In this document: piece after piece, positions 1 to 64,000 of the stretch
Layout of the letters: the number at the start of each line of letters is the position of its first letter
Position numbering within the stretch: position 1 is the stretch's first letter
The notes under the pieces: generated by a model
What the model saw: the letters and a program-made list of their open reading frames with translations, nothing else
Database searches by the model: none
Told to the model about the DNA's origin: nothing
Assembly (NCBI RefSeq): GCF_008039615.1
Contig: NZ_VDUZ01000032.1
Span: 1-64,000, forward strand
Direction of reading: 5' to 3'
Origin: Vineibacter terrae
GTDB lineage: Bacteria > Pseudomonadota > Alphaproteobacteria > Reyranellales > Reyranellaceae
DNA: 64,000 nucleotides
Made by a program: the position numbers and the translations under genes

Positions 1-1
1 C

Positions 2-955
2 GAGGCGGCGGCGCTGGCCGCGGCGCAGGCCGGCGGCGCCGACGTGCGGCAGGCGACGGCCTATGTGTCGCTGGAGCCGTGCGCGCATCATGGCCGCACG
101 CCACCCTGCGCCGAGGCGCTGGTCGCCGCCGGGATCGCGCGCTGCGTGGTGGCCACGGGCGATCCGGATCCCCGGGTCGCCGGACGCGGCCTCGCCATCC
201 TGCGCGCCGCCGGGATCGAGGTGCGCGAGGGCGTCGGCCGCGCCGAGGCCGATGAGATCGGCGCCGGCTTCTTCTGCCGTGTGCGCGCCGGCCGGCCGCT
301 GGTGACGCTGAAGCTGGCGACGTCGCTGGACGGGCGGATCGCCACGGCCACGGGCGACAGCCAATGGATCACCGGCCCTGCGGCGCGGGCCCGCGGCCAT
401 CTGCTGCGCGCCACCCATGATGCGATCATGGTCGGGATCGGCACCGCCCGGGCCGATGATCCCGAGCTGACCTGCCGGCTGCCGGGGCTGGCGGCATGCT
501 CGCCGGTGCGCGTCGTCGCCGACAGCGGCGCCAGCCTGCCGGCCGGCTCGGCCCTGGCGCGCTCGGCGCGCGCGGTGCCGGTGTGGCTGATGTGCGCCGA
601 GGACGCGCCGGCCGGCAATATCACCGCCCTCGAGGACCAGGGCGTGGTCGTGCACCGCCTGCCGCGCGGCGCCGACGGCCGCGTCAGGCCCGATGCTCTG
701 CTGCAGGCGCTGGGTGGGCAGGGGCTGACGCGCCTGCTGGTCGAGGGCGGCGGCGTGCTGGCGGCGGCGCTGCTGGCGGCCGACCTCGTGGACCGGCTGG
801 CGATCTTCCGGGCCGGCGTGATGATCGGTGGCGACGGGCTGCCGGGGGTGGCGGCCTACGGCCTGGAACGGCTGGCCGCAGCGCGGCGTTTTAGCCGTCA
901 GTCGCTGGGCGAAACCGGTGACGACGTGCTGGAAACCTGGACGCGACACGCATAG
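2..955 (+). CDS. ribD: RibD, diaminohydroxyphosphoribosylaminopyrimidine deaminase/reductase (5' end cut by window)
   Basis: Bifunctional cytosolic enzyme of riboflavin synthesis: deaminates the GTP cyclohydrolase II product, then reduces the ribosyl chain with NADPH. The frame is open from base 2, and the first visible residues are the Glu of the zinc-site HAE motif, then SLEPCAHHGRTPPC, the second zinc motif of the deaminase domain. The reductase domain begins near KLATSLDGRIATATGDSQWITG and contains LLVEGGG. About 317 residues are present, so only the first ~50 are missing. The stop is 10 bases before ribE. A GTG at 44 is internal and should not be taken as the start. The assignment is secure. 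Confidence 0.95.
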   Translation, partial: EAAALAAAQAGGADVRQATAYVSLEPCAHHGRTPPCAEALVAAGIARCVVATGDPDPRVAGRGLAILRAAGIEVREGVGRAEADEIGAGFFCRVRAGRPLVTLKLATSLDGRIATATGDSQWITGPAARARGHLLRATHDAIMVGIGTARADDPELTCRLPGLAACSPVRVVADSGASLPAGSALARSARAVPVWLMCAEDAPAGNITALEDQGVVVHRLPRGADGRVRPDALLQALGGQGLTRLLVEGGGVLAAALLAADLVDRLAIFRAGVMIGGDGLPGVAAYGLERLAAARRFSRQSLGETGDDVLETWTRHA

Positions 956-965
956 GTTCCAGGCC

Positions 966-1576
966 ATGTTCACAGGCATCATCACCGACGTCGGCGAGGT
1001 CACCGACATCACACGGGCCGGCGACGCTGGCGACCAGCGGTTCACCATCGCGACCCGCTTCGACATGGAGACGGTGCCGATCGGGGCCTCGATCTGCTGC
1101 TCGGGCTGCTGCCTGACGGTGACGACCAAGGGGCAGGCCCAGGGGCGCGGCTGGTTCACGGCCGACGCCTCGGGCGAGACCCTGTCGAAGACCACCCTGG
1201 GCACCTGGCAGGTCGGCCGCCGCATCAACCTGGAGCGGTCGCTGAAGCTGGGCGACGAGCTGGGCGGGCATCTGGTCTACGGCCATGTCGACGGCGTCGG
1301 CCGCATCGTCTCGATCACGCCCGAGGGCGGCAGCCTGCGCTTCGTGTTCGAGACCCCCGATGCGCTGGCCGGGTTCATGGCGTCGAAGGGCTCGGTGGCG
1401 GTCGACGGCGTGTCCCTGACCGTCAACGAGGTCGATGGCCGCCGGTTCGGCGTCAACATCATTGCGCACACCCAGGCGGAAACGACCTTCGCGCACGTCA
1501 AGCCGGGCGACGCGGTCAATCTTGAGGCTGACATGCTCGCACGCTACGTTGCGCGACTGTTGGAGAGGACCCGGCA

Positions 1577-1580
<4 letters not shown>
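966..1580 (+). CDS. ribE: Riboflavin synthase, alpha subunit
   Basis: Catalyses dismutation of two 6,7-dimethyl-8-ribityllumazine molecules to riboflavin. The 204-residue protein starts MFTGIITDVGEV, the canonical N-terminus, and has the two internally repeated lumazine-binding barrels (about residues 1-95 and 96-190) with GDSVAVDG-like motifs such as SICCSGCCLTV and GSVAVDGVSLTVN. The stop overlaps the start of the next gene (ATGA at 1577), indicating translational coupling in a ribD-ribE-ribB(A)-ribH operon. Length is normal for the family. Confidence 0.96.
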
Positions 1581-2731
<1,151 letters not shown>

Positions 2732-2735
2732 CATC

Positions 2736-3218
2736 ATGGCCGAAGCTCAACGCGGCGCCCGACCCCTGGTCTCGCCGCTGCCCTCAGGCGCGCGCGTGCT
2801 GATCGTCGAGGCGCGCTTCTACGAGGAGCTCGCCAACGAGCTCGCCGCCGGCGCGCTGGCTGAGCTGTCACGCCACGGCGTGGCGGGCGAGCGGCTGGCG
2901 GTGCCCGGCGCCTTCGAGATTCCCGGCGCCATCGCCATGGCCGCCGACAGTGGGCGCTTCGACGGCTTCATCGCGCTGGGCTGCGTCGTCCGCGGCGAGA
3001 CCTCGCACTACGACTATGTCTGCGGCGAGAGCGCGCGCGGGCTGATGGAGCTTACCGTGCAGCGGCGGCTGGCGATCGGCTACGGCATCCTGACGGTCGA
3101 GAACGACGCGCAGGCCTGGGCGCGCGCGCGCCGCAGCGAAGGCGACAAGGGCGCCGACGCCGCCTATGCCGCGCTCAGCATGATGGCGCTGCGACAGCGC
3201 TTCCGGGTGGCGTCGTGA
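2736..3218 (+). CDS. ribH: 6,7-dimethyl-8-ribityllumazine synthase
   Basis: Condenses the RibD-pathway pyrimidine with 3,4-dihydroxy-2-butanone 4-phosphate. The 160-residue protein has the family motifs VPGAFEIP (substrate binding), [15 protein letters not shown] (phosphate site and catalytic His region) and GILTVEN. ATG at 2736 lies 4 bases after the ribB stop; longer in-frame starts upstream would lie inside ribB. The 3' end overlaps the nusB GTG start. It probably assembles into an icosahedral or pentameric complex as in the family; the oligomer cannot be read from sequence. Confidence 0.95.
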
Positions 3219-3727
3219 GCGCGGCGGTGCGCAAGAGCGAGCCCTCGGGCCCCAGCGCGCGCGGCATGGCGCGGCTGTCGGCGGTGCAGGCCGTGTTCCA
3301 GCTGCTGCAGAGCGACGACAAGGCCAGCGACGTGGTCGAGCAGTTCCTGAAGTTCCGCATTGCCGAGGGCGGCGATGCCGGCATGCCGGCCGAAGCCGAC
3401 CGGCCGTTCTTCAGATCGCTGGTGAGCGGCGTCGAGGCCGACCAGGCGGCGCTGATGGCGCTGGTCGAGGGGGCGCTGGCCAGCGACTGGAAGATCGCGC
3501 GGCTGGACCGGCTGATGCGCGCCGTGCTGGTGACCGGGGTGCATGAGATGAAGGCGCGGCGCGACGTGCCGGCGGCGGTGATCCTGTCCGAGTACGCCCG
3601 CGTCGCCGGCCAGTTCTACCAGGGCAACGAGCCGGGCTTCGTGACCTCGGTGCTCGATCGCATCGGCCGGCAGCTGCGGCCCGACGAGTTTGCAGCCAGG
3701 GACGCACAGACGCCGAAGGACGGCTAG
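3215..3727 (+). CDS. nusB: Transcription antitermination factor NusB
   Basis: All-helical RNA-binding protein that with NusE (S10) promotes antitermination, chiefly on rRNA operons. The 170-residue product has the conserved [15 protein letters not shown] opening helix and an [25 protein letters not shown] segment matching the family C-terminus (written here only as a region, about residues 125-150). The assumed start is GTG at 3215, overlapping the ribH stop; an alternative ATG lies at 3266. The ribH-nusB junction is conserved in many proteobacteria. Confidence 0.93.
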
Positions 3728-3740
3728 GCCATGCCTGCTC

Positions 3741-3824
3741 GTCATCGCGAGCGCAGCGAGGGATCTTCCGTGGAAGACGCACGGTGCGCCATTCGCGGCA
3801 GATCCCTCGCTGCGCTCGGATGAC
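3741..3824. repeat. Palindromic intergenic element between nusB and thiL
   Basis: An inverted repeat occupies most of the 109-base nusB-thiL gap. The left arm (3741-3765) starts gtcatcgcgagcgcagcga and the right arm (3801-3824) is its reverse complement apart from one missing base; the 35-base centre has further pairing. The arms resemble short dispersed palindromic repeats found between genes in several proteobacterial genomes. It could form a stem-loop in the nusB-thiL transcript. No other copy was noticed in the window. Confidence 0.6.
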
Positions 3825-3836
3825 CTGGAGCGCATC

Positions 3837-4823
3837 ATGGCGGCTACGCGTCTGGGCGAGTTCGAGCTGATCGCCACGCTGCTGCGGCCGCTGGCGGCGG
3901 GCTTCCCCGGCGCCTTCGCTTTGGGCGACGACACCGCGCGGCTGGCGCCGCCGCCGGGCGAGGAGCTGGTGGTCAAGACCGATGCGCTGGTCTGCGGCGT
4001 GCACTTCCTGGCCGCGCATGACCCCGGCCTGGTGGCGCGCAAGGCGCTGCGTGTCAACCTGTCGGACCTCGCCGCGGCGGGCGCGCGGCCGCTGGCCTAC
4101 CAGCTGGCGCTGGTGCTGCCCGACGCCATCGACGATGCCTGGCTGACGGCGTTCTGCGCCGGCCTGGCCGACGACCAGAAGACGTACGGCATCGCGCTCT
4201 GCGGCGGCGACACGACGTCGACGCCCGGCCCGCTCACCATCGTGATCACGGCCTTCGGCACGGCGCCGGCCGGCGCCACGCCCGGCCGCGGCGGCGCGCG
4301 GCCGGGCGATGGCGTGTTCGTCAGCGGCACCATCGGCGACGGCGCGCTGGGCCTGCTGGCCAACACCGGCCGGCTGCCGGCGGCGGGCGCCGCCGAGCGG
4401 GCCTTCCTCGACGACCGCTACCTGCTGCCGCAGCCGCGCCTGGACCTGGGTCAGCGCCTGCGCGGCGTGGCCAGCGCCTGCATGGACGTGTCCGACGGCC
4501 TGGTCGGCGACCTCGGCCATATCTGCAGCCGCTCGGGCGTGCGCGCCGTGATCGACGCCGATGCGGTGCCGCTGTCGGCCGCCGCCAGGGCCGTGCTCGC
4601 GCGCCGTCCCGACCTGCTGGAGACCGTCCTGACCGGCGGCGACGACTACGAGCTGCTGTTCACCGCGCCGGCGGCGCGCGCCGCCGCGATCACTGAGGCT
4701 GCGGGCCTGGCCGGCGTGCCGGTCGCCGCGATCGGCCGCATCGAGGCGGGCAGCAGCGGCGTGGCGGTGGAGCGGGGCGGTCGGCCCTTGGCCCTGAGCC
4801 GCGCCAGCTACCGGCACCGCTGA
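3837..4823 (+). CDS. thiL: Thiamine-monophosphate kinase
   Basis: Phosphorylates thiamine monophosphate to the diphosphate cofactor. The 328-residue protein has the ThiL hallmarks: ALGDDTARL near the N-terminus (Mg-ATP binding), VKTDALVCGVHF, CGGDTTSTPG, DVSDGLVGDLGHI and GGDDYELLF. ATG at 3837 (MAATRLGEFELIA) was chosen because the in-frame extension upstream runs through the palindromic repeat and is not ThiL-like. It closes the rib-nusB cluster, an arrangement widespread in Alphaproteobacteria. Confidence 0.95.
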   Translation: MAATRLGEFELIATLLRPLAAGFPGAFALGDDTARLAPPPGEELVVKTDALVCGVHFLAAHDPGLVARKALRVNLSDLAAAGARPLAYQLALVLPDAIDDAWLTAFCAGLADDQKTYGIALCGGDTTSTPGPLTIVITAFGTAPAGATPGRGGARPGDGVFVSGTIGDGALGLLANTGRLPAAGAAERAFLDDRYLLPQPRLDLGQRLRGVASACMDVSDGLVGDLGHICSRSGVRAVIDADAVPLSAAARAVLARRPDLLETVLTGGDDYELLFTAPAARAAAITEAAGLAGVPVAAIGRIEAGSSGVAVERGGRPLALSRASYRHR

Positions 4824-4831
4824 ATTCTTTC

Positions 4832-4900
4832 TTTGGACCGCGCGCGTCCACGCGCGCCCTCATGAAATCGGCGCTGCGCGCCGAGGCGCGCGGTCCGAAA
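4832..4900. terminator. Inverted repeat between convergent thiL and SPFH genes
   Basis: The 79-base gap between two convergent genes holds arms tttggaccgcgcgcg (4832-4846) and gcgcgcggtccgaaa (4886-4900), reverse complements with one mismatch, plus GC-rich internal pairing. Its position suggests a shared bidirectional transcription stop, but there is no U-tract, so it may instead be a dispersed palindromic repeat. Confidence 0.4.
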
Positions 4901-4902
4901 GC

Positions 4903-5676
4903 TCACTCCGCGGCCTTCCTGTCCGGGCCGGCGAAGAAGCGGCCGATATCGATCGGGAACGGGAAGACGATGGTCGAGCTGTGCTGGCTGGAGATGCTGC
5001 TGAGCGTGCCGAGATAGCGCAGCTGCATGGCCTCGGGCTGCAGGCTGAGCGTCCGTGCCGCCTCGAGCAGCTTCTCGGCCGCCTGCTGCTCGCCCTCGGC
5101 ATGGATCACCTTGGCGCGCCGCTCGCGCTCGGCCTCGGCCTGGCGGGCGATCATGCGCACCATGCTCTCGTTGATGTCGACGTGCTTGATCTCGACATTG
5201 GCCACCTTGATGCCCCAGGCATCGGTCTGCGCGTCGAGGATCTCCTGGATGTCGTCGTTGAGCTTGTCGCGCTCGGCCAGCATCTCGTCGAGGTCGTGCT
5301 TGCCCAGGACCGAGCGCAGCGTGGTCTGCGCCAGCTGCCCGGTCGCCTGCAGGAAGTCGGCGACCTGGATGATGGCCTTGTCGGGGTCGACGATGCGGAA
5401 GTAGATCACGGCGTTGACCTTCACCGACACGTTGTCGCGCGAGATCACGTCCTGGCTGGGCACGTCCAGCACCACCGTGCGCAGGTCGGTGCGCACCATC
5501 TGCTGCACCAGCGGCACCAGGATGATCAGGCCCGGTCCCTTCACGCCGGTGAAGCGGCCCAGCGTGAAGACCACGCCGCGCTCGTACTCGCGCAGGATCT
5601 TGATCGCCGACGCCAGGAACGCCACGACGATGACGAGGATCGGCAGGTAGAAGGCCAAATCGGTCCACATGGGCAT
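4903..5676 (-). CDS. SPFH/stomatin-family membrane protein (slipin/QmcA-like)
   Basis: The 257-residue protein has an N-terminal membrane segment ([19 protein letters not shown]) followed by an SPFH/band 7 domain ([20 protein letters not shown], then the [21 protein letters not shown] signature) and a charged helical tail rich in Ala and Glu that oligomerises in the family. It lies 14 bases downstream of the NfeD-type protease gene on the same strand; this pairing is characteristic, the stomatin acting as membrane scaffold and substrate or partner of the protease. The start is MPMWTD at 5676; the in-frame upstream extension overlaps nfeD and is not conserved-looking. Confidence 0.92.
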
Positions 5677-5690
5677 GGGCGCCGCCTCCG

Positions 5691-7103
5691 CTAGCTCGAA
5701 TCGGATCCGTCGGGCTCGACGGTCAGGGTGAGGCCGTCGAGCGCCGTGACCCGGACCCGCTGGCCGGGCCGCAGGGCGGCGCTCGACACCGCCTTCCAGC
5801 GCTCGCCATGCACCTGCACGCGGCCCGATCGATCGCGCCACTGCAGCACATCGCCGCGGCCGCCGATCATCTGCTCGCGGCCGGTCACGACCTGCCGCCG
5901 CCAGGCGCCGACCGCGACGCGCCCGACCAGCAGGGCGAAGGCGAGACCGCTGGCGGCGATGCCGCCGATGACCGGCCAGGCGATGGCGAACTCGGGCAGG
6001 TCGGTGTCGATCAGGATCGCCGCGCCCAGCACGAAGGCGACGGCGCCGCCGATGCCGATCGCGCCCAGCGACGGCACGAACGCCTCGGCCACCATCAGCG
6101 CGACGCCGAGCACGATCAGCGCCAGCCCGGCGATGTTCACCGGCAGCGCCGCCAGCGCATAGAGGCCCAGCAGCAGGCAGATCGCGCCGATGGTGCCGGG
6201 GTAGAGCGCGCCGGGATGCATGAACTCGAAGATCAGCCCATAGATCCCGATCATCATCAGGATCAGGGCCACGTTGGGGTTGGTGATGGCGGCCAGGAAC
6301 CGGGTGCGCCAGTCGGCATCGAAGCGCTCGAGCGTCAGGCCGCGCGTGTCGAGCGTCACCTTGGCCGTGCGGACCTCCACCACGCGGCCATCGGCCTGGG
6401 TCAGCAGGTCATCGACATCGCGCGCGATGATGTCGATGACCTGCTGCGCCAGCGCATCGCGCGCCGTCAGGCTGGCGCCCTCGCGCACCGCCCGCTCGGC
6501 CCAGTCGGCGTTGCGGCCGCGCAGGTCGGCCAGGGCGCGGATATAGGCGACGGCATCGTTGATCACCTTGGTTTCCATGGGATCGTGCGTGGCGCCTGTC
6601 TTGCCCTTGTCGTCGCCCTTGCGATCGCGCGCCATATCGCCCTCGTCGGGCATCGGCAGCCGGCCGCCGCCGATCGCGACCGGAGTCGCGGCGCCGAGAT
6701 TGGTGCCCGGCGCCATCGCCGCGACATGGCTGGCATACATCATGTAGGTGCCGGCGCTGGCGGCGCGCGCCCCGCCGGGGCTGACATAGGTCAGTACCGG
6801 GATGGGCGAGGCCAGGACCGCGCGGATGATCTCGCGCATGGACGTGTCGAGGCCGCCCGGCGTGTCCAGGCGCATCACGACCACGGTGCTGCCGCGCTTG
6901 GCCGCTGCCGCGAGGCCGCGCGTCACATGGTCGGCCGTGGCCGGGCCGATGGCGCCGTCGACCGCCAGCAGCAGGCCCGTGCGTTGCGGTGCGGCCGCGC
7001 CGGCCGCCACCGCCAGGCCGCACGCCAGCGCCAGCAGCACGAGCCACCGGGTGATCGAGCGTGGGATATCGGCGCGACGGCGGGCGATCGGCTGGTCCTC
7101 CAT
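5691..7103 (-). CDS. NfeD-family membrane-bound ClpP-class serine protease
   Basis: A 470-residue protein with, in order, an N-terminal signal/anchor (about residues 15-35), a ClpP/SppA-like protease domain (about 40-240) with the [17 protein letters not shown] segment holding the probable nucleophile Ser, four or so hydrophobic helices (about 275-400) and a C-terminal NfeD OB-fold domain ending TVEPD. An insert (DKGRK-type charged stretch, about residues 165-190) interrupts the protease domain. In the family it cleaves the hydrophobic C-terminus of the neighbouring stomatin. Start at 7103 ([10 protein letters not shown]) places the signal helix correctly; an earlier start at 7190 is less likely. 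Confidence 0.9.
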
Positions 7104-7231
7104 GTGAGAGCTGGCGGGACGCGTACGAGACTCATGATGAATGTAGGTGGGCCGGACGGGGCGGAAAAGGGCGACAACGTGGCCTGTCAAGGGAACAGTT
7201 GCGGCGGCTGCCGCGTTGCCACAACCGGCCG

Positions 7232-7260
7232 CTGGCGCTGTGCGGCTGGCGGGCTATGAT
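7232..7260 (+). promoter_or_regulatory. Candidate promoter for the encapsulin operon
   Basis: In the 189-base divergent gap between the NfeD gene and the encapsulated ferritin, a good -10 element TATGAT (7255-7260) sits 32 bases before the ATG. The -35 box at 17-base spacing (ctggcg) is poor, so the assignment is tentative. No Fur box or other iron-responsive operator was recognised. Confidence 0.3.
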
Positions 7261-7292
7261 CGAGCTTGTTTGTCACATGTGGGGACAAGGCC

Positions 7293-7676
7293 ATGTCGAG
7301 CGAGACGCTGCATGAAGACCCGGAAAAGCTTGGACCGCTGACACTCGACCAGCATCGCGCGATCGTCTCGCTGATGGAGGAGATGGAGGCTGTCGACTGG
7401 TACAACCAGAGGGTCCAGGCCACCAGCGATCCCGAGCTGCGCACCATCCTGGCGCACAACCGCGACGAGGAGAAGGAGCACGCCGCCATGGTCCTGGAGT
7501 GGCTGCGCCGCAACGATCCGGTGCTGGACGAGCACCTGCGCACCTTCCTGTTCAGCGACGGGCCGATCGGCGCCAAGGAAGCCGCTGTGACCGGCGGCGC
7601 TGCGCCTGAAGCAAGTGGTGGTGCCGGCGGCAGCGACGGCAGCCTCGGTATCGGCAGCCTGCGGGGGAGGGGCTAG
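7293..7676 (+). CDS. Encapsulated ferritin-like protein (EncFtn) with encapsulin targeting tag
   Basis: A 127-residue ferroxidase cargo protein. It has the EncFtn two-helix core with LMEEMEAVDWYNQR (about 27-40) and HNRDEEKEHAAMVLEW (about 55-70); by comparison with the Rhodospirillum rubrum protein the metal ligands correspond to Glu30, Glu60 and His63. Two antiparallel helices per subunit force dimerisation to build the ferroxidase site. After a Gly/Ala/Ser linker the protein ends GSLGIGSLRGRG, matching the encapsulin cargo-loading peptide. The shell gene starts 2 bases downstream. ATG at 7293 is preceded by GGACAAGG; an in-frame GTG-type start at 7266 is unlikely. Confidence 0.95.
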   Translation: MSSETLHEDPEKLGPLTLDQHRAIVSLMEEMEAVDWYNQRVQATSDPELRTILAHNRDEEKEHAAMVLEWLRRNDPVLDEHLRTFLFSDGPIGAKEAAVTGGAAPEASGGAGGSDGSLGIGSLRGRG

Positions 7677-7678
7677 CG

Positions 7679-8491
7679 ATGAACCATCTGCTGCGCGAGC
7701 TCGCGCCGATATCGACCACGGCCTGGCAGGAGATCGAGAACGAGGCCAAGCGCACCCTCTCCATCACCCTGGCGGCACGCCGGCTGGTGGACTTCGTCGG
7801 CCCGCAGGGCTGGTCGGCGTCGGCGGTCGGGACCGGCCGCACCGAGCACATCGCCCGGCCGGCCGACGGCGTTGATGCCCGCATCCGTCAGGTCCAGCCG
7901 CTGGTCGAGCTGCGCGTGCCCTTCGAGCTGCGCCGGTCCGAGCTCGACATGATCGAGCGCGGCGCCAAGGACTTCGACACCGATCCCGTGATCGACGCGG
8001 CGCGCGCGATCGCAATCGCCGAGGACCGCGCCATCTTCCACGGCTACCATGCAGCCGGCATCCGCGGCATCTGCCAAGCCCAGGCCGACGTGGCCATCCC
8101 CTTGGGTGAAGACTACGAGAACTACCCTGTGGCCGTCGCCACGGCGCTCAACAAGCTGCGCAACGAGGGTGTCGGCGGCCCTTATGCCATCGCGCTCAGC
8201 GAGCGCTACTACACCGACCTGACGGAAAGCACCAAGGGCGGCTACCCCGTGCTCGAGCACGTGCGCAAGCTGGTGGACGGACCGCTGATCTGGGCGCCGG
8301 GCCTGGACGGCGGCCTGGTGATGTCGACACGCGGCGAGGACTTCGAGCTGACGGTCGGGCAGGACTTCTCGATCGGCTACCTGGACCACAACGCCGAGCG
8401 GGTCCGGCTCTATATCGAGGAGAGCTTCACCTTCCGCGTGCTCTCGCCCCAGGCGGCGATCCCGCTGGCCTATGGCGCGCCGCCGCGCTAG
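7679..8491 (+). CDS. Encapsulin shell protein (family 1)
   Basis: A 270-residue HK97-fold shell subunit. The N-terminus MNHLLRELAPISTTAWQEI is typical of family 1 encapsulins, whose N-terminal helix and inner pocket bind the cargo tag; LAARRLVDFVGPQGWSASAVGTG and the C-terminal FTFRVLSPQAAIPL are also characteristic. With the preceding EncFtn it should form an iron-storage nanocompartment, the ferritin oxidising Fe(II) and the shell storing the mineral. The 2-base gap to the cargo gene implies coordinated expression. It belongs to the host, not the prophage capsid. Confidence 0.96.
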   Translation: MNHLLRELAPISTTAWQEIENEAKRTLSITLAARRLVDFVGPQGWSASAVGTGRTEHIARPADGVDARIRQVQPLVELRVPFELRRSELDMIERGAKDFDTDPVIDAARAIAIAEDRAIFHGYHAAGIRGICQAQADVAIPLGEDYENYPVAVATALNKLRNEGVGGPYAIALSERYYTDLTESTKGGYPVLEHVRKLVDGPLIWAPGLDGGLVMSTRGEDFELTVGQDFSIGYLDHNAERVRLYIEESFTFRVLSPQAAIPLAYGAPPR

Positions 8492-8577
8492 GGGCGCCGG
8501 CTCGCTTCCGGCCGCATAGCCGCTTCCCTGCCGCCGGGCTTGTATCGGGACGCCGCGACACTATTGTCGCGCGCCCC

Positions 8578-9795
8578 ATGAGTTCGCCCCCGTCCCAGGT
8601 GGCTGCCGGGTCCGGCGCCCACGTTGTCCGCAACGTCTTCCTGCTCGCCCTGTGCCAGGCCCTGGCGCAGAGCGGCAACGTGCTGATCATCTCCACTACG
8701 GCGCTGGCGGCGCAGACCCTGGAAGGCCGCGATTTCTATTGGACCACCTTGCCGGTGACCCTGCAGCACCTGGGCGTGATGCTGTCGGTGTTTCCGGCGG
8801 CGCTGATGGGGCAGCGGCGGGGCCGCCCGTTCGGCTTCGGGCTGGGGTCGCTGGCCGGCATCACGGGCGGCGGATTGTGCAGCCTGGCGATCTGGCTGGG
8901 CAGCTTCTCCTTGCTGTGCTTTGGCGGACTGGTGATGGGCTACGCCGTCGCCAACATGCAGCTCTACCGCTTCGCCGCCACCGAGCTGGCGCCGCCGCAA
9001 TACCGCGCCAAGGCGATCTCCTACGTCACCTCCAGCGGCGTGGTCGCCGGCATCCTGGGGCCGCTGATCGCGCGCCTGACGCCCGACCTGCTGCCGCACC
9101 AGTTCCTGGCGACCTATATGGGCCTGGTGGTGCTGCACGCCGCCGCCTTCGGCGTGCTGCGCCTGATCGAGTTCCCGGCGGTCAAGGTCGAGCACGCCAG
9201 CGGCCCGCAGCGCAGCCTGGCCGAGATCGCGACGCAGCCGGTCTATGTCGTGGCCGTGCTGGCCGGCATGGTGTCGTTCGGCGTGATGTCCTTCCTGATG
9301 ACGGCCACGCCGCTGGCCATCGTCGCCTGCGGCATCGACGCCCGCGAGCCGCCGATCACCATCTTCTGGCACGTGATGGGGATGTTCGTGCCGGCCTTCT
9401 TCACCGGCCACCTGATCGGCCGCTTCGGCGTGCTCAACATCATGATGCTGGGCATTGTGATGCTGGTCGCGGCCGTCGCCGTCGACCTCGCCGGCATCGA
9501 CGTATGGAACTTCCGGGCCGGCCTGCTGCTGGTCGGCGTCGGGTGGAACTTCCTGTTCGTGGGCGCCACGGCCCTGGTCACCACCGCGTACCGGCCGTCG
9601 GAGCGGGGCAGGGCGCAGGCGCTCAACGACTTCCTCGTGTTCGGCACCACGGCGACGTCCAGCCTCCTGGCCGGCATCCTGCAGCAGGCCTGGGGGTGGA
9701 ACGCGCTGAACTACCTCGCGCTGCCGCTGATCGGCATCGCGCTGCTGGCTCTGACCTGGCTGCGGCTCGCCCGCCGGGTTCCAGCCGGATCATGA
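8578..9795 (+). CDS. Major facilitator superfamily transporter
   Basis: A 405-residue integral membrane protein with about 12 hydrophobic helices in two halves, the usual MFS plan. The loop after helix 2 (MGQRRGRPFGFGLG) resembles the conserved MFS motif between helices 2 and 3. The MFS_1 family covers sugars, drugs and many other substrates, so none is assigned. It stands alone, 86 bases after encapsulin; relatedness to iron metabolism is possible only by position. The start at 8578 could be replaced by a nearby downstream codon. Confidence 0.85.
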   Translation: MSSPPSQVAAGSGAHVVRNVFLLALCQALAQSGNVLIISTTALAAQTLEGRDFYWTTLPVTLQHLGVMLSVFPAALMGQRRGRPFGFGLGSLAGITGGGLCSLAIWLGSFSLLCFGGLVMGYAVANMQLYRFAATELAPPQYRAKAISYVTSSGVVAGILGPLIARLTPDLLPHQFLATYMGLVVLHAAAFGVLRLIEFPAVKVEHASGPQRSLAEIATQPVYVVAVLAGMVSFGVMSFLMTATPLAIVACGIDAREPPITIFWHVMGMFVPAFFTGHLIGRFGVLNIMMLGIVMLVAAVAVDLAGIDVWNFRAGLLLVGVGWNFLFVGATALVTTAYRPSERGRAQALNDFLVFGTTATSSLLAGILQQAWGWNALNYLALPLIGIALLALTWLRLARRVPAGS

Positions 9796-10012
9796 TCGAG
9801 CGCGTCCAGCCCATTGAAAACGCGCGGGAAATCGCGATTCAGTGCGACTTGCCGCAGTTGCATGGCTGGGGGCCTTCTGGCATGTTCCGCCCGCCTTGCG
9901 CCCGGGGGAACTTCCGACAGGTGGGCCCTAACGGATCCGGAAACGCGCCCGGCGGTCGTGGGGATCTCCCGCGATCGATCTCCAAGAGCTTGAAAAACAA
10001 CGGGAAAGACTG

Positions 10013-12133
10013 ATGTCGACTATACTCTGGGCGGTCATAGGGTGCGGCGTGATCGCCGTCCTCTACGGCCTGGTCACGGGACGCGCGGTCCTGGCCAAGG
10101 ACGCCGGCACGCCGCGCATGCAGGAAATCGCCCTGGCCGTCCAGGAGGGCGCCAGCGCCTACCTGAAGCGCCAGTACACCACCATCGCGATCGTGGGCAT
10201 CGTCGTGCTGGTGGTCCTGGGGCTGCTGCTGGGCAAGTGGGCCGCCATCGGCTTCCTGATCGGCGCGGTGCTCTCGGGCGCCGCCGGCTTCATCGGCATG
10301 AACGTCTCGGTGCGGGCCAACGTGCGCACCGCCGTCGCCGCCCAGAAGAGCCTGGGCGATGGCCTGGACCTGTCGTTCAAGGCCGGCGCCGTCACCGGCA
10401 TGCTGGTGGCCGGCCTCGCGCTGCTGGGCGTCGCCGTCTATTACATGATCCTGCTCGGCGCCAAGGTCGACAGCCGCACCGTGGTCGACTCGCTGGTGGC
10501 GCTGGGCTTCGGGGCCTCGCTGATCTCGATCTTCGCCCGTCTGGGCGGCGGCATCTTCACCAAGGGTGCTGACGTCGGCGCCGACCTGGTGGGCAAGGTC
10601 GAAGAGGACTTCCCCGAGGATGATCCGCGCAACCCGGCCACGATCGCCGACAACGTCGGTGACAATGTCGGCGACTGCGCCGGCATGGCGGCCGACCTGT
10701 TCGAGACCTACGCCGTCACCACCGTGGCGACCATGGTGCTGGCCTCGATCTTCTTCAAGGACGCGCAGGCCTTGAGCCTGATGCTCTACCCGCTGGTCAT
10801 CGGCGGCGCCTGCATCATCACCTCGATCATCGGCACGTATTTCGTGAAGCTGGGGTCGGACAACAACATCATGTGGGCGATGTACAAGGGCTTCATCGTC
10901 TCGGCCGTCCTCTCGGCGATCGCGTTCTGGCCGATCACCGACTACGTCGTCGGCATGAAGGCGACGATGACCGTAGGCTCGCTGACCTTCACCGGCATGA
11001 ACCTCTTCATCTGCGCCATCGTCGGCCTGGTGGTCACCGGCCTCATCGTCTGGGTCACCGAGTACTACACCGGCACCGGCTACCGGCCGGTGAAGTCGGT
11101 GGCGCAGGCCTCGGTCACCGGCCACGGCACCAACGTGATCCAGGGCCTTGCGGTCTCGATGGAAGCCACGGCGCTGCCGGCCCTGATCATCTGCGTCGGC
11201 ATCGTGGTCTGCTACCTGCAGGCCGGCCTGTTCGGCATTGCCATCGCCACGACCGCGATGCTGGCGCTGGCCGGCATGGTGGTGGCGCTCGACGCCTACG
11301 GCCCGGTCACCGACAACGCCGGCGGCATCGCCGAGATGGCCGGTCTGCCCAAGGAGGTGCGCAAGAACACCGATGCGCTCGACGCCGTGGGCAACACCAC
11401 CAAGGCGGTCACCAAGGGCTACGCCATCGGCTCGGCCGGCCTCGGTGCGCTGGTGCTGTTCGCAGCCTACACCTCGGACCTCGAGTACTTCATCGCCCAG
11501 GGCAAGCTGGGCGTGACGGCGGTCGAGTTCTCGCTGAAGAACCCGTTCGTGGTCGTGGGCCTGCTGCTGGGCGGCCTGCTGCCCTACCTGTTCGGGGCGA
11601 TGGGCATGACGGCCGTCGGCCGTGCCGCCGGCTCGGTGGTCGAGGAGGTGCGCCGCCAGCTGAAGTCGATCCCCGGCCTGCGTGAAGGCAAGCAGGGCGT
11701 GCGGCCGGAATACGGCCGCCTGGTCGACATGCTCACCAAGGCGGCGATCCGCGAGATGGTCATCCCGTCGCTGCTGCCGGTGCTGTCGCCGATCGTGCTG
11801 TTCTTCGTCGTGCGCTGGATCGCCGGGGCCGAGAACGCCTACGCGGCGCTCGGCGCCATGCTGCTGGGAGTGATCGTCACCGGCCTGTTCGTCGCCATCT
11901 CGATGACGGCCGGCGGCGGCGCCTGGGACAACGCCAAGAAGTCGTTCGAGGACGGCTTCGTGGACAAGGACGGCGTCAAGCACGTCAAGGGCTCCGACGC
12001 CCACAAGGCGGCGGTGACCGGTGACACCGTCGGCGATCCGTACAAGGACACCGCCGGCCCGGCCGTGAACCCGATGATCAAGATCACCAACATCGTGGCG
12101 CTGCTGCTGCTGGCCATCCTGGCCCACCAGTAA
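10013..12133 (+). CDS. hppA: Membrane-bound proton-translocating pyrophosphatase, K+-independent type
   Basis: Hydrolyses pyrophosphate and pumps protons outward across the inner membrane. The 706-residue protein has ~15 membrane helices and all catalytic motifs: [30 protein letters not shown] (about residues 208-230), [15 protein letters not shown] near the N-terminus, and [13 protein letters not shown]. In the [10 protein letters not shown] motif the discriminating position is Lys464; K+-dependent enzymes have Ala there, so this one is predicted K+-independent, like that of Rhodospirillum rubrum. The 217-base upstream gap presumably holds its promoter, but no clear box was identified. A strong terminator follows. 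Confidence 0.97.
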
Positions 12134-12153
12134 CCGCGCGGCGATCTCAAACA

Positions 12154-12190
12154 AAACCCCGATGGTAAAACCATCGGGGTTTCTTTTTGT
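12154..12190. terminator. Bidirectional rho-independent terminator of hppA and bamE
   Basis: A perfect 13-bp stem (12154-12166 with 12170-12182, core ccccgatggt/accatcgggg) and a 3-base loop followed by a run of T (cttttt) on the plus strand, and by a T-rich stretch on the minus strand. It lies between the convergent hppA (+) and bamE (-) genes and should stop both. Confidence 0.9.
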
Positions 12191-12241
12191 TTTCAGTCTA
12201 TTACGTCAAAATTCTCAGGTGAAACCTGAGGTGTCTGCGGC

Positions 12242-12709
12242 TCACTTCTTCGGGGCGCCGAAGCGGCCGACGTTGCCGAAGATCTGCTCAAGCACGGTCA
12301 GCTCCTTGCCCGCGGTCGGAGTCTTGCGGTCGACCATGGTGACGTCCTTGGCGTCCTGCAGCCCATAGGTCTTGATCGACTTGATGCGGCCGTTCTCACC
12401 GAAGGCGACGGCGGTCACCTTCTGCTCGGCGATCTTGGGCTCGAAGAAGGCCAGAGATTCCTGACGTTGGCTGATGTAGTACCAGGTGTCTTCGCCCAGC
12501 GCGAAGGTCGACTTCGTCGACGGGCTGCCCAGCAGGCGCTCCACGTCGTCCCGGCTCTGCGTGCCGACCTCGAGCTTCTCCAGCGAGCCGGGCGTCGGCA
12601 CGTGGCCGCGCACGTCGACGATGGGATCGCAGGCCCCGATGACGAGCGTGCTGAGCGACAACAGGGCGATCGACGGCGGCAGCAGTCGACGAAGGGGAAT
12701 ACGGCGCAT
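12242..12709 (-). CDS. bamE: Outer membrane assembly lipoprotein BamE (SmpA/OmlA)
   Basis: A 155-residue lipoprotein of the BAM complex that folds outer membrane beta-barrels. It has a hydrophobic signal ending in a lipobox-like LVIGAC with acylated Cys27, then the SmpA/OmlA domain: VEVGTQSRDDVERLLGSPS-like segment (about 47-63) and DTWYYISQRQESLAFFEPKI (about 73-92, given as a region). Divergent from the bc1 chaperone gene, an arrangement recurrent in Alphaproteobacteria. Confidence 0.93.
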   Translation of the reverse strand: MRRIPLRRLLPPSIALLSLSTLVIGACDPIVDVRGHVPTPGSLEKLEVGTQSRDDVERLLGSPSTKSTFALGEDTWYYISQRQESLAFFEPKIAEQKVTAVAFGENGRIKSIKTYGLQDAKDVTMVDRKTPTAGKELTVLEQIFGNVGRFGAPKK

Positions 12710-12852
12710 TCGGGTTGGCCCGCGGCTTGATCATGGACGTCGGCGGGCCTAAAGACCGCCGGGCGCCGGCACAATGCCGATGGCGCTACGGCAAGTCAAA
12801 CCCCGCCGATACGCAGTGTATCGGTCGGACGCACCCAGGGATGGTATCGACC

Positions 12853-13380
12853 ATGTTCGGCCTGCTGCGGCGGCGCTCGCCGCATCGTGACACTGCCGAC
12901 CGGCTCTATGCCGCGATCGCCGCGCAGGCGCGCCAGCCGGCGCTGTTTGCCGAGCTGGGGGTGCCCGACACTGTCGACGGACGCTTCGACGTGCTGGCCC
13001 TGCATGCCTGGATGGTGATCGACCGGGTGCGGGTGGAACCGGACGGGGAGGCGATCGCCCAGGCCCTGTTCGATTCGATGTTCGCGCATCTCGACGTCGC
13101 CGTGCGCGAGATGGGAGCCCAGGATCTGGGGGTCGGGCGCCGCATCAAGGTGATGGCGGAAGGGCTGCACGGCCGGGCGCTCGCCTTCCGCACGGCGATG
13201 GCGGATGCCGATCCGGCTGCGCTCCAGGACGCCCTGCGCCGCAACATCTTCGGCAAGACCGCACCGGACGCTGCCGCGGTGGCGCGCCTGGCGGCCTATG
13301 TGCGGGCCGGCGTGGCGGGCCTCGCGGCGCTCGAGCCGGCGCGCCTGCATGACGGTGCCCTGGCGTGGCCCGCAGTGTGA
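12853..13380 (+). CDS. Ubiquinol-cytochrome c chaperone (CBP3-like)
   Basis: A 175-residue protein with the CBP3/UQCC1 chaperone signature: LYAAIAAQARQPALFAELGVPDTVDGRFDVL, the HAWMVIDRV helix and VREMGAQDLGVGRRIKVMAEGLHGR. The mitochondrial relative assists cytochrome b synthesis and bc1 complex assembly. The start is ambiguous between ATG 12841 and ATG 12853; the latter gives MFGLLRRR, the usual alphaproteobacterial N-terminus. It is followed 4 bases later by yceD. Confidence 0.88.
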   Translation: MFGLLRRRSPHRDTADRLYAAIAAQARQPALFAELGVPDTVDGRFDVLALHAWMVIDRVRVEPDGEAIAQALFDSMFAHLDVAVREMGAQDLGVGRRIKVMAEGLHGRALAFRTAMADADPAALQDALRRNIFGKTAPDAAAVARLAAYVRAGVAGLAALEPARLHDGALAWPAV

Positions 13381-13384
13381 GGAA

Positions 13385-13942
13385 ATGGCGATGCATGTCG
13401 ACCGCAACCCCGATCTGGAGCTTTCCCGCCGCCTGCGCCTGGACCGCGTGCCGCCGGCCGGCGCGACGCTCGACATCGAGGCGAGCGCGACCGAGCGCGA
13501 TGCCCTGGCGAAGCGTTTCGGCATCTTGGCGCTGCCGTCGCTGAGCGCCAATGTCACCCTGTGTGCCGAAGGCGAAAGCCAATGGCGGGTCGAAGGCCGC
13601 CTGAAGGCGCTGGTGGTGCAGGCCTGCGGCATCACGCTCGATCCGGTCGAGCAGGCCATCGACGAGGCCTTCGTGCTGCGCTTCACCACCCAGCCCGAGG
13701 AGCTCGACCGCGACAGCGGCGAGCTGATCGTGGGCAGCGAGGCGGCGGAGCCGTTGTCTGACGATGCGCTGGACCTGGGCGAGATCGTCGCAGATCAGCT
13801 CGCCCTGGCGATCGATCCGTTTCCACGCAAGCCCGGCGTGGCGCTGGCCGATATCCTGCCGCCGCCAGCCCCTTCCGGGGCCACGGGCGGCCCGTTCGCG
13901 GCGCTCGCCGCCCTCAAGCAGGGTCGGAAGGACCAGGCCTGA
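13385..13942 (+). CDS. yceD: YceD/DUF177 family protein
   Basis: A 185-residue protein of the DUF177 (YceD) family, associated with 23S rRNA accumulation and regularly found upstream of rpmF. Visible features are the conserved ERDALAKRFGILALPSL segment (about 38-52), a central VVQACGITLDPVEQAIDEAFVLRF region and the acidic LDLGEIVADQLALAIDPFPR motif near the C-terminus. The start (MAMHVDRN) follows the chaperone stop by 4 bases, with a GGAAATG context. Confidence 0.9.
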   Translation: MAMHVDRNPDLELSRRLRLDRVPPAGATLDIEASATERDALAKRFGILALPSLSANVTLCAEGESQWRVEGRLKALVVQACGITLDPVEQAIDEAFVLRFTTQPEELDRDSGELIVGSEAAEPLSDDALDLGEIVADQLALAIDPFPRKPGVALADILPPPAPSGATGGPFAALAALKQGRKDQA

Positions 13943-14112
13943 GGTCGGTTCCCCGGTTTTTGCGACATTGGGCGTGCGCTTGTGGCATAAGGGGCGGATA
14001 AGTCCTTGCCGCCCCGACGCGTTTTGGCTAGGAAGGCGCCCTTGCGACAACCCGCCCCCGGAATTTCGGGACGCCGCGTCGGGACTGCGGCGTCCGTATT
14101 GGAGATCGTGTC

Positions 14113-14298
14113 ATGGCCGTTCCCAAGAAGAAGGTCAGCAAGTCGCGCCGCAACATGCGGCGGTCGCACCACGCCCTCAAGGGCTCGGCCTATGTCGAGT
14201 GCGCCAATTGCGGCGAGCTGATGCGCCCGCACCATGTCTGCGGCGCCTGCGGCCACTACCGCAAGCGCGAGGTCGTCACGCAGTCGGCCAGCGCGTGA
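14113..14298 (+). CDS. rpmF: 50S ribosomal protein L32
   Basis: A 61-residue zinc-type L32 beginning [20 protein letters not shown], with two CxxC pairs (CANC and CGAC) that bind zinc. A structural protein of the large subunit. It lies between yceD and plsX, the conserved yceD-rpmF-plsX-fabH order linking ribosome and phospholipid synthesis. The 170-base gap before it probably holds a promoter. Confidence 0.97.
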
Positions 14299-14342
14299 GA
14301 GGCGGGGGCTGCCGCTGAGAGCAGCCCCGACGCCGCGCGACG

Positions 14343-15416
14343 ATGAGCGCTTCGGGCAAAATCGTCATCGCACTCGACGGGATGGGCGGCGACAACGCGC
14401 CGGCGATGGTCGTCGCCGGCGCCGACATCGCGCGCCAGCGCTATCCCGATGCGACGTTCCTGCTGTTCGGCGATGAAGCGCGCCTGCGGCCCATGGTCGA
14501 CAAGACCCGTTGGCTCAAGACGGCATGCGAGATCGTCGCGGCGGCCGACGTGGTCACCAATGACGACAAGCCGTCGGCGGCGCTGCGCAAGCGCCGCTCT
14601 TCCAGCATGGGGATGGCCATCGACGCGGTGGCCGAGGGGAAGGCCGACTGCGTCGTGTCGGCCGGCAACACCGGCGCCTTGCTGGCGACGGCCACTGTCG
14701 GGCTGCGCATGCTGCCGGGCGTTCGGCGGCCGGCGCTGTGCTCATTCCTGCCCACCGTGCGCGGCGAGACGGCCATGCTCGATCTCGGCGCCAACATGCA
14801 ATGCGACGCGAACAACCTGGTCGAGTTCGCGGTCATGGGCTCGGTGTTCGCCAAGAGCGTGCTGGGCATCGACGCGCCGACTGTCGGCCTGCTCAACGTT
14901 GGCGCCGAGGAAGGCAAGGGCAACGAGACTTTGCGCGATGCCGCGGCCATGCTGCGCGTCGAGGATAGCCCGGTGGCGTTCCACGGCTTCGTCGAAGGCA
15001 ACGATATCGGCGCGGGCGTCGTTGATGTCGTGGTGACGGACGGCTTCACGGGCAACGTGGCGCTGAAGACGATTGAGGGCACCGCAAAGCTCTATACGGG
15101 TTTCGTGCGCCAGGCCTTCAAGACGTCGACGCTGGCCAAGGTCGGCTATGTGCTGGCCAGCAGCGCGTGGAAGAAGCTGGGCCAGCGCGCCGACCCGCGT
15201 CGCTACAATGGCGGCGTGTTCCTCGGCCTGAACGGCGTCTGCGTGAAGAGCCACGGCGGCACGGATGCGCTGGGTTTCGCCAATGCGCTGGGCGTTGCCG
15301 TCGATCTCGTGAAGTACCATTTCAGCGACAAGGTGGTCGAGGAGCTGAACCGCTTGCGGCAAGCCCTTGGCGAGGTGCCGGCCGCGGCAGCCGGTGGAGT
15401 AGCGGGGGCAGGATGA
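14343..15416 (+). CDS. plsX: Phosphate acyltransferase PlsX
   Basis: Converts acyl-ACP and phosphate to acyl-phosphate, the donor for PlsY in phospholipid synthesis. The 357-residue protein begins [12 protein letters not shown], with further family motifs [23 protein letters not shown] and [14 protein letters not shown]. Peripheral membrane enzyme. Its stop overlaps the fabH start (ATGA at 15413), so the two are translationally coupled. Confidence 0.97.
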
Positions 15417-16384
15417 TCCGGTCGGTCGTCGAAGGGTGTGGCGCCTATCTGCCCGAGCGCGTGATGACGAACGCGGAGCTGGCGAAGAAGGTCGACACGT
15501 CGGACGAGTGGATCGTGCAGCGCACGGGCATCCAGGCGCGCCATATCGCCGCCGACGGCGAGTTCACCTCGCACTTGGCGACCAAGGCCGCGGCGCGGGC
15601 GCTGGAGCAGGCGGCAATCGCGGTGTCGGACCTCGACCTGATCGTGCTGGCGACCTCGACTCCGGACGAGACCTTTCCCGCCACCGCCACGGCGGTTCAG
15701 GCCAATCTCGGCATGACACGGGGTGCGGCGTTCGATGTGCAGGCGGTCTGCTCCGGCTTCGTGTACGCGGTGTCGGTGGCCGACAGCATGATCAAGAACC
15801 GCATGGCCGGCACGGCGCTGGTGATCGGCGCCGAGACGTTCTCCCGCATCCTCGACTGGAATGATCGCGGCACCTGCGTGCTGTTCGGGGACGGGGCCGG
15901 CGCCCTGGTGCTCAAGGCCGGCGAGGGGCAGGGCTCGGCCGCCGACCGGGGCATCCTGGCGTCCACCCTGCATTCCGACGGGCGCCACCATGATCTGCTC
16001 TACGTCGATGGCGGCCCGTCGACCACCGGCACTGCCGGGTTCCTGCGCATGCAGGGCCGTGAGGTGTTCAAGCACGCCGTGACAAATCTGGCCGCCGTGG
16101 TCGGCGAGTCGCTGCAGCTGGCCGGCCTCGAGCCCGCCGATGTCGACTGGCTGGTGCCGCACCAGGCCAACAAGCGCATCATCGACAGCACCGGCCGCAA
16201 GCTTGGCCTGTCAGCCGACAAGGTCGTGGTGACGGTCAACCAGCACGCCAACACGTCAGCCGCTTCCATCCCGCTGGCCCTCGACTCTGCTGTCAGCGAT
16301 GGCCGGATTCAACGTGGACATGTCGTGCTGCTTGAAGCCATGGGCGGCGGTTTGACCTGGGGTGCGAACGTCATTCGCTGGTAG
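15413..16384 (+). CDS. fabH: 3-oxoacyl-ACP synthase III (FabH)
   Basis: Initiates fatty acid synthesis by condensing acetyl-CoA with malonyl-ACP. The 323-residue protein has the Cys-His-Asn triad: Cys113 in AVCSGF, His in HQANKRI and Asn in [14 protein letters not shown] at 15413 ([17 protein letters not shown]) overlaps the plsX stop; the longer frame upstream runs through plsX. A 361-base non-coding region follows. Confidence 0.97.
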
Positions 16385-16469
16385 GCCAATATCTTATCAC
16401 GTGATCTTGTTTTAAGTTTTGACTTCAATCACGGTAATTATTGAAAAAGGCCATTTATCCCGGCCAGCG

Positions 16470-16497
16470 AATGTCATTCATTCTCATGAATGACATT
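16470..16497. repeat. Perfect 12-bp inverted repeat upstream of ihfA
   Basis: Arms aatgtcattcat and atgaatgacatt flank a 4-base loop (tctc). No T-run follows, so it is more like a protein-binding operator or RNA hairpin than a simple terminator, although it could end the fabH transcript in a rho-dependent way. Confidence 0.6.
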
Positions 16498-16692
16498 AGA
16501 TCTTCCGGATAAAGGCTTAAAACAAGTTGTCTATATCGACAGCCTGCTTTCTGATGGAAGTCGGATCGAGACCGACAGCCTGCGGTAGCGAGCGGATCCA
16601 CTGAAGCAGGGCGGTTGAGTCGACGGCGGGGGCCGGACTCCGCTTTGGTCGCATCTATATGTAGGGCAAATGGGGTAGCCATGTCCTTGTTA

Positions 16693-16721
16693 TTGACGCA
16701 TTTCTGGTTTCAGACTAAGGT
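16693..16721 (+). promoter_or_regulatory. Candidate sigma70-type promoter of ihfA
   Basis: A strong -35 (TTGACG, 16693-16698) is followed after 17 bases by taaggt (16716-16721), a weak -10. The ihfA start is 24 bases further on. Confidence 0.45.
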
Positions 16722-16745
16722 TTAAGTGGGGAAGGGGAATGCTGG

Positions 16746-17069
16746 ATGGATCAACGGACGATCACCCGCGCTGATCTCAGCGAGGCGGTGTTCCAAGAGG
16801 TCGGTTTATCTCGGAACGAATCAGCGGACCTTGTCGAGGTCATCCTCGCCGAGATCGCTGGCGCGTTGGCCCGTGGCGAGACCGTGAAGATTTCGAGCTT
16901 TGGAAGCTTCACCGTGCGCGACAAGGGCCAACGGATCGGCCGTAATCCAAAGACAGGTCAGGAAGTACCAATCCTGCCGCGGCGTGTCCTCGTCTTCCGT
17001 GCGTCGAACGTGTTGAAATCACGAATAAATAATACGGCGCCAACGACCGTTGATGTGGAAGGTGAATAA
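16746..17069 (+). CDS. ihfA: Integration host factor subunit alpha
   Basis: A 107-residue DNA-bending protein that acts as heterodimer with IhfB in recombination, replication and transcription. The sequence is typical: [18 protein letters not shown] at the N-terminus, [25 protein letters not shown] (beta-arm with the intercalating Pro region) and [17 protein letters not shown]. It may also serve integration of the neighbouring prophage. The stop overlaps the next start (taATG), coupling it to the MerR gene as in other Alphaproteobacteria. Confidence 0.96.
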
Positions 17070-17569
17070 TGGTCACTGCCAGCGCATCGTCGCCAGAACG
17101 GCGGCTTGAGAAATCCGCCCACGCGTTCCGCACGATCAGTGAAGTCGCGACGGAGCTCGACGTGCCGCAGCATGTGCTGCGATTCTGGGAGAGCAAGTTC
17201 AGCCAGGTCCGCCCGCTGAAGCGGGGTGGCGGACGGCGTTATTACCGGCCCGAGGACATTGACCTGCTGCGCCGCATCCGGTCGTTGCTGTACGAGGACG
17301 GCTACACCATCAAGGGTGTGCAGCGCCTGCTGAAGGAGAGCCGTGGGCGTCTGGGGCAGCGCGAGGGGGCCACGGCGCTGCCGGAGCCGCGGCTGGTCGA
17401 GGTCGAGCAGCGGGCCGAGATGCCGCGCACTGGGCCGCAGCCGCCGACCGAGCGCCTGCTGCCGCGCACGGCGCGGGTCGATCCCGGCAAGCGACGCGAG
17501 ATCGAAGGCGTCCTCGAGGATCTCCAGAGCGCGCTCGAGCTGCTGCGCAAGACGCTGCACACCGCATAG
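17069..17569 (+). CDS. MerR-family transcriptional regulator
   Basis: A 166-residue protein with an N-terminal winged HTH ([23 protein letters not shown], about residues 20-42, then [32 protein letters not shown]), a Pro/Glu-rich linker and a short C-terminal helix. There are no effector-binding cysteines like those of metal-sensing MerR proteins. A MerR protein directly after ihfA is a conserved alphaproteobacterial arrangement of unclear function. Confidence 0.88.
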
Positions 17570-17577
17570 GCATCCGT

Positions 17578-17618
17578 CGCATCACACATGCCGACAAACC
17601 CACCGGCAGCGTGATGCG
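17578..17618 (+). terminator. Hairpin after the merR gene
   Basis: Stem gcatcac (17579-17585) with gtgatgc (17611-17617), extended by inner GCCG/CGGC pairing, lies 9 bases after the merR stop. The following bases (gatcgttgcaatt) are only weakly T-rich, so termination is plausible, not certain. Confidence 0.45.
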
Positions 17619-17693
17619 ATCGTTGCAATTGTCGGGCAGGTAGGGCTATGGTCCGCCCGCCTCAGGCACCGTTCGCCGGTGCCGGCACCCGGT

Positions 17694-17770
17694 CGGGGCG
17701 TAGCGCAGTCTGGTAGCGCATCAGTCTGGGGGACTGGGGGTCGTCGGTTCAAATCCGGCCGCCCCGACCA
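17694..17770 (+). tRNA. tRNA-Pro (anticodon GGG)
   Basis: A 77-nt cloverleaf: acceptor stem cggggcg/cgccccg with encoded ACCA end, D-arm tagcgcagtctggtagcgca, anticodon stem tcagt/actgg with loop ctggggg (GGG anticodon, reading CCC), and T-arm with gttcaaatc. The prophage integrase gene begins 15 bases beyond its 3' end, so this gene is the probable integration site, its 3' half being restored by the phage. Confidence 0.95.
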
Positions 17771-17800
17771 ATTCTTTCAAAGACTTAGCCAGTGTCTTTG
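17745..17800. other. Probable left attachment site (attL)
   Basis: The 3' part of the tRNA-Pro gene (T-arm to ACCA, to 17770) is the likely crossover region, as for many tyrosine integrases using tRNA genes. A perfect 7-bp inverted repeat, caaagac (17778-17784) and gtctttg (17794-17800), straddles the integrase stop codon and may be an arm site or terminator. The matching attR was searched for by eye in the last 2 kb and not found. Confidence 0.5.
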
Positions 17801-19212
17801 ATCTTCCTGCGGGAGCCATGTGGGACTTCCATGTGGGACTCCGTGCCGGTTTTGATCGCGACGACGTTCGTGCGCCGTTCACGCCGGCCCGTGCTGCTGG
17901 CGACTGCGGCGCGCAGTTCGTCATCGGCAATCTCGATGTAGCCCTGGGTAGTGGAAAAGTCGGCGTGTCGTGCCGCGCCCTGGATTGCCGACGCGGAACG
18001 GGTGAGTGATGCGATCTCCGTGATGAACCGGGCGCGGATGTCATGCACTCGCCGCCGGCGGCCGTCGCTGGGTATGCCAGCATTGGCCTTGGCGCTGCGC
18101 CAGGCACGCTTGATCTCCCGCAGGGGCCTCCACTCTACCGGGGGCGCCTCTTCGCCACTGGCGGCCTTCTGCAGGCGTGCCAGGCCGCCCGGGCCGGGCC
18201 AGGTGACCAGGTGCACCGCGCCGCGCTCGCGCGCCTGCTGCTCCAGCCGATCGAGCAGCTCGATGCCATCAGGTCCGGCCGGGATGAATTCCTCGTCCCC
18301 CGACTTCGTGGCTTCGGGGGGCAGGCGCAAGCCGCCCTCGGCCCTGTCGATCCAGTGGATGGTTGACGACAGGGCTTCGGTACGACGCAGGCCGAACACT
18401 CGCGCCAGCTCGGCGGCGTCCGTCACCCAGGGCGGTGCGACAGCCTCGATCCGGTCGAGTTCGGCGTCGGCCAGCGGTGTCGCCCGGCGCTTGGGCTCCG
18501 GTAGCCGCGTCACACGAGGCGGGAAGGGCAACGACCGCTGGCCAGTAGCAGGATCCACGTGCTCATGCGCGGCCGTGAAGCAGCCCGAGAGGCAATCGAG
18601 GTACAGGTTGATCGTGGTCGGGGTGCGGAAGTGCCCGGTGCCCTTGGGTGCCCAGGCAGTACCGTCCCAGATCAGCTGCGGCATGACGACAGAGGTGCCC
18701 GTGGTGTCCCACCATGCCATGCCCTTGAAGGGCGCCCGAGGCGGCGTCGGCCCGATGTGATTCGGTCGCCAGTATCTGGCGTGGGCCGGATCATCGGCCT
18801 TGCGTTTCGATCCGCCGCACCATACCCGGACCGGCTGCTTCTTGGCCCAGGCGACGTAGCGCTGGATGTCCTCGGTGTTGATATCCGTGATGGCCGTGGC
18901 AGCACCCAGAAAGCCGAACAGCTCGCGGATGTAGCCCAGCACATTGACCCGGTGCCGACCGTCGACGGTGGCCAGGTGCAGGTCGGCAGCATGCGCCAGC
19001 GTGAAGCTGCCAGGCCGCACGCCCTTTCCCCGGCCCTTGCCGATCTTGGCCTCGGCCGCGACAATGGCGCGGCGCTCGATCTTCAGCGCCTGATGGCGGC
19101 TGCGGACAGGCTCACCGGTGTCGGGATCGACGCAGTCGTTGACATGGCGCTCTCCGCCGCGCCAGAAATCGTAGCGCCAGACGCCGCGCGCCTTATCGAG
19201 ATAGACGGTCAC
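17785..19212 (-). CDS. int: Prophage tyrosine-type site-specific integrase
   Basis: A 475-residue tyrosine recombinase whose catalytic residues are visible: Arg276 (GLRRTEA), Lys303, His390-x2-Arg393 (HDIR), His416 (ARHADFS) and nucleophile Tyr425 (TQGYIEI). The N-terminal part (about 60-125) fits a SAM-like core-binding domain; residues about 130-190 form an insertion rich in Trp and Pro not usual in the family. The GTG start at 19212 overlaps the stop of the next gene upstream (GTGA). Its location beside tRNA-Pro identifies the attachment site. Confidence 0.93.
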   Translation of the reverse strand: MTVYLDKARGVWRYDFWRGGERHVNDCVDPDTGEPVRSRHQALKIERRAIVAAEAKIGKGRGKGVRPGSFTLAHAADLHLATVDGRHRVNVLGYIRELFGFLGAATAITDINTEDIQRYVAWAKKQPVRVWCGGSKRKADDPAHARYWRPNHIGPTPPRAPFKGMAWWDTTGTSVVMPQLIWDGTAWAPKGTGHFRTPTTINLYLDCLSGCFTAAHEHVDPATGQRSLPFPPRVTRLPEPKRRATPLADAELDRIEAVAPPWVTDAAELARVFGLRRTEALSSTIHWIDRAEGGLRLPPEATKSGDEEFIPAGPDGIELLDRLEQQARERGAVHLVTWPGPGGLARLQKAASGEEAPPVEWRPLREIKRAWRSAKANAGIPSDGRRRRVHDIRARFITEIASLTRSASAIQGAARHADFSTTQGYIEIADDELRAAVASSTGRRERRTNVVAIKTGTESHMEVPHGSRRKIKDTG

Positions 19213-19502
19213 CTGGGCAGCCGATGATGCGCGTTCAGGTATCGGGCGTCGGAGACGACCTGCTCCTTGTGCCTTTCCAGCTCTGCGAGCAGCGCGCTGA
19301 ACGCGCCTTCATCCATCTCACCGACGCGGTTGAGAATCGAGGCGCGTTCCTTGCGGAAGTGCTCCTCAATAAGCTCGACGTCGACCAGATCCTTGGACTT
19401 CTCGTGGAGTCGCTCCAGGTCCCCCATAAGGCCCAGGATCTCCACCATCCGGTAGGTGTCGTCGATGATCAGGTCGTCGAAGCGGCGTCTTGGTTCGCTC
19501 AT
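19209..19502 (-). CDS. Phage protein of unknown function, helical
   Basis: A 97-residue, strongly charged, probably all-helical protein (MSEPRRRFDD, then ELIEEHFRKERASILNRV and a Lys/Glu-rich C-terminus). No known family was recognised. It is coupled to int by a GTGA overlap and follows the HTH gene, so an accessory role in integration or excision is possible but unproven. Confidence 0.65.
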   Translation of the reverse strand: MSEPRRRFDDLIIDDTYRMVEILGLMGDLERLHEKSKDLVDVELIEEHFRKERASILNRVGEMDEGAFSALLAELERHKEQVVSDARYLNAHHRLPR

Positions 19503-19519
19503 GGTGCAATAGCCTGCCT

Positions 19520-19891
19520 CTAAACCCCGGCCGCTTTCAAGCGGGCCATCACCGCCCTGAACGAGGCTGTGTCGGCCAGCGATCGCCGGCGGCGCTCGGG
19601 AGCGGGCGCCGGCGCCATGTCCTGGCCGGCTTCCTGCCAGCGCTGCAGGGAGTCGAGGTAGACGCGGCGGGACCGCGTGCCGAGCCGGTGGCCCTGCAGG
19701 GCGCCGCTGGCCAGCGCGCGATAGATCGTGCTGATGTCGCAGTCGACATAGGCGGCCGCCTTGCGCACCGACACGGATGGGCGGATCTGCGCCTCGAGGA
19801 CCTCGGCGCGGGCCGCGGCCGCGGCCATCTCGGCCGAAGTCGGGGCGACGGTGATGGGCAACCGGCGCTGGATCCGGATAGGCCCAGTCAT
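19520..19891 (-). CDS. Helix-turn-helix DNA-binding protein, excisionase-like
   Basis: A 123-residue protein with a MerR/AlpA-type HTH around residues 38-85 (VRKAAAYVDCDISTIYRAL, then GHRLGTRSRRVYLDSLQRW), the arrangement found in excisionases and other recombination-direction factors. Position two genes from int supports a role in excision. Start at 19891 overlaps the stop of the ASCH gene (ATGA); an upstream start at 19936 is less likely. Confidence 0.7.
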   Translation of the reverse strand: MTGPIRIQRRLPITVAPTSAEMAAAAARAEVLEAQIRPSVSVRKAAAYVDCDISTIYRALASGALQGHRLGTRSRRVYLDSLQRWQEAGQDMAPAPAPERRRRSLADTASFRAVMARLKAAGV

Positions 19892-20337
19892 GCTGCGCCT
19901 TGTGGCCATGTCCAGAAGCCCTGTAAGCCGCGACACGGCCCGATCGGCGTGAAGGGCTGGCTATCGGTGAGCGGCCATCCCCATACGTGCTCGTCGACGC
20001 GATCGCTGTCCGGCCGGCCGGCGTAGATGTCGACGGCGCGCCGAGGCTCGCCGAGCACGGCGGTGCCCAGGCCGCTCGCTGTCGGCAGCTCGGCCTCGCG
20101 CCGCCACCACCGGTCGAGCAGATCCATCGCGCGCGGCTCGAGCCCGATATCCTCGCCGTCGCCAAGCTGATTGATCAGCTGCGCCAGCTCGCGCGTTCGC
20201 ACCGGCCGGGCGCCGGCATGGATGACGATGCGTTGGCCCCAAAGATGCCGAGGGGCTGCCCAGCGCCGGAACTCGTAAGGTTTGACGCCGGCGATGATCA
20301 TCGAGGCCCAGGGCTGCCAGATGGTGAACGCCCTCAT
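19888..20337 (-). CDS. ASCH-domain protein
   Basis: A 149-residue protein opening MRAFTIWQPWASMIIAGVK, the signature start of ASCH domains, with the KPYEFRRW beta-barrel motif and a C-terminal GPCRGLQGFWTWP. ASCH domains are beta-barrel RNA- or nucleotide-binding modules frequent in phages; some are amidohydrolases of modified cytidine. The role here is unknown. Both ends overlap neighbours, indicating one cotranscribed early operon. Confidence 0.8.
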   Translation of the reverse strand: MRAFTIWQPWASMIIAGVKPYEFRRWAAPRHLWGQRIVIHAGARPVRTRELAQLINQLGDGEDIGLEPRAMDLLDRWWRREAELPTASGLGTAVLGEPRRAVDIYAGRPDSDRVDEHVWGWPLTDSQPFTPIGPCRGLQGFWTWPQGAA

Positions 20338-20660
20338 CGCGTTTCCTTGGTTGCGTAGACCTCTTTGAAAGTCCGCAAGAGGGCGTCGGCCGGATGTCCT
20401 ACTCCGGGCTGGACGACACGGTCATAGGCATCAGCCAGGGGCGCATCCGCTGCCATCCCGAGCTGCTGGCCCACCCGCTCTTCAGCGCGCTCCATGGCGC
20501 GGACTCGCATGACCGTGATCACGATGGCCCACCACGACCAGTGCCCTTCTTGTAGGGTAGCGCGCTCTTCGGCGCTCAATTCGTCAACAAGCCGGATCAG
20601 CCGCTCGATTGTGATGTCGATGCGCCGAGGCTTGGCGAAGTGCAGCTCGAGCTGGCTCAT
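20334..20660 (-). CDS. Phage protein of unknown function
   Basis: A 108-residue soluble protein with an N-terminal helix-rich segment (ITIERLIRLVDELSAEERATL) and a Trp-rich WSWWAIVITVMR stretch. No family was recognised. It overlaps its neighbours by 4 bases on each side in the leftward operon. Confidence 0.6.
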   Translation of the reverse strand: MSQLELHFAKPRRIDITIERLIRLVDELSAEERATLQEGHWSWWAIVITVMRVRAMERAEERVGQQLGMAADAPLADAYDRVVQPGVGHPADALLRTFKEVYATKETR

Positions 20661-21772
20661 CGCGGGATCCCCGGCATGGCGTTGTGCTCGACGCCGTCGA
20701 GCGTTCGGCCGGCGCGCTTCTTGCCGACCTTGAACATGGTCATCGCGTCGGCGCCTGCAGCGAACGCCATCGGCGTCGTGACGTCATAGCGGCTGCCGTC
20801 GGCGTGCAGGACGCAGCTGTCGACCAGGCACTTGGTGATCGCTTCCGGATCCAGGCGGGGCGGCGGGGCGTACAGGGTGTCGATGGTGGCGTCGTCGAGC
20901 ACGCATACGGGCGCCCAGCTACCCCATTGCTTGAGGAAATAGGGGATATCGTGGGCCGCGCAGAAGTCGCGTGCGGTGCGGTGCCATGCCGGATGAGACG
21001 GCCGGTCACCGCTCTCGCCGCCTGACACCATCCAGGACAGGAATTCCCAGCCGGTCCAGTCGACGGGGCCGAGGGCGGGCTCGTAGCTCACCCAGGTGCG
21101 CCAGCCGAGCTGGGACAGGGCGCGCATGGCCTCGCGGCGCTCGTCGGCACGGGCCTGGTCTTCAACCGAAACGCCGAGCCAGATATGGCGGAATGTCGGC
21201 GACCAGCGCGACATGCCGCCGGACCAGTCAAATAGCGGATAGGCGGCACCGGGCGGCGGCTCGCCCATCGCCTCGAGCATGTCTGCGAACAGCTGGCCGC
21301 GGCCGCTCTTGTGGGCGGCGCGAACGGCATCGGGACCGCGCGCGTCCTTGAAATCCCAATCCTGCTCGGGATCCACGTCGGCCCAGCGGCGGAAGAAGTT
21401 GAGCATGCGGTCCGGGCGCTTGGTCAGGACCTGCAGCGTATGGAGCTGGGCTCGCGCCATGACATCGAGGACGCGCATGATCCAGCCGTCGATCGCGGCG
21501 AAGAGATCGCCGTGCGCGCAGACGAAGATCCGCCGCGGCTGCTTCCATGTGAGCGGCTGGTACAGCCACTCCTCATTGAAGCGCAGCTCGCCCGTCCATA
21601 CCGGGCCGGCCTTGCTCGGCTGCGTCAGGCCTTTCCTCGACCAGTGATGCTGTAGCCTGGTGCCGGCCAGGCGCATGGCGTAGCAGTCGGCGCAGCCCGG
21701 CGACACGACGCTGCAGCCCGTGATCGGGTTCCAGGTCGCATCGGTCCATTCGATCAGGGAGTGGTCGGCCAT
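20657..21772 (-). CDS. DUF5131 (phage Gp37/Gp68) family protein
   Basis: A 371-residue protein starting SLIEWTDATWNPITGCSVVSPGCADCYA, the diagnostic DUF5131 region, with a CX6CX2C three-cysteine motif suggestive of a metal or Fe-S cluster. Later conserved-looking parts are LQVLTKRPDRMLNFF, WLGVSVEDQARADER, VSYEPALGPVDW and SGGESG. The family occurs in phages and bacteria, often with a three-Cys-motif partner methylase-like protein; no such partner is visible here. Start MADHSL at 21772 overlaps the upstream stop (TGATG). Confidence 0.85.
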   Translation of the reverse strand: MADHSLIEWTDATWNPITGCSVVSPGCADCYAMRLAGTRLQHHWSRKGLTQPSKAGPVWTGELRFNEEWLYQPLTWKQPRRIFVCAHGDLFAAIDGWIMRVLDVMARAQLHTLQVLTKRPDRMLNFFRRWADVDPEQDWDFKDARGPDAVRAAHKSGRGQLFADMLEAMGEPPPGAAYPLFDWSGGMSRWSPTFRHIWLGVSVEDQARADERREAMRALSQLGWRTWVSYEPALGPVDWTGWEFLSWMVSGGESGDRPSHPAWHRTARDFCAAHDIPYFLKQWGSWAPVCVLDDATIDTLYAPPPRLDPEAITKCLVDSCVLHADGSRYDVTTPMAFAAGADAMTMFKVGKKRAGRTLDGVEHNAMPGIPR

Positions 21773-22308
21773 CACGCAGTCTCCGTTTGCGCCGGAGGAG
21801 CGGGCGCGGGCATCCAGTGGGTAGGCGGCTCGTGCTTTCCGAGCGGGCCGAACAGGTCGTGCCACGTCGGATCGGGCGTATCGATCGTGTCGCCGCCGTG
21901 GGTCCACCACTCGCTATCGGTCGGCGCTCGCCATACGACGTCGGTGACGCGGTGTGGAAACTCGCCGCCTACCCACACGTCGATCGGCGTTCCATCCTTC
22001 GGCGCCGTGTCGATCGGCCGCCACCCGATCGGCATTTCCGTGATCGGAGACACCGGCCGGCGCCACGTCCCGTCATTGGCGGCGCGCCATGCGCGCATGC
22101 TATTGGCGCACTGGCGTGCCTCGTCTGCCATTGCACGGTCGCCTTCAGGTCGGCGCCCACGGTTGATGTGCAACTCCCGCCAATCCGCCCAGATATCGAC
22201 CAAGGTCGGCGCGTCGGGATCACGTGCCAAGAGAATGAACATCGGTTCGTCCGGCAGCGCGCTGCCATAACAATCGAACGCGCCAGGTTTCAGCTTGCTG
22301 CCCATCAC
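21772..22308 (-). CDS. Phage protein with DUF551-like C-terminal segment
   Basis: A 178-residue protein. Its C-terminal half, GWRPIDTAPKDGTPIDVWVGG through THWMPAPAPP, resembles the DUF551 domain common in phage early regions. The N-terminal 90 residues match nothing recognised. Function unknown; part of the coupled early operon. Confidence 0.65.
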   Translation of the reverse strand: MMGSKLKPGAFDCYGSALPDEPMFILLARDPDAPTLVDIWADWRELHINRGRRPEGDRAMADEARQCANSMRAWRAANDGTWRRPVSPITEMPIGWRPIDTAPKDGTPIDVWVGGEFPHRVTDVVWRAPTDSEWWTHGGDTIDTPDPTWHDLFGPLGKHEPPTHWMPAPAPPAQTETA

Positions 22309-22817
22309 TCCGCCTCCGGCCGTGCAGGAGGGATGGGTGTCTGCCGTCGGCGCTTGATGCGTGCGATCTCCGCGGCAATCAGTGCGCCGGCACGCTCAAG
22401 GTTGCGAAGCTGGCTCCGCGGCTTCCACCACTCCGGACCCCATGGCCATTTCAGAGCCGGTTGAGGAACGCCAAACCTGCTCGGGATAGCCCCGCGCACG
22501 TCGTAGATGGGGGCGGAAATGGCGTAGCAGGCTGCTGCCTGAGCCATCTCGCCGCGGGCGTGCTCGTCGTCATGGGCTTCGGTCCAGCCCTCGACCTCGC
22601 GCTGGCGCCGCCGTTCGGCGGCGATCTCGGCGACGCCGGGCTCGAGGGCAACAGCGACGCCGGTGGCCTCGCATGCCTGCTGGATGAGCGCCTGCAGCTC
22701 GTTGCCGGTGACCAGCATCGCCTCGGGCCAATCGTCCGGGCTGGTACGGTCGGGCAGGTCGGCGACATCCTGCAGGAGGCGCTCCGCCAGCCGCGCTACA
22801 TCGATGGTGACAATCAT
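22305..22817 (-). CDS. Phage protein of unknown function (EGWTxxHDDxH motif)
   Basis: A 170-residue protein beginning MIVTIDVARLAERLLQDV. Its centre has ERRRQREVEGWTEAHDD and HARGEMAQAAACYA, a motif seen in many phage hypothetical proteins. Function is not known. ATG at 22817 overlaps the stop of the upstream zinc-finger gene; the longer frame upstream is Arg-rich noise. Confidence 0.65.
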   Translation of the reverse strand: MIVTIDVARLAERLLQDVADLPDRTSPDDWPEAMLVTGNELQALIQQACEATGVAVALEPGVAEIAAERRRQREVEGWTEAHDDEHARGEMAQAAACYAISAPIYDVRGAIPSRFGVPQPALKWPWGPEWWKPRSQLRNLERAGALIAAEIARIKRRRQTPIPPARPEAE

Positions 22818-23281
22818 CGCAGGACTCCATCGGCGCAGGCACTGCACAGGTCGCGCTCGTGCCAAGAGCATCCGCCGGGGCAGGCGGCGTGGTCGGTGCA
22901 GCCGCAAATGCGGCAGACGCGGCCGCCCTCGAGCTTGTCGACGAGGCGGGCTAGGCCCAGCGCGCAGACCTTGATCGGGCTGCGCGGGATCACAGCGCAT
23001 CCGCGCGGCAGCAACCATTCGACGGCGTCGTCAAGACACGACGTCAAGCGTGGGGGTGTCCAGAAGGCGGGCTGACCTGGCTTGCGGATCCGGTGGAGTG
23101 CCGAACGGCCGTAGGGGCGCGCCTCGTAGCCGAGCGCCCGGCAGATCATGATGTCGAGGTCATGGTAGCTGTGACACGTGCCGTGGTTGTGGCACGAGCC
23201 CTTTGCGGCGGCCTGGTCGAGCGCGACAATGCACTTCTCCAGGTCGGAGATGACAGGGCCGGGATGCTTGTCGACTTGCAT
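22814..23281 (-). CDS. Phage protein with C-terminal zinc-binding cluster
   Basis: A 155-residue protein whose last 40 residues carry CRICGCTDHAAC, CSWHERDLC and SAC, a Cys/His cluster probably binding zinc; the N-terminal part has a second Cys/His-rich stretch (SCHNHGTCHSYHD). No family was identified. It lies 9 bases after ssb. Confidence 0.6.
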   Translation of the reverse strand: MQVDKHPGPVISDLEKCIVALDQAAAKGSCHNHGTCHSYHDLDIMICRALGYEARPYGRSALHRIRKPGQPAFWTPPRLTSCLDDAVEWLLPRGCAVIPRSPIKVCALGLARLVDKLEGGRVCRICGCTDHAACPGGCSWHERDLCSACADGVLR

Positions 23282-23290
23282 GGGGCCACC

Positions 23291-23755
23291 TCAGAATGGG
23301 ACGTCGTCGTCGAGCGGGTCCCGCCCGGCCGGAGCGCCGCCGGCGCCCGATGCGCGCGTGGTGCCGTAGTCGTCGGGCGAGCTGGGCGAGCCGGGCCCGG
23401 TCTGCTGCCTGTCGAGCAGCACGAGCGCGCCGCCGAAGCGCGGCACCACGACCTCGGTGGTGTAACGCTCGACCTTCTGCTGGTCGGTCCATTTGCGCGT
23501 GGCGAGCTGGCCCTCGAGGTAGACCTTCGATCCCTTGCGCAGGTACTTCTCCGCGATCTCGGTCAGGCGCTCGTTGAAGATCACGACGCGGTGCCACTCG
23601 GTGCGCTCCATGCGCTCCCCGGTGTCCTTGTTGCGCCAGCTCTCCGACGTCGCCATGCTCATGTTGACGATCCGTGAGCCGGCTTGTGTGTGGTGGACCT
23701 CGGGATCCCGCCCGAGATGGCCGATCAGGATCACCCTGTTGACGCTGCCGGCCAT
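23291..23755 (-). CDS. ssb: Single-stranded DNA-binding protein
   Basis: A 154-residue phage SSB with a complete OB fold (SVNRVILIGHLGRDPEV, ESWRNKDTGERMERTEWHRV, LRKGSKVYLEGQL) and an acidic C-terminal tip DDDVPF that recruits partner proteins in the family. ATG at 23755 was chosen over an adjacent TTG; it overlaps the upstream stop. It presumably serves phage replication. Confidence 0.95.
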   Translation of the reverse strand: MAGSVNRVILIGHLGRDPEVHHTQAGSRIVNMSMATSESWRNKDTGERMERTEWHRVVIFNERLTEIAEKYLRKGSKVYLEGQLATRKWTDQQKVERYTTEVVVPRFGGALVLLDRQQTGPGSPSSPDDYGTTRASGAGGAPAGRDPLDDDVPF

Positions 23756-24024
23756 CAAACGTCTCCATCCGGACGATAGAGTTCGACCGGGCCGCCGCAG
23801 TCAGGGCATTCCTTGGGATGATCCTCCGGAGAGCATGCGGCGGACATGTCGCCGATGGCATCGGGGCATCCCGATGCGCAGCGATAGGTGAAGCGCCAGC
23901 CGTCCAGCGGGGCGGGATTGTGTCGACTGCGCCAGGCGGGATCGAACGTCGCCATTGGATGCGGCTGCGCGGCGACGGGGAATCCCAGGTGGTCAACGCG
24001 CGCCGGCGCTCCCGGTCTGGTCAT
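23755..24024 (-). CDS. Small phage zinc-ribbon-like protein
   Basis: An 89-residue protein with CASGCPDAIG and CPDCGGPVELY near the C-terminus, likely a zinc ribbon. No function can be assigned. It overlaps ssb by an ATGA. Confidence 0.55.
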   Translation of the reverse strand: MTRPGAPARVDHLGFPVAAQPHPMATFDPAWRSRHNPAPLDGWRFTYRCASGCPDAIGDMSAACSPEDHPKECPDCGGPVELYRPDGDV

Positions 24025-24025
24025 G

Positions 24026-24496
24026 TCAACCCTCCGGTGCCTTGGTGGCGCGCAGCTGGGCTGCGATGCGGGCTAGATCCTCGCCGGCGAACCGCCGCCA
24101 GTCGTCGCCATGTCGGATGGCCTTGCGCACCAGCCAGTCGAGCACGAAGGCCTGCTCATCCTCGACGCGCGATGCAATCGGATGACCGGCGTCGCGGAAC
24201 CCGTGCGCCAGGGGCGCCGTCTGCATGATCATGAGGCCGAGGACCTGCGAGAGCGCCGGCGTGAGCATGGGTGGGTAGACGAGCACCTCGGCTACAGGCG
24301 GCGAGCTGGAGCCTGCGTTTAGGAGTGCCGTCTCCAGATCGTCGGAAAACTCGGCGTCGACCGCGCGCCGGCGCTGGGCGTATTGCCACAGCAGGTCCTG
24401 CGCCATCTGGTCCTTCACGCTCAGCGGCACCTTGCCGCGTGGCGTGGTCGGGTACTTGTCAGACTGAAATTCGCCCTCGATCAGATGGGCTCCCAT
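24026..24496 (-). CDS. Phage protein of unknown function
   Basis: A 156-residue protein (MGAHLIEGEFQSDKYPTTPR) with a central YAQRRRAVDAEFSDDLETAL helix. The ATG at 24496 has a near-perfect Shine-Dalgarno, AAGGAGG, 8 bases upstream, one of the best in the operon. No family was recognised. Confidence 0.65.
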   Translation of the reverse strand: MGAHLIEGEFQSDKYPTTPRGKVPLSVKDQMAQDLLWQYAQRRRAVDAEFSDDLETALLNAGSSSPPVAEVLVYPPMLTPALSQVLGLMIMQTAPLAHGFRDAGHPIASRVEDEQAFVLDWLVRKAIRHGDDWRRFAGEDLARIAAQLRATKAPEG

Positions 24497-24519
24497 CGCG
24501 ATATCCCTCCTTGGTTTGG

Positions 24520-25029
24520 TCACAGCTGGTCGTCGGCGTCCTCGCCGAACATGTCCTGGTAGACCTTCAGCTCGGCGCGCAGCGCCGCGAGCGCGCCCGC
24601 CTGATGCGCGATCGTTTGCGCGCGCGATGCAGCCAGCGCGCGGTACGCGTCGGCCTGGGCCCGCGCCTGCTCGGCGGTGAATAGGGCGTAGCTGTAGCTG
24701 CTGAGCTCGACCGCCACGCGGTTGCCCTGTCCGACGGCCTGGCGGACCGCGAACAGGCCATCGGCCCGCAGCAGGTCGAGTGCGCGGCGGCAGGCCTCGA
24801 GGCGCTCGGCCCACACGGCATCCCAGCGCGGGTCGCCGGTCGGTGGGCCGTCGCCGTCGGCCATCTGCCACCAGATACCCAGCTCGGGATCCGCGAGCAC
24901 GATGCGCAGCAGCACCGCGTCGGGCTCCATGCTCGTGGCGATCGCGTCGGGCAGGTACGACAGCAACATGGCGGCTTCGGCTGCCCGCGCCGCCTGCAGG
25001 CAGGCGATATCGAAGTGGTCGGCGGTCAT
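24520..25029 (-). CDS. Phage protein of unknown function, helical C-terminus
   Basis: A 169-residue protein beginning MTADHFDIACLQAARAAEAA; its last 55 residues form an Ala-rich predicted coiled coil (AEQARAQADAYRALAASRAQ). Possibly a DNA- or protein-scaffold factor; nothing more specific is supported. ATG overlaps the upstream stop. Confidence 0.6.
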   Translation of the reverse strand: MTADHFDIACLQAARAAEAAMLLSYLPDAIATSMEPDAVLLRIVLADPELGIWWQMADGDGPPTGDPRWDAVWAERLEACRRALDLLRADGLFAVRQAVGQGNRVAVELSSYSYALFTAEQARAQADAYRALAASRAQTIAHQAGALAALRAELKVYQDMFGEDADDQL

Positions 25030-25334
25030 CGCTTGGGATCCGCGGCCTTGGCGGGCCAGCCTTCGACGGTGCGCTCGATGATCCAGATGCCGATCTCGCG
25101 CACCTTCTCGCGATGGAGATCCCGGGCCGACCGTATCGGCTGGCCGTGCGCTCGGCACCATGTCTCTATGGCGCACGCCAGCGCGCCCGCGACGCCGCCG
25201 ATGGCCACCTCGAGCTGATCGACGGGGTGACCGAGCAGCGTGCTGCTGCGCTGGATGGCGTAGACCGTATCGGCGCCTGCCTTGCGCATGAGGTCGTGCC
25301 GGACATGCACCGGCTCGCGCTCTGCCTCGCTCAT
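25026..25334 (-). CDS. Small phage protein of unknown function
   Basis: A 102-residue protein (MSEAEREPVHVRHDLMRKAG) without recognised domains. It is coupled to the ParB-like gene upstream by an ATGA overlap and to the gene downstream in the same way. Confidence 0.6.
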   Translation of the reverse strand: MSEAEREPVHVRHDLMRKAGADTVYAIQRSSTLLGHPVDQLEVAIGGVAGALACAIETWCRAHGQPIRSARDLHREKVREIGIWIIERTVEGWPAKAADPKR

Positions 25335-27550
25335 GCCGAGGCACCTTCTGCCTGGGCGCGCCGCGAACGGCGTTCGCCGGCCGGCTCGGGATCGGGCAAT
25401 TGCTTGTAGTGCGTGAAGGCCTTGTCGAAGGCCGCTTTGTCGAGGATCCGCATCTCGGGCGGCACCCACTCGGCCGCCGGCGGCAGCTGCTCGCCGCCGG
25501 GCTTGTCGGCCTCCTCGAAGCGGGCGGCGATCGCGGCGCGCAGCTGCGTCGTGCTCTTGGGCAGCGGGTCGATACGCAGGCCCCGGGCCAGGACCTCGAG
25601 CCGGGGCTTGCGGCTGCCGGCCAGCCAGGCCTCGGTCGGCCGCCATACGCTGCGCATGTCGATGCCGAGGTGCTGGGCGAGCGCCACGTCGAACGCATCG
25701 TGGTGCGGCGCGACGCTGGCGGCGTAGCCGACATAGTAACCGCAGCGGTCGGCGATCAGCGTGGCGAAGATCTGCAGGCGCTCGTCGCGGGTCTTGCCGC
25801 GCAGCCACGTCCAGATCGCCATCGGCGGTGGCCCCGACCATTCGGACCATGGGCGGTTGACCTGGTCCGGATCGCGATCCAGCACGCCCGCGTCGTCAGC
25901 CTCGACGTCATCGGCGACATCGTCGTCGTCGTCAGGCTCGCTGACTGAGCCGCCCCGCGCCTTCTGCGCCTTGGCCGCGGCGACGATCTCGGCATAGAGC
26001 GCCTGCATGCGCCTGGCCTGCGCGGCGCCGCGGCGCGTGTCCTCGCTGCCGTAGCTGGCATCGCCGATCTTCACCTTCGATACGATGCCCAGCATGCCGA
26101 CGATGGCGAGGCAGATCGCCGTGTCACCCTCGTCGCGGCAGCCCACGCGCACGATCGCGTCCTGCAGGTGCGCCGTCTTCTCGCCCTTGGTGCGGATCAG
26201 CAGGCTCTTGGTGTAGGGCTCCGGCTCCGGCTTCTCGGTGGCCGCGGAAGCCTTGCTGCTGCTCTTGGTGTTGGCGCTCCTGCTGGCTGTGCCGCTGTCG
26301 CTGGTCCTCTCCAGCAGCCCGTCATGGACCTTGATTTCCCAATCGTGCTCGATCTCGATCACGGCGCCGGCGCGAGACAGGTCCTTGGCGCGACTGGTGT
26401 TGTAGTCGTACGAGTGGAAGTACTGATGCTTGTGGGCGTTGACCACCTTCACCCACGCGCGCTGCGTGCGAAGCTCGGTGGCCTTGGCCTCGGCAGCCGC
26501 GAGCTGCAGCTTCTCGAACTGCTTGGCGTCGGTGAACCACGCCTCGCCGTCATTGTCATCGCGAACGATCTCACCGTCATAGGCCTGGCGGTCGAACAAG
26601 GCCCGCGACACCGGATACCAGCTGCCGGTGATTTCCTCCCTGATGGCCTCGGCGTCCCACTTCTCGCCCCATTCGTTCTGTGCGTCGGTTTTGATGGTCG
26701 CTACGATCTGTGCCTGTTGCTTCATCGGCGCCTTGGCCAGCTCGCGCGCCATCTCGACGCTGATGACGCCTTCGGTCAGCGCGCGCTTCGCCGGTGCCGT
26801 CAGCTTGGTGGCAAGCGCGAGGCGCTGCTGCACGAAGCGCTGTGTACGGTGCACCGTCTCGGCGATGCGCGTCGTCGTCCATGTCGTCGGATCCAGCTCA
26901 TGCAGCTCGGCGAAGGCCTCGGCTTCCTCCATGGGCCTCAGCTCGACCCGCTGCAGGTTCTCGACGAGCGCCAGGGCGCGCACGTGGGGTTCGTCGCTGT
27001 TGAGGACGCGGACCGGGATGTTCGGCGCCTTCGGATCCCAGCGGCCGACCTCAGCCAGGCGCATGAGGGCGCGCTGGCGCCGGCCGCCGGCGGTGACCAC
27101 GTGGAGGCCGTCCTTTCCCGGCGGTGCCGAGACCAGGTTCTGCAGGACGCCGTGCGTGGCAATGCTTTCCGCCAGTTCGCCAATCGTGTCGTCGTCGAAG
27201 GCCTTGCGGGGGTTCAGCGGGTTTATCGCCAGCTGGTCGAGCGACAGCATCCGCAGGGTGCCGCGCACATCCGTCGTGGCATCGATCACCTCCGCCGGAA
27301 CGGACGCCGGCGCCGTGCTCGGGGTCGAGCGGCCGGCATAGAGGTCCTCGACGGTGATGCCCATCACGCCGGCAAGCTTCACGGCGCTGTCACCGTTGAG
27401 ATTGTCCTTCTCGCCGTTGGCGATCTTGATCACGATCGACTTGTCGAGGTCGGCGCGGCGGGCGATCTCGTTGCGGCTGACATCGGGATGCGCCGTCAGC
27501 CACTCGACGACGGAACGCTGCAGCAGGCTCTTCCACTTCGGCTTGATCAT
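25331..27550 (-). CDS. ParB/RepB-like protein with N-terminal HTH
   Basis: At 739 residues, the largest protein of the leftward operon. Residues about 5-70 form an XRE-type HTH (VSRNEIARRADLDKSIVIKI). A ParB N-terminal (CTP-binding/nuclease) domain follows (about 100-200: LDQLAINPLNPRKAFDDDTI, GGRRQRALMRLAE, ALALVENLQR), then a ParB central HTH (TTTRIAETVHRTQRFVQQRLAL). The C-terminal 400 residues, including Asp-rich and Ser-rich linkers, are unassigned. A phage ParB-like protein can act in DNA degradation, replication or partition. AGAGGAC lies 6 bases before the ATG. Confidence 0.85.
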   Translation of the reverse strand: MIKPKWKSLLQRSVVEWLTAHPDVSRNEIARRADLDKSIVIKIANGEKDNLNGDSAVKLAGVMGITVEDLYAGRSTPSTAPASVPAEVIDATTDVRGTLRMLSLDQLAINPLNPRKAFDDDTIGELAESIATHGVLQNLVSAPPGKDGLHVVTAGGRRQRALMRLAEVGRWDPKAPNIPVRVLNSDEPHVRALALVENLQRVELRPMEEAEAFAELHELDPTTWTTTRIAETVHRTQRFVQQRLALATKLTAPAKRALTEGVISVEMARELAKAPMKQQAQIVATIKTDAQNEWGEKWDAEAIREEITGSWYPVSRALFDRQAYDGEIVRDDNDGEAWFTDAKQFEKLQLAAAEAKATELRTQRAWVKVVNAHKHQYFHSYDYNTSRAKDLSRAGAVIEIEHDWEIKVHDGLLERTSDSGTASRSANTKSSSKASAATEKPEPEPYTKSLLIRTKGEKTAHLQDAIVRVGCRDEGDTAICLAIVGMLGIVSKVKIGDASYGSEDTRRGAAQARRMQALYAEIVAAAKAQKARGGSVSEPDDDDDVADDVEADDAGVLDRDPDQVNRPWSEWSGPPPMAIWTWLRGKTRDERLQIFATLIADRCGYYVGYAASVAPHHDAFDVALAQHLGIDMRSVWRPTEAWLAGSRKPRLEVLARGLRIDPLPKSTTQLRAAIAARFEEADKPGGEQLPPAAEWVPPEMRILDKAAFDKAFTHYKQLPDPEPAGERRSRRAQAEGASA

Positions 27551-27562
27551 GATGCTGTCCTC

Positions 27563-27826
27563 TCAGGCCGCGCGCGGCGGTTCGGGGGTCGGGGCGGAGG
27601 CAAAGCGGCGCTCGATCTCGCGGCCGGTCACGACCGCGAATCGCGCCGCGGCACGGTCGCCGATGCGGTCGGCGCGCGCGGCCGCGAGCAGGGCCAGGCT
27701 CTGCAGCGCCATGTGGGCATGTGACGGCGCCGTGTTGATCAGCGGCGCGACATTCGACGCCAGCCAGTACATCAGCGTCGCGCTCTCGCGCGTCGCGGCC
27801 GTGACGTGGTGCAGCTCGGGTTTCAT
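27563..27826 (-). CDS. Small phage protein of unknown function
   Basis: An 87-residue Ala-rich protein (MKPELHHVTAATRESATLMY). No domain was recognised. It overlaps the upstream gene by 4 bases and precedes the ParB-like gene by 12. Confidence 0.55.
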   Translation of the reverse strand: MKPELHHVTAATRESATLMYWLASNVAPLINTAPSHAHMALQSLALLAAARADRIGDRAAARFAVVTGREIERRFASAPTPEPPRAA

Positions 27827-28212
27827 GAGTCCTCCCTGGTGTTGAAGTGGGCTGCGAGGTAACCGCGGCGCGCCGGCCGGTCCGTCTCGTCGGCGCGGCC
27901 ACCGCCGCGCACTTCCACTCCCGCCGTTGGCGGGAGTTTCTCCTCGCGGCGCGGCATGAGGCCGGCGAAGGCCTCGGCCTCGTCGGGGTCGGCGGCGAAC
28001 TTCGCGAGCGGCAGCGCGGCGACGATGGCCTTGATGCCGTGGATGCCCCGGCCGGTGATCTGCAGGTCATGCGGCCAGGCGCGGCGATAGACGCCGGTCG
28101 GCTCGACGCCCTTGCCGTCGGCCCGCCGGCGCAGGTGCTCGACGAGCGCTTGGCCGCTCTCGAAGCGGGCGCGCAGGCGAACGGCGTTCGTCTGATAGGT
28201 TGCGTCGGTCAT
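27823..28212 (-). CDS. Phage protein of unknown function
   Basis: A 129-residue basic protein (MTDATYQTNAVRLRARFESG) with no recognised domain. Both ends overlap neighbouring genes, which supports it being translated. Confidence 0.55.
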   Translation of the reverse strand: MTDATYQTNAVRLRARFESGQALVEHLRRRADGKGVEPTGVYRRAWPHDLQITGRGIHGIKAIVAALPLAKFAADPDEAEAFAGLMPRREEKLPPTAGVEVRGGGRADETDRPARRGYLAAHFNTREDS

Positions 28213-28433
28213 GATGGGCGCGCCGCCTGGCGGCGGGCCCGTCGGATGCAGGCGCGAAGGCCGCTGACGGCCTGCAGCGCGTCCTTGCCGCGGAGACCAT
28301 CGGCCAGGCAGGTGCCGCCATCGCGTAGCGCCGAGCAGCCGCGCGTGGTGCCGCAGCACATGGCTTGCGCCACCAGCTCGACGGCGTTCCTCGGCAGGCC
28401 ATCCTCATCGAGATTAGTGGGTGCGTCGGCCAT
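28209..28433 (-). CDS. Small phage Cys-rich protein
   Basis: A 74-residue protein with four central cysteines (AMCCGTTRGCSALRDGGTC) and an Arg-rich C-terminus. Function unknown. It overlaps the next gene by ATGA. Confidence 0.5.
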   Translation of the reverse strand: MADAPTNLDEDGLPRNAVELVAQAMCCGTTRGCSALRDGGTCLADGLRGKDALQAVSGLRACIRRARRQAARPS

Positions 28434-28445
28434 GCGGATCCTCCT

Positions 28446-28775
28446 TCAGGCTGCCCGCGCGACCTTGCGCGCGGCGCGGCGCGCCTTCGTCTCGGCGTGC
28501 GGTCCGATGCCGTACAGGCCGAGCTTCCAGAAGCGGGTCGCGAGCGTGTTGGGGTTGATCCCGAAGTGCTGGGCCGTCTCGGCCTTGGTCCGGCCGGGCT
28601 CGGCCATGTACCAGGCGAACATGCGGCGCGTTTCCTCGTGGTGCCGATCCTTCAATGCGGCGCGGCGCAGCGACCTCGTGCGATCGCGGCGAACGTCAAG
28701 CGCGGAGAGCTCGCGGTCGATGATGGCGACGATGTCGATCACCTGCGGCTCATCGTCATGGGCGCGGTCGGTCAT
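28446..28775 (-). CDS. Phage HTH-containing protein
   Basis: A 109-residue basic protein. GRTKAETAQHFGINPNTLAT (about 61-80) reads as a helix-turn-helix resembling those of resolvase or transposase-like DNA-binding domains. It probably binds DNA; the target is unknown. Overlaps the upstream gene by 4 bases. Confidence 0.6.
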   Translation of the reverse strand: MTDRAHDDEPQVIDIVAIIDRELSALDVRRDRTRSLRRAALKDRHHEETRRMFAWYMAEPGRTKAETAQHFGINPNTLATRFWKLGLYGIGPHAETKARRAARKVARAA

Positions 28776-29146
28776 GCGCGTGACTCCTGGCGAGCCTGGA
28801 TGCGGAACACCGGCCGCAGCGGCTTGAGCTTGGTGACGCGATGCGCGCGGCCGACGCCGTCGCGCGACGCCGTGCGTCGGCGCGCCAGCTCGCGGGCGCG
28901 GTCGGCGTAGAGCGCGATCTCGTCGGCGGTGAAGCCGGCGGCCGCGATATGGGCCTCGGTGCAGGCTCCGTCGGCGGCGGCGCACTCGGTCATCACCAGG
29001 GCCATCAGGCGCGCCAGGCCGGCCGCGTCGTGCGGCGCCTCGACCCGGCGGCCACCGACCTGCAGGGTGCGGGCGGTCGGCTGCTCGTGCCAGCCGGCGT
29101 ACCAGAGCGCGTCGGGGATCTGCACGTCCGCCTGCCACTCGGTCAT
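28772..29146 (-). CDS. Phage protein of unknown function
   Basis: A 124-residue protein (MTEWQADVQIPDALWYAGWH) with no recognised domain; the centre is Ala-rich and helical and the C-terminus basic. Coupled to its neighbours by 4-base overlaps. Confidence 0.55.
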   Translation of the reverse strand: MTEWQADVQIPDALWYAGWHEQPTARTLQVGGRRVEAPHDAAGLARLMALVMTECAAADGACTEAHIAAAGFTADEIALYADRARELARRRTASRDGVGRAHRVTKLKPLRPVFRIQARQESRA

Positions 29147-29412
29147 GGCGCGGCCTCGGCTGCGCGGATCGCCTCGCGTGAGCCGATCCAGAGGAGCCCG
29201 GTATCCCGCTCGAAATGCGAGGGCAGCGGATCGTCGGGCTTGAATTTAGTCGACAAGGTTGTCGCGACCGCGTCCTTGGACACCGGCATGTGGGTCGCGA
29301 GGCCGTCGATGCTGACGCGCACTGCAATCATGACCGTACGGGCGCCGCCTTCGTTCAGGAAACGCTGGGCGTCCTGCACGGTGCGGCCGAACTGCGGAGG
29401 GGCGACCGTCAT
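29143..29412 (-). CDS. Small phage protein of unknown function
   Basis: An 89-residue protein (MTVAPPQFGRTVQDAQRFLN). No family was recognised. The ATG overlaps the stop of a 33-codon reading frame upstream. Confidence 0.55.
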   Translation of the reverse strand: MTVAPPQFGRTVQDAQRFLNEGGARTVMIAVRVSIDGLATHMPVSKDAVATTLSTKFKPDDPLPSHFERDTGLLWIGSREAIRAAEAAP

Positions 29413-29510
29413 CGCAGGCGCGCCGTCCAGCGCGGCAGGTGGATGGCCAGCCAGCGGCAGATCATGCCGATGCCGGTGACGAGGCCGATGAGGGCGAGCG
29501 CCGTGTCCAT
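29409..29510 (-). CDS. Very small phage membrane peptide (33 aa)
   Basis: A 33-residue reading frame, MDTALALIGLVTGIGMICRW then LAIHLPRWTARLR, forming a single membrane helix with a basic C-terminus. Its TGA overlaps the ATG of the next gene (ATGA), the same coupling used throughout the operon, and it fills an otherwise empty slot, which supports expression. Function unknown. Confidence 0.45.
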   Translation of the reverse strand: MDTALALIGLVTGIGMICRWLAIHLPRWTARLR

Positions 29511-29513
29511 GGG

Positions 29514-29666
29514 TCACAGCCCTCGGCAGCGGCGCCAGCGTGGGCAGCCGTTGATCAGGCACATCTTCGAACCGCAGTGCGGGCGCGGCTCGAGCAGGGC
29601 GCGCAGGCGCGCGTGCAGGTTCCGGACGCGATCGAGGAGCGCGAGAAGGCGGCGCGTCATGGTCAT
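29514..29666 (-). CDS. Small basic phage peptide (50 aa)
   Basis: A 50-residue Arg/Cys-rich reading frame (MTMTRRLLALLDRVRNLHAR, with later CGSKMC and NGCPRWRRC). Start overlaps the upstream stop as TGATG; the gap to the 33-aa frame is 3 bases. The cysteines may bind zinc. Existence rests on position and coupling only. Confidence 0.4.
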   Translation of the reverse strand: MTMTRRLLALLDRVRNLHARLRALLEPRPHCGSKMCLINGCPRWRRCRGL

Positions 29667-29968
29667 CACCGCGCCGTCGCCAGCTGCGCCAGCGCGCCGA
29701 ACGCGACCTGGCCGGCGTCGGAGACGCCGTCCAGCGCATCGGTGAGCGCGACGCGGTCGCCCGTGGCCAGGGCCAGGTCGAGCGCCCTGGTCGCGTCGCG
29801 CAGCAGGGCGCTCAGCTTGCTCACCTCGAGCGCCAGGCGCTGGCCGGCCTCGGTCTGCGGCCAGGGGCCGATCAGCAGCGCGATGCCCGGGCGGGCGTAG
29901 GCCGGCACGTGGCGAACGGCGTTCGCCACGGCCGGATCGACGAGGAGACGGGGCAGGGTGTCAGGCAT
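29666..29968 (-). CDS. First gene of the leftward early operon, unknown function
   Basis: A 100-residue helical protein (MPDTLPRLLVDPAVANAVRH). ATG at 29968 has GAGG six bases upstream; a GTG start at 29995 would collide with the operator region. As the promoter-proximal gene under repressor control it is probably expressed early after induction. No family recognised. Confidence 0.6.
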   Translation of the reverse strand: MPDTLPRLLVDPAVANAVRHVPAYARPGIALLIGPWPQTEAGQRLALEVSKLSALLRDATRALDLALATGDRVALTDALDGVSDAGQVAFGALAQLATAR

Positions 29969-29999
29969 TGGCAACCTCGCGTTTAAGGTTTCCACTATG

Positions 30000-30016
30000 G
30001 TTGCCAGAATGGCAAC
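30000..30016. promoter_or_regulatory. Phage operator, left site 1
   Basis: GTTGCCAGAATGGCAAC is a perfect 7-bp inverted repeat with 3-base centre, identical in both arms to the site at 31435. It lies 32 bases before the first leftward gene, where a repressor would block the early promoter. Confidence 0.8.
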
Positions 30017-30033
30017 TCATTGGCAACGAGAAA

Positions 30034-30050
30034 GTTGCCGGAATGGAAAC
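30034..30050. promoter_or_regulatory. Phage operator, left site 2 (imperfect)
   Basis: GTTGCCGGAATGGAAAC matches the GTTGCCA-N3-TGGCAAC consensus at 12 of 14 positions and lies 34 bases from left site 1. A further half-site TGGCAAC is at 30021-30027. Confidence 0.65.
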
Positions 30051-30136
30051 GGAACGAGATTACGGCAGCTTCAGCCGCTGGCGGCGGGCTGGTGTCTAGT
30101 CTTTTGTCGGCGTGAGGCTAATACAACCGGCGCGAT

Positions 30137-30679
30137 TCAGACGGTGCCCTGGCGCCACAGGGTCTCGGCCAACTGCAGGCAGAAGGCATCGAATTCCTGC
30201 TGGTCACGGACGAACTTGTGCACGCCGGTCTTCGACCGGATGCGCCAGCCGGCTCCTTCCGAGGTGATCTCGACGCCTTCGCGCTGCAGGAAGGCGCGGG
30301 CATCAGACGCGGTCATCGGCGCGGCGGTCGGCCAAGTGCTGGTGTGCGCGGTCCGTGCGTCCGGCGAGGCTTCGGCGTTGGCTGCGCTCGGCGCCGCCGG
30401 CGCCGCCGCCTGGTGGTGAGCCAGCCGGCCGAGATAGTGCAGCTGATCAACGATCGCCTTGACGCCGTCGGCTTCAGCCTTGGCCTGCTGCTCGCGCGCC
30501 TGCCGCACGGCGCCGGCGATGTTGCCACCGGCCAGCAGCACACAGCCCGACAGGAAGAGCGTGCCGGTCAACATCAGGTCGGGGATGCTGGCGATGCCCT
30601 TGTTGGCGATGGCATTCATCGTCGCCATGAAGCCCCATGCCAGTGAAAGGCAGATGAGGATGATGCCGGCGGGGAGCAT
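30137..30679 (-). CDS. Prophage membrane protein cotranscribed with the repressor
   Basis: A 180-residue protein with two N-terminal membrane helices (about 3-25 and 38-58), a charged helix, an Ala/Pro linker and a C-terminal cytoplasmic domain (SDARAFLQREGVEI, GWRIRSKTGVHKFVRDQQEF). It follows the repressor gene by 47 bases on the same strand, so it should be expressed in the lysogen, the position of lambda rexAB and other exclusion genes. An alternative TTG start lies at 30715. No family recognised; an immunity or exclusion role is inference. Confidence 0.65.
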   Translation of the reverse strand: MLPAGIILICLSLAWGFMATMNAIANKGIASIPDLMLTGTLFLSGCVLLAGGNIAGAVRQAREQQAKAEADGVKAIVDQLHYLGRLAHHQAAAPAAPSAANAEASPDARTAHTSTWPTAAPMTASDARAFLQREGVEITSEGAGWRIRSKTGVHKFVRDQQEFDAFCLQLAETLWRQGTV

Positions 30680-30726
30680 GGACAGGCTCTTTTTTTGAGA
30701 GGACGTCGTTTGCAAACGCTACAGGA

Positions 30727-31368
30727 TCAAACCAGCTTGCGGTAGTGATCGACGGCAACACCGACGATGTGGCCACGGTTGTCGGACGTGATCGTGAGCG
30801 TGGGCCAATCGCTGTTCAACGGCACCAGCTCGACCACCTGCTGGCCCGGGCGGCCGGCGCTCTTGAGGCGGTAGCGCTTGAATGTCGCCTGCTGGTCGCG
30901 CTCGAGCTTGGCTACGACGTAGCGACCGGGCACGGCTTCCATGTCGGGGTCGACGATGATCACATCGCCCTCGCGAAATTCGGGCAGCATGCTGTCGCCC
31001 TCGATACGCAGCGCGAAAGCGCGGGGACCGACCTTGCGCCAGGTCGGCACATGCTCGACGACGGGGTGGGGGTCGGTGACCTCCGTCCAGTGGCCGGCGC
31101 GCACCGAATCCAAAAGCGGCACCATCTGGGCGGGGGTTATCTCGCGGTCATCGGGGGCCGTGCCGGGCGGCTGCAGAAGCTTGTCGGCGGTCGTGTCGAG
31201 CGCGCTCGCGAGTCGGCGAAGCCAGGGCACGGTCAGGCCACGCTGGCCGCTCTCCAGCCGCGAGACCTGTCCCTTGGTCGTGCGGGCACCGGCGGCGAGC
31301 TGCTCCAGGGTCAGGCCGCGGAATTGCCGCCACGCGCCCAGGTAGTTGGTCGGCTTCGGTTTGGCCAT
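30727..31368 (-). CDS. Prophage repressor, XRE HTH plus S24 (LexA-type) protease domain
   Basis: A 213-residue CI-like repressor. Residues about 15-60 form an XRE HTH (LEQLAAGARTTKGQVSRLES). The C-terminal S24 domain has an Ala91-Gly92 cleavage site (SVRAGHW), nucleophile Ser126 (EGDSMLPE) and Lys164; spacing of 35 and 38 residues nearly equals that of LexA, so RecA-stimulated self-cleavage and SOS induction are expected. Start MAKPKPTN at 31368 lies 8 bases from an operator; a longer frame to 31413 would run through that operator. Confidence 0.93.
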   Translation of the reverse strand: MAKPKPTNYLGAWRQFRGLTLEQLAAGARTTKGQVSRLESGQRGLTVPWLRRLASALDTTADKLLQPPGTAPDDREITPAQMVPLLDSVRAGHWTEVTDPHPVVEHVPTWRKVGPRAFALRIEGDSMLPEFREGDVIIVDPDMEAVPGRYVVAKLERDQQATFKRYRLKSAGRPGQQVVELVPLNSDWPTLTITSDNRGHIVGVAVDHYRKLV

Positions 31369-31376
31369 GCCCCAGT

Positions 31377-31393
31377 GTTGCCGGGTTGGCAAC
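31377..31393. promoter_or_regulatory. Phage operator, right site 3
   Basis: GTTGCCGGGTTGGCAAC has 6-bp perfect outer arms of the operator consensus and lies immediately upstream of the repressor ATG, fitting autoregulation. Confidence 0.75.
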
Positions 31394-31395
31394 GT

Positions 31396-31425
31396 TTGGA
31401 CAGACGCCAACATGGCAACTAAATC
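31396..31425 (+). promoter_or_regulatory. Candidate rightward early promoter
   Basis: TTGGAC (31396-31401) and TAAATC (31420-31425), 18 bases apart, lie between operators and just before the Cro-like gene. The operator at 31403-31419 would fill its spacer, so repressor binding should occlude RNA polymerase. Confidence 0.45.
31403..31419. promoter_or_regulatory. Phage operator, right site 2
   Basis: GACGCCAACATGGCAAC matches the 14 fixed positions of the consensus at 12. It lies between the other two right-hand sites (start-to-start distances 26 and 32 bases). Confidence 0.65.
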
Positions 31426-31434
31426 TTGACTGAG

Positions 31435-31451
31435 GTTGCCAATATGGCAAC
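31435..31451. promoter_or_regulatory. Phage operator, right site 1
   Basis: GTTGCCAATATGGCAAC is a perfect copy of the consensus. It overlaps the start codon (31444) of the Cro-like gene and its Shine-Dalgarno, so bound repressor would block transcription of the rightward early genes. Confidence 0.8.
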
Positions 31452-31728
31452 CATAGGCGCCGCCATGCCAAGCCTAGCCGACCACCTCGCCCAAACCCGC
31501 GAAAAGCAGGCCGCGTTCGCACGCCGCGCCGGTCTCTCCCGTGCGCAGCTGAGCCGCGTGCTCAGCGGCAAGCGGCCGCCGACTGTCGATGTTGTGGACA
31601 AGGTCGAGGCCGCGACCAACGGCGTGGTCACGGCCAACGACCTGTTCGCCGCGTACAGGGCAGCGCGCGCCGCCCTGCAGGCGGGGACCGGAGCAGGCGA
31701 GGCTATGCCCATCATGGAGGGCGGCTGA
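31444..31728 (+). CDS. Cro-like HTH regulator
   Basis: A 94-residue protein divergent from the repressor. It has an XRE-type HTH, HLAQTREKQAAFARRAGLSR to LSRVLSGKRPPTVD (about residues 12-50). ATG at 31444 has GAGG at 8 bases; an internal ATG at 31465 is an alternative if transcription starts late. By position it is the Cro counterpart that would compete with the repressor. Its stop overlaps the next start (TGATG). Confidence 0.8.
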   Translation: MATIGAAMPSLADHLAQTREKQAAFARRAGLSRAQLSRVLSGKRPPTVDVVDKVEAATNGVVTANDLFAAYRAARAALQAGTGAGEAMPIMEGG

Positions 31729-32213
31729 TGTCCGTCATGCTGGAATTGTCGCGCAGGCCTGCGGATGGCGCACCATCGGCCGACGCTGTGCCCGGCGAGG
31801 ATGTCATCCGACAGCGCGTGGCCGACGGCCTGCGGCTCTATGTCGGCACCGGACGCCGGTACTCGATGCGGGCTGTGGGCGAGGCAACGCGGATCCCGGA
31901 ACCGACGCTCAAGGATTACCGCAGCGGCGCGATCGTGATGCCGGTGTCGCGGTTCGTGCAGCTGGCAGCGGTGCTGCCCGCTGGCTTCGCTGACCAGGTG
32001 CTGGCGCCGGCCGGCCTGGCGGTGCTCGACCGCGCCGGCGAGCGCGCCGCCGACGATCATGCCCTGGCTGCCGACGTCGCGACGGCGTTGCAGGGGCTGG
32101 CCGAGGCGCTGCGCGACGGCCGCATCGATCACCGCGAGCGCGCCGTGCTGGCGCCGCTGGCGCGCGACATCGGCCAGCAGCTGCTGGCCTTCGCCGAGGG
32201 CGCGACATCATGA
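31728..32213 (+). CDS. Phage regulatory protein, CII-like
   Basis: A 161-residue protein with a central HTH-like segment (YSMRAVGEATRIPEPTLKDY, about 45-64) and a helical C-terminus (LRDGRIDHRERAVLAPLARD) reminiscent of phage CII-type activators of the CP76 kind. Position right after the Cro-like gene matches cII. The family call is by resemblance only. Confidence 0.55.
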   Translation: MSVMLELSRRPADGAPSADAVPGEDVIRQRVADGLRLYVGTGRRYSMRAVGEATRIPEPTLKDYRSGAIVMPVSRFVQLAAVLPAGFADQVLAPAGLAVLDRAGERAADDHALAADVATALQGLAEALRDGRIDHRERAVLAPLARDIGQQLLAFAEGATS

Positions 32214-33466
32214 GCACCAACCTGCCGCGCCTGCTGCGCGATGTCGGCCGCGCGCTGTCGGGCCAGCTCGAGGCGCTGCGCCGTGACATCGCGGCACTGC
32301 ATTCGATGGAGGGCATGAAACGTAAGCCCCGCCGCGTGGAACGGGCCGTGCCGAAGCGCCAGCCGCACGCGCCGCGCAAGGCGCGCCAGCAGCGGCCGAT
32401 CGCCTGGCTCGACGAGGCGCGCCGGCTCTACGAGGCCGAGGGCCTGGACAAGCGCGACATCGCGCGCGCGGTCGGCGTCACGCCCGAGCGTATCCGGCAG
32501 GTGATCAAGAAGTTCAAATGGCGCGCGGCGCGGCCACCGGCTGTCGCCCGGGCTGAAGCGCCGGTGCCCGAGCGTCGGCCTCGGACCGGCAAGAAATCGG
32601 CGGCGGGTGGCTCTGCCCGTAAGGGCGAGCAACCGGCGGAGGATGGAGAACGGCTGGCTGTCGCTGCAGCGGCTCCAGCGGCATCCGAAGCCGGCCCGGC
32701 TACGCCCACCGCCGAACGTCATGCCAGAAAGCGCGGGCCCGGGACGGGCGATCCCGCCACCCAAGAGGTAGCCCCGGCCGAAGTGAAAGGCTCGGCGCCT
32801 ATTCGCAAGATCGCCGGCGGCGTGGGAAGGACGCAGACACGCCTGACGGAGAAGGCCCCTCGCGGCGCGGCGCGCCGGGACCGGGACGCTTTGGTGGCGC
32901 GCGGATCGCGCCACACCGAGCAATCGGGTGCTGGTAGTGCAGGGGATGCCGGTGTAGCGCCCGGCCCGGCGATGCTGACGCGACAGGCCGAGAAGGCCGA
33001 GCGCGATGCGCGGTTCCGCGCGATGTGGGAGGGCGGGACCTCCTATAGCGAGCTGCGCGCCGCGTTCGGCCTGGTCAGCCATCATGCTGTGCTGATCAAG
33101 GCCGTGAAGATGGGCCTGGCGGCGCGGCCGGGCGAACGGCCACCGGTGGCCGGCCGGCGCACATCCAGCAGCATGGTGATGCTGCTGGAGAAAAGGCGCG
33201 CCGACGAGGAGCGGCTCGCCGCCGCGACGTCGACTTCGGACGTTGTGGCCGCGGCCAGGCTGTACCTGCAGCGCAAGGGCGTCGTGATCTACGCGGCCTC
33301 GGTGGTCGACGGCCCCGCGGCCGCACCCGAGACGCTGAAGGTCGATGGCCGCGCGATGTCGCCACAGGAAATGGTCGGCATCGCGGTCAAGCGCGGGTTC
33401 GATCCCACGCAGATCCAGCCGCTGCTGCGCCGGTCGACGACTGAAGCCGCGGTGGCGGCGTCATGA
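32210..33466 (+). CDS. Phage regulator with two helix-turn-helix segments and a long linker
   Basis: A 418-residue protein. An HTH at about 66-105 (EARRLYEAEGLDKRDIARAV, GVTPERIRQVIKKFKW) and a second at about 260-305 (FRAMWEGGTSYSELRAAFGL) are separated by ~150 residues of low-complexity Ala/Arg/Pro/Glu sequence. The C-terminal ~100 residues are unassigned. It may be a DNA-binding early regulator; no family was recognised. ATGA overlaps on both sides. Confidence 0.6.
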   Translation: MSTNLPRLLRDVGRALSGQLEALRRDIAALHSMEGMKRKPRRVERAVPKRQPHAPRKARQQRPIAWLDEARRLYEAEGLDKRDIARAVGVTPERIRQVIKKFKWRAARPPAVARAEAPVPERRPRTGKKSAAGGSARKGEQPAEDGERLAVAAAAPAASEAGPATPTAERHARKRGPGTGDPATQEVAPAEVKGSAPIRKIAGGVGRTQTRLTEKAPRGAARRDRDALVARGSRHTEQSGAGSAGDAGVAPGPAMLTRQAEKAERDARFRAMWEGGTSYSELRAAFGLVSHHAVLIKAVKMGLAARPGERPPVAGRRTSSSMVMLLEKRRADEERLAAATSTSDVVAAARLYLQRKGVVIYAASVVDGPAAAPETLKVDGRAMSPQEMVGIAVKRGFDPTQIQPLLRRSTTEAAVAAS

Positions 33467-33801
33467 CATGCGAGCCTTACACCGTGCGTGTGCGGCACGG
33501 GCTGGAATTCACGGACGGCCGGCCGATCGGCGTGGTGTACTTGGTCGACCGGCGCGATCCGCTGGTTGAGATCACGCACGCGCTGCCGGTCTGCGAGGCG
33601 CATGTCCTGGCGTCCGCCCTGTGCTTTGCGTCGGCTATCGGCATGGACCCGGTCAGAGCGCAGGTCCGCGACCGCGACGGGCATGTCATCGAGGTGACGA
33701 TGCCGGAGGCCGCGGTCGCGCCGGCGGTCCTTACGATCTACCGGCACGCCGACGCGGCCTCCATCCTGGCAGCCGGCAGTCATCGCGAGGCGTCGGCATG
33801 A
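33463..33801 (+). CDS. Phage protein of unknown function
   Basis: A 112-residue protein (MTCEPYTVRVRHGLEFTDGR), probably beta-rich at the N-terminus. No domain recognised. Overlaps both neighbours by 4 bases. Confidence 0.6.
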   Translation: MTCEPYTVRVRHGLEFTDGRPIGVVYLVDRRDPLVEITHALPVCEAHVLASALCFASAIGMDPVRAQVRDRDGHVIEVTMPEAAVAPAVLTIYRHADAASILAAGSHREASA

Positions 33802-34100
33802 GCAGCCCGGCGCCAATTCTCGAAGTGTCGCGCTCGCATGACGGCTACGTGCTGATCATCGACGCGGCTGGCACGCTGCAGTGGCGGTTGAAGCCATGGG
33901 CGGCGGAACGCCTGGCGCAGGCGATCACGTCCGATTTCGTCAGCAATGCGAATGTCTGCTGGGGATTGACCGTGGTCGGTTGCGACGACGCGAACGTGAC
34001 ACATCAGTTCGCCTGGCCACGTCATCGCGCCGAGCAGGCCGTGCTCGACCTGGTCCGCAACGCGGCGCTGTGCCGCCTGCATCCAGGAGCAGAGCAATGA
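33798..34100 (+). CDS. Phage protein of unknown function
   Basis: A 100-residue protein (MSSPAPILEVSRSHDGYVLI) with conserved-looking LKPWAAERLAQAI and VTHQFAWPRHRAEQAVLDL. No family recognised. Translationally coupled to neighbours. Confidence 0.6.
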   Translation: MSSPAPILEVSRSHDGYVLIIDAAGTLQWRLKPWAAERLAQAITSDFVSNANVCWGLTVVGCDDANVTHQFAWPRHRAEQAVLDLVRNAALCRLHPGAEQ

Positions 34101-34309
34101 CGCCGCCGCCCTCGATCCAGGCGCTGATCGACGCGGTGCCGCGCGTAGCGGTCGCCGCGGCCGCGGCGCGCCTGGCGCTGTGGTACGGCACGCCGGTCGT
34201 GCCCACGGTCGAGGGCAAGTGGCGCATTCGCGGCTGCGCGCTGAGCGACGACGAGCTGGTCGACCGCTACCGGCTCAAATGCGCCCGCATCTGGCAGGGG
34301 ATCGGGTGA
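34097..34309 (+). CDS. Small phage protein of unknown function
   Basis: A 70-residue protein (MTPPPSIQALIDAVPRVAVA) placed before the primase; its stop overlaps the primase ATG. No domain recognised. Confidence 0.55.
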   Translation: MTPPPSIQALIDAVPRVAVAAAAARLALWYGTPVVPTVEGKWRIRGCALSDDELVDRYRLKCARIWQGIG

Positions 34310-35421
34310 TGCGCACCGACCGCCGATCCGAATACGCCGAACGCGCCGCGGCGGTACGCGAGCGGCTGCTGCCGTCCGAGGTGATCGGGCGAAGCGTCGC
34401 GCTGAAGCGGAAGGGACGCGACTTCGCCGGGCTGTGCCCGTTCCATGTCGAGAAGACACCGTCGTTTTGGGTGCTCAATGGCAAGCGCTTCTTCCATTGC
34501 TTCGGCTGCGGCTCGAACGGCGACGTGATCGACTTCGTGCAGCGCCACTACGGCAGGACGTTCGTCGAGGCGCTCGAGCTGCTCGAGGCTGAATCGGGTC
34601 TGCAGCGCCTGTCCACCATGACGGCGGCGCAGCGCGTGGAGCTGGATGAGGAGACGCGCGCGCGCCGCGCGGCACGCGAGGCGGCGGCACGGGAGGAGGC
34701 GGAGCGCAAGGCGCGCACGGTCAAGGGCATCGCGCGCGCGGTGCAGGCGATCGAGCGGGGCGGGCCGGTCGACCTGTACCTGCGCGGCCGCGCGCTGGTG
34801 CCGCCGGCGTCGTACGGCATCGGCGATCCCGACGTGAACGCCGGCTGGCCCACGGACCTCGGTTACCACCCGCGGGTCTGGCATCCCTATGCCCAGGCGC
34901 ACCATCCCGCGATGGTGGCGGCGATTCGTGGGCCGGACGGTGCGCTGTGGGCCGTGCACGTGACGTTCCTGGTGTTGGCCGACCGCGGCGCCTGGCTCAA
35001 GGCGGCGTTCACCGATCCGTCTTGGAGCAAGCTGGTGTTCGGCAGCTTCGCCCGGGACAGTGCCGTCAGCGACAACAGGATCGGCGGCTGCATCAGGCTG
35101 GGCGAGCCGGCCGAGGCGATGACGGGCGGCGAGGGCATCGAGACGACGCTCAGCTGCATGCAGATCTGGCGCCGCGCCGGCATCTGCTTCGTCAGTTCGG
35201 GCAACATGCCCAATGTCGATCTCCCATTCGGCTGCAGGGATTTCATCTACGGCGCCGACAAGGATGTCAGGCGCCAAGGCGAGCGGTGGGCCTGGCGCGC
35301 GGCGCAGCGCAACAGCCTGGCGCGCCGCGTCGTCGTGCAGGTGCCGCGCCTGCTCGATCTCAAGTGCGACTTCAACGATGTCGTGCGTCGCGCGGCCGCG
35401 ATGGAAGGCGAGGTGGCATGA
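34309..35421 (+). CDS. Phage DNA primase (CHC2 zinc finger plus Toprim-like domain)
   Basis: A 370-residue DnaG-type primase fragment. The CHC2 zinc finger has Cys43, His46, Cys64 and Cys67 (LCPFHVEKTPSF, then FHCFGCGSNGDVIDFV). A charged helix joins it to a Toprim-like domain with TGGEGIETTLS (catalytic Glu) and YGADKDVRRQG (Asp pair). It synthesises primers for phage replication, probably with the ATPase encoded at 36.9 kb. Start at 34309 overlaps the previous stop. Confidence 0.9.
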   Translation: MRTDRRSEYAERAAAVRERLLPSEVIGRSVALKRKGRDFAGLCPFHVEKTPSFWVLNGKRFFHCFGCGSNGDVIDFVQRHYGRTFVEALELLEAESGLQRLSTMTAAQRVELDEETRARRAAREAAAREEAERKARTVKGIARAVQAIERGGPVDLYLRGRALVPPASYGIGDPDVNAGWPTDLGYHPRVWHPYAQAHHPAMVAAIRGPDGALWAVHVTFLVLADRGAWLKAAFTDPSWSKLVFGSFARDSAVSDNRIGGCIRLGEPAEAMTGGEGIETTLSCMQIWRRAGICFVSSGNMPNVDLPFGCRDFIYGADKDVRRQGERWAWRAAQRNSLARRVVVQVPRLLDLKCDFNDVVRRAAAMEGEVA

Positions 35422-35672
35422 ACCATGACCCGGACATCGAGGCCGATGACCGCGTCTGTGTCGTCGGATGGCACAAGCGGCCGATCTTCATCCTGGCCGT
35501 GGGGTTCGACACGGCACCGCCCGCGATCTGCATCCACCTCGACGCGGACACGGCGTGGGGCTCCTTCCTTGGCTGCGTCAGCAGGGGCAGGCCGGTCACC
35601 TGTCGCTACGGCGAGCTGGAGCGCGGCTGGCATCCCGACAGGGGCTTCACGTTCTTGGATCCGGAGGATTAA
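35418..35672 (+). CDS. Small phage protein of unknown function
   Basis: An 84-residue protein (MNHDPDIEADDRVCVVGWHK) coupled to the primase by an ATGA overlap. Its stop follows a GGAGG that serves the next gene. No family recognised. Confidence 0.55.
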   Translation: MNHDPDIEADDRVCVVGWHKRPIFILAVGFDTAPPAICIHLDADTAWGSFLGCVSRGRPVTCRYGELERGWHPDRGFTFLDPED

Positions 35673-35674
35673 TC

Positions 35675-36061
35675 GTGGCGACACGAGAGGAAATCATCGC
35701 GGCCATCGAGACGGCCAAATGTCCATCGCACGAGCTCGATGAGCAGGTCGCGCGCCTTCTGGGCTGGACGCAACGGCGTGTCGGTCAGGTCGATGCCTGG
35801 TTTGATCTCGCGGGCCATATGCATGGCCGGCCGCCACTTTTCACCAAGAGCCTTGATGACGCAGCGCGTCTGATCCCGGTCGGCGCGTACTGGTTCGTCG
35901 GCGCGGGGAGGGAACAGCCTGGCGAGCCGCTCTATGGCGCCGTGATCATCGAGCCTGCCAGCGACCGCGAGATCGGCGGCGGCGAAACCGATGCCAGCGC
36001 CGCGTCGGCGCTGACCATTGCCGGCTTGAGGGCGCAGTGCCCGGCCACCACGCAGCACTAG
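35675..36061 (+). CDS. Phage protein of unknown function
   Basis: A 128-residue protein with a GTG start at 35675, preceded by GGAGG at 7 bases. The sequence (TREEIIAAIETAKCPSHELD, then WFDLAGHMHGRPPLFTKSLD and DAARLIPVGAYWFVG) resembles phage proteins that accept a class of short DUF with LGW and AxxLxP motifs, but no name can be given. It is convergent with and overlaps the nuclease gene by 4 bases. Confidence 0.6.
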   Translation: MATREEIIAAIETAKCPSHELDEQVARLLGWTQRRVGQVDAWFDLAGHMHGRPPLFTKSLDDAARLIPVGAYWFVGAGREQPGEPLYGAVIIEPASDREIGGGETDASAASALTIAGLRAQCPATTQH

Positions 36062-36579
36062 GGCGCCAGCCACGCGCGCCACAGGCCGCGCCGATCGGCG
36101 CGTGCCTGGCGCTCGGCGGCGACATAGGCCGTGCGGATCTCGAGCGATGCGTTGCGCCCCATCGCGAAGGTCGTGAACAGGTAGGCCTCGCCGGCCGACA
36201 GCATGGTCAGGCTGAGATCCGGCGTGGCGTCTGTCGCGCAGCGGGCCACGACGCGGCAGTACCTGTCCCATTCGATCGGACGACAGGTGATCGAGCCGGG
36301 AAGCAGGTCCTCGAGCGCGACGCGCGAGCGCATGCCGGCCGGGTTCTCCAGCTTCGAGCGCGCATCGCGCAGCTCGGGCGCCTGGATGCCCCACAGCCTG
36401 ACATCGGGCCAGCGCGTGCCGTCGGCGCGCAGCACCGCCAGCGTGTCCCCGTCGATGGCATGGGCCTCGCCGATCATGGAGGCGTCGGGCAGCGCGCCGC
36501 AGTCGCGGCCTGGCGGCGCGGCGGCCGACGACGTCGAGATCAGGGCGATGGTCGCGGCGGCGGTGAGGAGTTTTTTCAT
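36058..36579 (-). CDS. Secreted thermonuclease-family (SNase-like) protein
   Basis: A 173-residue protein with a signal peptide (MKKLLTAAATIALISTSSA, cleavage near residue 22) and a staphylococcal nuclease-like domain (AIDGDTLAVLRADGTRWPDV, RLWGIQAPELRD, AERQARADRRGLWRAW). The basic catalytic residues of micrococcal nuclease are not all obvious, so activity is uncertain. It runs against the surrounding early genes, suggesting its own promoter, as for lysogenic-conversion genes. Confidence 0.8.
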   Translation of the reverse strand: MKKLLTAAATIALISTSSAAAPPGRDCGALPDASMIGEAHAIDGDTLAVLRADGTRWPDVRLWGIQAPELRDARSKLENPAGMRSRVALEDLLPGSITCRPIEWDRYCRVVARCATDATPDLSLTMLSAGEAYLFTTFAMGRNASLEIRTAYVAAERQARADRRGLWRAWLAP

Positions 36580-36659
36580 GTGGAACCTTGGTCGAGGAGG
36601 TTGCGCACCATCGGCGCCGGTCGACCGGCTTGCAACGAACCTTTGGTTGCAGGCCCGCG

Positions 36660-36891
36660 ATGAGCCGCTTCCTCAAGGTATGCGAACGATGCGGCCAGCT
36701 CGGGCCCTACGGGCTTCCTGCAGCAGCGGGCCGACGGCTCGCATGCGTATCTGTGGGCATGCGAGGCACACAGCGATGAGGTCAGGGCAGCGGCCGGCCT
36801 GGCGCCGGTGGCCGCGGCGCAGCCGCCGCCGGCGAAGGCGGTGCATGTGCCGGGTGCCGCGGCGGCCGGGCGAGTTGTTCTAGCAGCGTAA
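36660..36891 (+). pseudogene. Zinc-ribbon gene with an apparent one-base frameshift
   Basis: The frame from ATG 36660 reads MSRFLKVCERCGQLGPYG, a zinc-ribbon start, then becomes unlikely and stops at 36779. In the next frame from about 36712 the text FLQQRADGSHAYLWACEAHS, then DEVRAAAGLAPV, runs open to a stop at 36891. Removing one G from the run at 36711-36713 joins them into a 76-residue protein with CxxC and CxxH pairs. It is either inactivated, recoded or a sequence error. Confidence 0.55.
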
Positions 36892-36906
36892 GGGTGGTGA
36901 GGGATC

Positions 36907-38802
36907 GTGGCGGGGAGCAGCGACAACGATGGTGGCAAGAATGGCGCGGGACCGCCGCGCGACCCGCTCTATGCGCCCGACGATCTTGCGCAGCGATCGA
37001 CGCCGCCGCCGGACGACAAGGAACCGTCAGATGATCGGCGGTCGATGCGAACGGCAGATGGTGTGTGGTTCTACGACGGGGCGCCAGATCCATGCCCGGT
37101 CAGAGCGCTCGGATTTGACGACGGCGTGATGCATTTCATTTCGGCGCGCCACGAGTACCGCAAGGTGTCTTCATCGTCGTTGCCGCGTGTCGGGGTCATA
37201 GCCGAACTGTTCGGTGGCGATATGAGCTGGCCGATGCGCCACTTCTGGCGGCTACCGAAGCGCGGTGGTGGGGGCATCCCTGTGGACACCGAGGCGCTCG
37301 CGGTCGAATTGATCTGGATGTGCGGCCAAGCCGGCCAGTTCGACACGTCTATCGCCCTGCGGGGGCCAGGCGTGTGGGATGGGCCGGATGGCGTGCCGAT
37401 CGTGCATTGCGGCGACGTGCTGATCATCGGCGGGCGCCTGCAGCCGCCGGGCATGAAGATCGGGACGGCACTCTACAGGTCCTGGGCCGCGCAGCAGCGG
37501 CCGGCCACCGTGCGCGATGAGGCTGGCGTGCTGCGCTACGACCCGGCGTCCGCCGACGTCGGCCAGGCGCTCGTGACTGCGCTGGGCGAATGGCGTTGGT
37601 CCAACCCCAACACTGAACCGGAGCTGTTCGCCGGCGTCTTGGCCCACTCGATGCTGGGCAACGCCGTGCCGTGGCATTGTCATGTGTTCGTGCGGGCGCA
37701 GAGCGGCGCGGGAAAGTCCACCCTGCTGCGCCTCGCCGACGCGACACTTGGCGCCGGTTCGCACGGCGTGCTGAACAACGTAACGGCCGCCTACATCCAG
37801 TCGTCGCTATCGTTGCAGGCCCGGGCCATTTGCCTCGACGAGTATGAGAACGATACCGACGAAGAGCGACTGAGGCGGCTCACGGAAATGATCCGTCTCA
37901 TGAGCGACACGGACGGCGGTCGCGGCGGTCGTAGCTCCGGCGGCGGAGACACGCGCGAGATCCGGCTGAGTGGCTCGGTGATCATGGCGGCCACCATGCG
38001 CGAGGCGATGCGACCACAAGATCTCAACCGCATCACCATGTTGCGTGCGCTGAAGCTCTACGATCAGGCGCCGGCCGACGATACAGAAAAGGCCGAGCGT
38101 GCCGCGGCAGTCGAGCGTATCGCGGGTCTGATCGATGACTTTGGCCGGCATTCGCCCGCCTTGCGCGCCCGTATGGTCGGCAGCGTCGGCCTTTATCGCG
38201 AGAATGCGCGGCGCGCCCGCGCCACCCTGATCGGCTGGGGCACCTCGCAGCGTGACGCGACGCAGCTCGGTCACCTGGTGGCCGGCTTCTGGACCCTGAC
38301 GGGCGATGATCCGGCCGACGACGCGCTGTGCCAGGGCATGCGCAAGTACCTCGACCATCTTCCGGCGGCCGAAAGCGATGTCGACGACGACATGGACCCC
38401 GATGTGCGCGACTTGCTTAACGTCCTCTTCGCAACAGAAGACCACCTCACGTGGTCGGGCGGTTCCCGTCAGACGATCGGCCAGATCGTGGCCAGGGCCC
38501 GCGATGCGAAGGCGATCGACGCGCACCAAGCGCGCGAACGCCTGCCCCCTCTGGGGCTGCGGCTGATCAAGGGCGAGGACCACTGGGCATGGAGTGACGC
38601 TTGGCTTGCGGTCGCAAACACCAACAAGCACAAGGGCCTGCTGAAGATCTTCGAGGGTACGCCGTACCGGAACGGCAAGTGGGCGCAGGTCCTTGAGGAT
38701 TGGGCCGCGACGTCGGCGCATCCCCCATTGCAGTACGCTGGAGTGAAGTCGCGAGGGCGAAAGATCCCCTCCGAATACCTCCCAACGCTGGACGAAACAT
38801 GA
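36907..38802 (+). CDS. Phage replication ATPase/helicase-like protein (DUF927-type)
   Basis: A 631-residue protein with a Walker A motif AQSGAGKSTLLRL (about 258-270) and a Walker B-like AICLDEYEND (about 300). The layout, N-terminal domain, RecA-like ATPase and C-terminal winged-helix-like region, resembles phage DUF927/primase-associated helicases. With the primase it probably forms the replication machinery. GTG at 36907 is the assumed start (GGTGAGGGATC before it). The repeat array begins just beyond its stop. Confidence 0.75.
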   Translation: MAGSSDNDGGKNGAGPPRDPLYAPDDLAQRSTPPPDDKEPSDDRRSMRTADGVWFYDGAPDPCPVRALGFDDGVMHFISARHEYRKVSSSSLPRVGVIAELFGGDMSWPMRHFWRLPKRGGGGIPVDTEALAVELIWMCGQAGQFDTSIALRGPGVWDGPDGVPIVHCGDVLIIGGRLQPPGMKIGTALYRSWAAQQRPATVRDEAGVLRYDPASADVGQALVTALGEWRWSNPNTEPELFAGVLAHSMLGNAVPWHCHVFVRAQSGAGKSTLLRLADATLGAGSHGVLNNVTAAYIQSSLSLQARAICLDEYENDTDEERLRRLTEMIRLMSDTDGGRGGRSSGGGDTREIRLSGSVIMAATMREAMRPQDLNRITMLRALKLYDQAPADDTEKAERAAAVERIAGLIDDFGRHSPALRARMVGSVGLYRENARRARATLIGWGTSQRDATQLGHLVAGFWTLTGDDPADDALCQGMRKYLDHLPAAESDVDDDMDPDVRDLLNVLFATEDHLTWSGGSRQTIGQIVARARDAKAIDAHQARERLPPLGLRLIKGEDHWAWSDAWLAVANTNKHKGLLKIFEGTPYRNGKWAQVLEDWAATSAHPPLQYAGVKSRGRKIPSEYLPTLDET

Positions 38803-38808
38803 CCGGCC

Positions 38809-39057
38809 GGAACGCTCGTTCCGACGCCGTTCCGGCATCCGTTCCGGCCCAACCCTTTGTGCTGCGGCCCTTTTTCCCCGGATCGGAACGCCGGAACGCC
38901 ATTCGGCCATCGCCATCACAGGCATGTGTGTGCGTGCGCGCGTGTGCTGCACACAGTCAAGAATAGCGTTCCACCGTTCCGATTCATCGTTTTAGTAAGG
39001 AGAGTCAAATGGGTAAGACCGGAACGAGTGCTGGAACGGTGTCGGAACGGGCGTTCC
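38809..39057. repeat. Array of 12 CGTTCC/GGAACG hexamers
   Basis: In 249 bases there are six GGAACG (38809, 38885, 38893, 39021, 39033, 39044) and six CGTTCC (38817, 38828, 38840, 38967, 38975, 39052), mostly in pairs 8 to 12 bases apart. By chance about 0.1 would be expected. The array spans the gap between the replication ATPase and the next regulator and continues into that gene's first codons. It looks like an iteron-type replication origin or regulator-binding array. Confidence 0.75.
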
Positions 39058-39857
39058 GGGTGACACGAGACGCGATGTATCGATGGATCCGCCGTCTCTA
39101 TGGCGACGATCACGAGTCCTGGCTGGCGAGCAATGCTCGTCGCTACCGCGCGGCGCTCGCCCGGGCACAGCGCCGGGAGGCAGAGCGCGAAGCAATGTAT
39201 GCCGAGATCCGGCGCGTCTATGGTCGCGGCGACGACGGTGCGCATCTGGTGCAGCGCGTGGTCGATGCGCGTCGGGCCGAGCTGGCTCGCACGAAGCAGA
39301 CCCGCAAGCAGATGGCGGCCGCGGTGTGCAAGGTCGAGGCCAAGCGGGCACAGGACACGATCGACCTGCTGCACCGACGTGGCCAGATCGACGGGCGGCA
39401 GCAGCTGGCTGGCCTGTCCTATCGGCAGTGGTGGAATGACTGCGGCGGCTCGATGCCGTGCGCGCTCGACCAGTCGCGCATCGGCTCGGGCAGCGCCGAT
39501 GGGCGCTCGCCAACGATGGCGCAGCTGCTAGCGGCAGAACGGCTGCGCGATGCCGCCCGTATCCTCGGTCTGATGGATGAGCGGATCGTGCGGCTTGTTG
39601 TGGTCGAGGGCCACACGATCGAGGACGTGGCACGGATGCTGTTCGGTCACGACGGACAGGTGAAGCGCGCGGACGCCCTGCATGCGGGTCAACGCCTCCG
39701 GCTCGCGCTCGATGCGTTGGCCGAGCATTGGTTTCCTCGGGGCCGTGGCTTCATGCGAGGCGATGAGGTCGATCGATCGGAGCAGACTGTGCAGCCTGGC
39801 GTGGTCGAGCCGGCGCGCGTCGTTCACGCCACGGCACGTCGCATCCACGTTGGTTGA
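39009..39857 (+). CDS. Probable late-gene regulator with HTH segment
   Basis: A 282-residue, highly basic protein placed last in the early rightward region, before a terminator and the late operon, where lambda has Q. The C-terminal half (LAAERLRDAARILGLMDERI, VRLVVVEGHTIEDVARMLFG) resembles the HTH of sigma-like or DUF6456-type alphaproteobacterial regulators. TAAGGAGAG lies upstream of ATG 39009. Role is inferred from position and HTH. Confidence 0.55.
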   Translation: MGKTGTSAGTVSERAFRVTRDAMYRWIRRLYGDDHESWLASNARRYRAALARAQRREAEREAMYAEIRRVYGRGDDGAHLVQRVVDARRAELARTKQTRKQMAAAVCKVEAKRAQDTIDLLHRRGQIDGRQQLAGLSYRQWWNDCGGSMPCALDQSRIGSGSADGRSPTMAQLLAAERLRDAARILGLMDERIVRLVVVEGHTIEDVARMLFGHDGQVKRADALHAGQRLRLALDALAEHWFPRGRGFMRGDEVDRSEQTVQPGVVEPARVVHATARRIHVG

Positions 39858-39911
39858 CAACGTCGAAGGTTACCGGCATCTTCCCGTCAGGCTTGAGAAG
39901 TGTGTCGAGCC

Positions 39912-39946
39912 AAAACGCCCGAGCGGGAAAAACCGCCCGGGCGTTT
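39912..39946 (+). terminator. Rho-independent-type terminator after the late regulator
   Basis: A stem AAACGCCCGaGCGG / CCGCcCGGGCGTTT with a GAAAAA-type loop and following TTT/ATTT. It lies ~55 bases after the regulator stop and would separate early and late transcription, a possible target for antitermination. Confidence 0.75.
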
Positions 39947-39996
39947 GCATTTGCGGCTTAGAGTTCAGTCTCCCTCGGCGCGTCGCGCATCGCGGC

Positions 39997-40078
39997 GCAT
40001 GGCTCGGCCTGCATCAGACGCAGGTCACAAATCGAGGGCCAGAGCTAGTGATTGCCGCGACGTACCCCTAGGCCTAGG
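39997..40078 (+). repeat. 82-bp imperfect direct repeat, copy 1
   Basis: Starts gcatggctcgg and ends cctaggcctagg. Ungapped comparison with copy 2 (period 96) shows about 12 mismatches in 82 bases. Both share gggccag(a/g)gctagtgattg and cccctagg. Confidence 0.8.
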
Positions 40079-40092
40079 CCTCTGTCCTCGGT

Positions 40093-40174
40093 GCATGGCT
40101 CGGTCCGCGTCCGACGCAGGTCGCAAGTCGAGGGCCAGGGCTAGTGATTGCTGCGCCGCACCCCTAGGGCTTGG
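40093..40174 (+). repeat. 82-bp imperfect direct repeat, copy 2
   Basis: Second copy of the repeat at 39997, about 85 percent identical without gaps. Two ordered copies directly upstream of the terminase genes resemble terminase-binding (cosB-like) arrays, but this is inference. Confidence 0.8.
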
Positions 40175-40314
40175 GTCCTTCCGGCACCTGCGCGAATACG
40201 GGGAGCTTGGGCGCGCGGGTTCGCTAGTCGCAGCGGTTTTTGGAAGCCTAAATATCTAAATAGGAAGCCTAAAGAGCTTCTTCAATCGGCCTAAAGTTCA
40301 CTTCGGTGCTGGTC

Positions 40315-40989
40315 ATGCACGCTGCTGTCAGTGATGTGATCAGCAAGGCCGAGTTCGCGCGTCGTCGCAACGTCTCGCCAGGCCGAGTGTCGCAATGGAT
40401 CAGCAAAGGCAAGATCGGCGGCGATGCTCTTGTCGGCGAGGGCCGAAGCGCGCAGATCCGCGAAGCCGTCGCGTGTGCCCAGCTGAACCGGACGCTCGAC
40501 GTCAACCAGCGCTACGGTAACGGTCTCTCCACGCGCCTGGATCTCCAGGCGCCGCCGCAGCTCGACAAGCCGGCGCCTGCAGTCGTCGGCGATCCAGGCG
40601 CGCCGCCGTCCAACCTGTACAACGTCAACGACCAGATCGCGCGCGAGCGGCTCATCCAGCTGCAGCGCGCCAACCGCGAGGCCGAACGCCAGGAAGCGAT
40701 CGACGCCGGCCGGCTCACTGATGCGAACGCCGTTCGCCAGCAGGTCGGGCGCGAGATCGCGAAGCTGGTGAGCCACTTTGAGGGTGCGCTGGCAAACTTC
40801 GCGACGGCGCTGGCTGCCGAGTTCAAGGTGCCGCAGCGCGATGTGCTTCATCTGCTGCGCGCCGAGTACCGCAAGTTCCGTACCGAGGCCGCGGAAGCCG
40901 CGCAGGCCGCGGTCGATGACGAACCGGAAACGGTTACCGTTTCGACGGACGATCCGATCGCGGACGATGACGGGACGACAGCCGCATGA
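40315..40989 (+). CDS. Terminase small subunit (Nu1-like)
   Basis: A 224-residue protein with an N-terminal HTH (VISKAEFARRRNVSPGRVSQ, about 5-35), a helical middle (REAERQEAIDAGRLTDANAV) and an acidic C-terminus, the plan of lambda Nu1-type small terminases that recognise the packaging site. Followed by the large subunit through an ATGA overlap. ATG at 40315 is preferred over GTG at 40306. Confidence 0.82.
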   Translation: MHAAVSDVISKAEFARRRNVSPGRVSQWISKGKIGGDALVGEGRSAQIREAVACAQLNRTLDVNQRYGNGLSTRLDLQAPPQLDKPAPAVVGDPGAPPSNLYNVNDQIARERLIQLQRANREAERQEAIDAGRLTDANAVRQQVGREIAKLVSHFEGALANFATALAAEFKVPQRDVLHLLRAEYRKFRTEAAEAAQAAVDDEPETVTVSTDDPIADDDGTTAA

Positions 40990-42944
40990 GGTGCACTATC
41001 GCCAACCCGGCCCGCCTGGTGCTCGCCGCGCTGGCTGTCGGGTTGGCGCCACCGCCACCGGTCGACTACCTTAAATGGGCCGAGGAGAACATCGAGTTCA
41101 GCAAGCGGGAAAGCCCGTTCGCAGGCAAGTATAACCGCAAGCTGTTTCCGTACTTTGACGAGATCCTGCGGGCGCTGTCGCCGGATGATCCGTGCCGTGA
41201 AGTGAGCCTGATGGGCTCGGCGCAGATCGGCAAGACGGTGATCGCCAACATCTTCACCGGCGGATCCATGGTGATGGATCCGTGCGACTTCCTCTTCACC
41301 CATCCGACGGAGGACAATGCGCGGCGCTGGTCGCGCCTGAAGCTGAAGCCGTTCATCCGCGGCACGCCAGCGCTCTCCAGGATCTTCCCGGAGAAAAGCC
41401 GCGACGGCGCTGATTCGGTTTTCCTGAAGGAACACCGTGACGGGCTCGGTGCGCTGCTGATCAGCGGCGCCAATTCGCCCGCATCGCTGTCGCAGGTTAC
41501 CATGCACCGGCAGGTGCAGGACGATCTGGCCAAGTGGGAAACGAACGCCGCCGGCGATCCGGAGCTGCAGGCCAACAGCCGGTCACGCGCGGACGAGTTC
41601 GCGAAGATCTTCAAGTGCTCGACGCCGCTGGTGATGCCGGGGTGCCGGATCACCAAGAGCTTCGAGGCCGGCTCGCAGGAAATGCCCTATGTGCCGTGCC
41701 CACAGTGCCGGCACATGCAGGTCCTGGAGTGGGAGAACATGCTGGCCACCCTCGATCCGGATAAGCCGGAGGAGGCGCACTTCACCTGTGTGGCCTGCGG
41801 CTTCCCGATCGAGGAGCACCATCGCGCCGAGCTGCTCGCCGGCTTCGAGTGGCGTGCCCACAATCCCAAGGCAAAGCGGTATCACCGCAGCTTCTGGATC
41901 TGGAGCGCGTATTCGTACCTGCAGAGCTGGGCACGTATCGCGCGTGAGTGGCTCAATGTTCGCGGCGACAGCGCCGCTGAACAGACGTTCCTCAACGACA
42001 CGGCCGGCAAGGCGCACCAGACCAAGGGTGAAGCGCCGCCATGGGAGAAGCTGCGGGATCGCGCCGCGGCGGCGCACTACACGAAAGGCACGATCCCGCA
42101 CACCTACCTGGTGACCGCGCTCGGCATCGACTGCCAGGCCGATCGCGTGGAGTGGCAGCTGGTCGGCTTCGGCCGCGACTTCCGGCGCGCCGTGGTCGAC
42201 TACGGAATCATTCCGGGTCATATCTCGGATGCGACATGCCGCGACCGGCTCGACGCTTTGCTTGCCCAGACGTGGCTTAACGAGGCTGGCCGGCGTGTCG
42301 GGATCGATCGTGCCGCGATCGACGGCAACGCCTGGACGGAGGATGTGTGGGACTGGGCGCGACGCCATCCGCGCTCGAAGCTGATCATGGTGCGCGGCCG
42401 CGGCGAGGACCACGCGGCGCGTATCGCCCGCGTGAAGCGGGAGCGCAACGACAAGACTGGCAAGCTGCTGAAGTACGCCGGCCGCTTCTTCAACTTCGGC
42501 GCCTCGGTGCTGAAGATGGCGCTGTACCGCGATCTGGCGAAGGACGATCCCTTGGCGAAGGGCTTCGTCGCCTTCCCGCGCGGACTCGACGACGAGTATT
42601 TCCGGCAGCTGACGGCCGAACGTCGCCAGCCGGTGAAACGTCTCAGCAAATACGGCTTCACGGTGTATCGGTGGGTGAAGGATCCGGCGCAGGCCAACGA
42701 GGCGCTCGACACGATGCTGCAGGCCGAGACGGCTGCGAACAACTGGGGCATCCGCGGTCTGCCCGACGCGATCTGGGCCCGGCTCGAGCAGGAGCGCGAG
42801 GGGCCGGCTGCGCCGGCCCAGGGTGACCTCGAGGACCTTATGAACGCGCCGCGCACGGCGACACCGCCGGCCGCGGCTACCGTATCCGAACCGCGCCGCT
42901 TCTTCCGCCGCCGCGGCGTCGGCCGCTCGAGCATGATGGGGTGA
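40986..42944 (+). CDS. Terminase large subunit, GpA family
   Basis: The 652-residue packaging motor. The N-terminal ATPase has the Walker A-like GSAQIGKT (77-84) typical of GpA terminases; a zinc cluster CPQC/CVAC lies at about 230-265; the C-terminal nuclease domain has GIDCQADRVEWQLVGFGRD and DGNAWTEDVWDW. It cuts concatemers and drives DNA into the procapsid through the portal. Coupled to the small subunit by overlap. Confidence 0.95.
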   Translation: MRCTIANPARLVLAALAVGLAPPPPVDYLKWAEENIEFSKRESPFAGKYNRKLFPYFDEILRALSPDDPCREVSLMGSAQIGKTVIANIFTGGSMVMDPCDFLFTHPTEDNARRWSRLKLKPFIRGTPALSRIFPEKSRDGADSVFLKEHRDGLGALLISGANSPASLSQVTMHRQVQDDLAKWETNAAGDPELQANSRSRADEFAKIFKCSTPLVMPGCRITKSFEAGSQEMPYVPCPQCRHMQVLEWENMLATLDPDKPEEAHFTCVACGFPIEEHHRAELLAGFEWRAHNPKAKRYHRSFWIWSAYSYLQSWARIAREWLNVRGDSAAEQTFLNDTAGKAHQTKGEAPPWEKLRDRAAAAHYTKGTIPHTYLVTALGIDCQADRVEWQLVGFGRDFRRAVVDYGIIPGHISDATCRDRLDALLAQTWLNEAGRRVGIDRAAIDGNAWTEDVWDWARRHPRSKLIMVRGRGEDHAARIARVKRERNDKTGKLLKYAGRFFNFGASVLKMALYRDLAKDDPLAKGFVAFPRGLDDEYFRQLTAERRQPVKRLSKYGFTVYRWVKDPAQANEALDTMLQAETAANNWGIRGLPDAIWARLEQEREGPAAPAQGDLEDLMNAPRTATPPAAATVSEPRRFFRRRGVGRSSMMG

Positions 42945-42949
42945 CTGCG

Positions 42950-43156
42950 ATGGCTTGGACGCAGACTGACGCCGACCGCATCCGCAAGGCCATCGCCCAG
43001 GGCGTGCTCGAGGTCGAGCACGACAACAAGCGCGTGCGCTACCGGAGTCTCGATGAGATGCAGCGCACGCTCACGATGATCGAAGGTGAGCTTGGTACAG
43101 CTGCCGGCAAGGCGCCTGTGCGGCAGTTCCGCTTCGTCTCGACCAAGGGTCTGTGA
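42950..43156 (+). CDS. Head-tail joining protein, gpW-like
   Basis: A 68-residue protein (MAWTQTDADRIRKAIAQGVL, then RYRSLDEMQRTLTMIEGEL) matching the gpW family, placed as in lambda between terminase and portal. gpW completes the head before tail joining. A GTG at 42941 overlapping the terminase stop is an alternative start. The stop overlaps the portal ATG. Confidence 0.85.
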   Translation: MAWTQTDADRIRKAIAQGVLEVEHDNKRVRYRSLDEMQRTLTMIEGELGTAAGKAPVRQFRFVSTKGL

Positions 43157-44733
43157 TGTCCATGATGGCCAAGCCGCGGTATCGGGTCGCCGCCGGCAGC
43201 GCGCCGTTGCCGCGCCAGGCCTCGATCGATACTGGCCTGGAAGCTGGACGCACGGGCCGTCGCCTGTCGACATGGCTGCCGACGCGCGCACACGTCAACA
43301 CGCTGATCGCGGGTTCGGGCGGCACTGTCCTGGCGCGGTCGCGCTACCTTGGGCGCAACAACGGCTATGCCGCCGGCGCGATCGAGGCGTGGGCGTCGGC
43401 ATCGGTGGCTACCGGCATCATGCCAGCCTGGAAGGTCAAGGGCGCCCGGCAGCGGAAGAAGGGCCACGAGCTGTGGCGCGCGTGGACGGATGAGTCCGAC
43501 GCCGAGGGCCTGACCGATTTCTACGGGCAGACGCGGCGTGCGTCGCGCGAGCTTTACATCGCCGGCGAGGTGTTCTTCCGCAAGCGGCCACGCCTGTTGT
43601 CGGACGGTCTGACGGTGCCGCTGCAGCTGCAGATGCTGCCGTCGGAAATGCTCGATCCCAACTTCACCACGACGGCGCCGAACGGCAATGCCATTCGCCA
43701 GGGTATCGAGTTCGACCGCATTGGCCGGCGGGTGGCGTACCATTTTTGGCAGGAGCATCCCGGCGACACGACGGTGTCGCTCGCCCGCAGCGGCGAACGG
43801 GTGCGGGTGCCGGCCAGCGAGGTGATCCACGTTCTCGACCCCGTCGAGGCGGGCCAGATCCGCGGTCTCACGCGCTTCAGCGCCGCCATGGTCAAGCTGT
43901 GGGTGCTCGACGGCTACGATGACGCGGAGCTGGAAAGAAAGAAGACGGCCGCCCTGCATGCCGGCTTCGTGACCCGGACGGATCCCGACGGCGATCTCTA
44001 CGACAAGGCCGCGGAGGAGGCGGCGAAGGACGCTGACGGCATCGCGGTGCCGACGCTGGAGCCCGGGACGATGAAGGTCCTGCTGCCGGGCGAGGATGTG
44101 AAGTTCTCGACGCCCGCGGACTCTGGCTCCTCGTACGAGCCGTTCCAGTACCGGACGCTGCTGCAGGTCTTCATGGCGCTGGGGATCCCGTACTACGAGG
44201 GCACTGGCGACCTGAAGCAGGCCAACTACTCCAGCCTGCGCCAGGGCATGCTGAAGTTTCGGCGCAGCATCGAGGCGTTCCAGCATTCGGTGCTCGTGTT
44301 CCAGCTCTGCCGCACGGTGTGGCGTTGGTTCCTGGATGCAGCGGTTCTGGCCGGCGCCTTGGATCTGCCGGACTACGCCTCCAACCCGAAGCCGTACCTT
44401 GTCGTCGAGTGGATCCCGCCCAAGTGGGAGTGGGTCGATCCCTTCAAGGACATCAAGGCGGAAATCCTCGCGATCGTCGCCGGGCTCAAGGCCCGCAGCA
44501 GCGTCATCAAGGCGATGGGCGGCGACCCCGAGCAGGTCGACGAGGACCGCCGTGACGACCGGGATCGCGAGCAGAGCTTCGGTCTGTCGTCGAGCGCGCC
44601 CGGGATCGGCGATAATGGCGGACCGCCGATGGACGATGAGCCTGGCGCCGGACGCCAACTGAACGACAACCTGGCATCACTGATGCGCCTCGTTAAGGCG
44701 TTCAGTGCCGACGAAGCTTCCGCCGCCGCCTGA
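43156..44733 (+). CDS. Portal protein, lambda gpB family
   Basis: A 525-residue portal that forms the dodecameric DNA gate. Diagnostic segments: DTGLEAGRTGRRLSTWLPTR near the N-terminus, RELYIAGEVFFRKRP, VIHVLDPVEAGQIRGLTRFS and LGIPYYEGTGDLKQANYSS. The C-terminal end has DNGGPPMDDEPGAG. Start overlaps the gpW stop (TGATG). Confidence 0.95.
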   Translation: MSMMAKPRYRVAAGSAPLPRQASIDTGLEAGRTGRRLSTWLPTRAHVNTLIAGSGGTVLARSRYLGRNNGYAAGAIEAWASASVATGIMPAWKVKGARQRKKGHELWRAWTDESDAEGLTDFYGQTRRASRELYIAGEVFFRKRPRLLSDGLTVPLQLQMLPSEMLDPNFTTTAPNGNAIRQGIEFDRIGRRVAYHFWQEHPGDTTVSLARSGERVRVPASEVIHVLDPVEAGQIRGLTRFSAAMVKLWVLDGYDDAELERKKTAALHAGFVTRTDPDGDLYDKAAEEAAKDADGIAVPTLEPGTMKVLLPGEDVKFSTPADSGSSYEPFQYRTLLQVFMALGIPYYEGTGDLKQANYSSLRQGMLKFRRSIEAFQHSVLVFQLCRTVWRWFLDAAVLAGALDLPDYASNPKPYLVVEWIPPKWEWVDPFKDIKAEILAIVAGLKARSSVIKAMGGDPEQVDEDRRDDRDREQSFGLSSSAPGIGDNGGPPMDDEPGAGRQLNDNLASLMRLVKAFSADEASAAA

Positions 44734-44749
44734 CGCAAGGACACGACCA

Positions 44750-46090
44750 ATGCAGCGCTTCGCGTATCCGCGCGTGGCGGCGCGGCTCTTCGGCCGGCCG
44801 CTTGCGATCGACCCGCCACGGCTGAAGGCGATCATGGATGCGCTAGGTGAGCGCATTGTCATCGGCGCCTTTGATGATGACGATGGCGAAGCACTGCCTT
44901 CGCGTGCCGACATCATGGCACGTCGTCTGGGCGCAATCGCCGGCGGCAAGATGGTGCAGGTCGCCGACGGCATGGGGGAGTACTGCCTGACGCCGGGCGG
45001 CGTCGCCGTCATCCCCGTGGTGGGCCCGCTGGCGCAGCGCTTCGATTGGCTGGCGGCAGTATGCGGCTTCGCGACGTACGAAGGCCTTGGCGCGACGCTT
45101 GACGCTGTTGTGCAGGATGGCGCGGTGCGCGCGATCCTCTTCGATGGCGACACGCCAGGCGGCGAGGCCATGGGGATGTTCGACCTGGCCGACAAGGTCA
45201 TGGCGGCACGTGCCGTCAAGCCGGTCTGGGCCTGCGCCAATGGCCTGGCCGCCTCGGCCGGGTACGGGGTCCTTGGCTCGGCCGGCCGCCTGACCCTGCC
45301 GCGGATGGGCTATGTCGGGTCGATCGGCATGCTCGCCATCCATGTCGACCGGTCTGGGGAGGATGAGCAGCGCGGCCTGAAATACAGCGCGATCTACAGC
45401 GGCAAGCGCAAGATCGATGGCTGGGATCATGCGCCGCTGACCAAGGACGCGCGCACGCGCCTCCAGGAGGACATCGACGACGGTCGGCGCATGTTCGCCG
45501 ATCTTGTCGCGCGCCAGGGCCGCATCGATCAGAAGGCGGCGTTGGATACCGAGGCGGACTTGTTCCGCGACGCCGAGGCGGTGGATCTCGGCCTGGCGGA
45601 CTACGTGATGAGCTTCGACGACACGCTTGCGGAGCTCGAGGAAGTGGCGGCCGGCCGGCCGGCCAACGCGGCCGTGCGTTACGCGGCCAGGAAGACCGGA
45701 GAACCGGACATGACGAAGAAGGCGACGGCCGGCGAGGACCCGGCCGTGAATGAGGACAAGCAGCCGGCACCGCCGCCGGCCGATACGAAATCCGAAGGCG
45801 CACCTGCGCCGGCCGAGCCTGCCAAGGACCAGGCGACGGCAGCGGCCGCCCAGGCCGAGGCGTCGCGAACCAAGACGATCGTCGAGCTGTGCGCGCTTGC
45901 CGGTCTGCCGGCGATGGCGCTGGGCTTTATCAACGCGAAAGCCAGCGTCGACGACGTGCGGGCCAAGCTGGCCAAGGCCAAGGCCGACGCCGTGGACCGC
46001 AACCCGGTCGACGGCACGCCGCCGCAATCGTCCGCGCCGGTCATCGACGTCGCCGCGCTCTACGCCCAGCGCAACGCGGCGCGCGGCTGA
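44750..46090 (+). CDS. Head maturation protease, S49 (SppA/gpC) family, with C-terminal scaffold-like region
   Basis: A 446-residue capsid protease. The S49 domain (about 80-300) has the nucleophile Ser169 (GLAASAGYG) and a Lys in SGKRKIDG (Lys219/221) that would complete the Ser-Lys dyad. The C-terminal ~130 residues are Ala/Pro/Lys/Glu-rich and helical, like the scaffolding part that lambda makes as Nu3 from the same gene. ATG at 44750 has AAGG upstream. Confidence 0.9.
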   Translation: MQRFAYPRVAARLFGRPLAIDPPRLKAIMDALGERIVIGAFDDDDGEALPSRADIMARRLGAIAGGKMVQVADGMGEYCLTPGGVAVIPVVGPLAQRFDWLAAVCGFATYEGLGATLDAVVQDGAVRAILFDGDTPGGEAMGMFDLADKVMAARAVKPVWACANGLAASAGYGVLGSAGRLTLPRMGYVGSIGMLAIHVDRSGEDEQRGLKYSAIYSGKRKIDGWDHAPLTKDARTRLQEDIDDGRRMFADLVARQGRIDQKAALDTEADLFRDAEAVDLGLADYVMSFDDTLAELEEVAAGRPANAAVRYAARKTGEPDMTKKATAGEDPAVNEDKQPAPPPADTKSEGAPAPAEPAKDQATAAAAQAEASRTKTIVELCALAGLPAMALGFINAKASVDDVRAKLAKAKADAVDRNPVDGTPPQSSAPVIDVAALYAQRNAARG

Positions 46091-46121
46091 CATCGTCCCC
46101 ACGGACACAGGAGAGAACATC

Positions 46122-46772
46122 ATGGTCGAGAAGACCGAGGGCAAGTATGCCGGCGAGGCCATCGTCAGCGAGGCCAACGGCGCGCGTTCGCGTGATGCCA
46201 TCGTCGTGGTCAGCGGCTCGGGGATCCTGTCTGCGATGACGGTCCTGGGCCGCACGCTCGTTGGCGCCGCCGGCGCCGCGGTGGCGTTCGCCGGCAATGT
46301 CGGCAACGGTGCCATGGGCGCCATCACCGTCGGCGGTGCCGCCAAGCTCGGGGTGTACAAGCTGGTCATCACCGAGCCCGCCACCAATGCCGGATCCTTC
46401 ATCGTCGAGGATCCTGACGGCAAGTTCGTCGGCCGCGGCAACGTGGCAGCCGCGTTCAACGGGGGCGGCTTGTCGTTCACTCTGGCCGACGGTGCGACGG
46501 ACTTCGTCGCCGGCGACGGCTTCAATATCACCGTGTCCGGCGGAACGGTAAAGCACACGGATTTCGACGCGACGGCCACGGACGGCAGCCAGGTCGCCGT
46601 CGGCATTCTCTATGACGGGGTCGATGCGACCGCGGCCGACGTCCGGGCCGTTGCGTTCTCGCGCGACTGCGAGGTGAACAAGGCCGAGCTGGTCTTCACC
46701 GGCGCGCCGGACGCCGGCCAGAAGGCGCAGGCCTACGCCGACCTGGCCCGCGCCGGCATCATCGCGCGCTGA
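46122..46772 (+). CDS. Head decoration protein, lambda gpD-like
   Basis: A 216-residue protein. The N-terminal ~45 residues (KYAGEAIVSEANGARSRDAI) fit the gpD/HDPD family, trimeric decoration proteins that stabilise the expanded capsid. A repetitive Gly/Ala-rich middle carries an extra domain. CAGGAGAG precedes ATG 46122. Location between protease and capsid genes supports the call. Confidence 0.85.
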   Translation: MVEKTEGKYAGEAIVSEANGARSRDAIVVVSGSGILSAMTVLGRTLVGAAGAAVAFAGNVGNGAMGAITVGGAAKLGVYKLVITEPATNAGSFIVEDPDGKFVGRGNVAAAFNGGGLSFTLADGATDFVAGDGFNITVSGGTVKHTDFDATATDGSQVAVGILYDGVDATAADVRAVAFSRDCEVNKAELVFTGAPDAGQKAQAYADLARAGIIAR

Positions 46773-46870
46773 TCGCAGCGCGCCCCTCCAATCCATCTCC
46801 GCGTCCGATCGGCGCGGCCCATTGAGCGACCCGCCGGGATAGCGCCGGCCGGGCGAAGGAGAGTTTCACC

Positions 46871-47881
46871 ATGTTGGACGTGTTCAAGGGGACCGGCTTC
46901 GATGTCCTCTCGTTGACCGCCGCGGTCAACAAGCTGCCCTACGTACCGGGCCGCCTGGGCCAGCTCGGCCTGTTCAATGAGTCGGGAATTTCGACGACCG
47001 TGGTTGCCATCGAGGAGCTTAACGGCGTCCTCACCCTGGTCGCAGCGACACCGCGCGGCGGCCCCGGTCAGCAGAACATCGCCGAGAAGCGCACCATGCG
47101 CATGCTGAAGGTGCCGCACATCCAGCTCGACGACACGATCAATGCCGATGAGGTGCAGAACGTGCGTGCCTTCGGCAGCAACGACCAGCTGCTCGGGGTC
47201 GGCCAGGCCATTACCAGCCGCATGGGCCGGATGACCCCGAAGATCGATGCGACCCTGGAATTCCACCGGATCGGTGCGATCAAGGGCATCGTCATGGACG
47301 CAGACGGCATCACGCCGCTCTACAACCTGTTCACAGAGTTCAACGTCGCCCAGGAAGCTGAGGTCGACTTCGATCTCGACAATGCCAATCCGGCATCCGG
47401 CGCGGTGCGCACGAAGTGCACGGCGGTCGTCCGGCTGATCACGGACAACCTGCTCGGCGGCACGACCTTCCAGCGCATCCACGCCATGTGCGGGGATACC
47501 TTCTGGGACCAGCTGATCGCCCACAAGGAAGTGCGGGAAACCTACCTCAATCAGCAGGAGGCCGCGCAGCTGCGCCAGGGTGTCGCCTACGAGACGCTGA
47601 ACTACGGCGGCATCACGTTCGAGAACTACCGGGGCAAGGTCGGGTCGATCAACTTCATCGATCCGACGAACGCCCATTTCTTCCCGGTGGGTGCGCCTGG
47701 GCTGTTCGATCACTTCAACGCACCGGCCGACCTGTTGGAGACGGTGAACACCGTGGGCCTGCCCCGCTATGCGCGGGTCTACCCGGACCAGAACGGCAAG
47801 CAGGCCCACCTCGAGGTGCAGGCGAACCCCATCCTGCTCTGCACCCAGCCCAAGGTGCTGATCAAGGCGCGGAACACCTGA
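46871..47881 (+). CDS. Major capsid protein, lambda gpE family
   Basis: A 336-residue capsid subunit: VFKGTGFDVLSLTAAVNKLP at the N-terminus, RTMRMLKVPHIQLDDTINAD, FGSNDQLLGVGQAI and NYGGITFENYRG are typical of the gpE-type HK97-fold capsid. A 98-base gap precedes it, with GAAGGAGAG before the ATG for strong translation. Confidence 0.95.
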   Translation: MLDVFKGTGFDVLSLTAAVNKLPYVPGRLGQLGLFNESGISTTVVAIEELNGVLTLVAATPRGGPGQQNIAEKRTMRMLKVPHIQLDDTINADEVQNVRAFGSNDQLLGVGQAITSRMGRMTPKIDATLEFHRIGAIKGIVMDADGITPLYNLFTEFNVAQEAEVDFDLDNANPASGAVRTKCTAVVRLITDNLLGGTTFQRIHAMCGDTFWDQLIAHKEVRETYLNQQEAAQLRQGVAYETLNYGGITFENYRGKVGSINFIDPTNAHFFPVGAPGLFDHFNAPADLLETVNTVGLPRYARVYPDQNGKQAHLEVQANPILLCTQPKVLIKARNT

Positions 47882-47887
47882 TCCATC

Positions 47888-48196
47888 ATGTCGGTCGACC
47901 TCTCCATCGTCGACGATGCCTGCGCCGAGGCTTTCGGCGAGGCCGTCACGATCCCGTCGCTGTCGCCCGATCCCGTCGTCGCGATCGTGCGGCGCGGGAC
48001 GCGGCGCGACGTGCTGGGCTCGGGCGCCGGTGACTTCGCCTCGCCGGCGTGGGTGATGGAGATCCGGAAGTCCGTATGGCCGTCGCCGGCGAAGGGTTCG
48101 GCGGTCACACTGGTCGACGGCGATTTCGTGGTCGGGGCCAGGCCCGACCAGGACGATGCCGGCACCGCCTGGATCATCGACCTGAAGAAGCTCTGA
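47888..48196 (+). CDS. Head-tail connector protein
   Basis: A 102-residue protein (MSVDLSIVDDACAEAFGEAV) of the size and position of lambda FII-type connectors; KGSAVTLVDGDFVVGARPDQ resembles ATP-like head-tail joining proteins. The precise family is uncertain. Confidence 0.65.
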   Translation: MSVDLSIVDDACAEAFGEAVTIPSLSPDPVVAIVRRGTRRDVLGSGAGDFASPAWVMEIRKSVWPSPAKGSAVTLVDGDFVVGARPDQDDAGTAWIIDLKKL

Positions 48197-48197
48197 C

Positions 48198-48644
48198 ATG
48201 CCGCTCGCCGTCCGCGAACAGATCCTCGCCGCGCTGCTCGCGCGCCTCGGCGCCCGCCTGGCGCCGGCGGGTGACGGCCAGGCCGCCGTGCCGCTGCGCC
48301 GCAACCCGGGCGACTCGCAGACAGAGCGGACCGCCGTCGACCAGTACGACGGCGGCCATGAGGCGGCGTACGCGAGCGACACGGCCCAGAGCCTCTACAG
48401 CTTGGCCGTCGAGCTCGAGCTCTTCGCCCCGGACGGGACGCAGCTCAACGAAATCTATGCCCGGGTGCGCGACGCGATCGACGACGACGTCACCTTCGGC
48501 GGGCTGGCCCAGGACGCCCGGGAGCGCGGCCTTGGCGCGCTGGTCCCGGGCACCGTGCCGGGGCATCCCGACGTCATCGGCGCGGTCCTGACCGTCGACA
48601 TCGAGTTCTTCACGCTCGACCGCAGCGTGAGATCACAACTTTAG
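48198..48644 (+). CDS. Tail terminator/minor tail protein, gpU-like
   Basis: A 148-residue protein (MPLAVREQILAALLARLGAR) placed between connector and tail tube, as lambda gpU/gpZ. ELFAPDGTQLNEIYARVRDA and DVIGAVLTVDIEFFTLDRS fit a tail terminator plan; similarity was judged by context. Confidence 0.6.
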   Translation: MPLAVREQILAALLARLGARLAPAGDGQAAVPLRRNPGDSQTERTAVDQYDGGHEAAYASDTAQSLYSLAVELELFAPDGTQLNEIYARVRDAIDDDVTFGGLAQDARERGLGALVPGTVPGHPDVIGAVLTVDIEFFTLDRSVRSQL

Positions 48645-48662
48645 CAGCCAAGAGGAAATCCG

Positions 48663-48893
48663 ATGCGAGTCCAGGTCCTGACGCCGTGGTGGCGCGACGG
48701 CGTCGATCAACCGGTCGGCTCCTTCGTCGAGGTCGACGAGCCGCTCGTGCGCGCCCTGAAGGGCACGCTGAGTCAGGAAGACATCCCGAATGCCCCCGGA
48801 GAGAGCGAACGATCCCCCGCCGGCGATCCGGCCGGCGGGGGCGGCGATGTCGCGGCCGGGGCCGACGCGAACGCCGTTCGCGAGGAGGTTTGA
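48663..48893 (+). CDS. Small tail-region protein
   Basis: A 76-residue protein beginning MRVQVLTPWWRDGVDQPVGS, with a Gly/Ala/Asp-rich tail. Function unknown; 3 bases before the tail tube gene. Confidence 0.55.
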   Translation: MRVQVLTPWWRDGVDQPVGSFVEVDEPLVRALKGTLSQEDIPNAPGESERSPAGDPAGGGGDVAAGADANAVREEV

Positions 48894-48895
48894 GC

Positions 48896-50284
48896 ATGGC
48901 CAAGCGCAGTCGTTTCGCGGCGATCCTCGCCAAGCAGGAGTCGGTGCCCGGCACCTTCGTGGCGCCCAGCACCACGACGGACGGCATCCTGGTCGAGCGG
49001 CCGACGCTGCGGATCAACAACCAGGTGGTCGACACGGCCGAGGTATCGGGCTCGCTCGACTCCCTGGCGCCGATCGTGGGCGGGGCGCAGTGCGAGATCT
49101 CGTTCCCGCTCTACGTCAAGGGTTCGGGCGTTCCCGGCGTCGCCCCGGAATGGGGCAAGGTGGCCAAGGCCTGCGGCCTGGCCGAGGTGGTCACGCTGCA
49201 GACGATCACCGGCAGCACGATCGCCTTGTCGACCGCCACCCGCATCACCGATTCGGGCGCCGGTCTGGCGGGGCTCACGGTCGGCACGCCGTTCCATCTC
49301 GTGACGGCGGCGGGCCAGAAGGGCGAGGGGATCGTCACGGTTTCGGCCGCCGGCCAGATCGACTTCACGCGGCTGGATGCAGGTCCTGCGTTCGCCGCCG
49401 AGGTGGCGGGCGCGACCTTCACGATCCGCTACGGCGTGGCGGCCGTGGCCGCGACCGCCGGCAGCGTGACCGGGCTGACCGCCCAGGCGCCCTGGGGCAA
49501 CACGGCGCAGCAATACCGGGGCATGCCCGTGCTGCTTTCGGGCAACCCGGCGGCGCCGGAGTATGTCGTGGCCAGCGACTACAGCGCCGCGCGCGTGGCC
49601 GCCATCACCAAGACCATGGGATCGGCGCTCGACGTCACGACCAAGGCCGGGATCGCGGCCAACGTGCGCTATCAGCCGACATCGGCGGATGCGCCGGCCC
49701 ATTCGTGGGAGATGTACCGCGACGGCCTGCGCTGGCGCTTTCGCGGCGGCGTCGGCGACCTCTCCATCGAGCAGACCGCCGCGAACGTGTGGCGCTTCAA
49801 CGTGCGTATCACCGCCCTGTTCGAGGGGCGTGCCGACGCCGCCATGCCGACGCCGACCTACGACGCGACACGGGCCGGCGTGTGGCGCGCGTCGCGCTTC
49901 GCGATCGACCGGCTGCCGACCGGCATCTCGCGCATGACCGTGGCGCTCAACAACCAGCTGGCGTACCCGGACGATCCGAACGATACCGAGGGCTTCGGGC
50001 CGCCGCAGATCGTCGATCGCAACATCCGCTTCACGGCGAACCCGCTGGCGACATCGGTGGCGACCCGCGACCTGATGTCGAAGCTGCGCGGCGGCCAGGA
50101 CATCATGGTCGATGCCCAGCTGCTGGGCGCCGGCGCCAGCAAACCCGGCAACCGCGCCGCCCTCACCATGCCGGCCGTCACCTTGACCGCCAACGACGAC
50201 GGCGATTCGAATGGCTTCGTGAGCGAGGAATTGCAGGGCAAGCCCTCGGAGCGCGACGCCGGCTTCATGCTCACCCTCTGGTAG
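48896..50284 (+). CDS. Major tail tube protein
   Basis: A 462-residue protein, larger than typical tube proteins, starting MAKRSRFAAILAKQESVPGT, a usual N-terminus of such proteins in alphaproteobacterial siphophages, with VERPTLRINNQVVDTAEVSG and GKPSERDAGFMLTLW near its ends. A central insert (about 115-200) of Ala/Thr-rich beta sequence may be a surface Ig-like domain. AGGAGG lies 8 bases before the ATG. Confidence 0.8.
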   Translation: MAKRSRFAAILAKQESVPGTFVAPSTTTDGILVERPTLRINNQVVDTAEVSGSLDSLAPIVGGAQCEISFPLYVKGSGVPGVAPEWGKVAKACGLAEVVTLQTITGSTIALSTATRITDSGAGLAGLTVGTPFHLVTAAGQKGEGIVTVSAAGQIDFTRLDAGPAFAAEVAGATFTIRYGVAAVAATAGSVTGLTAQAPWGNTAQQYRGMPVLLSGNPAAPEYVVASDYSAARVAAITKTMGSALDVTTKAGIAANVRYQPTSADAPAHSWEMYRDGLRWRFRGGVGDLSIEQTAANVWRFNVRITALFEGRADAAMPTPTYDATRAGVWRASRFAIDRLPTGISRMTVALNNQLAYPDDPNDTEGFGPPQIVDRNIRFTANPLATSVATRDLMSKLRGGQDIMVDAQLLGAGASKPGNRAALTMPAVTLTANDDGDSNGFVSEELQGKPSERDAGFMLTLW

Positions 50285-50290
50285 GATCCG

Positions 50291-51091
50291 ATGTCCGCTC
50301 CCGTATCGACGAAGCTCGCGCTGACCTTCACGCCGCCCGGCGCGACTGGCGATCCGCCACCGGTCTACCTCTACCGGCCGCCCACCGAGCGGCAGCGCGA
50401 GCAGTGGCGCGCGCGCGTCACCTCGATCGCCGGCGCCACGATGTCGCCGGCGCGGTTGCGCGAGGTCGCCAAGGCCGGCATCGACGCGCTGTGCGATGAT
50501 GCCGAGGACCGCGCCGCGCTGCTCGGCCTGATCGATGCCGCGCAGCGGGCCGATGATGCCGGCCGTGATATCGCCACCCGCGCCGCGCTGGTCGCGGTCG
50601 GGCGCGCGGCGGCCGCGGAGGATGATCCGGCGGCCGCGCTGCTCGATGCCGAGCTCGCCGGTCTGCAGGCGGAGGCGGCCGCGGCCGCGCTGTCGCCGCG
50701 GCAGGCGGACCAGCTCGAGCAGCTCGACGCGATGCTGCGGCGCCTGCACCCGCCCTACGCCCGCGAGCTGGAGCGCCGCATGCTGTGGGCGAGCCTCTCG
50801 CCGCGCGTCGCCTGCAGCCTGTTCCTGACCGGCTGGCGCGACGTGATCGGTCGCGACGGCCAGCGCGTGCCGTTCAAGCGTGTCGGCGGCGAGGTGCCCG
50901 ACGAGCTGATCGACCGGCTGCCGACCGATCATGCCGCCATCGTCGGCGCGCAGATCCTGACCGCGATCTTCCCCACGGGAGAAGACGCAAAAAAGCCCGC
51001 CTCGCCGTCTGGATCGCCAGGCGTCGCGACGAGTTCTTCGACGACAACGGAGATCCCGTCGAGCGCACAGACGGCGGCGACGGCTGGCTGA
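50291..51091 (+). CDS. Tail assembly chaperone (gpG-like, frameshift donor)
   Basis: A 266-residue helical protein (MSAPVSTKLALTFTPPGATG) located between the tail tube and tape measure genes, where lambda gpG lies. At codon 233-235 the sequence is A AAA AAG, a strong -1 slippery heptamer, and the -1 frame continues for 124 codons. The unshifted product ends in a low-complexity Ser/Thr tail. It should bind tape measure and recruit tube subunits. Confidence 0.75.
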   Translation: MSAPVSTKLALTFTPPGATGDPPPVYLYRPPTERQREQWRARVTSIAGATMSPARLREVAKAGIDALCDDAEDRAALLGLIDAAQRADDAGRDIATRAALVAVGRAAAAEDDPAAALLDAELAGLQAEAAAAALSPRQADQLEQLDAMLRRLHPPYARELERRMLWASLSPRVACSLFLTGWRDVIGRDGQRVPFKRVGGEVPDELIDRLPTDHAAIVGAQILTAIFPTGEDAKKPASPSGSPGVATSSSTTTEIPSSAQTAATAG

Positions 51092-51369
51092 TCGGGCCGG
51101 ACGACGGTCCGGCATTCTACCGCACCAACCCGGCGCTCGACCTCGATCCGGTCTGGCGCCGGATCTTCGATCTCTACGCCACCGCGCGGCCGCAGCCCGG
51201 CATCCTGCCCCTGCCCAGGGGGCAGGGCATGCCGCCGCTGCTGCTGCCGCTGCCGGCACCGCCGGGCCCGCTGCCCGAGGCTGGCGGCCTGCTCGACCAG
51301 GGCGCCTGGCTGATGGCGATCTTCGACCTGATGCAGGCGGAAGACGCGCGCCTGGCAAAACGGACGTGA
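50989..51369 (+). CDS. Frameshift extension of the tail assembly chaperone (gpGT-like)
   Basis: Reading in the -1 frame after the slippery site at 50989-50995 gives ARLAVWIARRRDEFFDDNGD and ends LAKRT at 51369. Only an implausible Arg-rich start exists in this frame upstream, so the segment is most likely made as a fusion with the preceding gene, about 359 residues in total. This is the lambda G/GT arrangement. Confidence 0.75.
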   Translation, partial: KKARLAVWIARRRDEFFDDNGDPVERTDGGDGWLIGPDDGPAFYRTNPALDLDPVWRRIFDLYATARPQPGILPLPRGQGMPPLLLPLPAPPGPLPEAGGLLDQGAWLMAIFDLMQAEDARLAKRT

Positions 51370-51382
51370 CGGAGCCCCGCCG

Positions 51383-52093
51383 GTGAAGTTCAACTTCGAC
51401 TTTCCGGCCGGCGAGCTGCAGAAGGCACAGGTCGAGTCGAAGAGCGCCGCGGCGCAGCGGGTGACGGCGGCCACGCGCAAGGCGGCCGACGATCTGCAGC
51501 GCGTGTTGCGCGACCAGGTGCGCAGCGCCGGGCTGGGCCCCGGCCTCGAGAAGGCGTGGCGCGTCGAGCACTGGCCCAAGGGCGACAAAGCCTCGCTGCA
51601 TCCGGCGGCGTTGGTCTGGTCGAAAGCGACGGCGCTGCACCGTGCCTTCGGCCAGGGCGCGACCATCACTGCCCGCGTCGGGCAATGGCTCGTGATCCCG
51701 CTGCCCGAGGCGATCGCCCGCGGCTGGGACCGCGCCCTGGTCGACCGCAAGCTTGGCGCCCTGAGCGGCGCCGCCATGCCGAGGCGCTTCGCGCAGACAC
51801 GGCTCGCGGCGCGCGCGCTGGGCGAGCTGCGGTTTGTCGCGATCAATAACGGCAAGGCGCTGCTCGTCGCGAACCCGCCGAAGCGCGGCCGCGGCCGCGT
51901 CAAGCACAGCACCGATCCCGGCCGCAAGGACATCGCCATGCCGGCCGGCGAGCGGGGCATCCCTCTGTTCGTGCTGGTGCGGCAGACGCGCGTCGCGAAG
52001 CTGCTCGACTTCTCCGGCGCCGCGAAGTCCGCCGGCACGTCGTTCAACGCGTTGCTCCGGGCAACCGTGAATGCAGGTCAGCAAGGATCGTGA
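51383..52093 (+). CDS. Phage tail protein (DUF6441-like)
   Basis: A 236-residue protein (MKFNFDFPAGELQKAQVESK) with AAAQRVTAATRKAADDLQRV and KASLHPAALVWSKATALHRA, matching proteins annotated as DUF6441 upstream of tape measures. Probably tail morphogenesis. Its 3' end overlaps the antisense gene by 50 bases. Confidence 0.65.
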   Translation: MKFNFDFPAGELQKAQVESKSAAAQRVTAATRKAADDLQRVLRDQVRSAGLGPGLEKAWRVEHWPKGDKASLHPAALVWSKATALHRAFGQGATITARVGQWLVIPLPEAIARGWDRALVDRKLGALSGAAMPRRFAQTRLAARALGELRFVAINNGKALLVANPPKRGRGRVKHSTDPGRKDIAMPAGERGIPLFVLVRQTRVAKLLDFSGAAKSAGTSFNALLRATVNAGQQGS

Positions 52094-52307
52094 CTGTCCT
52101 GGCCAACTGGTCTTCGAGCTTGCTGACACGTCCCTGCAGCCGCTCCGCGTGCTCGATCATTGGCGCGACGGTCGTCATCAAGCTCAGGAGCGCGCTGCGC
52201 ATCTGTTCTGGTGTCAACGTTTCCCGCTCTTCAATGACCTCGCGGGCGATGGATACGGCTGCGCTCGCGGTCGTGAGGGTGGACCGCAGTTTGTCGTCGG
52301 CAGTCAT
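52044..52307 (-). CDS. Small coiled-coil protein encoded against the tail operon
   Basis: An 87-residue protein (MTADDKLRSTLTTASAAVSI, then IEHAERLQGRVSKLEDQLAR). AAAGGAGACGAC gives an excellent Shine-Dalgarno before ATG 52307, and the frame is free of the noise typical of antisense frames. It sits in the only gap of the tail operon and runs opposite to it, like a lysogen-expressed extra gene. Function unknown. Confidence 0.65.
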   Translation of the reverse strand: MTADDKLRSTLTTASAAVSIAREVIEERETLTPEQMRSALLSLMTTVAPMIEHAERLQGRVSKLEDQLARTVTILADLHSRLPGATR

Positions 52308-52369
52308 GTCGTCTCCTTTGGGATGCGCCCGCGGACATATGCCTGTTTGAACCTCTTGATGTCGAGGCG

Positions 52370-55300
52370 ATGAAAATGGGTGGATCGATGATTTCCGCTC
52401 GCTTCGGCGTCGAGGGCGATGAGGCCGTCGAAAAGGCGCTGAAGAAGATCGAGGACGGTTCGCGGGCCGCGGCACAGGGTTTCAAGGAGGCTGGCGACGC
52501 CGGCACGGCGAGCGCCGATCAGATCACGCGGGCGCTCAAGACCGTCGAGGAGGGTGAGCGCCAGCTCGCGGCCGCCTTCAAGGATGCGCTCGAGTCGGGC
52601 CGCACCACCGCCGACCAGATGCGAACCGCGCTGGAGGATCTCGGCGGCAAGGCCGGCGCCGCTAGCGGGCAGATCGGCGACGCGGCGCGGCGCGCCAATT
52701 CGGCGCTCGGGGAACTGAACCTCGGCGCGGTCACGGCTGGCAGCACGATCGGCAACGTGCTGGGCGAGGCCGTGACGCGTGCGGCTGGGGCGATCGTCGA
52801 CCTCGGCAAGAGCGTGTTCGCGGCCTACGGCCAGATGAAGGACCTGGCCGAGCAGACGGGCCTCACCATCGCCCAGATCCAGGCTTGGCGGCAGGTGGTG
52901 GCCAAGAGCGGCGAGGACGTCGACATCCTCAACCGGGTCATGGTCGTCGCCAGCCGCAATATCGGCTTGGTGGCCGAAGGCAACCAGCGGCTGACGGCTG
53001 TCCTGGACCGCCTCGGCGTCGGCGTGCTGAGGGCGGACGGCAGCCTGCGCGATTTCAACGGCATCGTGCGCGATATCATCGACGCCATGGCGCGCCTCGA
53101 TGACCAGGCGACGCGCAATGCGCTGGGTGCGCAGTTCTTCGGCACGGGGTGGATCAAGCTTGCCGACGCGTTCAAGGACGGCGTCAAGGATGTCGACGCT
53201 GCCACGGATGCACTCGTTCGGCATCGTGCACTGATCGACGAGGGCGCGCGCGAGAAGATTGAGGCGCTGACAAAAGTCGTCAACAGCTCCAGCGAGGCGT
53301 GGAAGGGGCTAGCTCTCAACATCGTTGCGGGCGCGTCGCCAGCGCTGATCCAGGTGGCCAAGGATGCGGAAGGGGCGACAACCAGCTTCTCGAAATTTCT
53401 TGAGGTTGTGTCCAAGTGGGGTGGAGGTCTACCCAGCCTGTCGGGCGTGCTGGGATTTCAGTTCGGTCTCTCGCTCACGTCGCCGCAGTACGGGCCGCCG
53501 ACGCCCACTGGGTCGCAGGCATCGCCACGCACGCGCGAAGCGCAGCTCGAGGCTGAGCTGGTCGCTTCGCTCAAGCATCACGGTGGAGAGACGATCGATT
53601 CGGCGCGCATTCGTGCCGCGCTGAATAAGGTCCGTGACGAAATTCTCCGTGTTGCATCGGATGAAGTGTCCGAGGCGTTGTCGGTCCACTTTTACGACAA
53701 TTCGCCTGGCACAAGTCGCGGCTACTTCAATCCTGGCAAGTCTGAACCCTATGGCCCGCCGCTGCCGCCAGGCTGGGGCAAGCGCGGCGGTGGTGGTGGC
53801 GGTTCGGTCGATCAGACGGCGAAGGAATACGAGCGGGCAAAGGAGGCGCTCGACAAGTACCTGGACTCGCTGGCGCGCGAATCGGACCTCAGCGATGAGA
53901 GCGCGCGCGAACGCGCCGGCCATGTCGCCGAGCTGAAGGCCGAGGAGCTGGCACGCGCCAAGGTCCTGCGCATGACCGAGGATCAGATCCAGGCGGTCGG
54001 CGAGGAGGCGAAGGCGCGGGCGCTGGCGGCGTACGACTCAAAGAAGGCGCAGGAGGATCAGCGGCGCGCGTCTGAGCAGGCGCAGCGCGAGATGGAGCGG
54101 ATGGCCGAGCGCGAGGCGCAGCTGCTGCAGCAGCCGGCCGAGCAGGCGATCCGCAACGTCTATTCGCTGACCACCGACATCTTCAAGGACGCGATGTCGG
54201 GCAACCTGGACAGCTGGGAGGACTTCTGGAAGCGGGCCAAGGATATCGGGCGGCAGTATCTCGCTGAGCTGGCGACGCTGCTCGTGATCCGCCCGCTCAT
54301 CCAGCCGCTGATCAGTGTCGCGGGCCTCGGCGGCCTGGTGCCCGGCGGCATGGGCGGCGGTGCCGCTGGTGGTGTGGGCGGCGGCATCGGGTCGATCGGC
54401 GCCGGCGTGCCGTACCCGTCGGCCGGCGCATCGCTCGGCGGTGGCGGTCTGCTCGGGGGTATGCCCGGCGGCGGCCTGTTTGGCGGCAGTGGTGATCTGT
54501 TCGGCCTCGGCGGCTTCCTGCGCACACCGTTGTTCGGTGGCTCGCTGGGATCGGTGGCGTCGTTCGAAGGTGTCATCCCCGGCATGACCGGGGCGGAAGC
54601 CTACAACTATATCTCCGGTCTTCCGGGGCAGAGCGCTGGTTTGACGGTCGGCGGTGCGCTCGCCGGCATCGGCTCGATCGGCCTCGGCGCGTACAGCTTG
54701 AGCCAGGGCAACACGATCGGCGGCATCTCGGGTATCCTCGGCGGCGGCCTCGGGCTCCTCGGCGCGGCGGTGCCGGCGCTGGGCTTCCTCGGTCCCGTGG
54801 GGATGGGGATCGGGCTGATCGGCGGGTTGCTGGGCGGCCTGCTGGGCAAGAAGCCCAAGACGCCACAGGAGGTCACCAACATCAGCTTCGCCGGCGGCGC
54901 CATGTCGTCGGCCATGGCGATGAGCCGCGGCCGCTCGCTGGGCACCACCGGCCAGGCGGCGTCGGGCTTCACCGATGCGTTCGGCGAGCTGCTGTCCGGC
55001 TACGGCCTGTCGCTGGGGCCAGGGGCGATCGGCGGCTACATCCTCAACTCGGTGGGAAAAAACACCGGCAACCAGTTCATCGTCGGGCTGGGTGACTATA
55101 ACCGCGATCCGCGCGAGAGCCGGGCCGGCCTGCGCTCGCCCGAGGAGGCGATCGGCGTGCTGGCCGGCCTGCTGCTGCGCGAGAACGCGCGCGGCGGCAC
55201 GCTCGGCGGCGCCGGCTTCACGCCGACGGTGTCGCAGATCGTCCAGAACACCGACCTCGACTCGCTGGATGCGATCAAGGCGGCGCTTGATTTCGCGCCG

Positions 55301-56497
55301 GTGTTCGACGACCTGCAGAAGGGCACGCAGAACGTCACGGCGATGGACCGGGCGCTGCGCGAGCTCGACAAGCAGTACGATGCCGTCGCCGCGCAGACGC
55401 GGCAGTACGGCCTCGATGTCGGCCTGGTCGAGAAGCGCCGCCAGGAAGCGATCGCCCAGCTCGCCATTGACGCCAATGCCGATTATCGCCGCCGCGAGAT
55501 CGGCCTGACGCCGGGTGGCCAGCTGCGGCTGGCGCTGGAGGATAACGCCAAGGGCCGCGAGCAGGCGCTGAAGGAGGCGGCGACGCTCAACGCGGTGAGC
55601 GGCGTGCTGGTCGATATCAACCAGATCGAGCGCACCTTCGCGGCCGAGCGCAAGGCGATCATCGACCAGGCGCTGGGCACGACGCTTCAGGACCTGGCGC
55701 GCGGCACGGACACCATCACCGCAGCCGAGCTCGCCGTGCGCGGCCTCAACCAGCAATTCGATAACCTGGCCGGCCTGGCTGAGGCGGCGGGCGGGAATGT
55801 CGGCCTCGTGCGCATCCGGGCGCAGGAGGCGATCAACAAGCTGGCAACCGATGTCAATGCCGACTATCGCCGCCGCTCGCTGCTGATGACGCCGGAAGGG
55901 CAGCTGCAGGTCGCGCTCGAGGATCTCGAGGTCGAGCGCAAGGCGGCGATCGCCAACGCGCAGTACCTCAACCAGACGGTGACAGGCGCGCTCGCCGACA
56001 TCGACCAGATCGAGGCCTACTACGCCGCCCGCCGCGTGCGCATCGTCGAGGACTCGAACGCCGCCATGGCGCAGTCGATGCAGGGGCTGCGGGACGTCTA
56101 CAACAACATCCTGTACGGCTCGCTGAGCGGCGTCAGCCCGGGCGCGGCGGCGAGCGGTTCGCAGGCGACCTACATGGCCACGCTGGCACAGGCCCGCGGT
56201 GGCGACCGCACGGCGCTGCAGCGCCTGGGCAGCGATGCCAGCGCGTATATCACTGCGCTGGCGGGCGCGTACGGTCACGGCGAGCGCTTCGGTGCCGGCC
56301 GTGAGCAGGTCCTTGCCGACCTGGCGTCATTCCTCGGGACCCAGCCGGCCAACACCGCCGGCGGCGGGAACGCCGATCTCAGCGAAGCGGCCCGCGTCAT
56401 CGCCCAGCAGTCCGAGCTCATCGACCAGCTCACCGCCCAGGTCGAGGTGCTGACAGACCAGATGGCGTTGTTCCTCGCGCAACAGAGACGGTCCTGA
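52370..56497 (+). CDS. Tail tape measure protein
   Basis: A 1375-residue protein that sets tail length. The N-terminus has alternating coiled coil (ALKKIEDGSRAAAQGFKEAG), the middle (about 640-860) is Gly-rich with hydrophobic helices (GGALAGIGSIGLGAYSLSQG, AVPALGFLGPVGMGIGLIGG) that may enter the host membrane, and the C-terminal third contains two related helical repeats (DADYRRR-type motifs near 1040 and 1170). It overlaps the next gene start. Confidence 0.93.
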   Translation: MKMGGSMISARFGVEGDEAVEKALKKIEDGSRAAAQGFKEAGDAGTASADQITRALKTVEEGERQLAAAFKDALESGRTTADQMRTALEDLGGKAGAASGQIGDAARRANSALGELNLGAVTAGSTIGNVLGEAVTRAAGAIVDLGKSVFAAYGQMKDLAEQTGLTIAQIQAWRQVVAKSGEDVDILNRVMVVASRNIGLVAEGNQRLTAVLDRLGVGVLRADGSLRDFNGIVRDIIDAMARLDDQATRNALGAQFFGTGWIKLADAFKDGVKDVDAATDALVRHRALIDEGAREKIEALTKVVNSSSEAWKGLALNIVAGASPALIQVAKDAEGATTSFSKFLEVVSKWGGGLPSLSGVLGFQFGLSLTSPQYGPPTPTGSQASPRTREAQLEAELVASLKHHGGETIDSARIRAALNKVRDEILRVASDEVSEALSVHFYDNSPGTSRGYFNPGKSEPYGPPLPPGWGKRGGGGGGSVDQTAKEYERAKEALDKYLDSLARESDLSDESARERAGHVAELKAEELARAKVLRMTEDQIQAVGEEAKARALAAYDSKKAQEDQRRASEQAQREMERMAEREAQLLQQPAEQAIRNVYSLTTDIFKDAMSGNLDSWEDFWKRAKDIGRQYLAELATLLVIRPLIQPLISVAGLGGLVPGGMGGGAAGGVGGGIGSIGAGVPYPSAGASLGGGGLLGGMPGGGLFGGSGDLFGLGGFLRTPLFGGSLGSVASFEGVIPGMTGAEAYNYISGLPGQSAGLTVGGALAGIGSIGLGAYSLSQGNTIGGISGILGGGLGLLGAAVPALGFLGPVGMGIGLIGGLLGGLLGKKPKTPQEVTNISFAGGAMSSAMAMSRGRSLGTTGQAASGFTDAFGELLSGYGLSLGPGAIGGYILNSVGKNTGNQFIVGLGDYNRDPRESRAGLRSPEEAIGVLAGLLLRENARGGTLGGAGFTPTVSQIVQNTDLDSLDAIKAALDFAPVFDDLQKGTQNVTAMDRALRELDKQYDAVAAQTRQYGLDVGLVEKRRQEAIAQLAIDANADYRRREIGLTPGGQLRLALEDNAKGREQALKEAATLNAVSGVLVDINQIERTFAAERKAIIDQALGTTLQDLARGTDTITAAELAVRGLNQQFDNLAGLAEAAGGNVGLVRIRAQEAINKLATDVNADYRRRSLLMTPEGQLQVALEDLEVERKAAIANAQYLNQTVTGALADIDQIEAYYAARRVRIVEDSNAAMAQSMQGLRDVYNNILYGSLSGVSPGAAASGSQATYMATLAQARGGDRTALQRLGSDASAYITALAGAYGHGERFGAGREQVLADLASFLGTQPANTAGGGNADLSEAARVIAQQSELIDQLTAQVEVLTDQMALFLAQQRRS

Positions 56498-58191
56498 TGA
56501 CGATCCAGCTCATGTACCCGCCCTATCCGGCGGGCACGATCGACTATCCCGGCGGGACGCTGGAGGTCCAGGTCAACGAGGTCGTGACGTATCAGGACTT
56601 CTCGCCGGCGGACAACCAGGCGCTGCTGATGATCGCCTATCCGTGGGACCCGGTGTCCGGCGCGCCGGCGATCGTGCCGGCGTCGACGCACGGCTACAAC
56701 TCGTTCGCCCGGAACGTCGATGATCCTCTGATCTTCCTCCCTGCGACGCATTTCCCGCCGCTGCTCGCGGAGGGTTTCAACTTCGAGGACCAGCTGTTCG
56801 ACGGTATCGATCCGGCCTCGGGCGCGAGCGAGTCGGGCACCGGCTTCGGTGACATCACCCTCTCCGATCCCGGCGGCGAGCTCGACGATGCCATCACGCG
56901 ATATGCGTGGGACGGCCGCAGCATTTCGATCTTCCGCCCGGATTTCACGCGCATCGCGGCGCTGGGTTGCGACAAGGTGCTGTTCTCGGACGAAGAGAAG
57001 CGGCTCAAGGTCAAGCACCGCCAAGGCAGGCTGTACGAGACGCCGCTGCTGGGGCGCTATGACGGCAGCGGCGGGCTGGGTGGCGACGCGGCGCTGAAGG
57101 GGCAGCCGATACCGCAGGCCTACGGCCGCGTGTTCAACGTCGAGCCGCGGCTGATCAATGCGGAAAAGCTGATCTACCAGTGGCACGACCGCCAGGTGAA
57201 GGCCGTCACGTCGATCCGCGACGGCGTTTCGGAGTACACGCTGACGGGCGGCAATTTCGACACATACGCCGACCTGGATGCCCTGGCGTCGGTCCCGGTA
57301 GGCCAGGCCGTCAAGGGCAGCGCCGACGGCTGCTTCCGCCTGGGGTCGGCGCCGGCATTGAGCTTGCGGCTCGATGGCTGGGGTGATGACGAGAACCTGC
57401 TGCTGCACGGCATCTCGAGCATGGTGCAGTTCTACCAGGAGACGCGGGCCAACATCCTGCGCCGCATCGCGGTGTCCCGGGGACCTGACCCCGTGAAGGA
57501 CTCCAGCACCCTGGCGATCGCGGCCGACGTCGACAACGCAGCCTTCTTCCGGATGAACGTGCTGCAGCCGGGGCCGGTGGGCTTCTATTTCGACAGCGAT
57601 ATCTCCATCGGGGCGGCGTGCGACAGGATCATGGCCGGCTGCCTTGGATGGTGGCGCATCGGGCTCAACGCCAAGTTGACGGTGAACCAGCTCGACAGGC
57701 AGACGCGGGCCGACTTCGTCATCGACCACCCGGCCGATACGAAGGGCACGCCCGAGATGATGGCCTGGTCGCCGCCGCGCTGGAAAACGCGGGTCGGCTG
57801 GCGGCACAACTGGGCGCCGCAGCTCAAGAGCGAGCTCGGCGCGGCGACGGCGAGCCAGCAGCTTCTGTACGGCGAAGAATGGACATACGTCCAGGCGCAG
57901 GACGATGCCGTGCAGCTGCTGCATGCCCAGGCGCCGGATGTGCCGATCGCCGGCGAGTACGCGCTGGAGGGCGACGCGGTCGCCGAGGCCGTCCGGCAGC
58001 AGGCGCTGCTCGGCGTCGATCGCCAGCGCTGGCGCATCCCCGTGCGGCTCGATCCGTTCGCCGACGTGCTCGGCCGCGTCTGCCAAGTGCGGGGCTACAC
58101 CCGCTATGGGCTGGAGGCGCGCCTGATGACGGTGGTGCGCGTCGAAGCGGTGGCCGGCCTCAACTACGTCACGCTGGACCTGTGGGGCTGA
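56497..58191 (+). CDS. Tail tip/baseplate hub protein
   Basis: A 564-residue protein (MTIQLMYPPYPAGTIDYPGG) directly after the tape measure. GFGDITLSDPGGELDDAITR and GRYDGSGGLGGDAALKGQPI, followed by PQAYGRVFNVEPRLIN, resemble tail proteins that carry hub or distal tail functions. No enzymatic motif seen. Confidence 0.6.
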   Translation: MTIQLMYPPYPAGTIDYPGGTLEVQVNEVVTYQDFSPADNQALLMIAYPWDPVSGAPAIVPASTHGYNSFARNVDDPLIFLPATHFPPLLAEGFNFEDQLFDGIDPASGASESGTGFGDITLSDPGGELDDAITRYAWDGRSISIFRPDFTRIAALGCDKVLFSDEEKRLKVKHRQGRLYETPLLGRYDGSGGLGGDAALKGQPIPQAYGRVFNVEPRLINAEKLIYQWHDRQVKAVTSIRDGVSEYTLTGGNFDTYADLDALASVPVGQAVKGSADGCFRLGSAPALSLRLDGWGDDENLLLHGISSMVQFYQETRANILRRIAVSRGPDPVKDSSTLAIAADVDNAAFFRMNVLQPGPVGFYFDSDISIGAACDRIMAGCLGWWRIGLNAKLTVNQLDRQTRADFVIDHPADTKGTPEMMAWSPPRWKTRVGWRHNWAPQLKSELGAATASQQLLYGEEWTYVQAQDDAVQLLHAQAPDVPIAGEYALEGDAVAEAVRQQALLGVDRQRWRIPVRLDPFADVLGRVCQVRGYTRYGLEARLMTVVRVEAVAGLNYVTLDLWG

Positions 58192-58192
58192 C

Positions 58193-58984
58193 ATGGCGCG
58201 TGCGCTCTTCCTGTCACCGCGGTCGATCGGCGAGGCGACGCTCACCGCGTCGTCCGAGGCGTTTCCCGTCGGCAACCTGAAGCTGGCGGCGCAACCCTCG
58301 AAGGTCTGGCGCTCGGCGACGTCGAACCCCTGGGTCGTCATCGACATGGGCGCTGCCGTCGCCGTCGACACGCTGGCGATGGTGGGCGTGACGTTCGGCG
58401 GGGGCGACTTCTGGCAGCTGCGCGGGGCCTCGTCACAGGCCAACCTCACGGCCGCGCCGGGCTACGATTCGACGAGCGTGTCGGTGTGGCCGGTGACGGG
58501 CAAGCCGGCCGATGCCGGCTGGCTGCAGCACACATGCCTGCTGCGGTTGCCGTCGGTCCAGACCTTCCGGTGGTGGCGCATCGATTTCGCCGGCACCCTC
58601 GTGCAGGCCGGCGTGCTGCTGCTGGACAAGGCGATCACGCCGTCCGTGAACTTCTCGCGCGGCTGGGAACTCGGCGACGAGCCCGCCGACAGGGTCGTGC
58701 CGACGCCGTACGGACGCACCCTGGTCGAGCCGCGCGACAACCCGCGGGTCAAGTCGCTGCCCTGGAACCTGCTGACCGAGGCCGATGCGATGGCGGCCGG
58801 CGGCATGGGCGACCTGCTGCGCGAGCGCGGCACGGCGAAACCGTTCCTGCTGTGCCTGGACCCCGAGGCCACGACCTACCTGCACCAGTACACAATCTAC
58901 GGCCTGCGCGTCGGCCAGCGCCGCCTGGCGAGCCCCTTCCGCCGCCGTCATTCGACCACCCTCCAGATCCGCGAGCTGCTCTGA
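58193..58984 (+). CDS. Tail protein with galactose-binding-like (discoidin-type) segment
   Basis: A 263-residue protein. The region WRSATSNPWVVIDMGAAVAV and the WRIDFAGT segment (about 40-140) have the look of F5/8-type beta-sandwich carbohydrate-binding modules common in tail tips. The C-terminus is LQIRELL. Function inferred from context. Confidence 0.55.
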   Translation: MARALFLSPRSIGEATLTASSEAFPVGNLKLAAQPSKVWRSATSNPWVVIDMGAAVAVDTLAMVGVTFGGGDFWQLRGASSQANLTAAPGYDSTSVSVWPVTGKPADAGWLQHTCLLRLPSVQTFRWWRIDFAGTLVQAGVLLLDKAITPSVNFSRGWELGDEPADRVVPTPYGRTLVEPRDNPRVKSLPWNLLTEADAMAAGGMGDLLRERGTAKPFLLCLDPEATTYLHQYTIYGLRVGQRRLASPFRRRHSTTLQIRELL

Positions 58985-58985
58985 C

Positions 58986-59207
58986 ATGAAGGAAATCTGG
59001 CTGACGCTCTGGGTGCTGTCCGGAGCGTTCGAGGCGCCCGATGGCGCGCCCGTGTTGGTGCACGAGGTTTTCACCGAGCGCGCCGACTGCGAGGCGCGGC
59101 GCCGCCTGATCGCGCCACAACTGCGCTGCGTGGCCGAGCCGTGGGCGCCGCGCGACGTGTGGCCGCGGCCGCTCGAGCGTCGTGGCCCGCAGCAGGTCAC
59201 GAGGTAG
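58986..59207 (+). CDS. Small phage protein of unknown function
   Basis: A 73-residue protein (MKEIWLTLWVLSGAFEAPDG) with a hydrophobic N-terminus resembling a signal and cysteines in DCEARRRLIAPQLRC. It lies between tail tip and fibre genes. No family recognised. Confidence 0.55.
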   Translation: MKEIWLTLWVLSGAFEAPDGAPVLVHEVFTERADCEARRRLIAPQLRCVAEPWAPRDVWPRPLERRGPQQVTR

Positions 59208-59213
59208 TCCGCC

Positions 59214-60059
59214 ATGGCCGAGCAGAGCGACGATTTCGTGCTGCAGCAGTCGACCACCACGGGGCTTGGTGACTACATCATCCCGTCGGCGGTATCTGGT
59301 TTCCGCACCTTCCTGGCTGTGTTCGGCAACGGCGGCGTTGCCGAGTATGTCGCGAGGCTGCCCGACTACTCGAAATGGGAGCACGGGTGGGGCGTCGTTT
59401 CCAACGCTAGCGGCGGGCGGATCACCCGCAACCTGCTGCGCTCGAGCACGGGCTCGCTGATCGACTGGCAGGCGGGCGACGCCATGCGCGTGGTCCACAC
59501 CATCACCTCGGCCGATCGCCTGTGGCAGCTGCGGCGCAAGCATTACGGCTCCACCGAGCCGCCCTTGAAGCAGAAGGGCATGGACTGGCTGGACAGCACC
59601 GGCGCGCCGACCGGCACGGCGCACAAGCTGTGGGATGGGACGCAGTGGATCACGGTCGGCACGCTGAACGAGACGACGCACAAGTACCTGCGAAACCTCA
59701 CCGATGATTTTCCGGCATGGACTGCCTATACGCCGGTCGTCACATCTTCCGTCGGCAGTTTTACATCGGTGTCGGCCAGCGGCTCCTACATACAGAGGGG
59801 CAAGCTCGTTGCGTTTCGAACGATCGTCACGATCACGACGAACGGGACGGCAGCTGGCGGTGTAGAGCTTACCCATCCGGTCGCGCCGATCGGGCCGCAG
59901 CAGAATTGTTCAGCGCACGCCAATGGACCAAGCAACTTCACGTGCTGGGCATCTATTCTGGCGTCGCCGGCGAAGCTCATTCTCCTGAAATACGATGGCA
60001 CCTATCCAGGTGCCAGCGGCATGAGCCTGTACGCCAATGGCGTCTATGAGGCCGCGTGA
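59214..60059 (+). CDS. Putative tail fibre protein
   Basis: A 281-residue beta-rich protein. The start (DDFVLQQSTTTGLGDYIIPS) matches the N-terminal adaptor of many tail fibres, and the second half (WTAYTPVVTSSVGSFTSVSA) is like receptor-binding fibre tips. It likely determines host range. Confidence 0.7.
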   Translation: MAEQSDDFVLQQSTTTGLGDYIIPSAVSGFRTFLAVFGNGGVAEYVARLPDYSKWEHGWGVVSNASGGRITRNLLRSSTGSLIDWQAGDAMRVVHTITSADRLWQLRRKHYGSTEPPLKQKGMDWLDSTGAPTGTAHKLWDGTQWITVGTLNETTHKYLRNLTDDFPAWTAYTPVVTSSVGSFTSVSASGSYIQRGKLVAFRTIVTITTNGTAAGGVELTHPVAPIGPQQNCSAHANGPSNFTCWASILASPAKLILLKYDGTYPGASGMSLYANGVYEAA

Positions 60060-60060
60060 C

Positions 60061-60264
60061 ATGACCCGCCTTGTGAAGGTCGTAGATGGCAAGTTGGTCG
60101 AGATGACCGAGGAAGAGGAAGCGCGGTCGCGCGCCGAGAATGCCTGTGTGCAGATGAAGACGGTCAAGGCGTTGACTGATCTGCTGGTCGCCAAAGGGAT
60201 CATCACCCAAACCGAGGTCGACGCGGCCTTGAAAACTCAATCCGTAGGCGTCGTCAGGGGGTAG
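60061..60264 (+). CDS. Small fibre-associated protein
   Basis: A 67-residue acidic helical protein (MTRLVKVVDGKLVEMTEEEE) following the fibre gene by one base, in the usual position of a fibre chaperone. Function unknown. Confidence 0.55.
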   Translation: MTRLVKVVDGKLVEMTEEEEARSRAENACVQMKTVKALTDLLVAKGIITQTEVDAALKTQSVGVVRG

Positions 60265-60266
60265 GC

Positions 60267-60635
60267 ATGGACATCGGTGAGGTCGTTGGAGCGCTCGGCG
60301 TCAAGCTGTCGACGGCGCTGGCCGGCCTGGCCGGCGGCGTGGCACGCGTCGTGTTCATGAGCCAGGCCAACGCCATGAGCTGGAAGCGCGGCATGAGCCT
60401 GATCGCGCTGGGCGCGATCAGCGCGAGCTACCTGACGCCGCTGGTTGGGCTGGTGATCACGGTGGCGCCGGATGGCGCGCTCGATCGCGCCCTGGCTTTC
60501 GTCATCGGTCTGCTGTCGATGACGCTGATCGAGCTGGTGCTGCGGCTGGCCGACTGGTTCCGCGAGGATCCGCGGCGGGTGCTCGACTTCCTGCGGCCGG
60601 GCAGCACGCGTCCACCGACGGGAGGCCAGTCATGA
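60267..60635 (+). CDS. Phage membrane protein, holin candidate
   Basis: A 122-residue protein with hydrophobic stretches at about 14-32, 42-66 and 71-92, and a charged C-terminus (WFREDPRRVLDFLRPG). It opens the lysis region. Size and topology suit a holin, but two more small membrane proteins are nearby, so which one sets lysis timing is open. Confidence 0.55.
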   Translation: MDIGEVVGALGVKLSTALAGLAGGVARVVFMSQANAMSWKRGMSLIALGAISASYLTPLVGLVITVAPDGALDRALAFVIGLLSMTLIELVLRLADWFREDPRRVLDFLRPGSTRPPTGGQS

Positions 60636-60898
60636 TGGACGCAGGGCTGTGGGCACTGTGGGTCGCCAACGCGGTGACATCGCTGGCGATCGCAGTCTGT
60701 GCGCTGTGGTACCTCCTTGAGAAGGCGCGCGGCCACCCGCTGTGGCTGCGCCTCTGCCTCTATGGCGCCGTCGTTGGCGGCCTCTTCAACATCATCGCCT
60801 GGCCCTATGACATCGAGCTCGGTCAGGTTGCCATCAATGCCGGCTTCGCCGGCACCATGATCTACCGCCTGCGCCGCCGCCGACTACTGGCGCGCTGA
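60632..60898 (+). CDS. Small phage membrane protein
   Basis: An 88-residue protein with hydrophobic helices at about 5-28 and 40-57 and an Arg-rich C-terminus (YRLRRRRLLAR). Overlaps the preceding gene by 4 bases. Possible holin or antiholin. Confidence 0.55.
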   Translation: MMDAGLWALWVANAVTSLAIAVCALWYLLEKARGHPLWLRLCLYGAVVGGLFNIIAWPYDIELGQVAINAGFAGTMIYRLRRRRLLAR

Positions 60899-60924
60899 CT
60901 GGCACCCATCATCGGAGCTTCACC

Positions 60925-61917
60925 ATGCTTGTGACCCGCGAGCAGCTCGCGGCAATCATGCCGCGCGCCCATGCGACCGGTCGTGCCGAGCTTTGGCTGC
61001 CGTCGCTCAATGCCCAGATGCCGGCCTACCGCATCGATCGGGAACGCCGCATCGAGATGTTCCTGGCGACGATCGCTGAGGAAACCGGCGAGCTGCAGGT
61101 GCAGGCGGAGAACCTGAGCTATACAGGCGAACGGCTTTACGAGCTGTTCGCTGGCACGTTTCGCGATCTGGCCCAGGCCCGCGCGGTCGCGGCCCAAGGG
61201 CCGGAAGCCATCGCGAACTGGATCTATGCCGATGCGCGGCGATCGCCGGGTTTTCGTCTGGGCAACAACGCGCCGGACGATGGTTGGCGCTACCGCGGCC
61301 GTGGGCCCATGCAGCTCACGGGAAAGGCCAATTACTTCCGCTTTTTTGCTGCTGTCGGCATGCCGCTGGACACCGATCCGGACTACCTGCTGACGCCCGA
61401 AGGCGGTGCCCAGAGCGCAGCGCACTTCTGGGCTGCGAACGGCTGCAATGAGATCGCGGACAGCGGCGACTTCACGGCCTTGACCAGGAGAGTCAACGGC
61501 GGGCTGATCAATCTCGCTACGCGCCAGTATTACTGGGATCGCGCCCAGGCCGCGATCGGCGAGACGCCGATGCCAGAGGGCGAGGTGCCGCCGCGGCAGG
61601 CGCAGCCGCGCCTGCTGCTCGAGGGAACCACTGGCGACGACGTGCGGGCGTTGCAGGCAACGCTGAACCGTACCAGCGGCGCACCAGGCCTCGTCGAGGA
61701 TGGCCACTTCGGACCGGCCACTGGGGGCGCGGTAAAGGTCTTCCAGGCTCGTGCCGGCTTGCATGTCGACGGCCTGGTCGGCCCGCTCACGCGCGCGGCG
61801 TTGGTGGCAGCGGCCGTGCCCGATAGGGCGCCGCCGGCGATGCCGACTTCCAGCGCGACACCAGCACCACGCGACTTCTGGGCCCAGCTCGGCGAGCTGC
61901 TGCGCCGTGTCTTCTGA
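60925..61917 (+). CDS. Endolysin: GH19 chitinase-like domain plus peptidoglycan-binding domain
   Basis: A 330-residue lytic enzyme. The GH19 domain (about 5-205) has the catalytic Glu in MFLATIAEETGELQ and GRGPMQLTGKANYFRF, cleaving the murein glycan backbone. Residues about 230-300 are a peptidoglycan-binding module (TTGDDVRALQATLNRTSGAP). No signal peptide or SAR helix is seen, so a holin is needed for export. GGAGCTTCACC precedes ATG. Confidence 0.9.
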   Translation: MLVTREQLAAIMPRAHATGRAELWLPSLNAQMPAYRIDRERRIEMFLATIAEETGELQVQAENLSYTGERLYELFAGTFRDLAQARAVAAQGPEAIANWIYADARRSPGFRLGNNAPDDGWRYRGRGPMQLTGKANYFRFFAAVGMPLDTDPDYLLTPEGGAQSAAHFWAANGCNEIADSGDFTALTRRVNGGLINLATRQYYWDRAQAAIGETPMPEGEVPPRQAQPRLLLEGTTGDDVRALQATLNRTSGAPGLVEDGHFGPATGGAVKVFQARAGLHVDGLVGPLTRAALVAAAVPDRAPPAMPTSSATPAPRDFWAQLGELLRRVF

Positions 61918-61929
61918 GGAGAGGACATC

Positions 61930-62127
61930 ATGGGCATGCCACGCGTCGAGGCCTTCGGCTGGCCAGCCTACGTCATTCTGTGGGGCTTCGGCGTCGTGGC
62001 GCTGGTCGTGCCGCCGATCCTCTTGGCGACCATTGCAGCGGCCATGGGCGCCCCGTGGCTTACGGCCTACGGCATCGTGCAGGCCGCCTGGGCGATCGTA
62101 TTCGCCCGCTGGCTGACCGGGCAATGA
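61930..62127 (+). CDS. Small two-helix membrane protein, holin/antiholin candidate
   Basis: A 65-residue protein (MGMPRVEAFGWPAYVILWGF) with two hydrophobic helices (about 11-38 and 43-60) separated by a short turn, preceded by GAGGAGAGG. It lies between endolysin and spanin genes; class II holins have this topology. Confidence 0.55.
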   Translation: MGMPRVEAFGWPAYVILWGFGVVALVVPPILLATIAAAMGAPWLTAYGIVQAAWAIVFARWLTGQ

Positions 62128-62137
62128 GGAGACTTCC

Positions 62138-62389
62138 ATGGTGGTGGTTTCAGGGCTGCTCGCGGCTATTCGGACGCCGGCGGCGAGGTACTTAGGCGCC
62201 GTGCTGCTGGCCGTTCTGCTGGTCGGCGGTGCCTACGTGAAGGGCCGGGTCGACGGGGTGGCCATCGAGCGCGGCCGCGTCTCGGCCGAGATCGAGAAAG
62301 CCCGCAAGGAGCGGATCCATGCCGAAGATCGCAATCGCTCTCTGTCTGATGACGAGTTGTTTGATCGGTTGCTCCCCGGCCGTCGTTGA
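62138..62389 (+). CDS. Inner-membrane spanin subunit (Rz-like)
   Basis: An 83-residue protein with an N-terminal membrane helix (YLGAVLLAVLLVGGAYVKG) and a charged periplasmic helix (ERGRVSAEIEKARKERIHAE), the i-spanin plan. Its 3' end contains the start of an out-of-frame lipoprotein gene, the classic Rz/Rz1 overlap. Together they fuse inner and outer membranes in the last lysis step. Confidence 0.75.
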   Translation: MVVVSGLLAAIRTPAARYLGAVLLAVLLVGGAYVKGRVDGVAIERGRVSAEIEKARKERIHAEDRNRSLSDDELFDRLLPGRR

Positions 62390-62528
62390 CACCTTCTGCA
62401 CGCGCGGCCGGCAGATCATCGTGACGGTCGAGCAGGTGGCCGACATGCGGACCAGGGCGCAGCTCTACAGGTCGTTGGCCGAGCAGATCGTCACGAACAA
62501 CGATCTGTATGCCGAGCGGTGCGAGTAG
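62319..62528 (+). CDS. Outer-membrane spanin lipoprotein (Rz1-like)
   Basis: A 69-residue lipoprotein (MPKIAIALCLMTSCLIGCSP) with lipobox LIGC and acylated Cys18, starting inside the Rz-like gene in another frame (71-base overlap). The remainder is a short helix, not Pro-rich as in lambda Rz1. It is the last gene of the late operon. Confidence 0.75.
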   Translation: MPKIAIALCLMTSCLIGCSPAVVDTFCTRGRQIIVTVEQVADMRTRAQLYRSLAEQIVTNNDLYAERCE

Positions 62529-62578
62529 GGGGCACCAGCCAGGAGCATCATCATCAAGGCGGTGGCGTCGGGAATGAG

Positions 62579-63421
62579 CTAGAGCTGGACCACACAATTA
62601 ACCATGAAGGCAAAACTTTTCATGATCTGGATCCCGCCGTAGCGCCCGTAACCGTGCGCAATTTCTACTTGCTGCGGATAAGTCCATCGACCTTCCACAG
62701 TACAGATGAGCCCAGTCTGTGCCGTCAAACCCGATTCCAATAGTTCCTTCAGTGGATTGAGTGGACCAAGATCCGGTCCAAGGTGTTGCAGCATTTCGAG
62801 CTGACGACGGGGATCATAGTCGAAGTCCGAAAAGATGGTCGCGATGGATTTCTCGGCAAACCTGAGACGCAAGGAGATGTCTCCCAACTTCGACTTGAAG
62901 TAGAGGGACCGCCCTTCCGCACCTATCTCGATATCCTCCCATTTCGGGTGGGCGACCCAATCGTTGTCGCGCATCTCAAAGGCAGTCCGCCCAGATGAAT
63001 CGCGTATCGTGAAATTGAACATATCTCGACCGCGTTCGTCTTGTGTGAGCCAGATCACCGGCTCTCCTCCGAGGTGTAACCAAGTACCGCAGTTCCAGCC
63101 CAAGGTTTTCCCAACGACCACAAAGGACCTTTCCCGCTTCCATTCGACTGTTGCACGAACAGTCTCGGACTTTGATCCCGATGCTTTCCAAGCCCTCAAA
63201 TCTTCGACGCTATATGCGGCCGAGCGGCCGTGGTGATTTGCACATAGCGCTATCATGCCCTCGGGGCGATGGTGCTGCTCGACATGCCATGGTGGGTCGA
63301 AATGGTGATACTCGAGATATGGTTCGGAACAGTCCGGATGAGCGCACACAAAGCCTGCTTCTCTTCGAAGCTGTCGCCGAACCCGTGCGGGCGGTAGCCT
63401 GGATGTTGTCCCGTCACTCAT
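62579..63421 (-). CDS. HNH-motif protein with uncharacterised C-terminal domain
   Basis: A 280-residue protein at the right end of the prophage, in less GC-rich DNA. The N-terminal 65 residues form an HNH-type module: Cys26 and Cys31, HH at 39-40, HH at 50-51, then Cys60 with NHH at 62-64. The C-terminal ~200 residues are beta-rich (WLHLGGEPVIWLTQDERGRD, DISLRLRFAEKSIATIFSDF) and match nothing recognised. AAGGGG lies before ATG 63421. Its start overlaps the end of an upstream reading frame by 8 bases. Confidence 0.7.
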   Translation of the reverse strand: MSDGTTSRLPPARVRRQLRREAGFVCAHPDCSEPYLEYHHFDPPWHVEQHHRPEGMIALCANHHGRSAAYSVEDLRAWKASGSKSETVRATVEWKRERSFVVVGKTLGWNCGTWLHLGGEPVIWLTQDERGRDMFNFTIRDSSGRTAFEMRDNDWVAHPKWEDIEIGAEGRSLYFKSKLGDISLRLRFAEKSIATIFSDFDYDPRRQLEMLQHLGPDLGPLNPLKELLESGLTAQTGLICTVEGRWTYPQQVEIAHGYGRYGGIQIMKSFAFMVNCVVQL

Positions 63422-63815
63422 TGGAACCCCTTATGTTGAATTCTGCGCGCACGTAGTCGACAAGCTTTTCGAACGTGAGGCTCATGTCCCTACCCAAGTT
63501 TGCATTTCGTTTTACTTTTCTCGCGTCGGCTATGTGGGCATTCGAAATCAGGACTGCAATCTTTACGTTACCCCCGTCTTTGTCGTTTGTAATCGCAACT
63601 GGCTGAAAAGCTTGGTTCAGCTAGATCTGCCAGACTGGGGTCCCGTTGGTTGGTGCACGCATTATCATATTGAAAATACGTGGATATTTTCTGCTCGTTG
63701 GATACTGGAACTGCGCGGGCAATCGATATCTTGGGGCGACATAGCCGCCTATACGCCAAGTCTTGTCCGATTCGACAGAGTGCGTTGTTCCTATTATGTT
63801 CTCGCCATTGAGCCA
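63414..63815 (-). pseudogene. Amber-interrupted reading frame upstream of the HNH gene
   Basis: The frame that ends at 63414 (stop 63416-63414) is open for 67 codons from an in-frame TAG at 63623-63621: LNQAFQPVAITNDKDGGNVK, then ARKVKRNANLGRDMSLTFEK and FNIRGSNE. Codon use looks coding. The same frame upstream of the TAG also reads plausibly (RIGGYVAPRYRLPAQFQYPT). No good start codon exists downstream of the TAG until ATG 63486, so this may be a decayed gene or a short 23-codon leader. The 5' limit is uncertain. Confidence 0.4.
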
Positions 63816-63838
63816 CCGCGAGGAGCACGGACGAAGCC

Positions 63839-64000
63839 ATGGAACGGACCTGCCGCTGCCAGCTAGAGATCCACCGCTTCGGGTGGTCGAATTGGGCCAG
63901 CTTCTATGAGGGCCTGACAAAAGCTGCCGATCGGCTCGCACCCGGCCGACACGTCATGTGGACGCCCCCAGATCCGCCCGATCGGCTCGCGATCGGGTTC
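63839..64000 (+). CDS. Partial reading frame at the window edge
   Basis: A frame open for 54 codons to the last base (MERTCRCQLEIHRFGWSNWA and on), with AGGAG 13 bases upstream and GC content back to the prophage level. It diverges from the HNH locus. No domain recognised; the gene is cut off by the window. Confidence 0.35.
   Translation, partial: MERTCRCQLEIHRFGWSNWASFYEGLTKAADRLAPGRHVMWTPPDPPDRLAIGF

Follow-up and report, generated by a model that had tools for sequence, protein, structure and literature searches.

Predicted repressor operators of a lambda-type switch in a Vineibacter terrae prophage and the recurrence of their core in viral contigs

Five copies of the palindrome GTTGCCA-N3-TGGCAAC flank the repressor region of a 47-kb prophage in the window, the term used here for the whole stretch of 64,000 nucleotides of Vineibacter terrae DNA that was analysed. 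We estimate at about 0.9 the probability that they are the operators of a lambda-type lysis-lysogeny switch, three at OR and two at OL, bound by the prophage CI. The features of a lambda-type immunity region are found together at this locus, namely a CI protein combining HTH and S24 domains, residues suited to autocleavage, a divergent Cro-like gene and palindromes arranged 3+2 at both early promoters. The sequence evidence supports their interpretation as CI operators, which are very probably real, with occupation by CI as a prediction. The result is a map of operators and promoters for a prophage without close relatives among the named phages that were searched, and it ties the operator of the window to a promoter-operator module recurring in viral contigs.

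The original prediction had listed five sites, and all of them are present where it placed them: those at 30000 and 31435 agree with the consensus throughout (0/14 mismatches), the site at 31377 deviates at one base and keeps perfect outer 6-bp arms, and those at 30034 and 31403 carry two mismatches each. When the 64-kb window is scanned with up to 2 mismatches of 14 allowed, the motif occurs in exactly these five copies, against a mean of 0.18 and a maximum of 2 copies, and never five, when the window was dinucleotide-shuffled 100 times. The excess becomes modest at up to 3 mismatches, where two extra weak matches (10715 and 22401) bring the count to 7, compared with a shuffle mean of 2.71, and 7 is reached in 2 of the 100 shuffles. 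A scan of the complete genome (8,756,861 bases or 8.76 Mb, 135 contigs), which had been proposed along with the sites, found the motif not equally frequent elsewhere: only two perfect sites exist, both in the OR/OL set (30000 and 31435), one of the two sites with a single mismatch is the member of the set at 31377, and sites with up to 2 mismatches number 23, five of them in the window. The genome contains 13 copies of the 10-base core TTGCC-N5-GGCAA, three of them here, and 7 of the same pattern read backwards. A blind palindrome search around the start of cI, to which the motif was not supplied, ranked GTTGCCA-N3-TGGCAAC at the top with exactly the same five copies (nominal 8.8e-11 versus 2.1e-4 for the best of 20 shuffles); the same search applied as a positive control to lambda imm434 recovered a plausible operator set, ATACAA-N6-TTGTAT. 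The coordinate 29969, at which the predicted region began, corresponds to a lone half-site and there is no sixth full site; this GTTGCCA, on the minus strand at 29969-29975, immediately adjoins the first leftward gene at its start codon.

Three of the sites lie between the repressor and the Cro-like gene and two upstream of the leftward operon, as had been proposed. On the Cro side, OR1 (31435..31451, GTTGCCAATATGGCAAC, perfect) is placed between the -35 and -10 boxes of a putative rightward promoter PR, OR2 (31403..31419, GACGCCAACATGGCAAC, 2 mismatches) just upstream of the -35 box, and OR3 (31377..31393, GTTGCCGGGTTGGCAAC, 1 mismatch, with a perfect TTGCC-N5-GGCAA core) ends 8 bp before the start codon of cI. 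PR would span 31426..31454 on the plus strand, with a -35 TTGACT at 31426-31431, a 17-bp spacer and a weak -10 AACCAT at 31449-31454, and the ATG of the Cro-like gene at 31465 follows after a short leader. The TTGACT box sits between OR2 and OR1, 7 nt after the core of the former and 4 nt before the core of the latter. On the opposite side, OL1 (30000..30016, GTTGCCAGAATGGCAAC, perfect) is flanked by the -35-like box and the -10-like box of a putative PL (29997..30026, minus strand), whose TTGCCA at 30026-30021 and AACCAT at 30002-29997 are separated by 18 bp, and OL2 (30034..30050, GTTGCCGGAATGGAAAC, 2 mismatches) has lost one base of an arm, reading GGAAA for GGCAA. PL is devoid of a TTGAC box and its TTGCCA, 5 nt before the proximal core, agrees in position only; an extra half-site at 30021 falls where the PL -35 should be and is thus probably the -35-like box itself. 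OR1 and OR2 are 32 bp apart and OL1 and OL2 34 bp, both about three helical turns, and the 26 bp between OR2 and OR3 correspond to about 2.5 turns and place these two sites out of phase. A sigma-70 promoter scan returned nothing over threshold in this region and the -10 boxes match the consensus at 3 of 6 positions; the assignment of PR and PL is therefore founded on the geometry of tandem operator pairs described below rather than on consensus.

The sites of this single consensus flank a CI-type repressor gene with a divergent Cro-like gene, in keeping with the original prediction and with the HTH_3/S24 and HTH_3 matches of the two products. The repressor (30727..31368, minus strand, 213 aa) carries HTH_3/HTH_31 and Peptidase_S24 domains (Pfam 1e-7 for HTH_3 and 3.1e-20 for S24) and its best PHROG match is phrog_4, 'transcriptional repressor' (9.7e-36). 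Since the ATG at 31413, which would give a 228-aa form, is located inside OR2, 31368 is the likelier start of cI. Ala91-Gly92, Ser126 and Lys164 occupy the positions at which LexA-type autocleavage residues are expected, and we take their roles to be those of the corresponding residues of lambda CI and LexA. An AlphaFold2 model built on a 15-row alignment (mean pLDDT 75) matches lambda CI and LexA and puts the recognition helix at residues 32-40 (K32...R37). The Cro-like HTH protein (31465..31728, plus strand, 87 aa, HTH_3 4.2e-8) is divergent from cI and has a recognition helix, LSRAQLSRV, that resembles the TTKGQVSRL of CI. The companion gene downstream of cI (30137..30679, minus strand, 180 aa) has no Pfam, PHROG or PADLOC match; its product shows hydrophobic N-terminal stretches by eye and its position suggests a role in lysogenic conversion or exclusion. 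The presumed leftward early operon opens with a gene (29666..29968, minus strand, 100 aa) that has no family match. The leftward early region further encodes a ParB-like protein of 739 aa bearing an HTH at its N terminus (25331-27550, minus strand), and a DUF5131 protein (20657-21910, minus strand, Pfam 1.7e-66) also matches the PADLOC candidate-defence models PDC-M41B and PDC-M30B. The window contains a terminase gpA and a lambda-type portal together with an integrase-like gene at 17785-19212, whose score of 1.7e-5 falls just below Pfam's own cut-off. The predicted viral record IMGVR_UViG_2886402059_000003 of IMG/VR corresponds to this 47,208 bp prophage and extends, by offset, from window position 17785 to about 992 bases past the window end.

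In the mechanism that we propose, CI dimers would bind the TTGCC-N5-GGCAA core. As OR1 and OL1 are situated in the -35/-10 spacers of PR and PL, their occupancy would block RNA polymerase, and OR2 and OL2, set off from them by about three helical turns, could support cooperative binding in pairs. OR3 borders cI and may mediate autorepression of that gene. DNA damage would relieve repression at both promoters through RecA-stimulated CI cleavage at Ala91-Gly92. Some of these sites are probably also targets of the Cro-like protein; since phiKO2 Cro bound OR3 only (PMC4997575), sharing of all sites is no given. The binding order of the original prediction, with 31435 and 30000 strongest, is unsafe and we regard it as uncertain, because the tightest site of the 933W repressor is not its consensus (PMC3317979).

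The core of these operators is not confined to the window. When IMG/VR was scanned for pairs of exact TTGCC-N5-GGCAA cores separated by 5-35 bp, 50 stretches were detected, compared with 16 for the reversed and 9 for the permuted pattern. An HTH gene was present within 500 bp in 23 of the 50 tandem-pair stretches, in 2 of the 16 reversed and in none of the 9 permuted ones; TTGAC, in either orientation, stood between the sites of the first pair of each stretch in 29/50, 3/16 and 2/9, respectively. In 36 of the 50, the starts of the two sites were 31-36 bp apart. When all pairs are considered, 32 TTGAC instances occur at 30 loci; the gap from TTGAC to the proximal core is 4-5 nt in 26 of them, and that from the distal core to TTGAC is exactly 8 nt in 24. 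The window fits this geometry at PR (7 and 4 nt) and PL (8 and 5 nt), and the gaps and spacing of the latter are all common values among tandem-pair loci. The exact-pair pattern has no match in the genome itself, the OR2 core having 2 mismatches and the OL2 core 1, with the spacings of 32 and 34 bp within the 31-36 bp range. Many of the 50 stretches lack both an HTH gene and TTGAC and are probably chance occurrences or coding repeats. Three contigs carry two separate tandem pairs each, L341 (615 and 1021), L325 (217 and 942) and L311 (1799 and 5393), likely representing OR/OL arrangements. In two other contigs, L384 and L388, pairs of the permuted core CTTGC-N5-GCAAG enclose TTGAC at spacings of 34 and 32 bp; as they share both spacing and TTGAC, this geometry may extend beyond the TTGCC-N5-GGCAA core. 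A stricter two-site pattern gave no match, and the exact tandem pair was found in none of 385 genomes of the class of the host, so that the module is uncommon among the genomes sampled.

Single sites are less informative. Among the matches listed for both motifs, a XRE gene lies within 200 bp of the perfect 17-mer in 5 of 120 viral stretches and of the reversed motif in 0 of 120, one of the five being the prophage of the window and two near-identical (L094 and L163); with 5/120 adjoining a XRE gene among the matches listed, a single perfect site was set aside as a weak sign of repressor use. L094 encodes a 211-aa CI-like repressor, 25% identical to CI of the window over 165 residues, flanked by three sites, a perfect one upstream and two with 2 mismatches downstream, 24 bp apart. 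In L137, GTTGCCAAGGTGGCAAC is present in two perfect and two near-perfect copies over 2.7 kb (8778-11496), perhaps as a repeat in a gene. The original prediction spoke of an apparently new operator: a description of the motif was indeed not found in the literature searched, whereas its uniqueness has to be given up, as core and tandem geometry recur in many viral contigs. The operator is thus new for the repressor of the window and not unique.

The proteins adjoining these pairs share a feature of their recognition helices. Five proteins adjoining such sites served as seeds for an HTH profile, and the helix set comprised the HTH proteins within 100 bp of pairs together with CI and the Cro-like protein of the window, L094, L127 and L083. 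The background excluded copies of the window, L094, L127, L083 and L163 loci, matches at pair loci more than 100 bp from the pair were left out of both sets, gapped helices were dropped and identical ones merged (31 to 24 near pairs, 69 to 60 in the background). Arg or Lys at the position of 434 residue 33, without Gln at 28, characterized 24 of 24 distinct helices near pairs and 22 of 60 in the background (Fisher 1.3e-8, a value that takes helices as independent whatever their relatedness, for a rule whose 'no Gln28' half was added post hoc, after the named-phage result). The helices of CI and of the Cro-like protein conform to the rule, both being among the proteins that suggested it. Its nearest precedent is reportedly the work of Hall, Lefevre and Cordes (2005) relating Cro recognition helices to operator half-sites. 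A simpler rule, in which Arg33 alone would denote TTGCC operators, was rejected: the exact core is absent from all ten named-phage regions (L372-L381), three of which contain only a single one-mismatch match, though some of their proteins possess Arg33. Arg33 is accompanied by Gln28 in PAJU2, Mae-JY02 and RHph_Y25 Cro.

A structural rationale is offered by phage 933W, for which residues 21-46 of the repressor were superposed on 434 residues 12-33 in a model, with Lys46 at position 33 (PMC3317979). Reportedly, Lys46 contacts the guanine in the C-G base pair at position 5 of the operator, and specific binding was abolished by the K46A substitution (PMC3317979). Position 5 of TTGCC-N5-GGCAA is also C, which makes Arg37 of CI a natural candidate reader, and we predict that Arg37 reads the C-G pair at that position. 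Put together, TTGCC-N5-GGCAA may constitute an undescribed operator class recurring in temperate phages, with sites about three turns apart, a -35 fixed between them, and otherwise unlike HTH repressors following one rule of Arg/Lys33 (C-G at position 5) and no Gln28; this generalization is tentative, and we are slightly more doubtful than confident of it. If true, operator sequence would be predictable from repressor sequence within the class, and the correlation between helix pattern and core could help in predicting from sequence to which immunity group a prophage belongs and whether it is inducible.

These observations also bear on what else the five sites could be. That they are mainly bound by the Cro-like or another prophage HTH protein, CI using some other sequence, would accord with the Cro-like helix LSRAQLSRV, which fits the Arg33/non-Gln28 pattern too, and with the small Cro-like HTH genes that tandem-pair loci often adjoin as well (L328, L352). 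The CI helix fits the pattern equally, however, three sites immediately precede cI and the other two lie past the opposite end of the pair formed by cI and its companion gene, and the top-ranked palindrome set of the blind search consists of these same five, so that we hold this explanation to be unlikely. Even less probable is a one-sided switch operating at OR, with the OL pair vestigial or serving another role such as looping; the lost arm base of OL2 and the missing TTGAC box of PL would suit it, but OL1 is perfect and the geometry of the OL pair is typical (gaps of 8 and 5, spacing of 34).

A chance cluster of a GC-rich palindrome could draw on the modest excess over shuffles at 3 mismatches and on the lone perfect sites encountered inside long open frames of related genomes (G002, G017). 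It is contradicted by the shuffles, none of the 100 of which attained five sites at up to 2 mismatches, as well as by the location of both perfect genome sites here, and the geometry agrees with that of other viral loci; we consider it scarcely credible. The preferred reading remains that of CI operators on both sides of the immunity region.

The control DNA shows no similarity to any phage record searched, and CI of the window is at most 43.5% identical to phage records among the best 40 of 332, all 332 being below 60%. Exact 15-mers and written forms of the motif led to no description in the literature searched, in which subscription journals are little covered, wider searches turned up nothing pertinent to it among the entries listed, and the accessible part of PMC3694467, on a promoter of rhizobial phage 16-3, holds nothing on the GTTGCCA motif. 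The idea that the closest CI relatives have these operators in common was rejected, as the blind palindrome search gave other motifs or nothing. Nominally significant palindromes of other sequence were obtained for imm434, Klebsiella L297 and L298, Bordetella L299, L010, L012 and L013, and weak or middling scores for L015, L016, L018 and L019; the search yielded nothing clearly above shuffles for VP882 (L300), Shewanella L301, L006-L009, L011, L014 and L020-L023.

Among known systems, the lambda/434 switch likewise combines an HTH+S24 CI, a Cro and 17-bp palindromes at both early promoters, with an operator sequence that differs from that of the window. Lambda possesses three operators per side. 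The flanking placement that the original prediction described as exactly that of lambda OL and OR is confirmed, but the count is not, lambda having six operators in all versus five here, and 3+2 being the layout of N15 and phiKO2 (PMC4997575). In the immB region of these phages, a repressor CB and a divergent Cro enclose OR1-3 and a second early control region contains OL1-2, that is, five sites of similar length, as here (PMC4997575). Their operator motif, T-A-N10-T-A, is nevertheless unlike that of the window, and their CB lacks the self-cleavage residues that CI of the window has (PMC4997575). The 15-bp palindrome of 933W conserves a C-G pair at position 5, with which Lys46 makes contact, matched here by C at position 5 and Arg37 in the equivalent place, whereas the 933W half-site is otherwise different, with G-C at 2 and A-T at 3 and 4 (PMC3317979). 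The tandem-pair phages of IMG/VR (L308, L311, L318, L323, L341, L349, L353 and others) and L094 share with the window the core (degenerate there in OR2 and OL2), the spacing and HTH repressors with Arg/Lys33, and most of those named have a TTGAC -35 between the sites, as at PR. Their repressor sequences are distant, and the window instead has three OR sites, of which OR2 is degenerate. Seen against these systems, the switch is an ordinary one of the lambda type, and the recurring module and the helix pattern lift the case above routine.

Follow-up and report, generated by a model that had tools for sequence, protein, structure and literature searches.

In PICIs, the origin of replication lies immediately 3' of rep and consists of two sets of iterons placed around an AT-rich region, the iterons being specific to each element (PMC6092414). 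In SaPIs, the C-terminal domain of Rep binds the downstream iterons, apparently as two hexamers, and the DUF927 protein Cch is related to the Rep of SaPIbov1; similarly, the C-terminal domain of Cch2 was found to bind in vitro short direct repeats located downstream of its own gene (PMC7581432). The origin of pRN1 is a conserved stem-loop of 100 nt, located just 3' of an SF3 helicase gene, that is required (PMC4234260).

We describe here a locus that probably belongs among such systems. In the window, i.e., the whole stretch of 64,000 nucleotides of Vineibacter terrae DNA that was analysed, a dense array of the hexamer CGTTCC/GGAACG starts 7 bp past the stop (38802) of an AAA+ helicase gene and ends inside the open reading frame starting at 39009. 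As judged from sequence comparisons, this array is very probably the replication origin of a tailed prophage of about 47 kb, of the P4 and PICI/SaPI type, bound by the winged helix of the helicase. It holds 12 exact hexamers within 249 bp, six on each strand, whereas 2000 dinucleotide shuffles of the same 249 bp yielded 0.39 copies on average and never more than 4. No other hexamer of the window reached 12 copies per 250 bp, the runner-up being CGCGGC with 11, and shuffled windows gave 7-10. Over the whole window, 47 copies of CGTTCC/GGAACG were observed for 41 expected, so that the enrichment is confined locally to the array. The initial annotation had reported this density of 12 copies in 249 bases, six per orientation, as well as the placement of the array right after a replication ATPase gene and into the next coding sequence; both counts and coordinates were reproduced. 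What it had overlooked is the symmetry of the array. Indeed, written as start-to-start distances in bp (> for CGTTCC, < for GGAACG), the sites read < 8 > 11 > 12 > 45 < 8 < 74 > 8 > 46 < 12 < 11 < 8 >, a near-exact mirror image with its centre near 38933, in which 6/6 pairs of sites are mirrored about one centre; none of 2000 position shuffles was as good. The sites thus form two inverted halves, and in each half an outer group looks towards an inner one over ~40 bp.

Table 1. The array and the genes around it, with positions given in the window.
Feature	Position	Strand	Details
Primase, partner in the replication module	34303..35421	+	DnaG-type zinc ribbon, DUF7146, Toprim_3; start approximate
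AAA+ replicative helicase, proposed initiator	36907..38802	+	631 aa; phrog_21086, E 1e-81; MCM/Cch/D5-like fold
Part of the helicase gene coding for the C-terminal winged helix	38602..38784	+	residues ~566-626; putative recognition helix 591-599, wing 608-620; proposed site-binding domain
Hexamer starts	38809, 38817, 38828, 38840, 38885, 38893, 38967, 38975, 39021, 39033, 39044, 39052		six per strand
Left outer site group	38809..38845		GGAACG 38809 (-); CGTTCC 38817, 38828, 38840 (+); > 11 > 12 > triplet and one inverted outermost site
Left gap between facing groups	38846..38884		39 bp, 36% AT
Left inner site pair	38885..38898	-	GGAACG 38885 and 38893, 8 bp apart
Central alternating purine-pyrimidine tract	38922..38947		GCATGTGTGTGCGTGCGCGCGTGTGC; 26 bp; Z-DNA-prone
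Right inner site pair	38967..38980	+	CGTTCC 38967 and 38975
Right gap, candidate DNA unwinding element	38981..39020		40 bp, 60% AT vs 33% for the locus
Right outer site group	39021..39057		GGAACG 39021, 39033, 39044 (-); CGTTCC 39052 (+); within the first 17 codons of the 39009 gene
Downstream gene, phrog_21451-like	39009..39857	+	start overlaps the right arm; not a likely binder
Small terminase (TerS)	40306		
Large terminase (TerL)	40986		
Portal	43153		
S49 protease	44705		

The carrier of the array is a tailed prophage of ~47 kb. The region is identical to an IMG/VR viral contig of 47,208 bp that extends, by offset, from ~17.8 kb of the window to just beyond its end. Homologues of the region occur in other genomes of the same family, matching Reyranella/Enhydrobacter MAGs. 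Between the primase and helicase genes, a nuclease with an SNase domain (PF00565, E 2e-9) and a signal-peptide-like N-terminus is encoded on the opposite strand (36058-36579, -), and homologues of it are found at the equivalent place in loci L045, L048, L051, L052, and L054. On the other side of the array, the 39009 gene harbors an imperfect direct repeat of 38 nt (39066-39103 and 39186-39223, 120 bp apart) encoding the repeated peptide RDAMYRWIRRLYGD / REAMYAEIRRVYGR.

Since the right gap (38981-39020) contains a Shine-Dalgarno-like AAGGAG and the ATG of the 39009 gene, the right outer sites are coding. This overlap bears on the second suggestion of the initial annotation, namely that the array is bound by the product of this gene. 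Such binding could serve autoregulation or the control of late genes, and sites of the right arm, lying at the gene start, could repress the gene; however, the 21 relative loci compared, the majority of them with the array retained, gave no homologue of it (E<1e-3), and neither the mirror symmetry nor a left arm 200 bp upstream is necessary for autoregulation. As the array persists in relatives without the gene, binding by the gene product is unsupported, and we abandon this suggestion as most improbable.

The helicase, with its predicted C-terminal winged helix, is a better candidate for binding the sites than the 39009 product. Structures had to be compared because a search of the PDB by the helicase sequence gave no match. 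An AlphaFold2 model, built from 14 sequences (mean pLDDT 78), comprises an AAA+ core together with a winged helix at the C-terminus. Its top match with Foldseek was the SCCmec Cch (5dgk), followed by the poxvirus D5/E5, and VIA-align gave a Z of 15.7 to an MCM and of 15.6 to 5dgk, the VIA-align matches spanning mainly residues 150-488. By its fold, the protein thus resembles Cch, D5 and MCM helicases and agrees with the initiators of the PICI/SaPI type, the DNA binding of its winged helix being putative.

The same architecture, of 3+3 / 3+3 sites, recurs in about 35 further phages and prophages, in Alphaproteobacteria and elsewhere, just 3' of a gene for a homologous AAA+ helicase. The conservation of spacing among related prophages, proposed earlier as a check, is thereby observed, since the mirrored geometry recurs in them with differing words. 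The consensus layout is >11>12>~45<8/9<8/9<~60>8/9>8/9>~45<12<11<, and the fullest form exhibits three outer and three inner sites per half, i.e., 12 in total. Five family-level relatives, with helicases 28-41% identical, present the same spacing at the equivalent place with the words GTAAC, TGTCCC, GTTAC (twice) or GTACC, and a search throughout the class and in viral contigs added GTAACC, GTTAGG, GTAGC, GTCTC, GTCTA, GTTGGA, and GTCAC. Words thus differ by lineage (GTTCC, GTAAC, GTCCC, GTACC, GTTAG, GTCTC, GTTGG, and others), and about 14 motifs are set on one geometry, an element-specific iteron word in a maintained organisation being also the rule in the PICI/SaPI type. Further arrays are seen in Bdellovibrio phage phi1422, with the word GTTACC and a variant layout (inner pair oppositely oriented, 64-bp gap), and in Synechococcus phage MinM1, with a related array of the word TGTGAG; no origin is marked in the annotation of the regions examined in these two phages.

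When 24 loci were pooled, neighbouring sites on the same strand were 8/9 bp apart in 55/123 cases and 11/12 bp apart in 45/123, and facing groups were separated by 41-46 bp (n = 23) or, with one inner site missing, by 53 bp (n = 7). Scores for site clusters were, in most relatives, well over those of every other window of their own locus. Where sites are degenerate or spacings shifted, strict P-values for the mirror are weak, and the case is therefore built on the recurring spacings and not on each locus taken singly. The array stands 0.7-3 kb off the helicase stop in L019, L024-L026, L059, and L069, and it was not found in the sequence examined for several distant helicase relatives (PHB04-type myophages, Bordetella PY223, L012, and L014). 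Two further repeat clusters were noticed. In L028, 10 AAAATTTT palindromes replace the non-palindromic word in about 430 bp, in the first 500 bp or so after the helicase stop. In Serratia phage MQ-4 (L059:6700-7130), 16 GTAAC sites are clustered about 1.6 kb beyond the 3' end of the primase-helicase gene, possibly as an unannotated origin.

A reverse search relied on the word alone and used no protein. The 18-base pattern of the window's own triplet, CGTTCC-N5-CGTTCC-N6-CGTTCC, retrieved 37 loci from viral contigs, of which about 13 carry a complete mirrored array, such as L080 (> 11 > 12 > 44 < 9 < 9 < 59 > 9 > 9 > 44 < 12 < 10 <), and a second, half-array pattern retrieved 6 loci from viral contigs. 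Both a mirrored array and a helicase homologue were detected in 10 loci (L109 being cut at its end), and in all of them the helicase gene is directly followed, on its 3' side, by the array. Since these helicases fall into two clades that are far apart (L009-like, 28-31% identical, and L025-like, 43-46%), the CGTTCC word arose or spread more than once. In L079 and L080, the sequence starts or stops near the array, so that the helicase gene may be cut off, and no helicase homologue was found in L092. In the window, in most relatives and in the reverse-search loci in which a helicase was detected, the array is thus adjacent to the 3' end of the gene for the proposed initiator helicase, as in the PICI/SaPI type. 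The remainder of the 37 loci retrieved with the triplet are other repeats. The same word was also seen in tandem runs with a period of 6 bp (up to about 10 in a row), not mirrored, in L089:13638-13839, L081:1196-1348, and L102:9327-9479, which are possibly telomere-like or another iteron type, and as direct repeats each 11-12 bp on one strand only in L103, L104, and L105, a different iteron arrangement.

In the window and in several relatives, the array is located between the replication and the packaging genes, about 1.2 kb from TerS, as would be expected of a cos/pac site for DNA packaging to which the small terminase (40306) binds, and the cosB of lambda also has repeated sites, for gpNu1. 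The array is, however, not inherited together with the terminase genes: its geometry is kept where the terminase was swapped (TerL 27-30% identical in L048/L051/L052/L054), and L045/L047/L056 use other words in spite of a TerL 68-71% identical to that of the window. A mirror-symmetric site moreover gives no packaging direction, and we consider a packaging function very unlikely. Clustered short sites in both orientations are likewise typical of partition (centromere-like) and transcription-control arrays, which would play no role in the start of replication; such a function seems very improbable for an array that follows the helicase gene across phages, with a spacing similar to that of PICIs and P4 and with an AT-rich gap.

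This gap is the helicase-distal one. It is AT-rich in 24/24 loci tested (52-83% AT, vs 30-39% locus-wide), with a mean AT excess of +0.33 for the right gap, as compared to +0.14 for the left gap and +0.02 for the centre (24 loci), and constitutes a candidate melting site. In the window, the right inner and outer groups stand on either side of this stretch of 60% AT, in the manner of the PICI/SaPI type. The centre is occupied, in most loci tested, by an alternating purine-pyrimidine run of 14-30 bp, mostly CG/TG-rich and Z-DNA-prone; that of the window measures 26 bp, whereas control windows taken from this locus contain no run longer than 11. The tract is common and not universal, being short in L076, L078, L099, L008, and L009 and replaced by AT-rich DNA in phi1422. 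GC skew, taken as an origin marker, presents no switch at the array.

An array with mirrored arms could also fold, over all its 253 bp, into one long stem-loop and act as a structured hairpin of RNA or DNA. The strand folds at -153 kcal/mol (z -10.6), and the pRN1 origin is precisely a stem-loop just 3' of an SF3 helicase gene (PMC4234260). Yet mirrored positions outside the sites are complementary in 27-52% of cases (26/75 in the window), which is close to chance for the composition in most loci; it is hexamers rather than stems that have been maintained, and a stem would not require set distances such as 45 bp. A stem-loop origin of the pRN1 type was thus rejected, complementarity outside the sites being near chance in most loci, and a hairpin of any kind seems very improbable.

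The reading as a phage replication origin with iterons, put forward in the initial annotation, is on the contrary strengthened: the array accompanies the helicase gene across many phages, and it appears to combine the organisation of PICI/SaPI and P4 origins with an AT-rich candidate melting site. In the mechanism that we propose for this origin, the C-terminal winged helix of the 631-aa helicase would bind each GTNNC-type site, and the six sites of each arm would nucleate one helicase hexamer on each half. Melting would begin in the AT-rich gap 38981-39020, perhaps with the help of the central tract absorbing supercoil strain, and the zinc-ribbon/Toprim primase (34303) would then prime both forks. 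The site word and the winged helix would change together between lineages, and the spacing would be kept because it is fixed by the protein complex. Motif-residue co-evolution in the helicase C-terminus was not demonstrated, since within- and between-motif identities differ equally in all helicase regions, pairs sharing a motif being more alike in every region; by eye, variation is greatest at the two positions following the W that is conserved in the putative recognition helix, and no residue-to-motif code emerged.

A layout constant in dozens of related viruses with a lineage-specific word suggests an origin type that keeps its geometry while lock and key change. A broader proposal, tentative and rather doubtful, is that of a class of phage origins whose rigid 6+6 mirrored plan would load two MCM-like hexamers, whose central Z-DNA-forming tract would aid opening by absorbing supercoil strain or marking the junction of the hexamers, and whose word would have switched many times, creating replication-incompatibility types. 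The array, read as an origin of the P4 and PICI/SaPI type, would itself provide a countable and alignable signature by which origins, mostly unannotated, could be recognised in a wide range of proteobacterial phages and prophages. With 12 sites in two inverted sets of six beside a helicase resembling MCM, it would allow the placement and opening of two hexamers at a self-loading phage origin to be tested directly, and the constant geometry with changing words would be a natural experiment on the co-evolution of initiators and sites, predicting which phages cannot fire each other's origins.

Among known systems, the PICI/SaPI Rep-ori module (SaPIbov1, EcCICFT073) shares with the array, a probable origin, the position immediately 3' of a helicase-initiator gene and a DUF927-type helicase, and the right half of the array fits the published PICI origin, with two facing iteron sets around an AT-rich stretch (PMC6092414). 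Unlike PICIs and SaPIs, the array adds a second, inverted half with a Z-DNA-like tract between the halves, its carrier is a complete tailed prophage and not a satellite, and the primase is separate and of the DnaG/Toprim type. SCCmec Cch (5dgk) is the best fold match, and repeats are also found downstream of the Cch2 gene, but these are only three iterons, without a mirror array (PMC7581432). In the crenarchaeal plasmid pRN1, the origin similarly lies just 3' of an SF3 helicase-primase gene with a winged helix, and the layout is kept while the sequence diverges, whereas a stem-loop stands there in place of a site array (PMC4234260). In P4, crr is located directly 3' of alpha and contains 8-bp TGTTCAC-type repeats, of which the type-1 repeats are spaced +9 +43 -, with facing groups 43 bp apart, similar to the ~43-bp facing gap of the array. 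P4 alpha fuses a zinc ribbon, Toprim_3 and a D5-type helicase, parts that are split here into primase and helicase; in sequence, it is linked to our helicase only by a short match around the P-loop. Unlike the array prophage, P4 needs two separate regions (crr and ori1), and the half-units of crr are in direct (120-bp) repeat, whereas they are inverted here. As read from the sequence, what is new compared to known origins of the P4 and PICI type is the putative pair of inverted twin half-origins and their Z-like centre.
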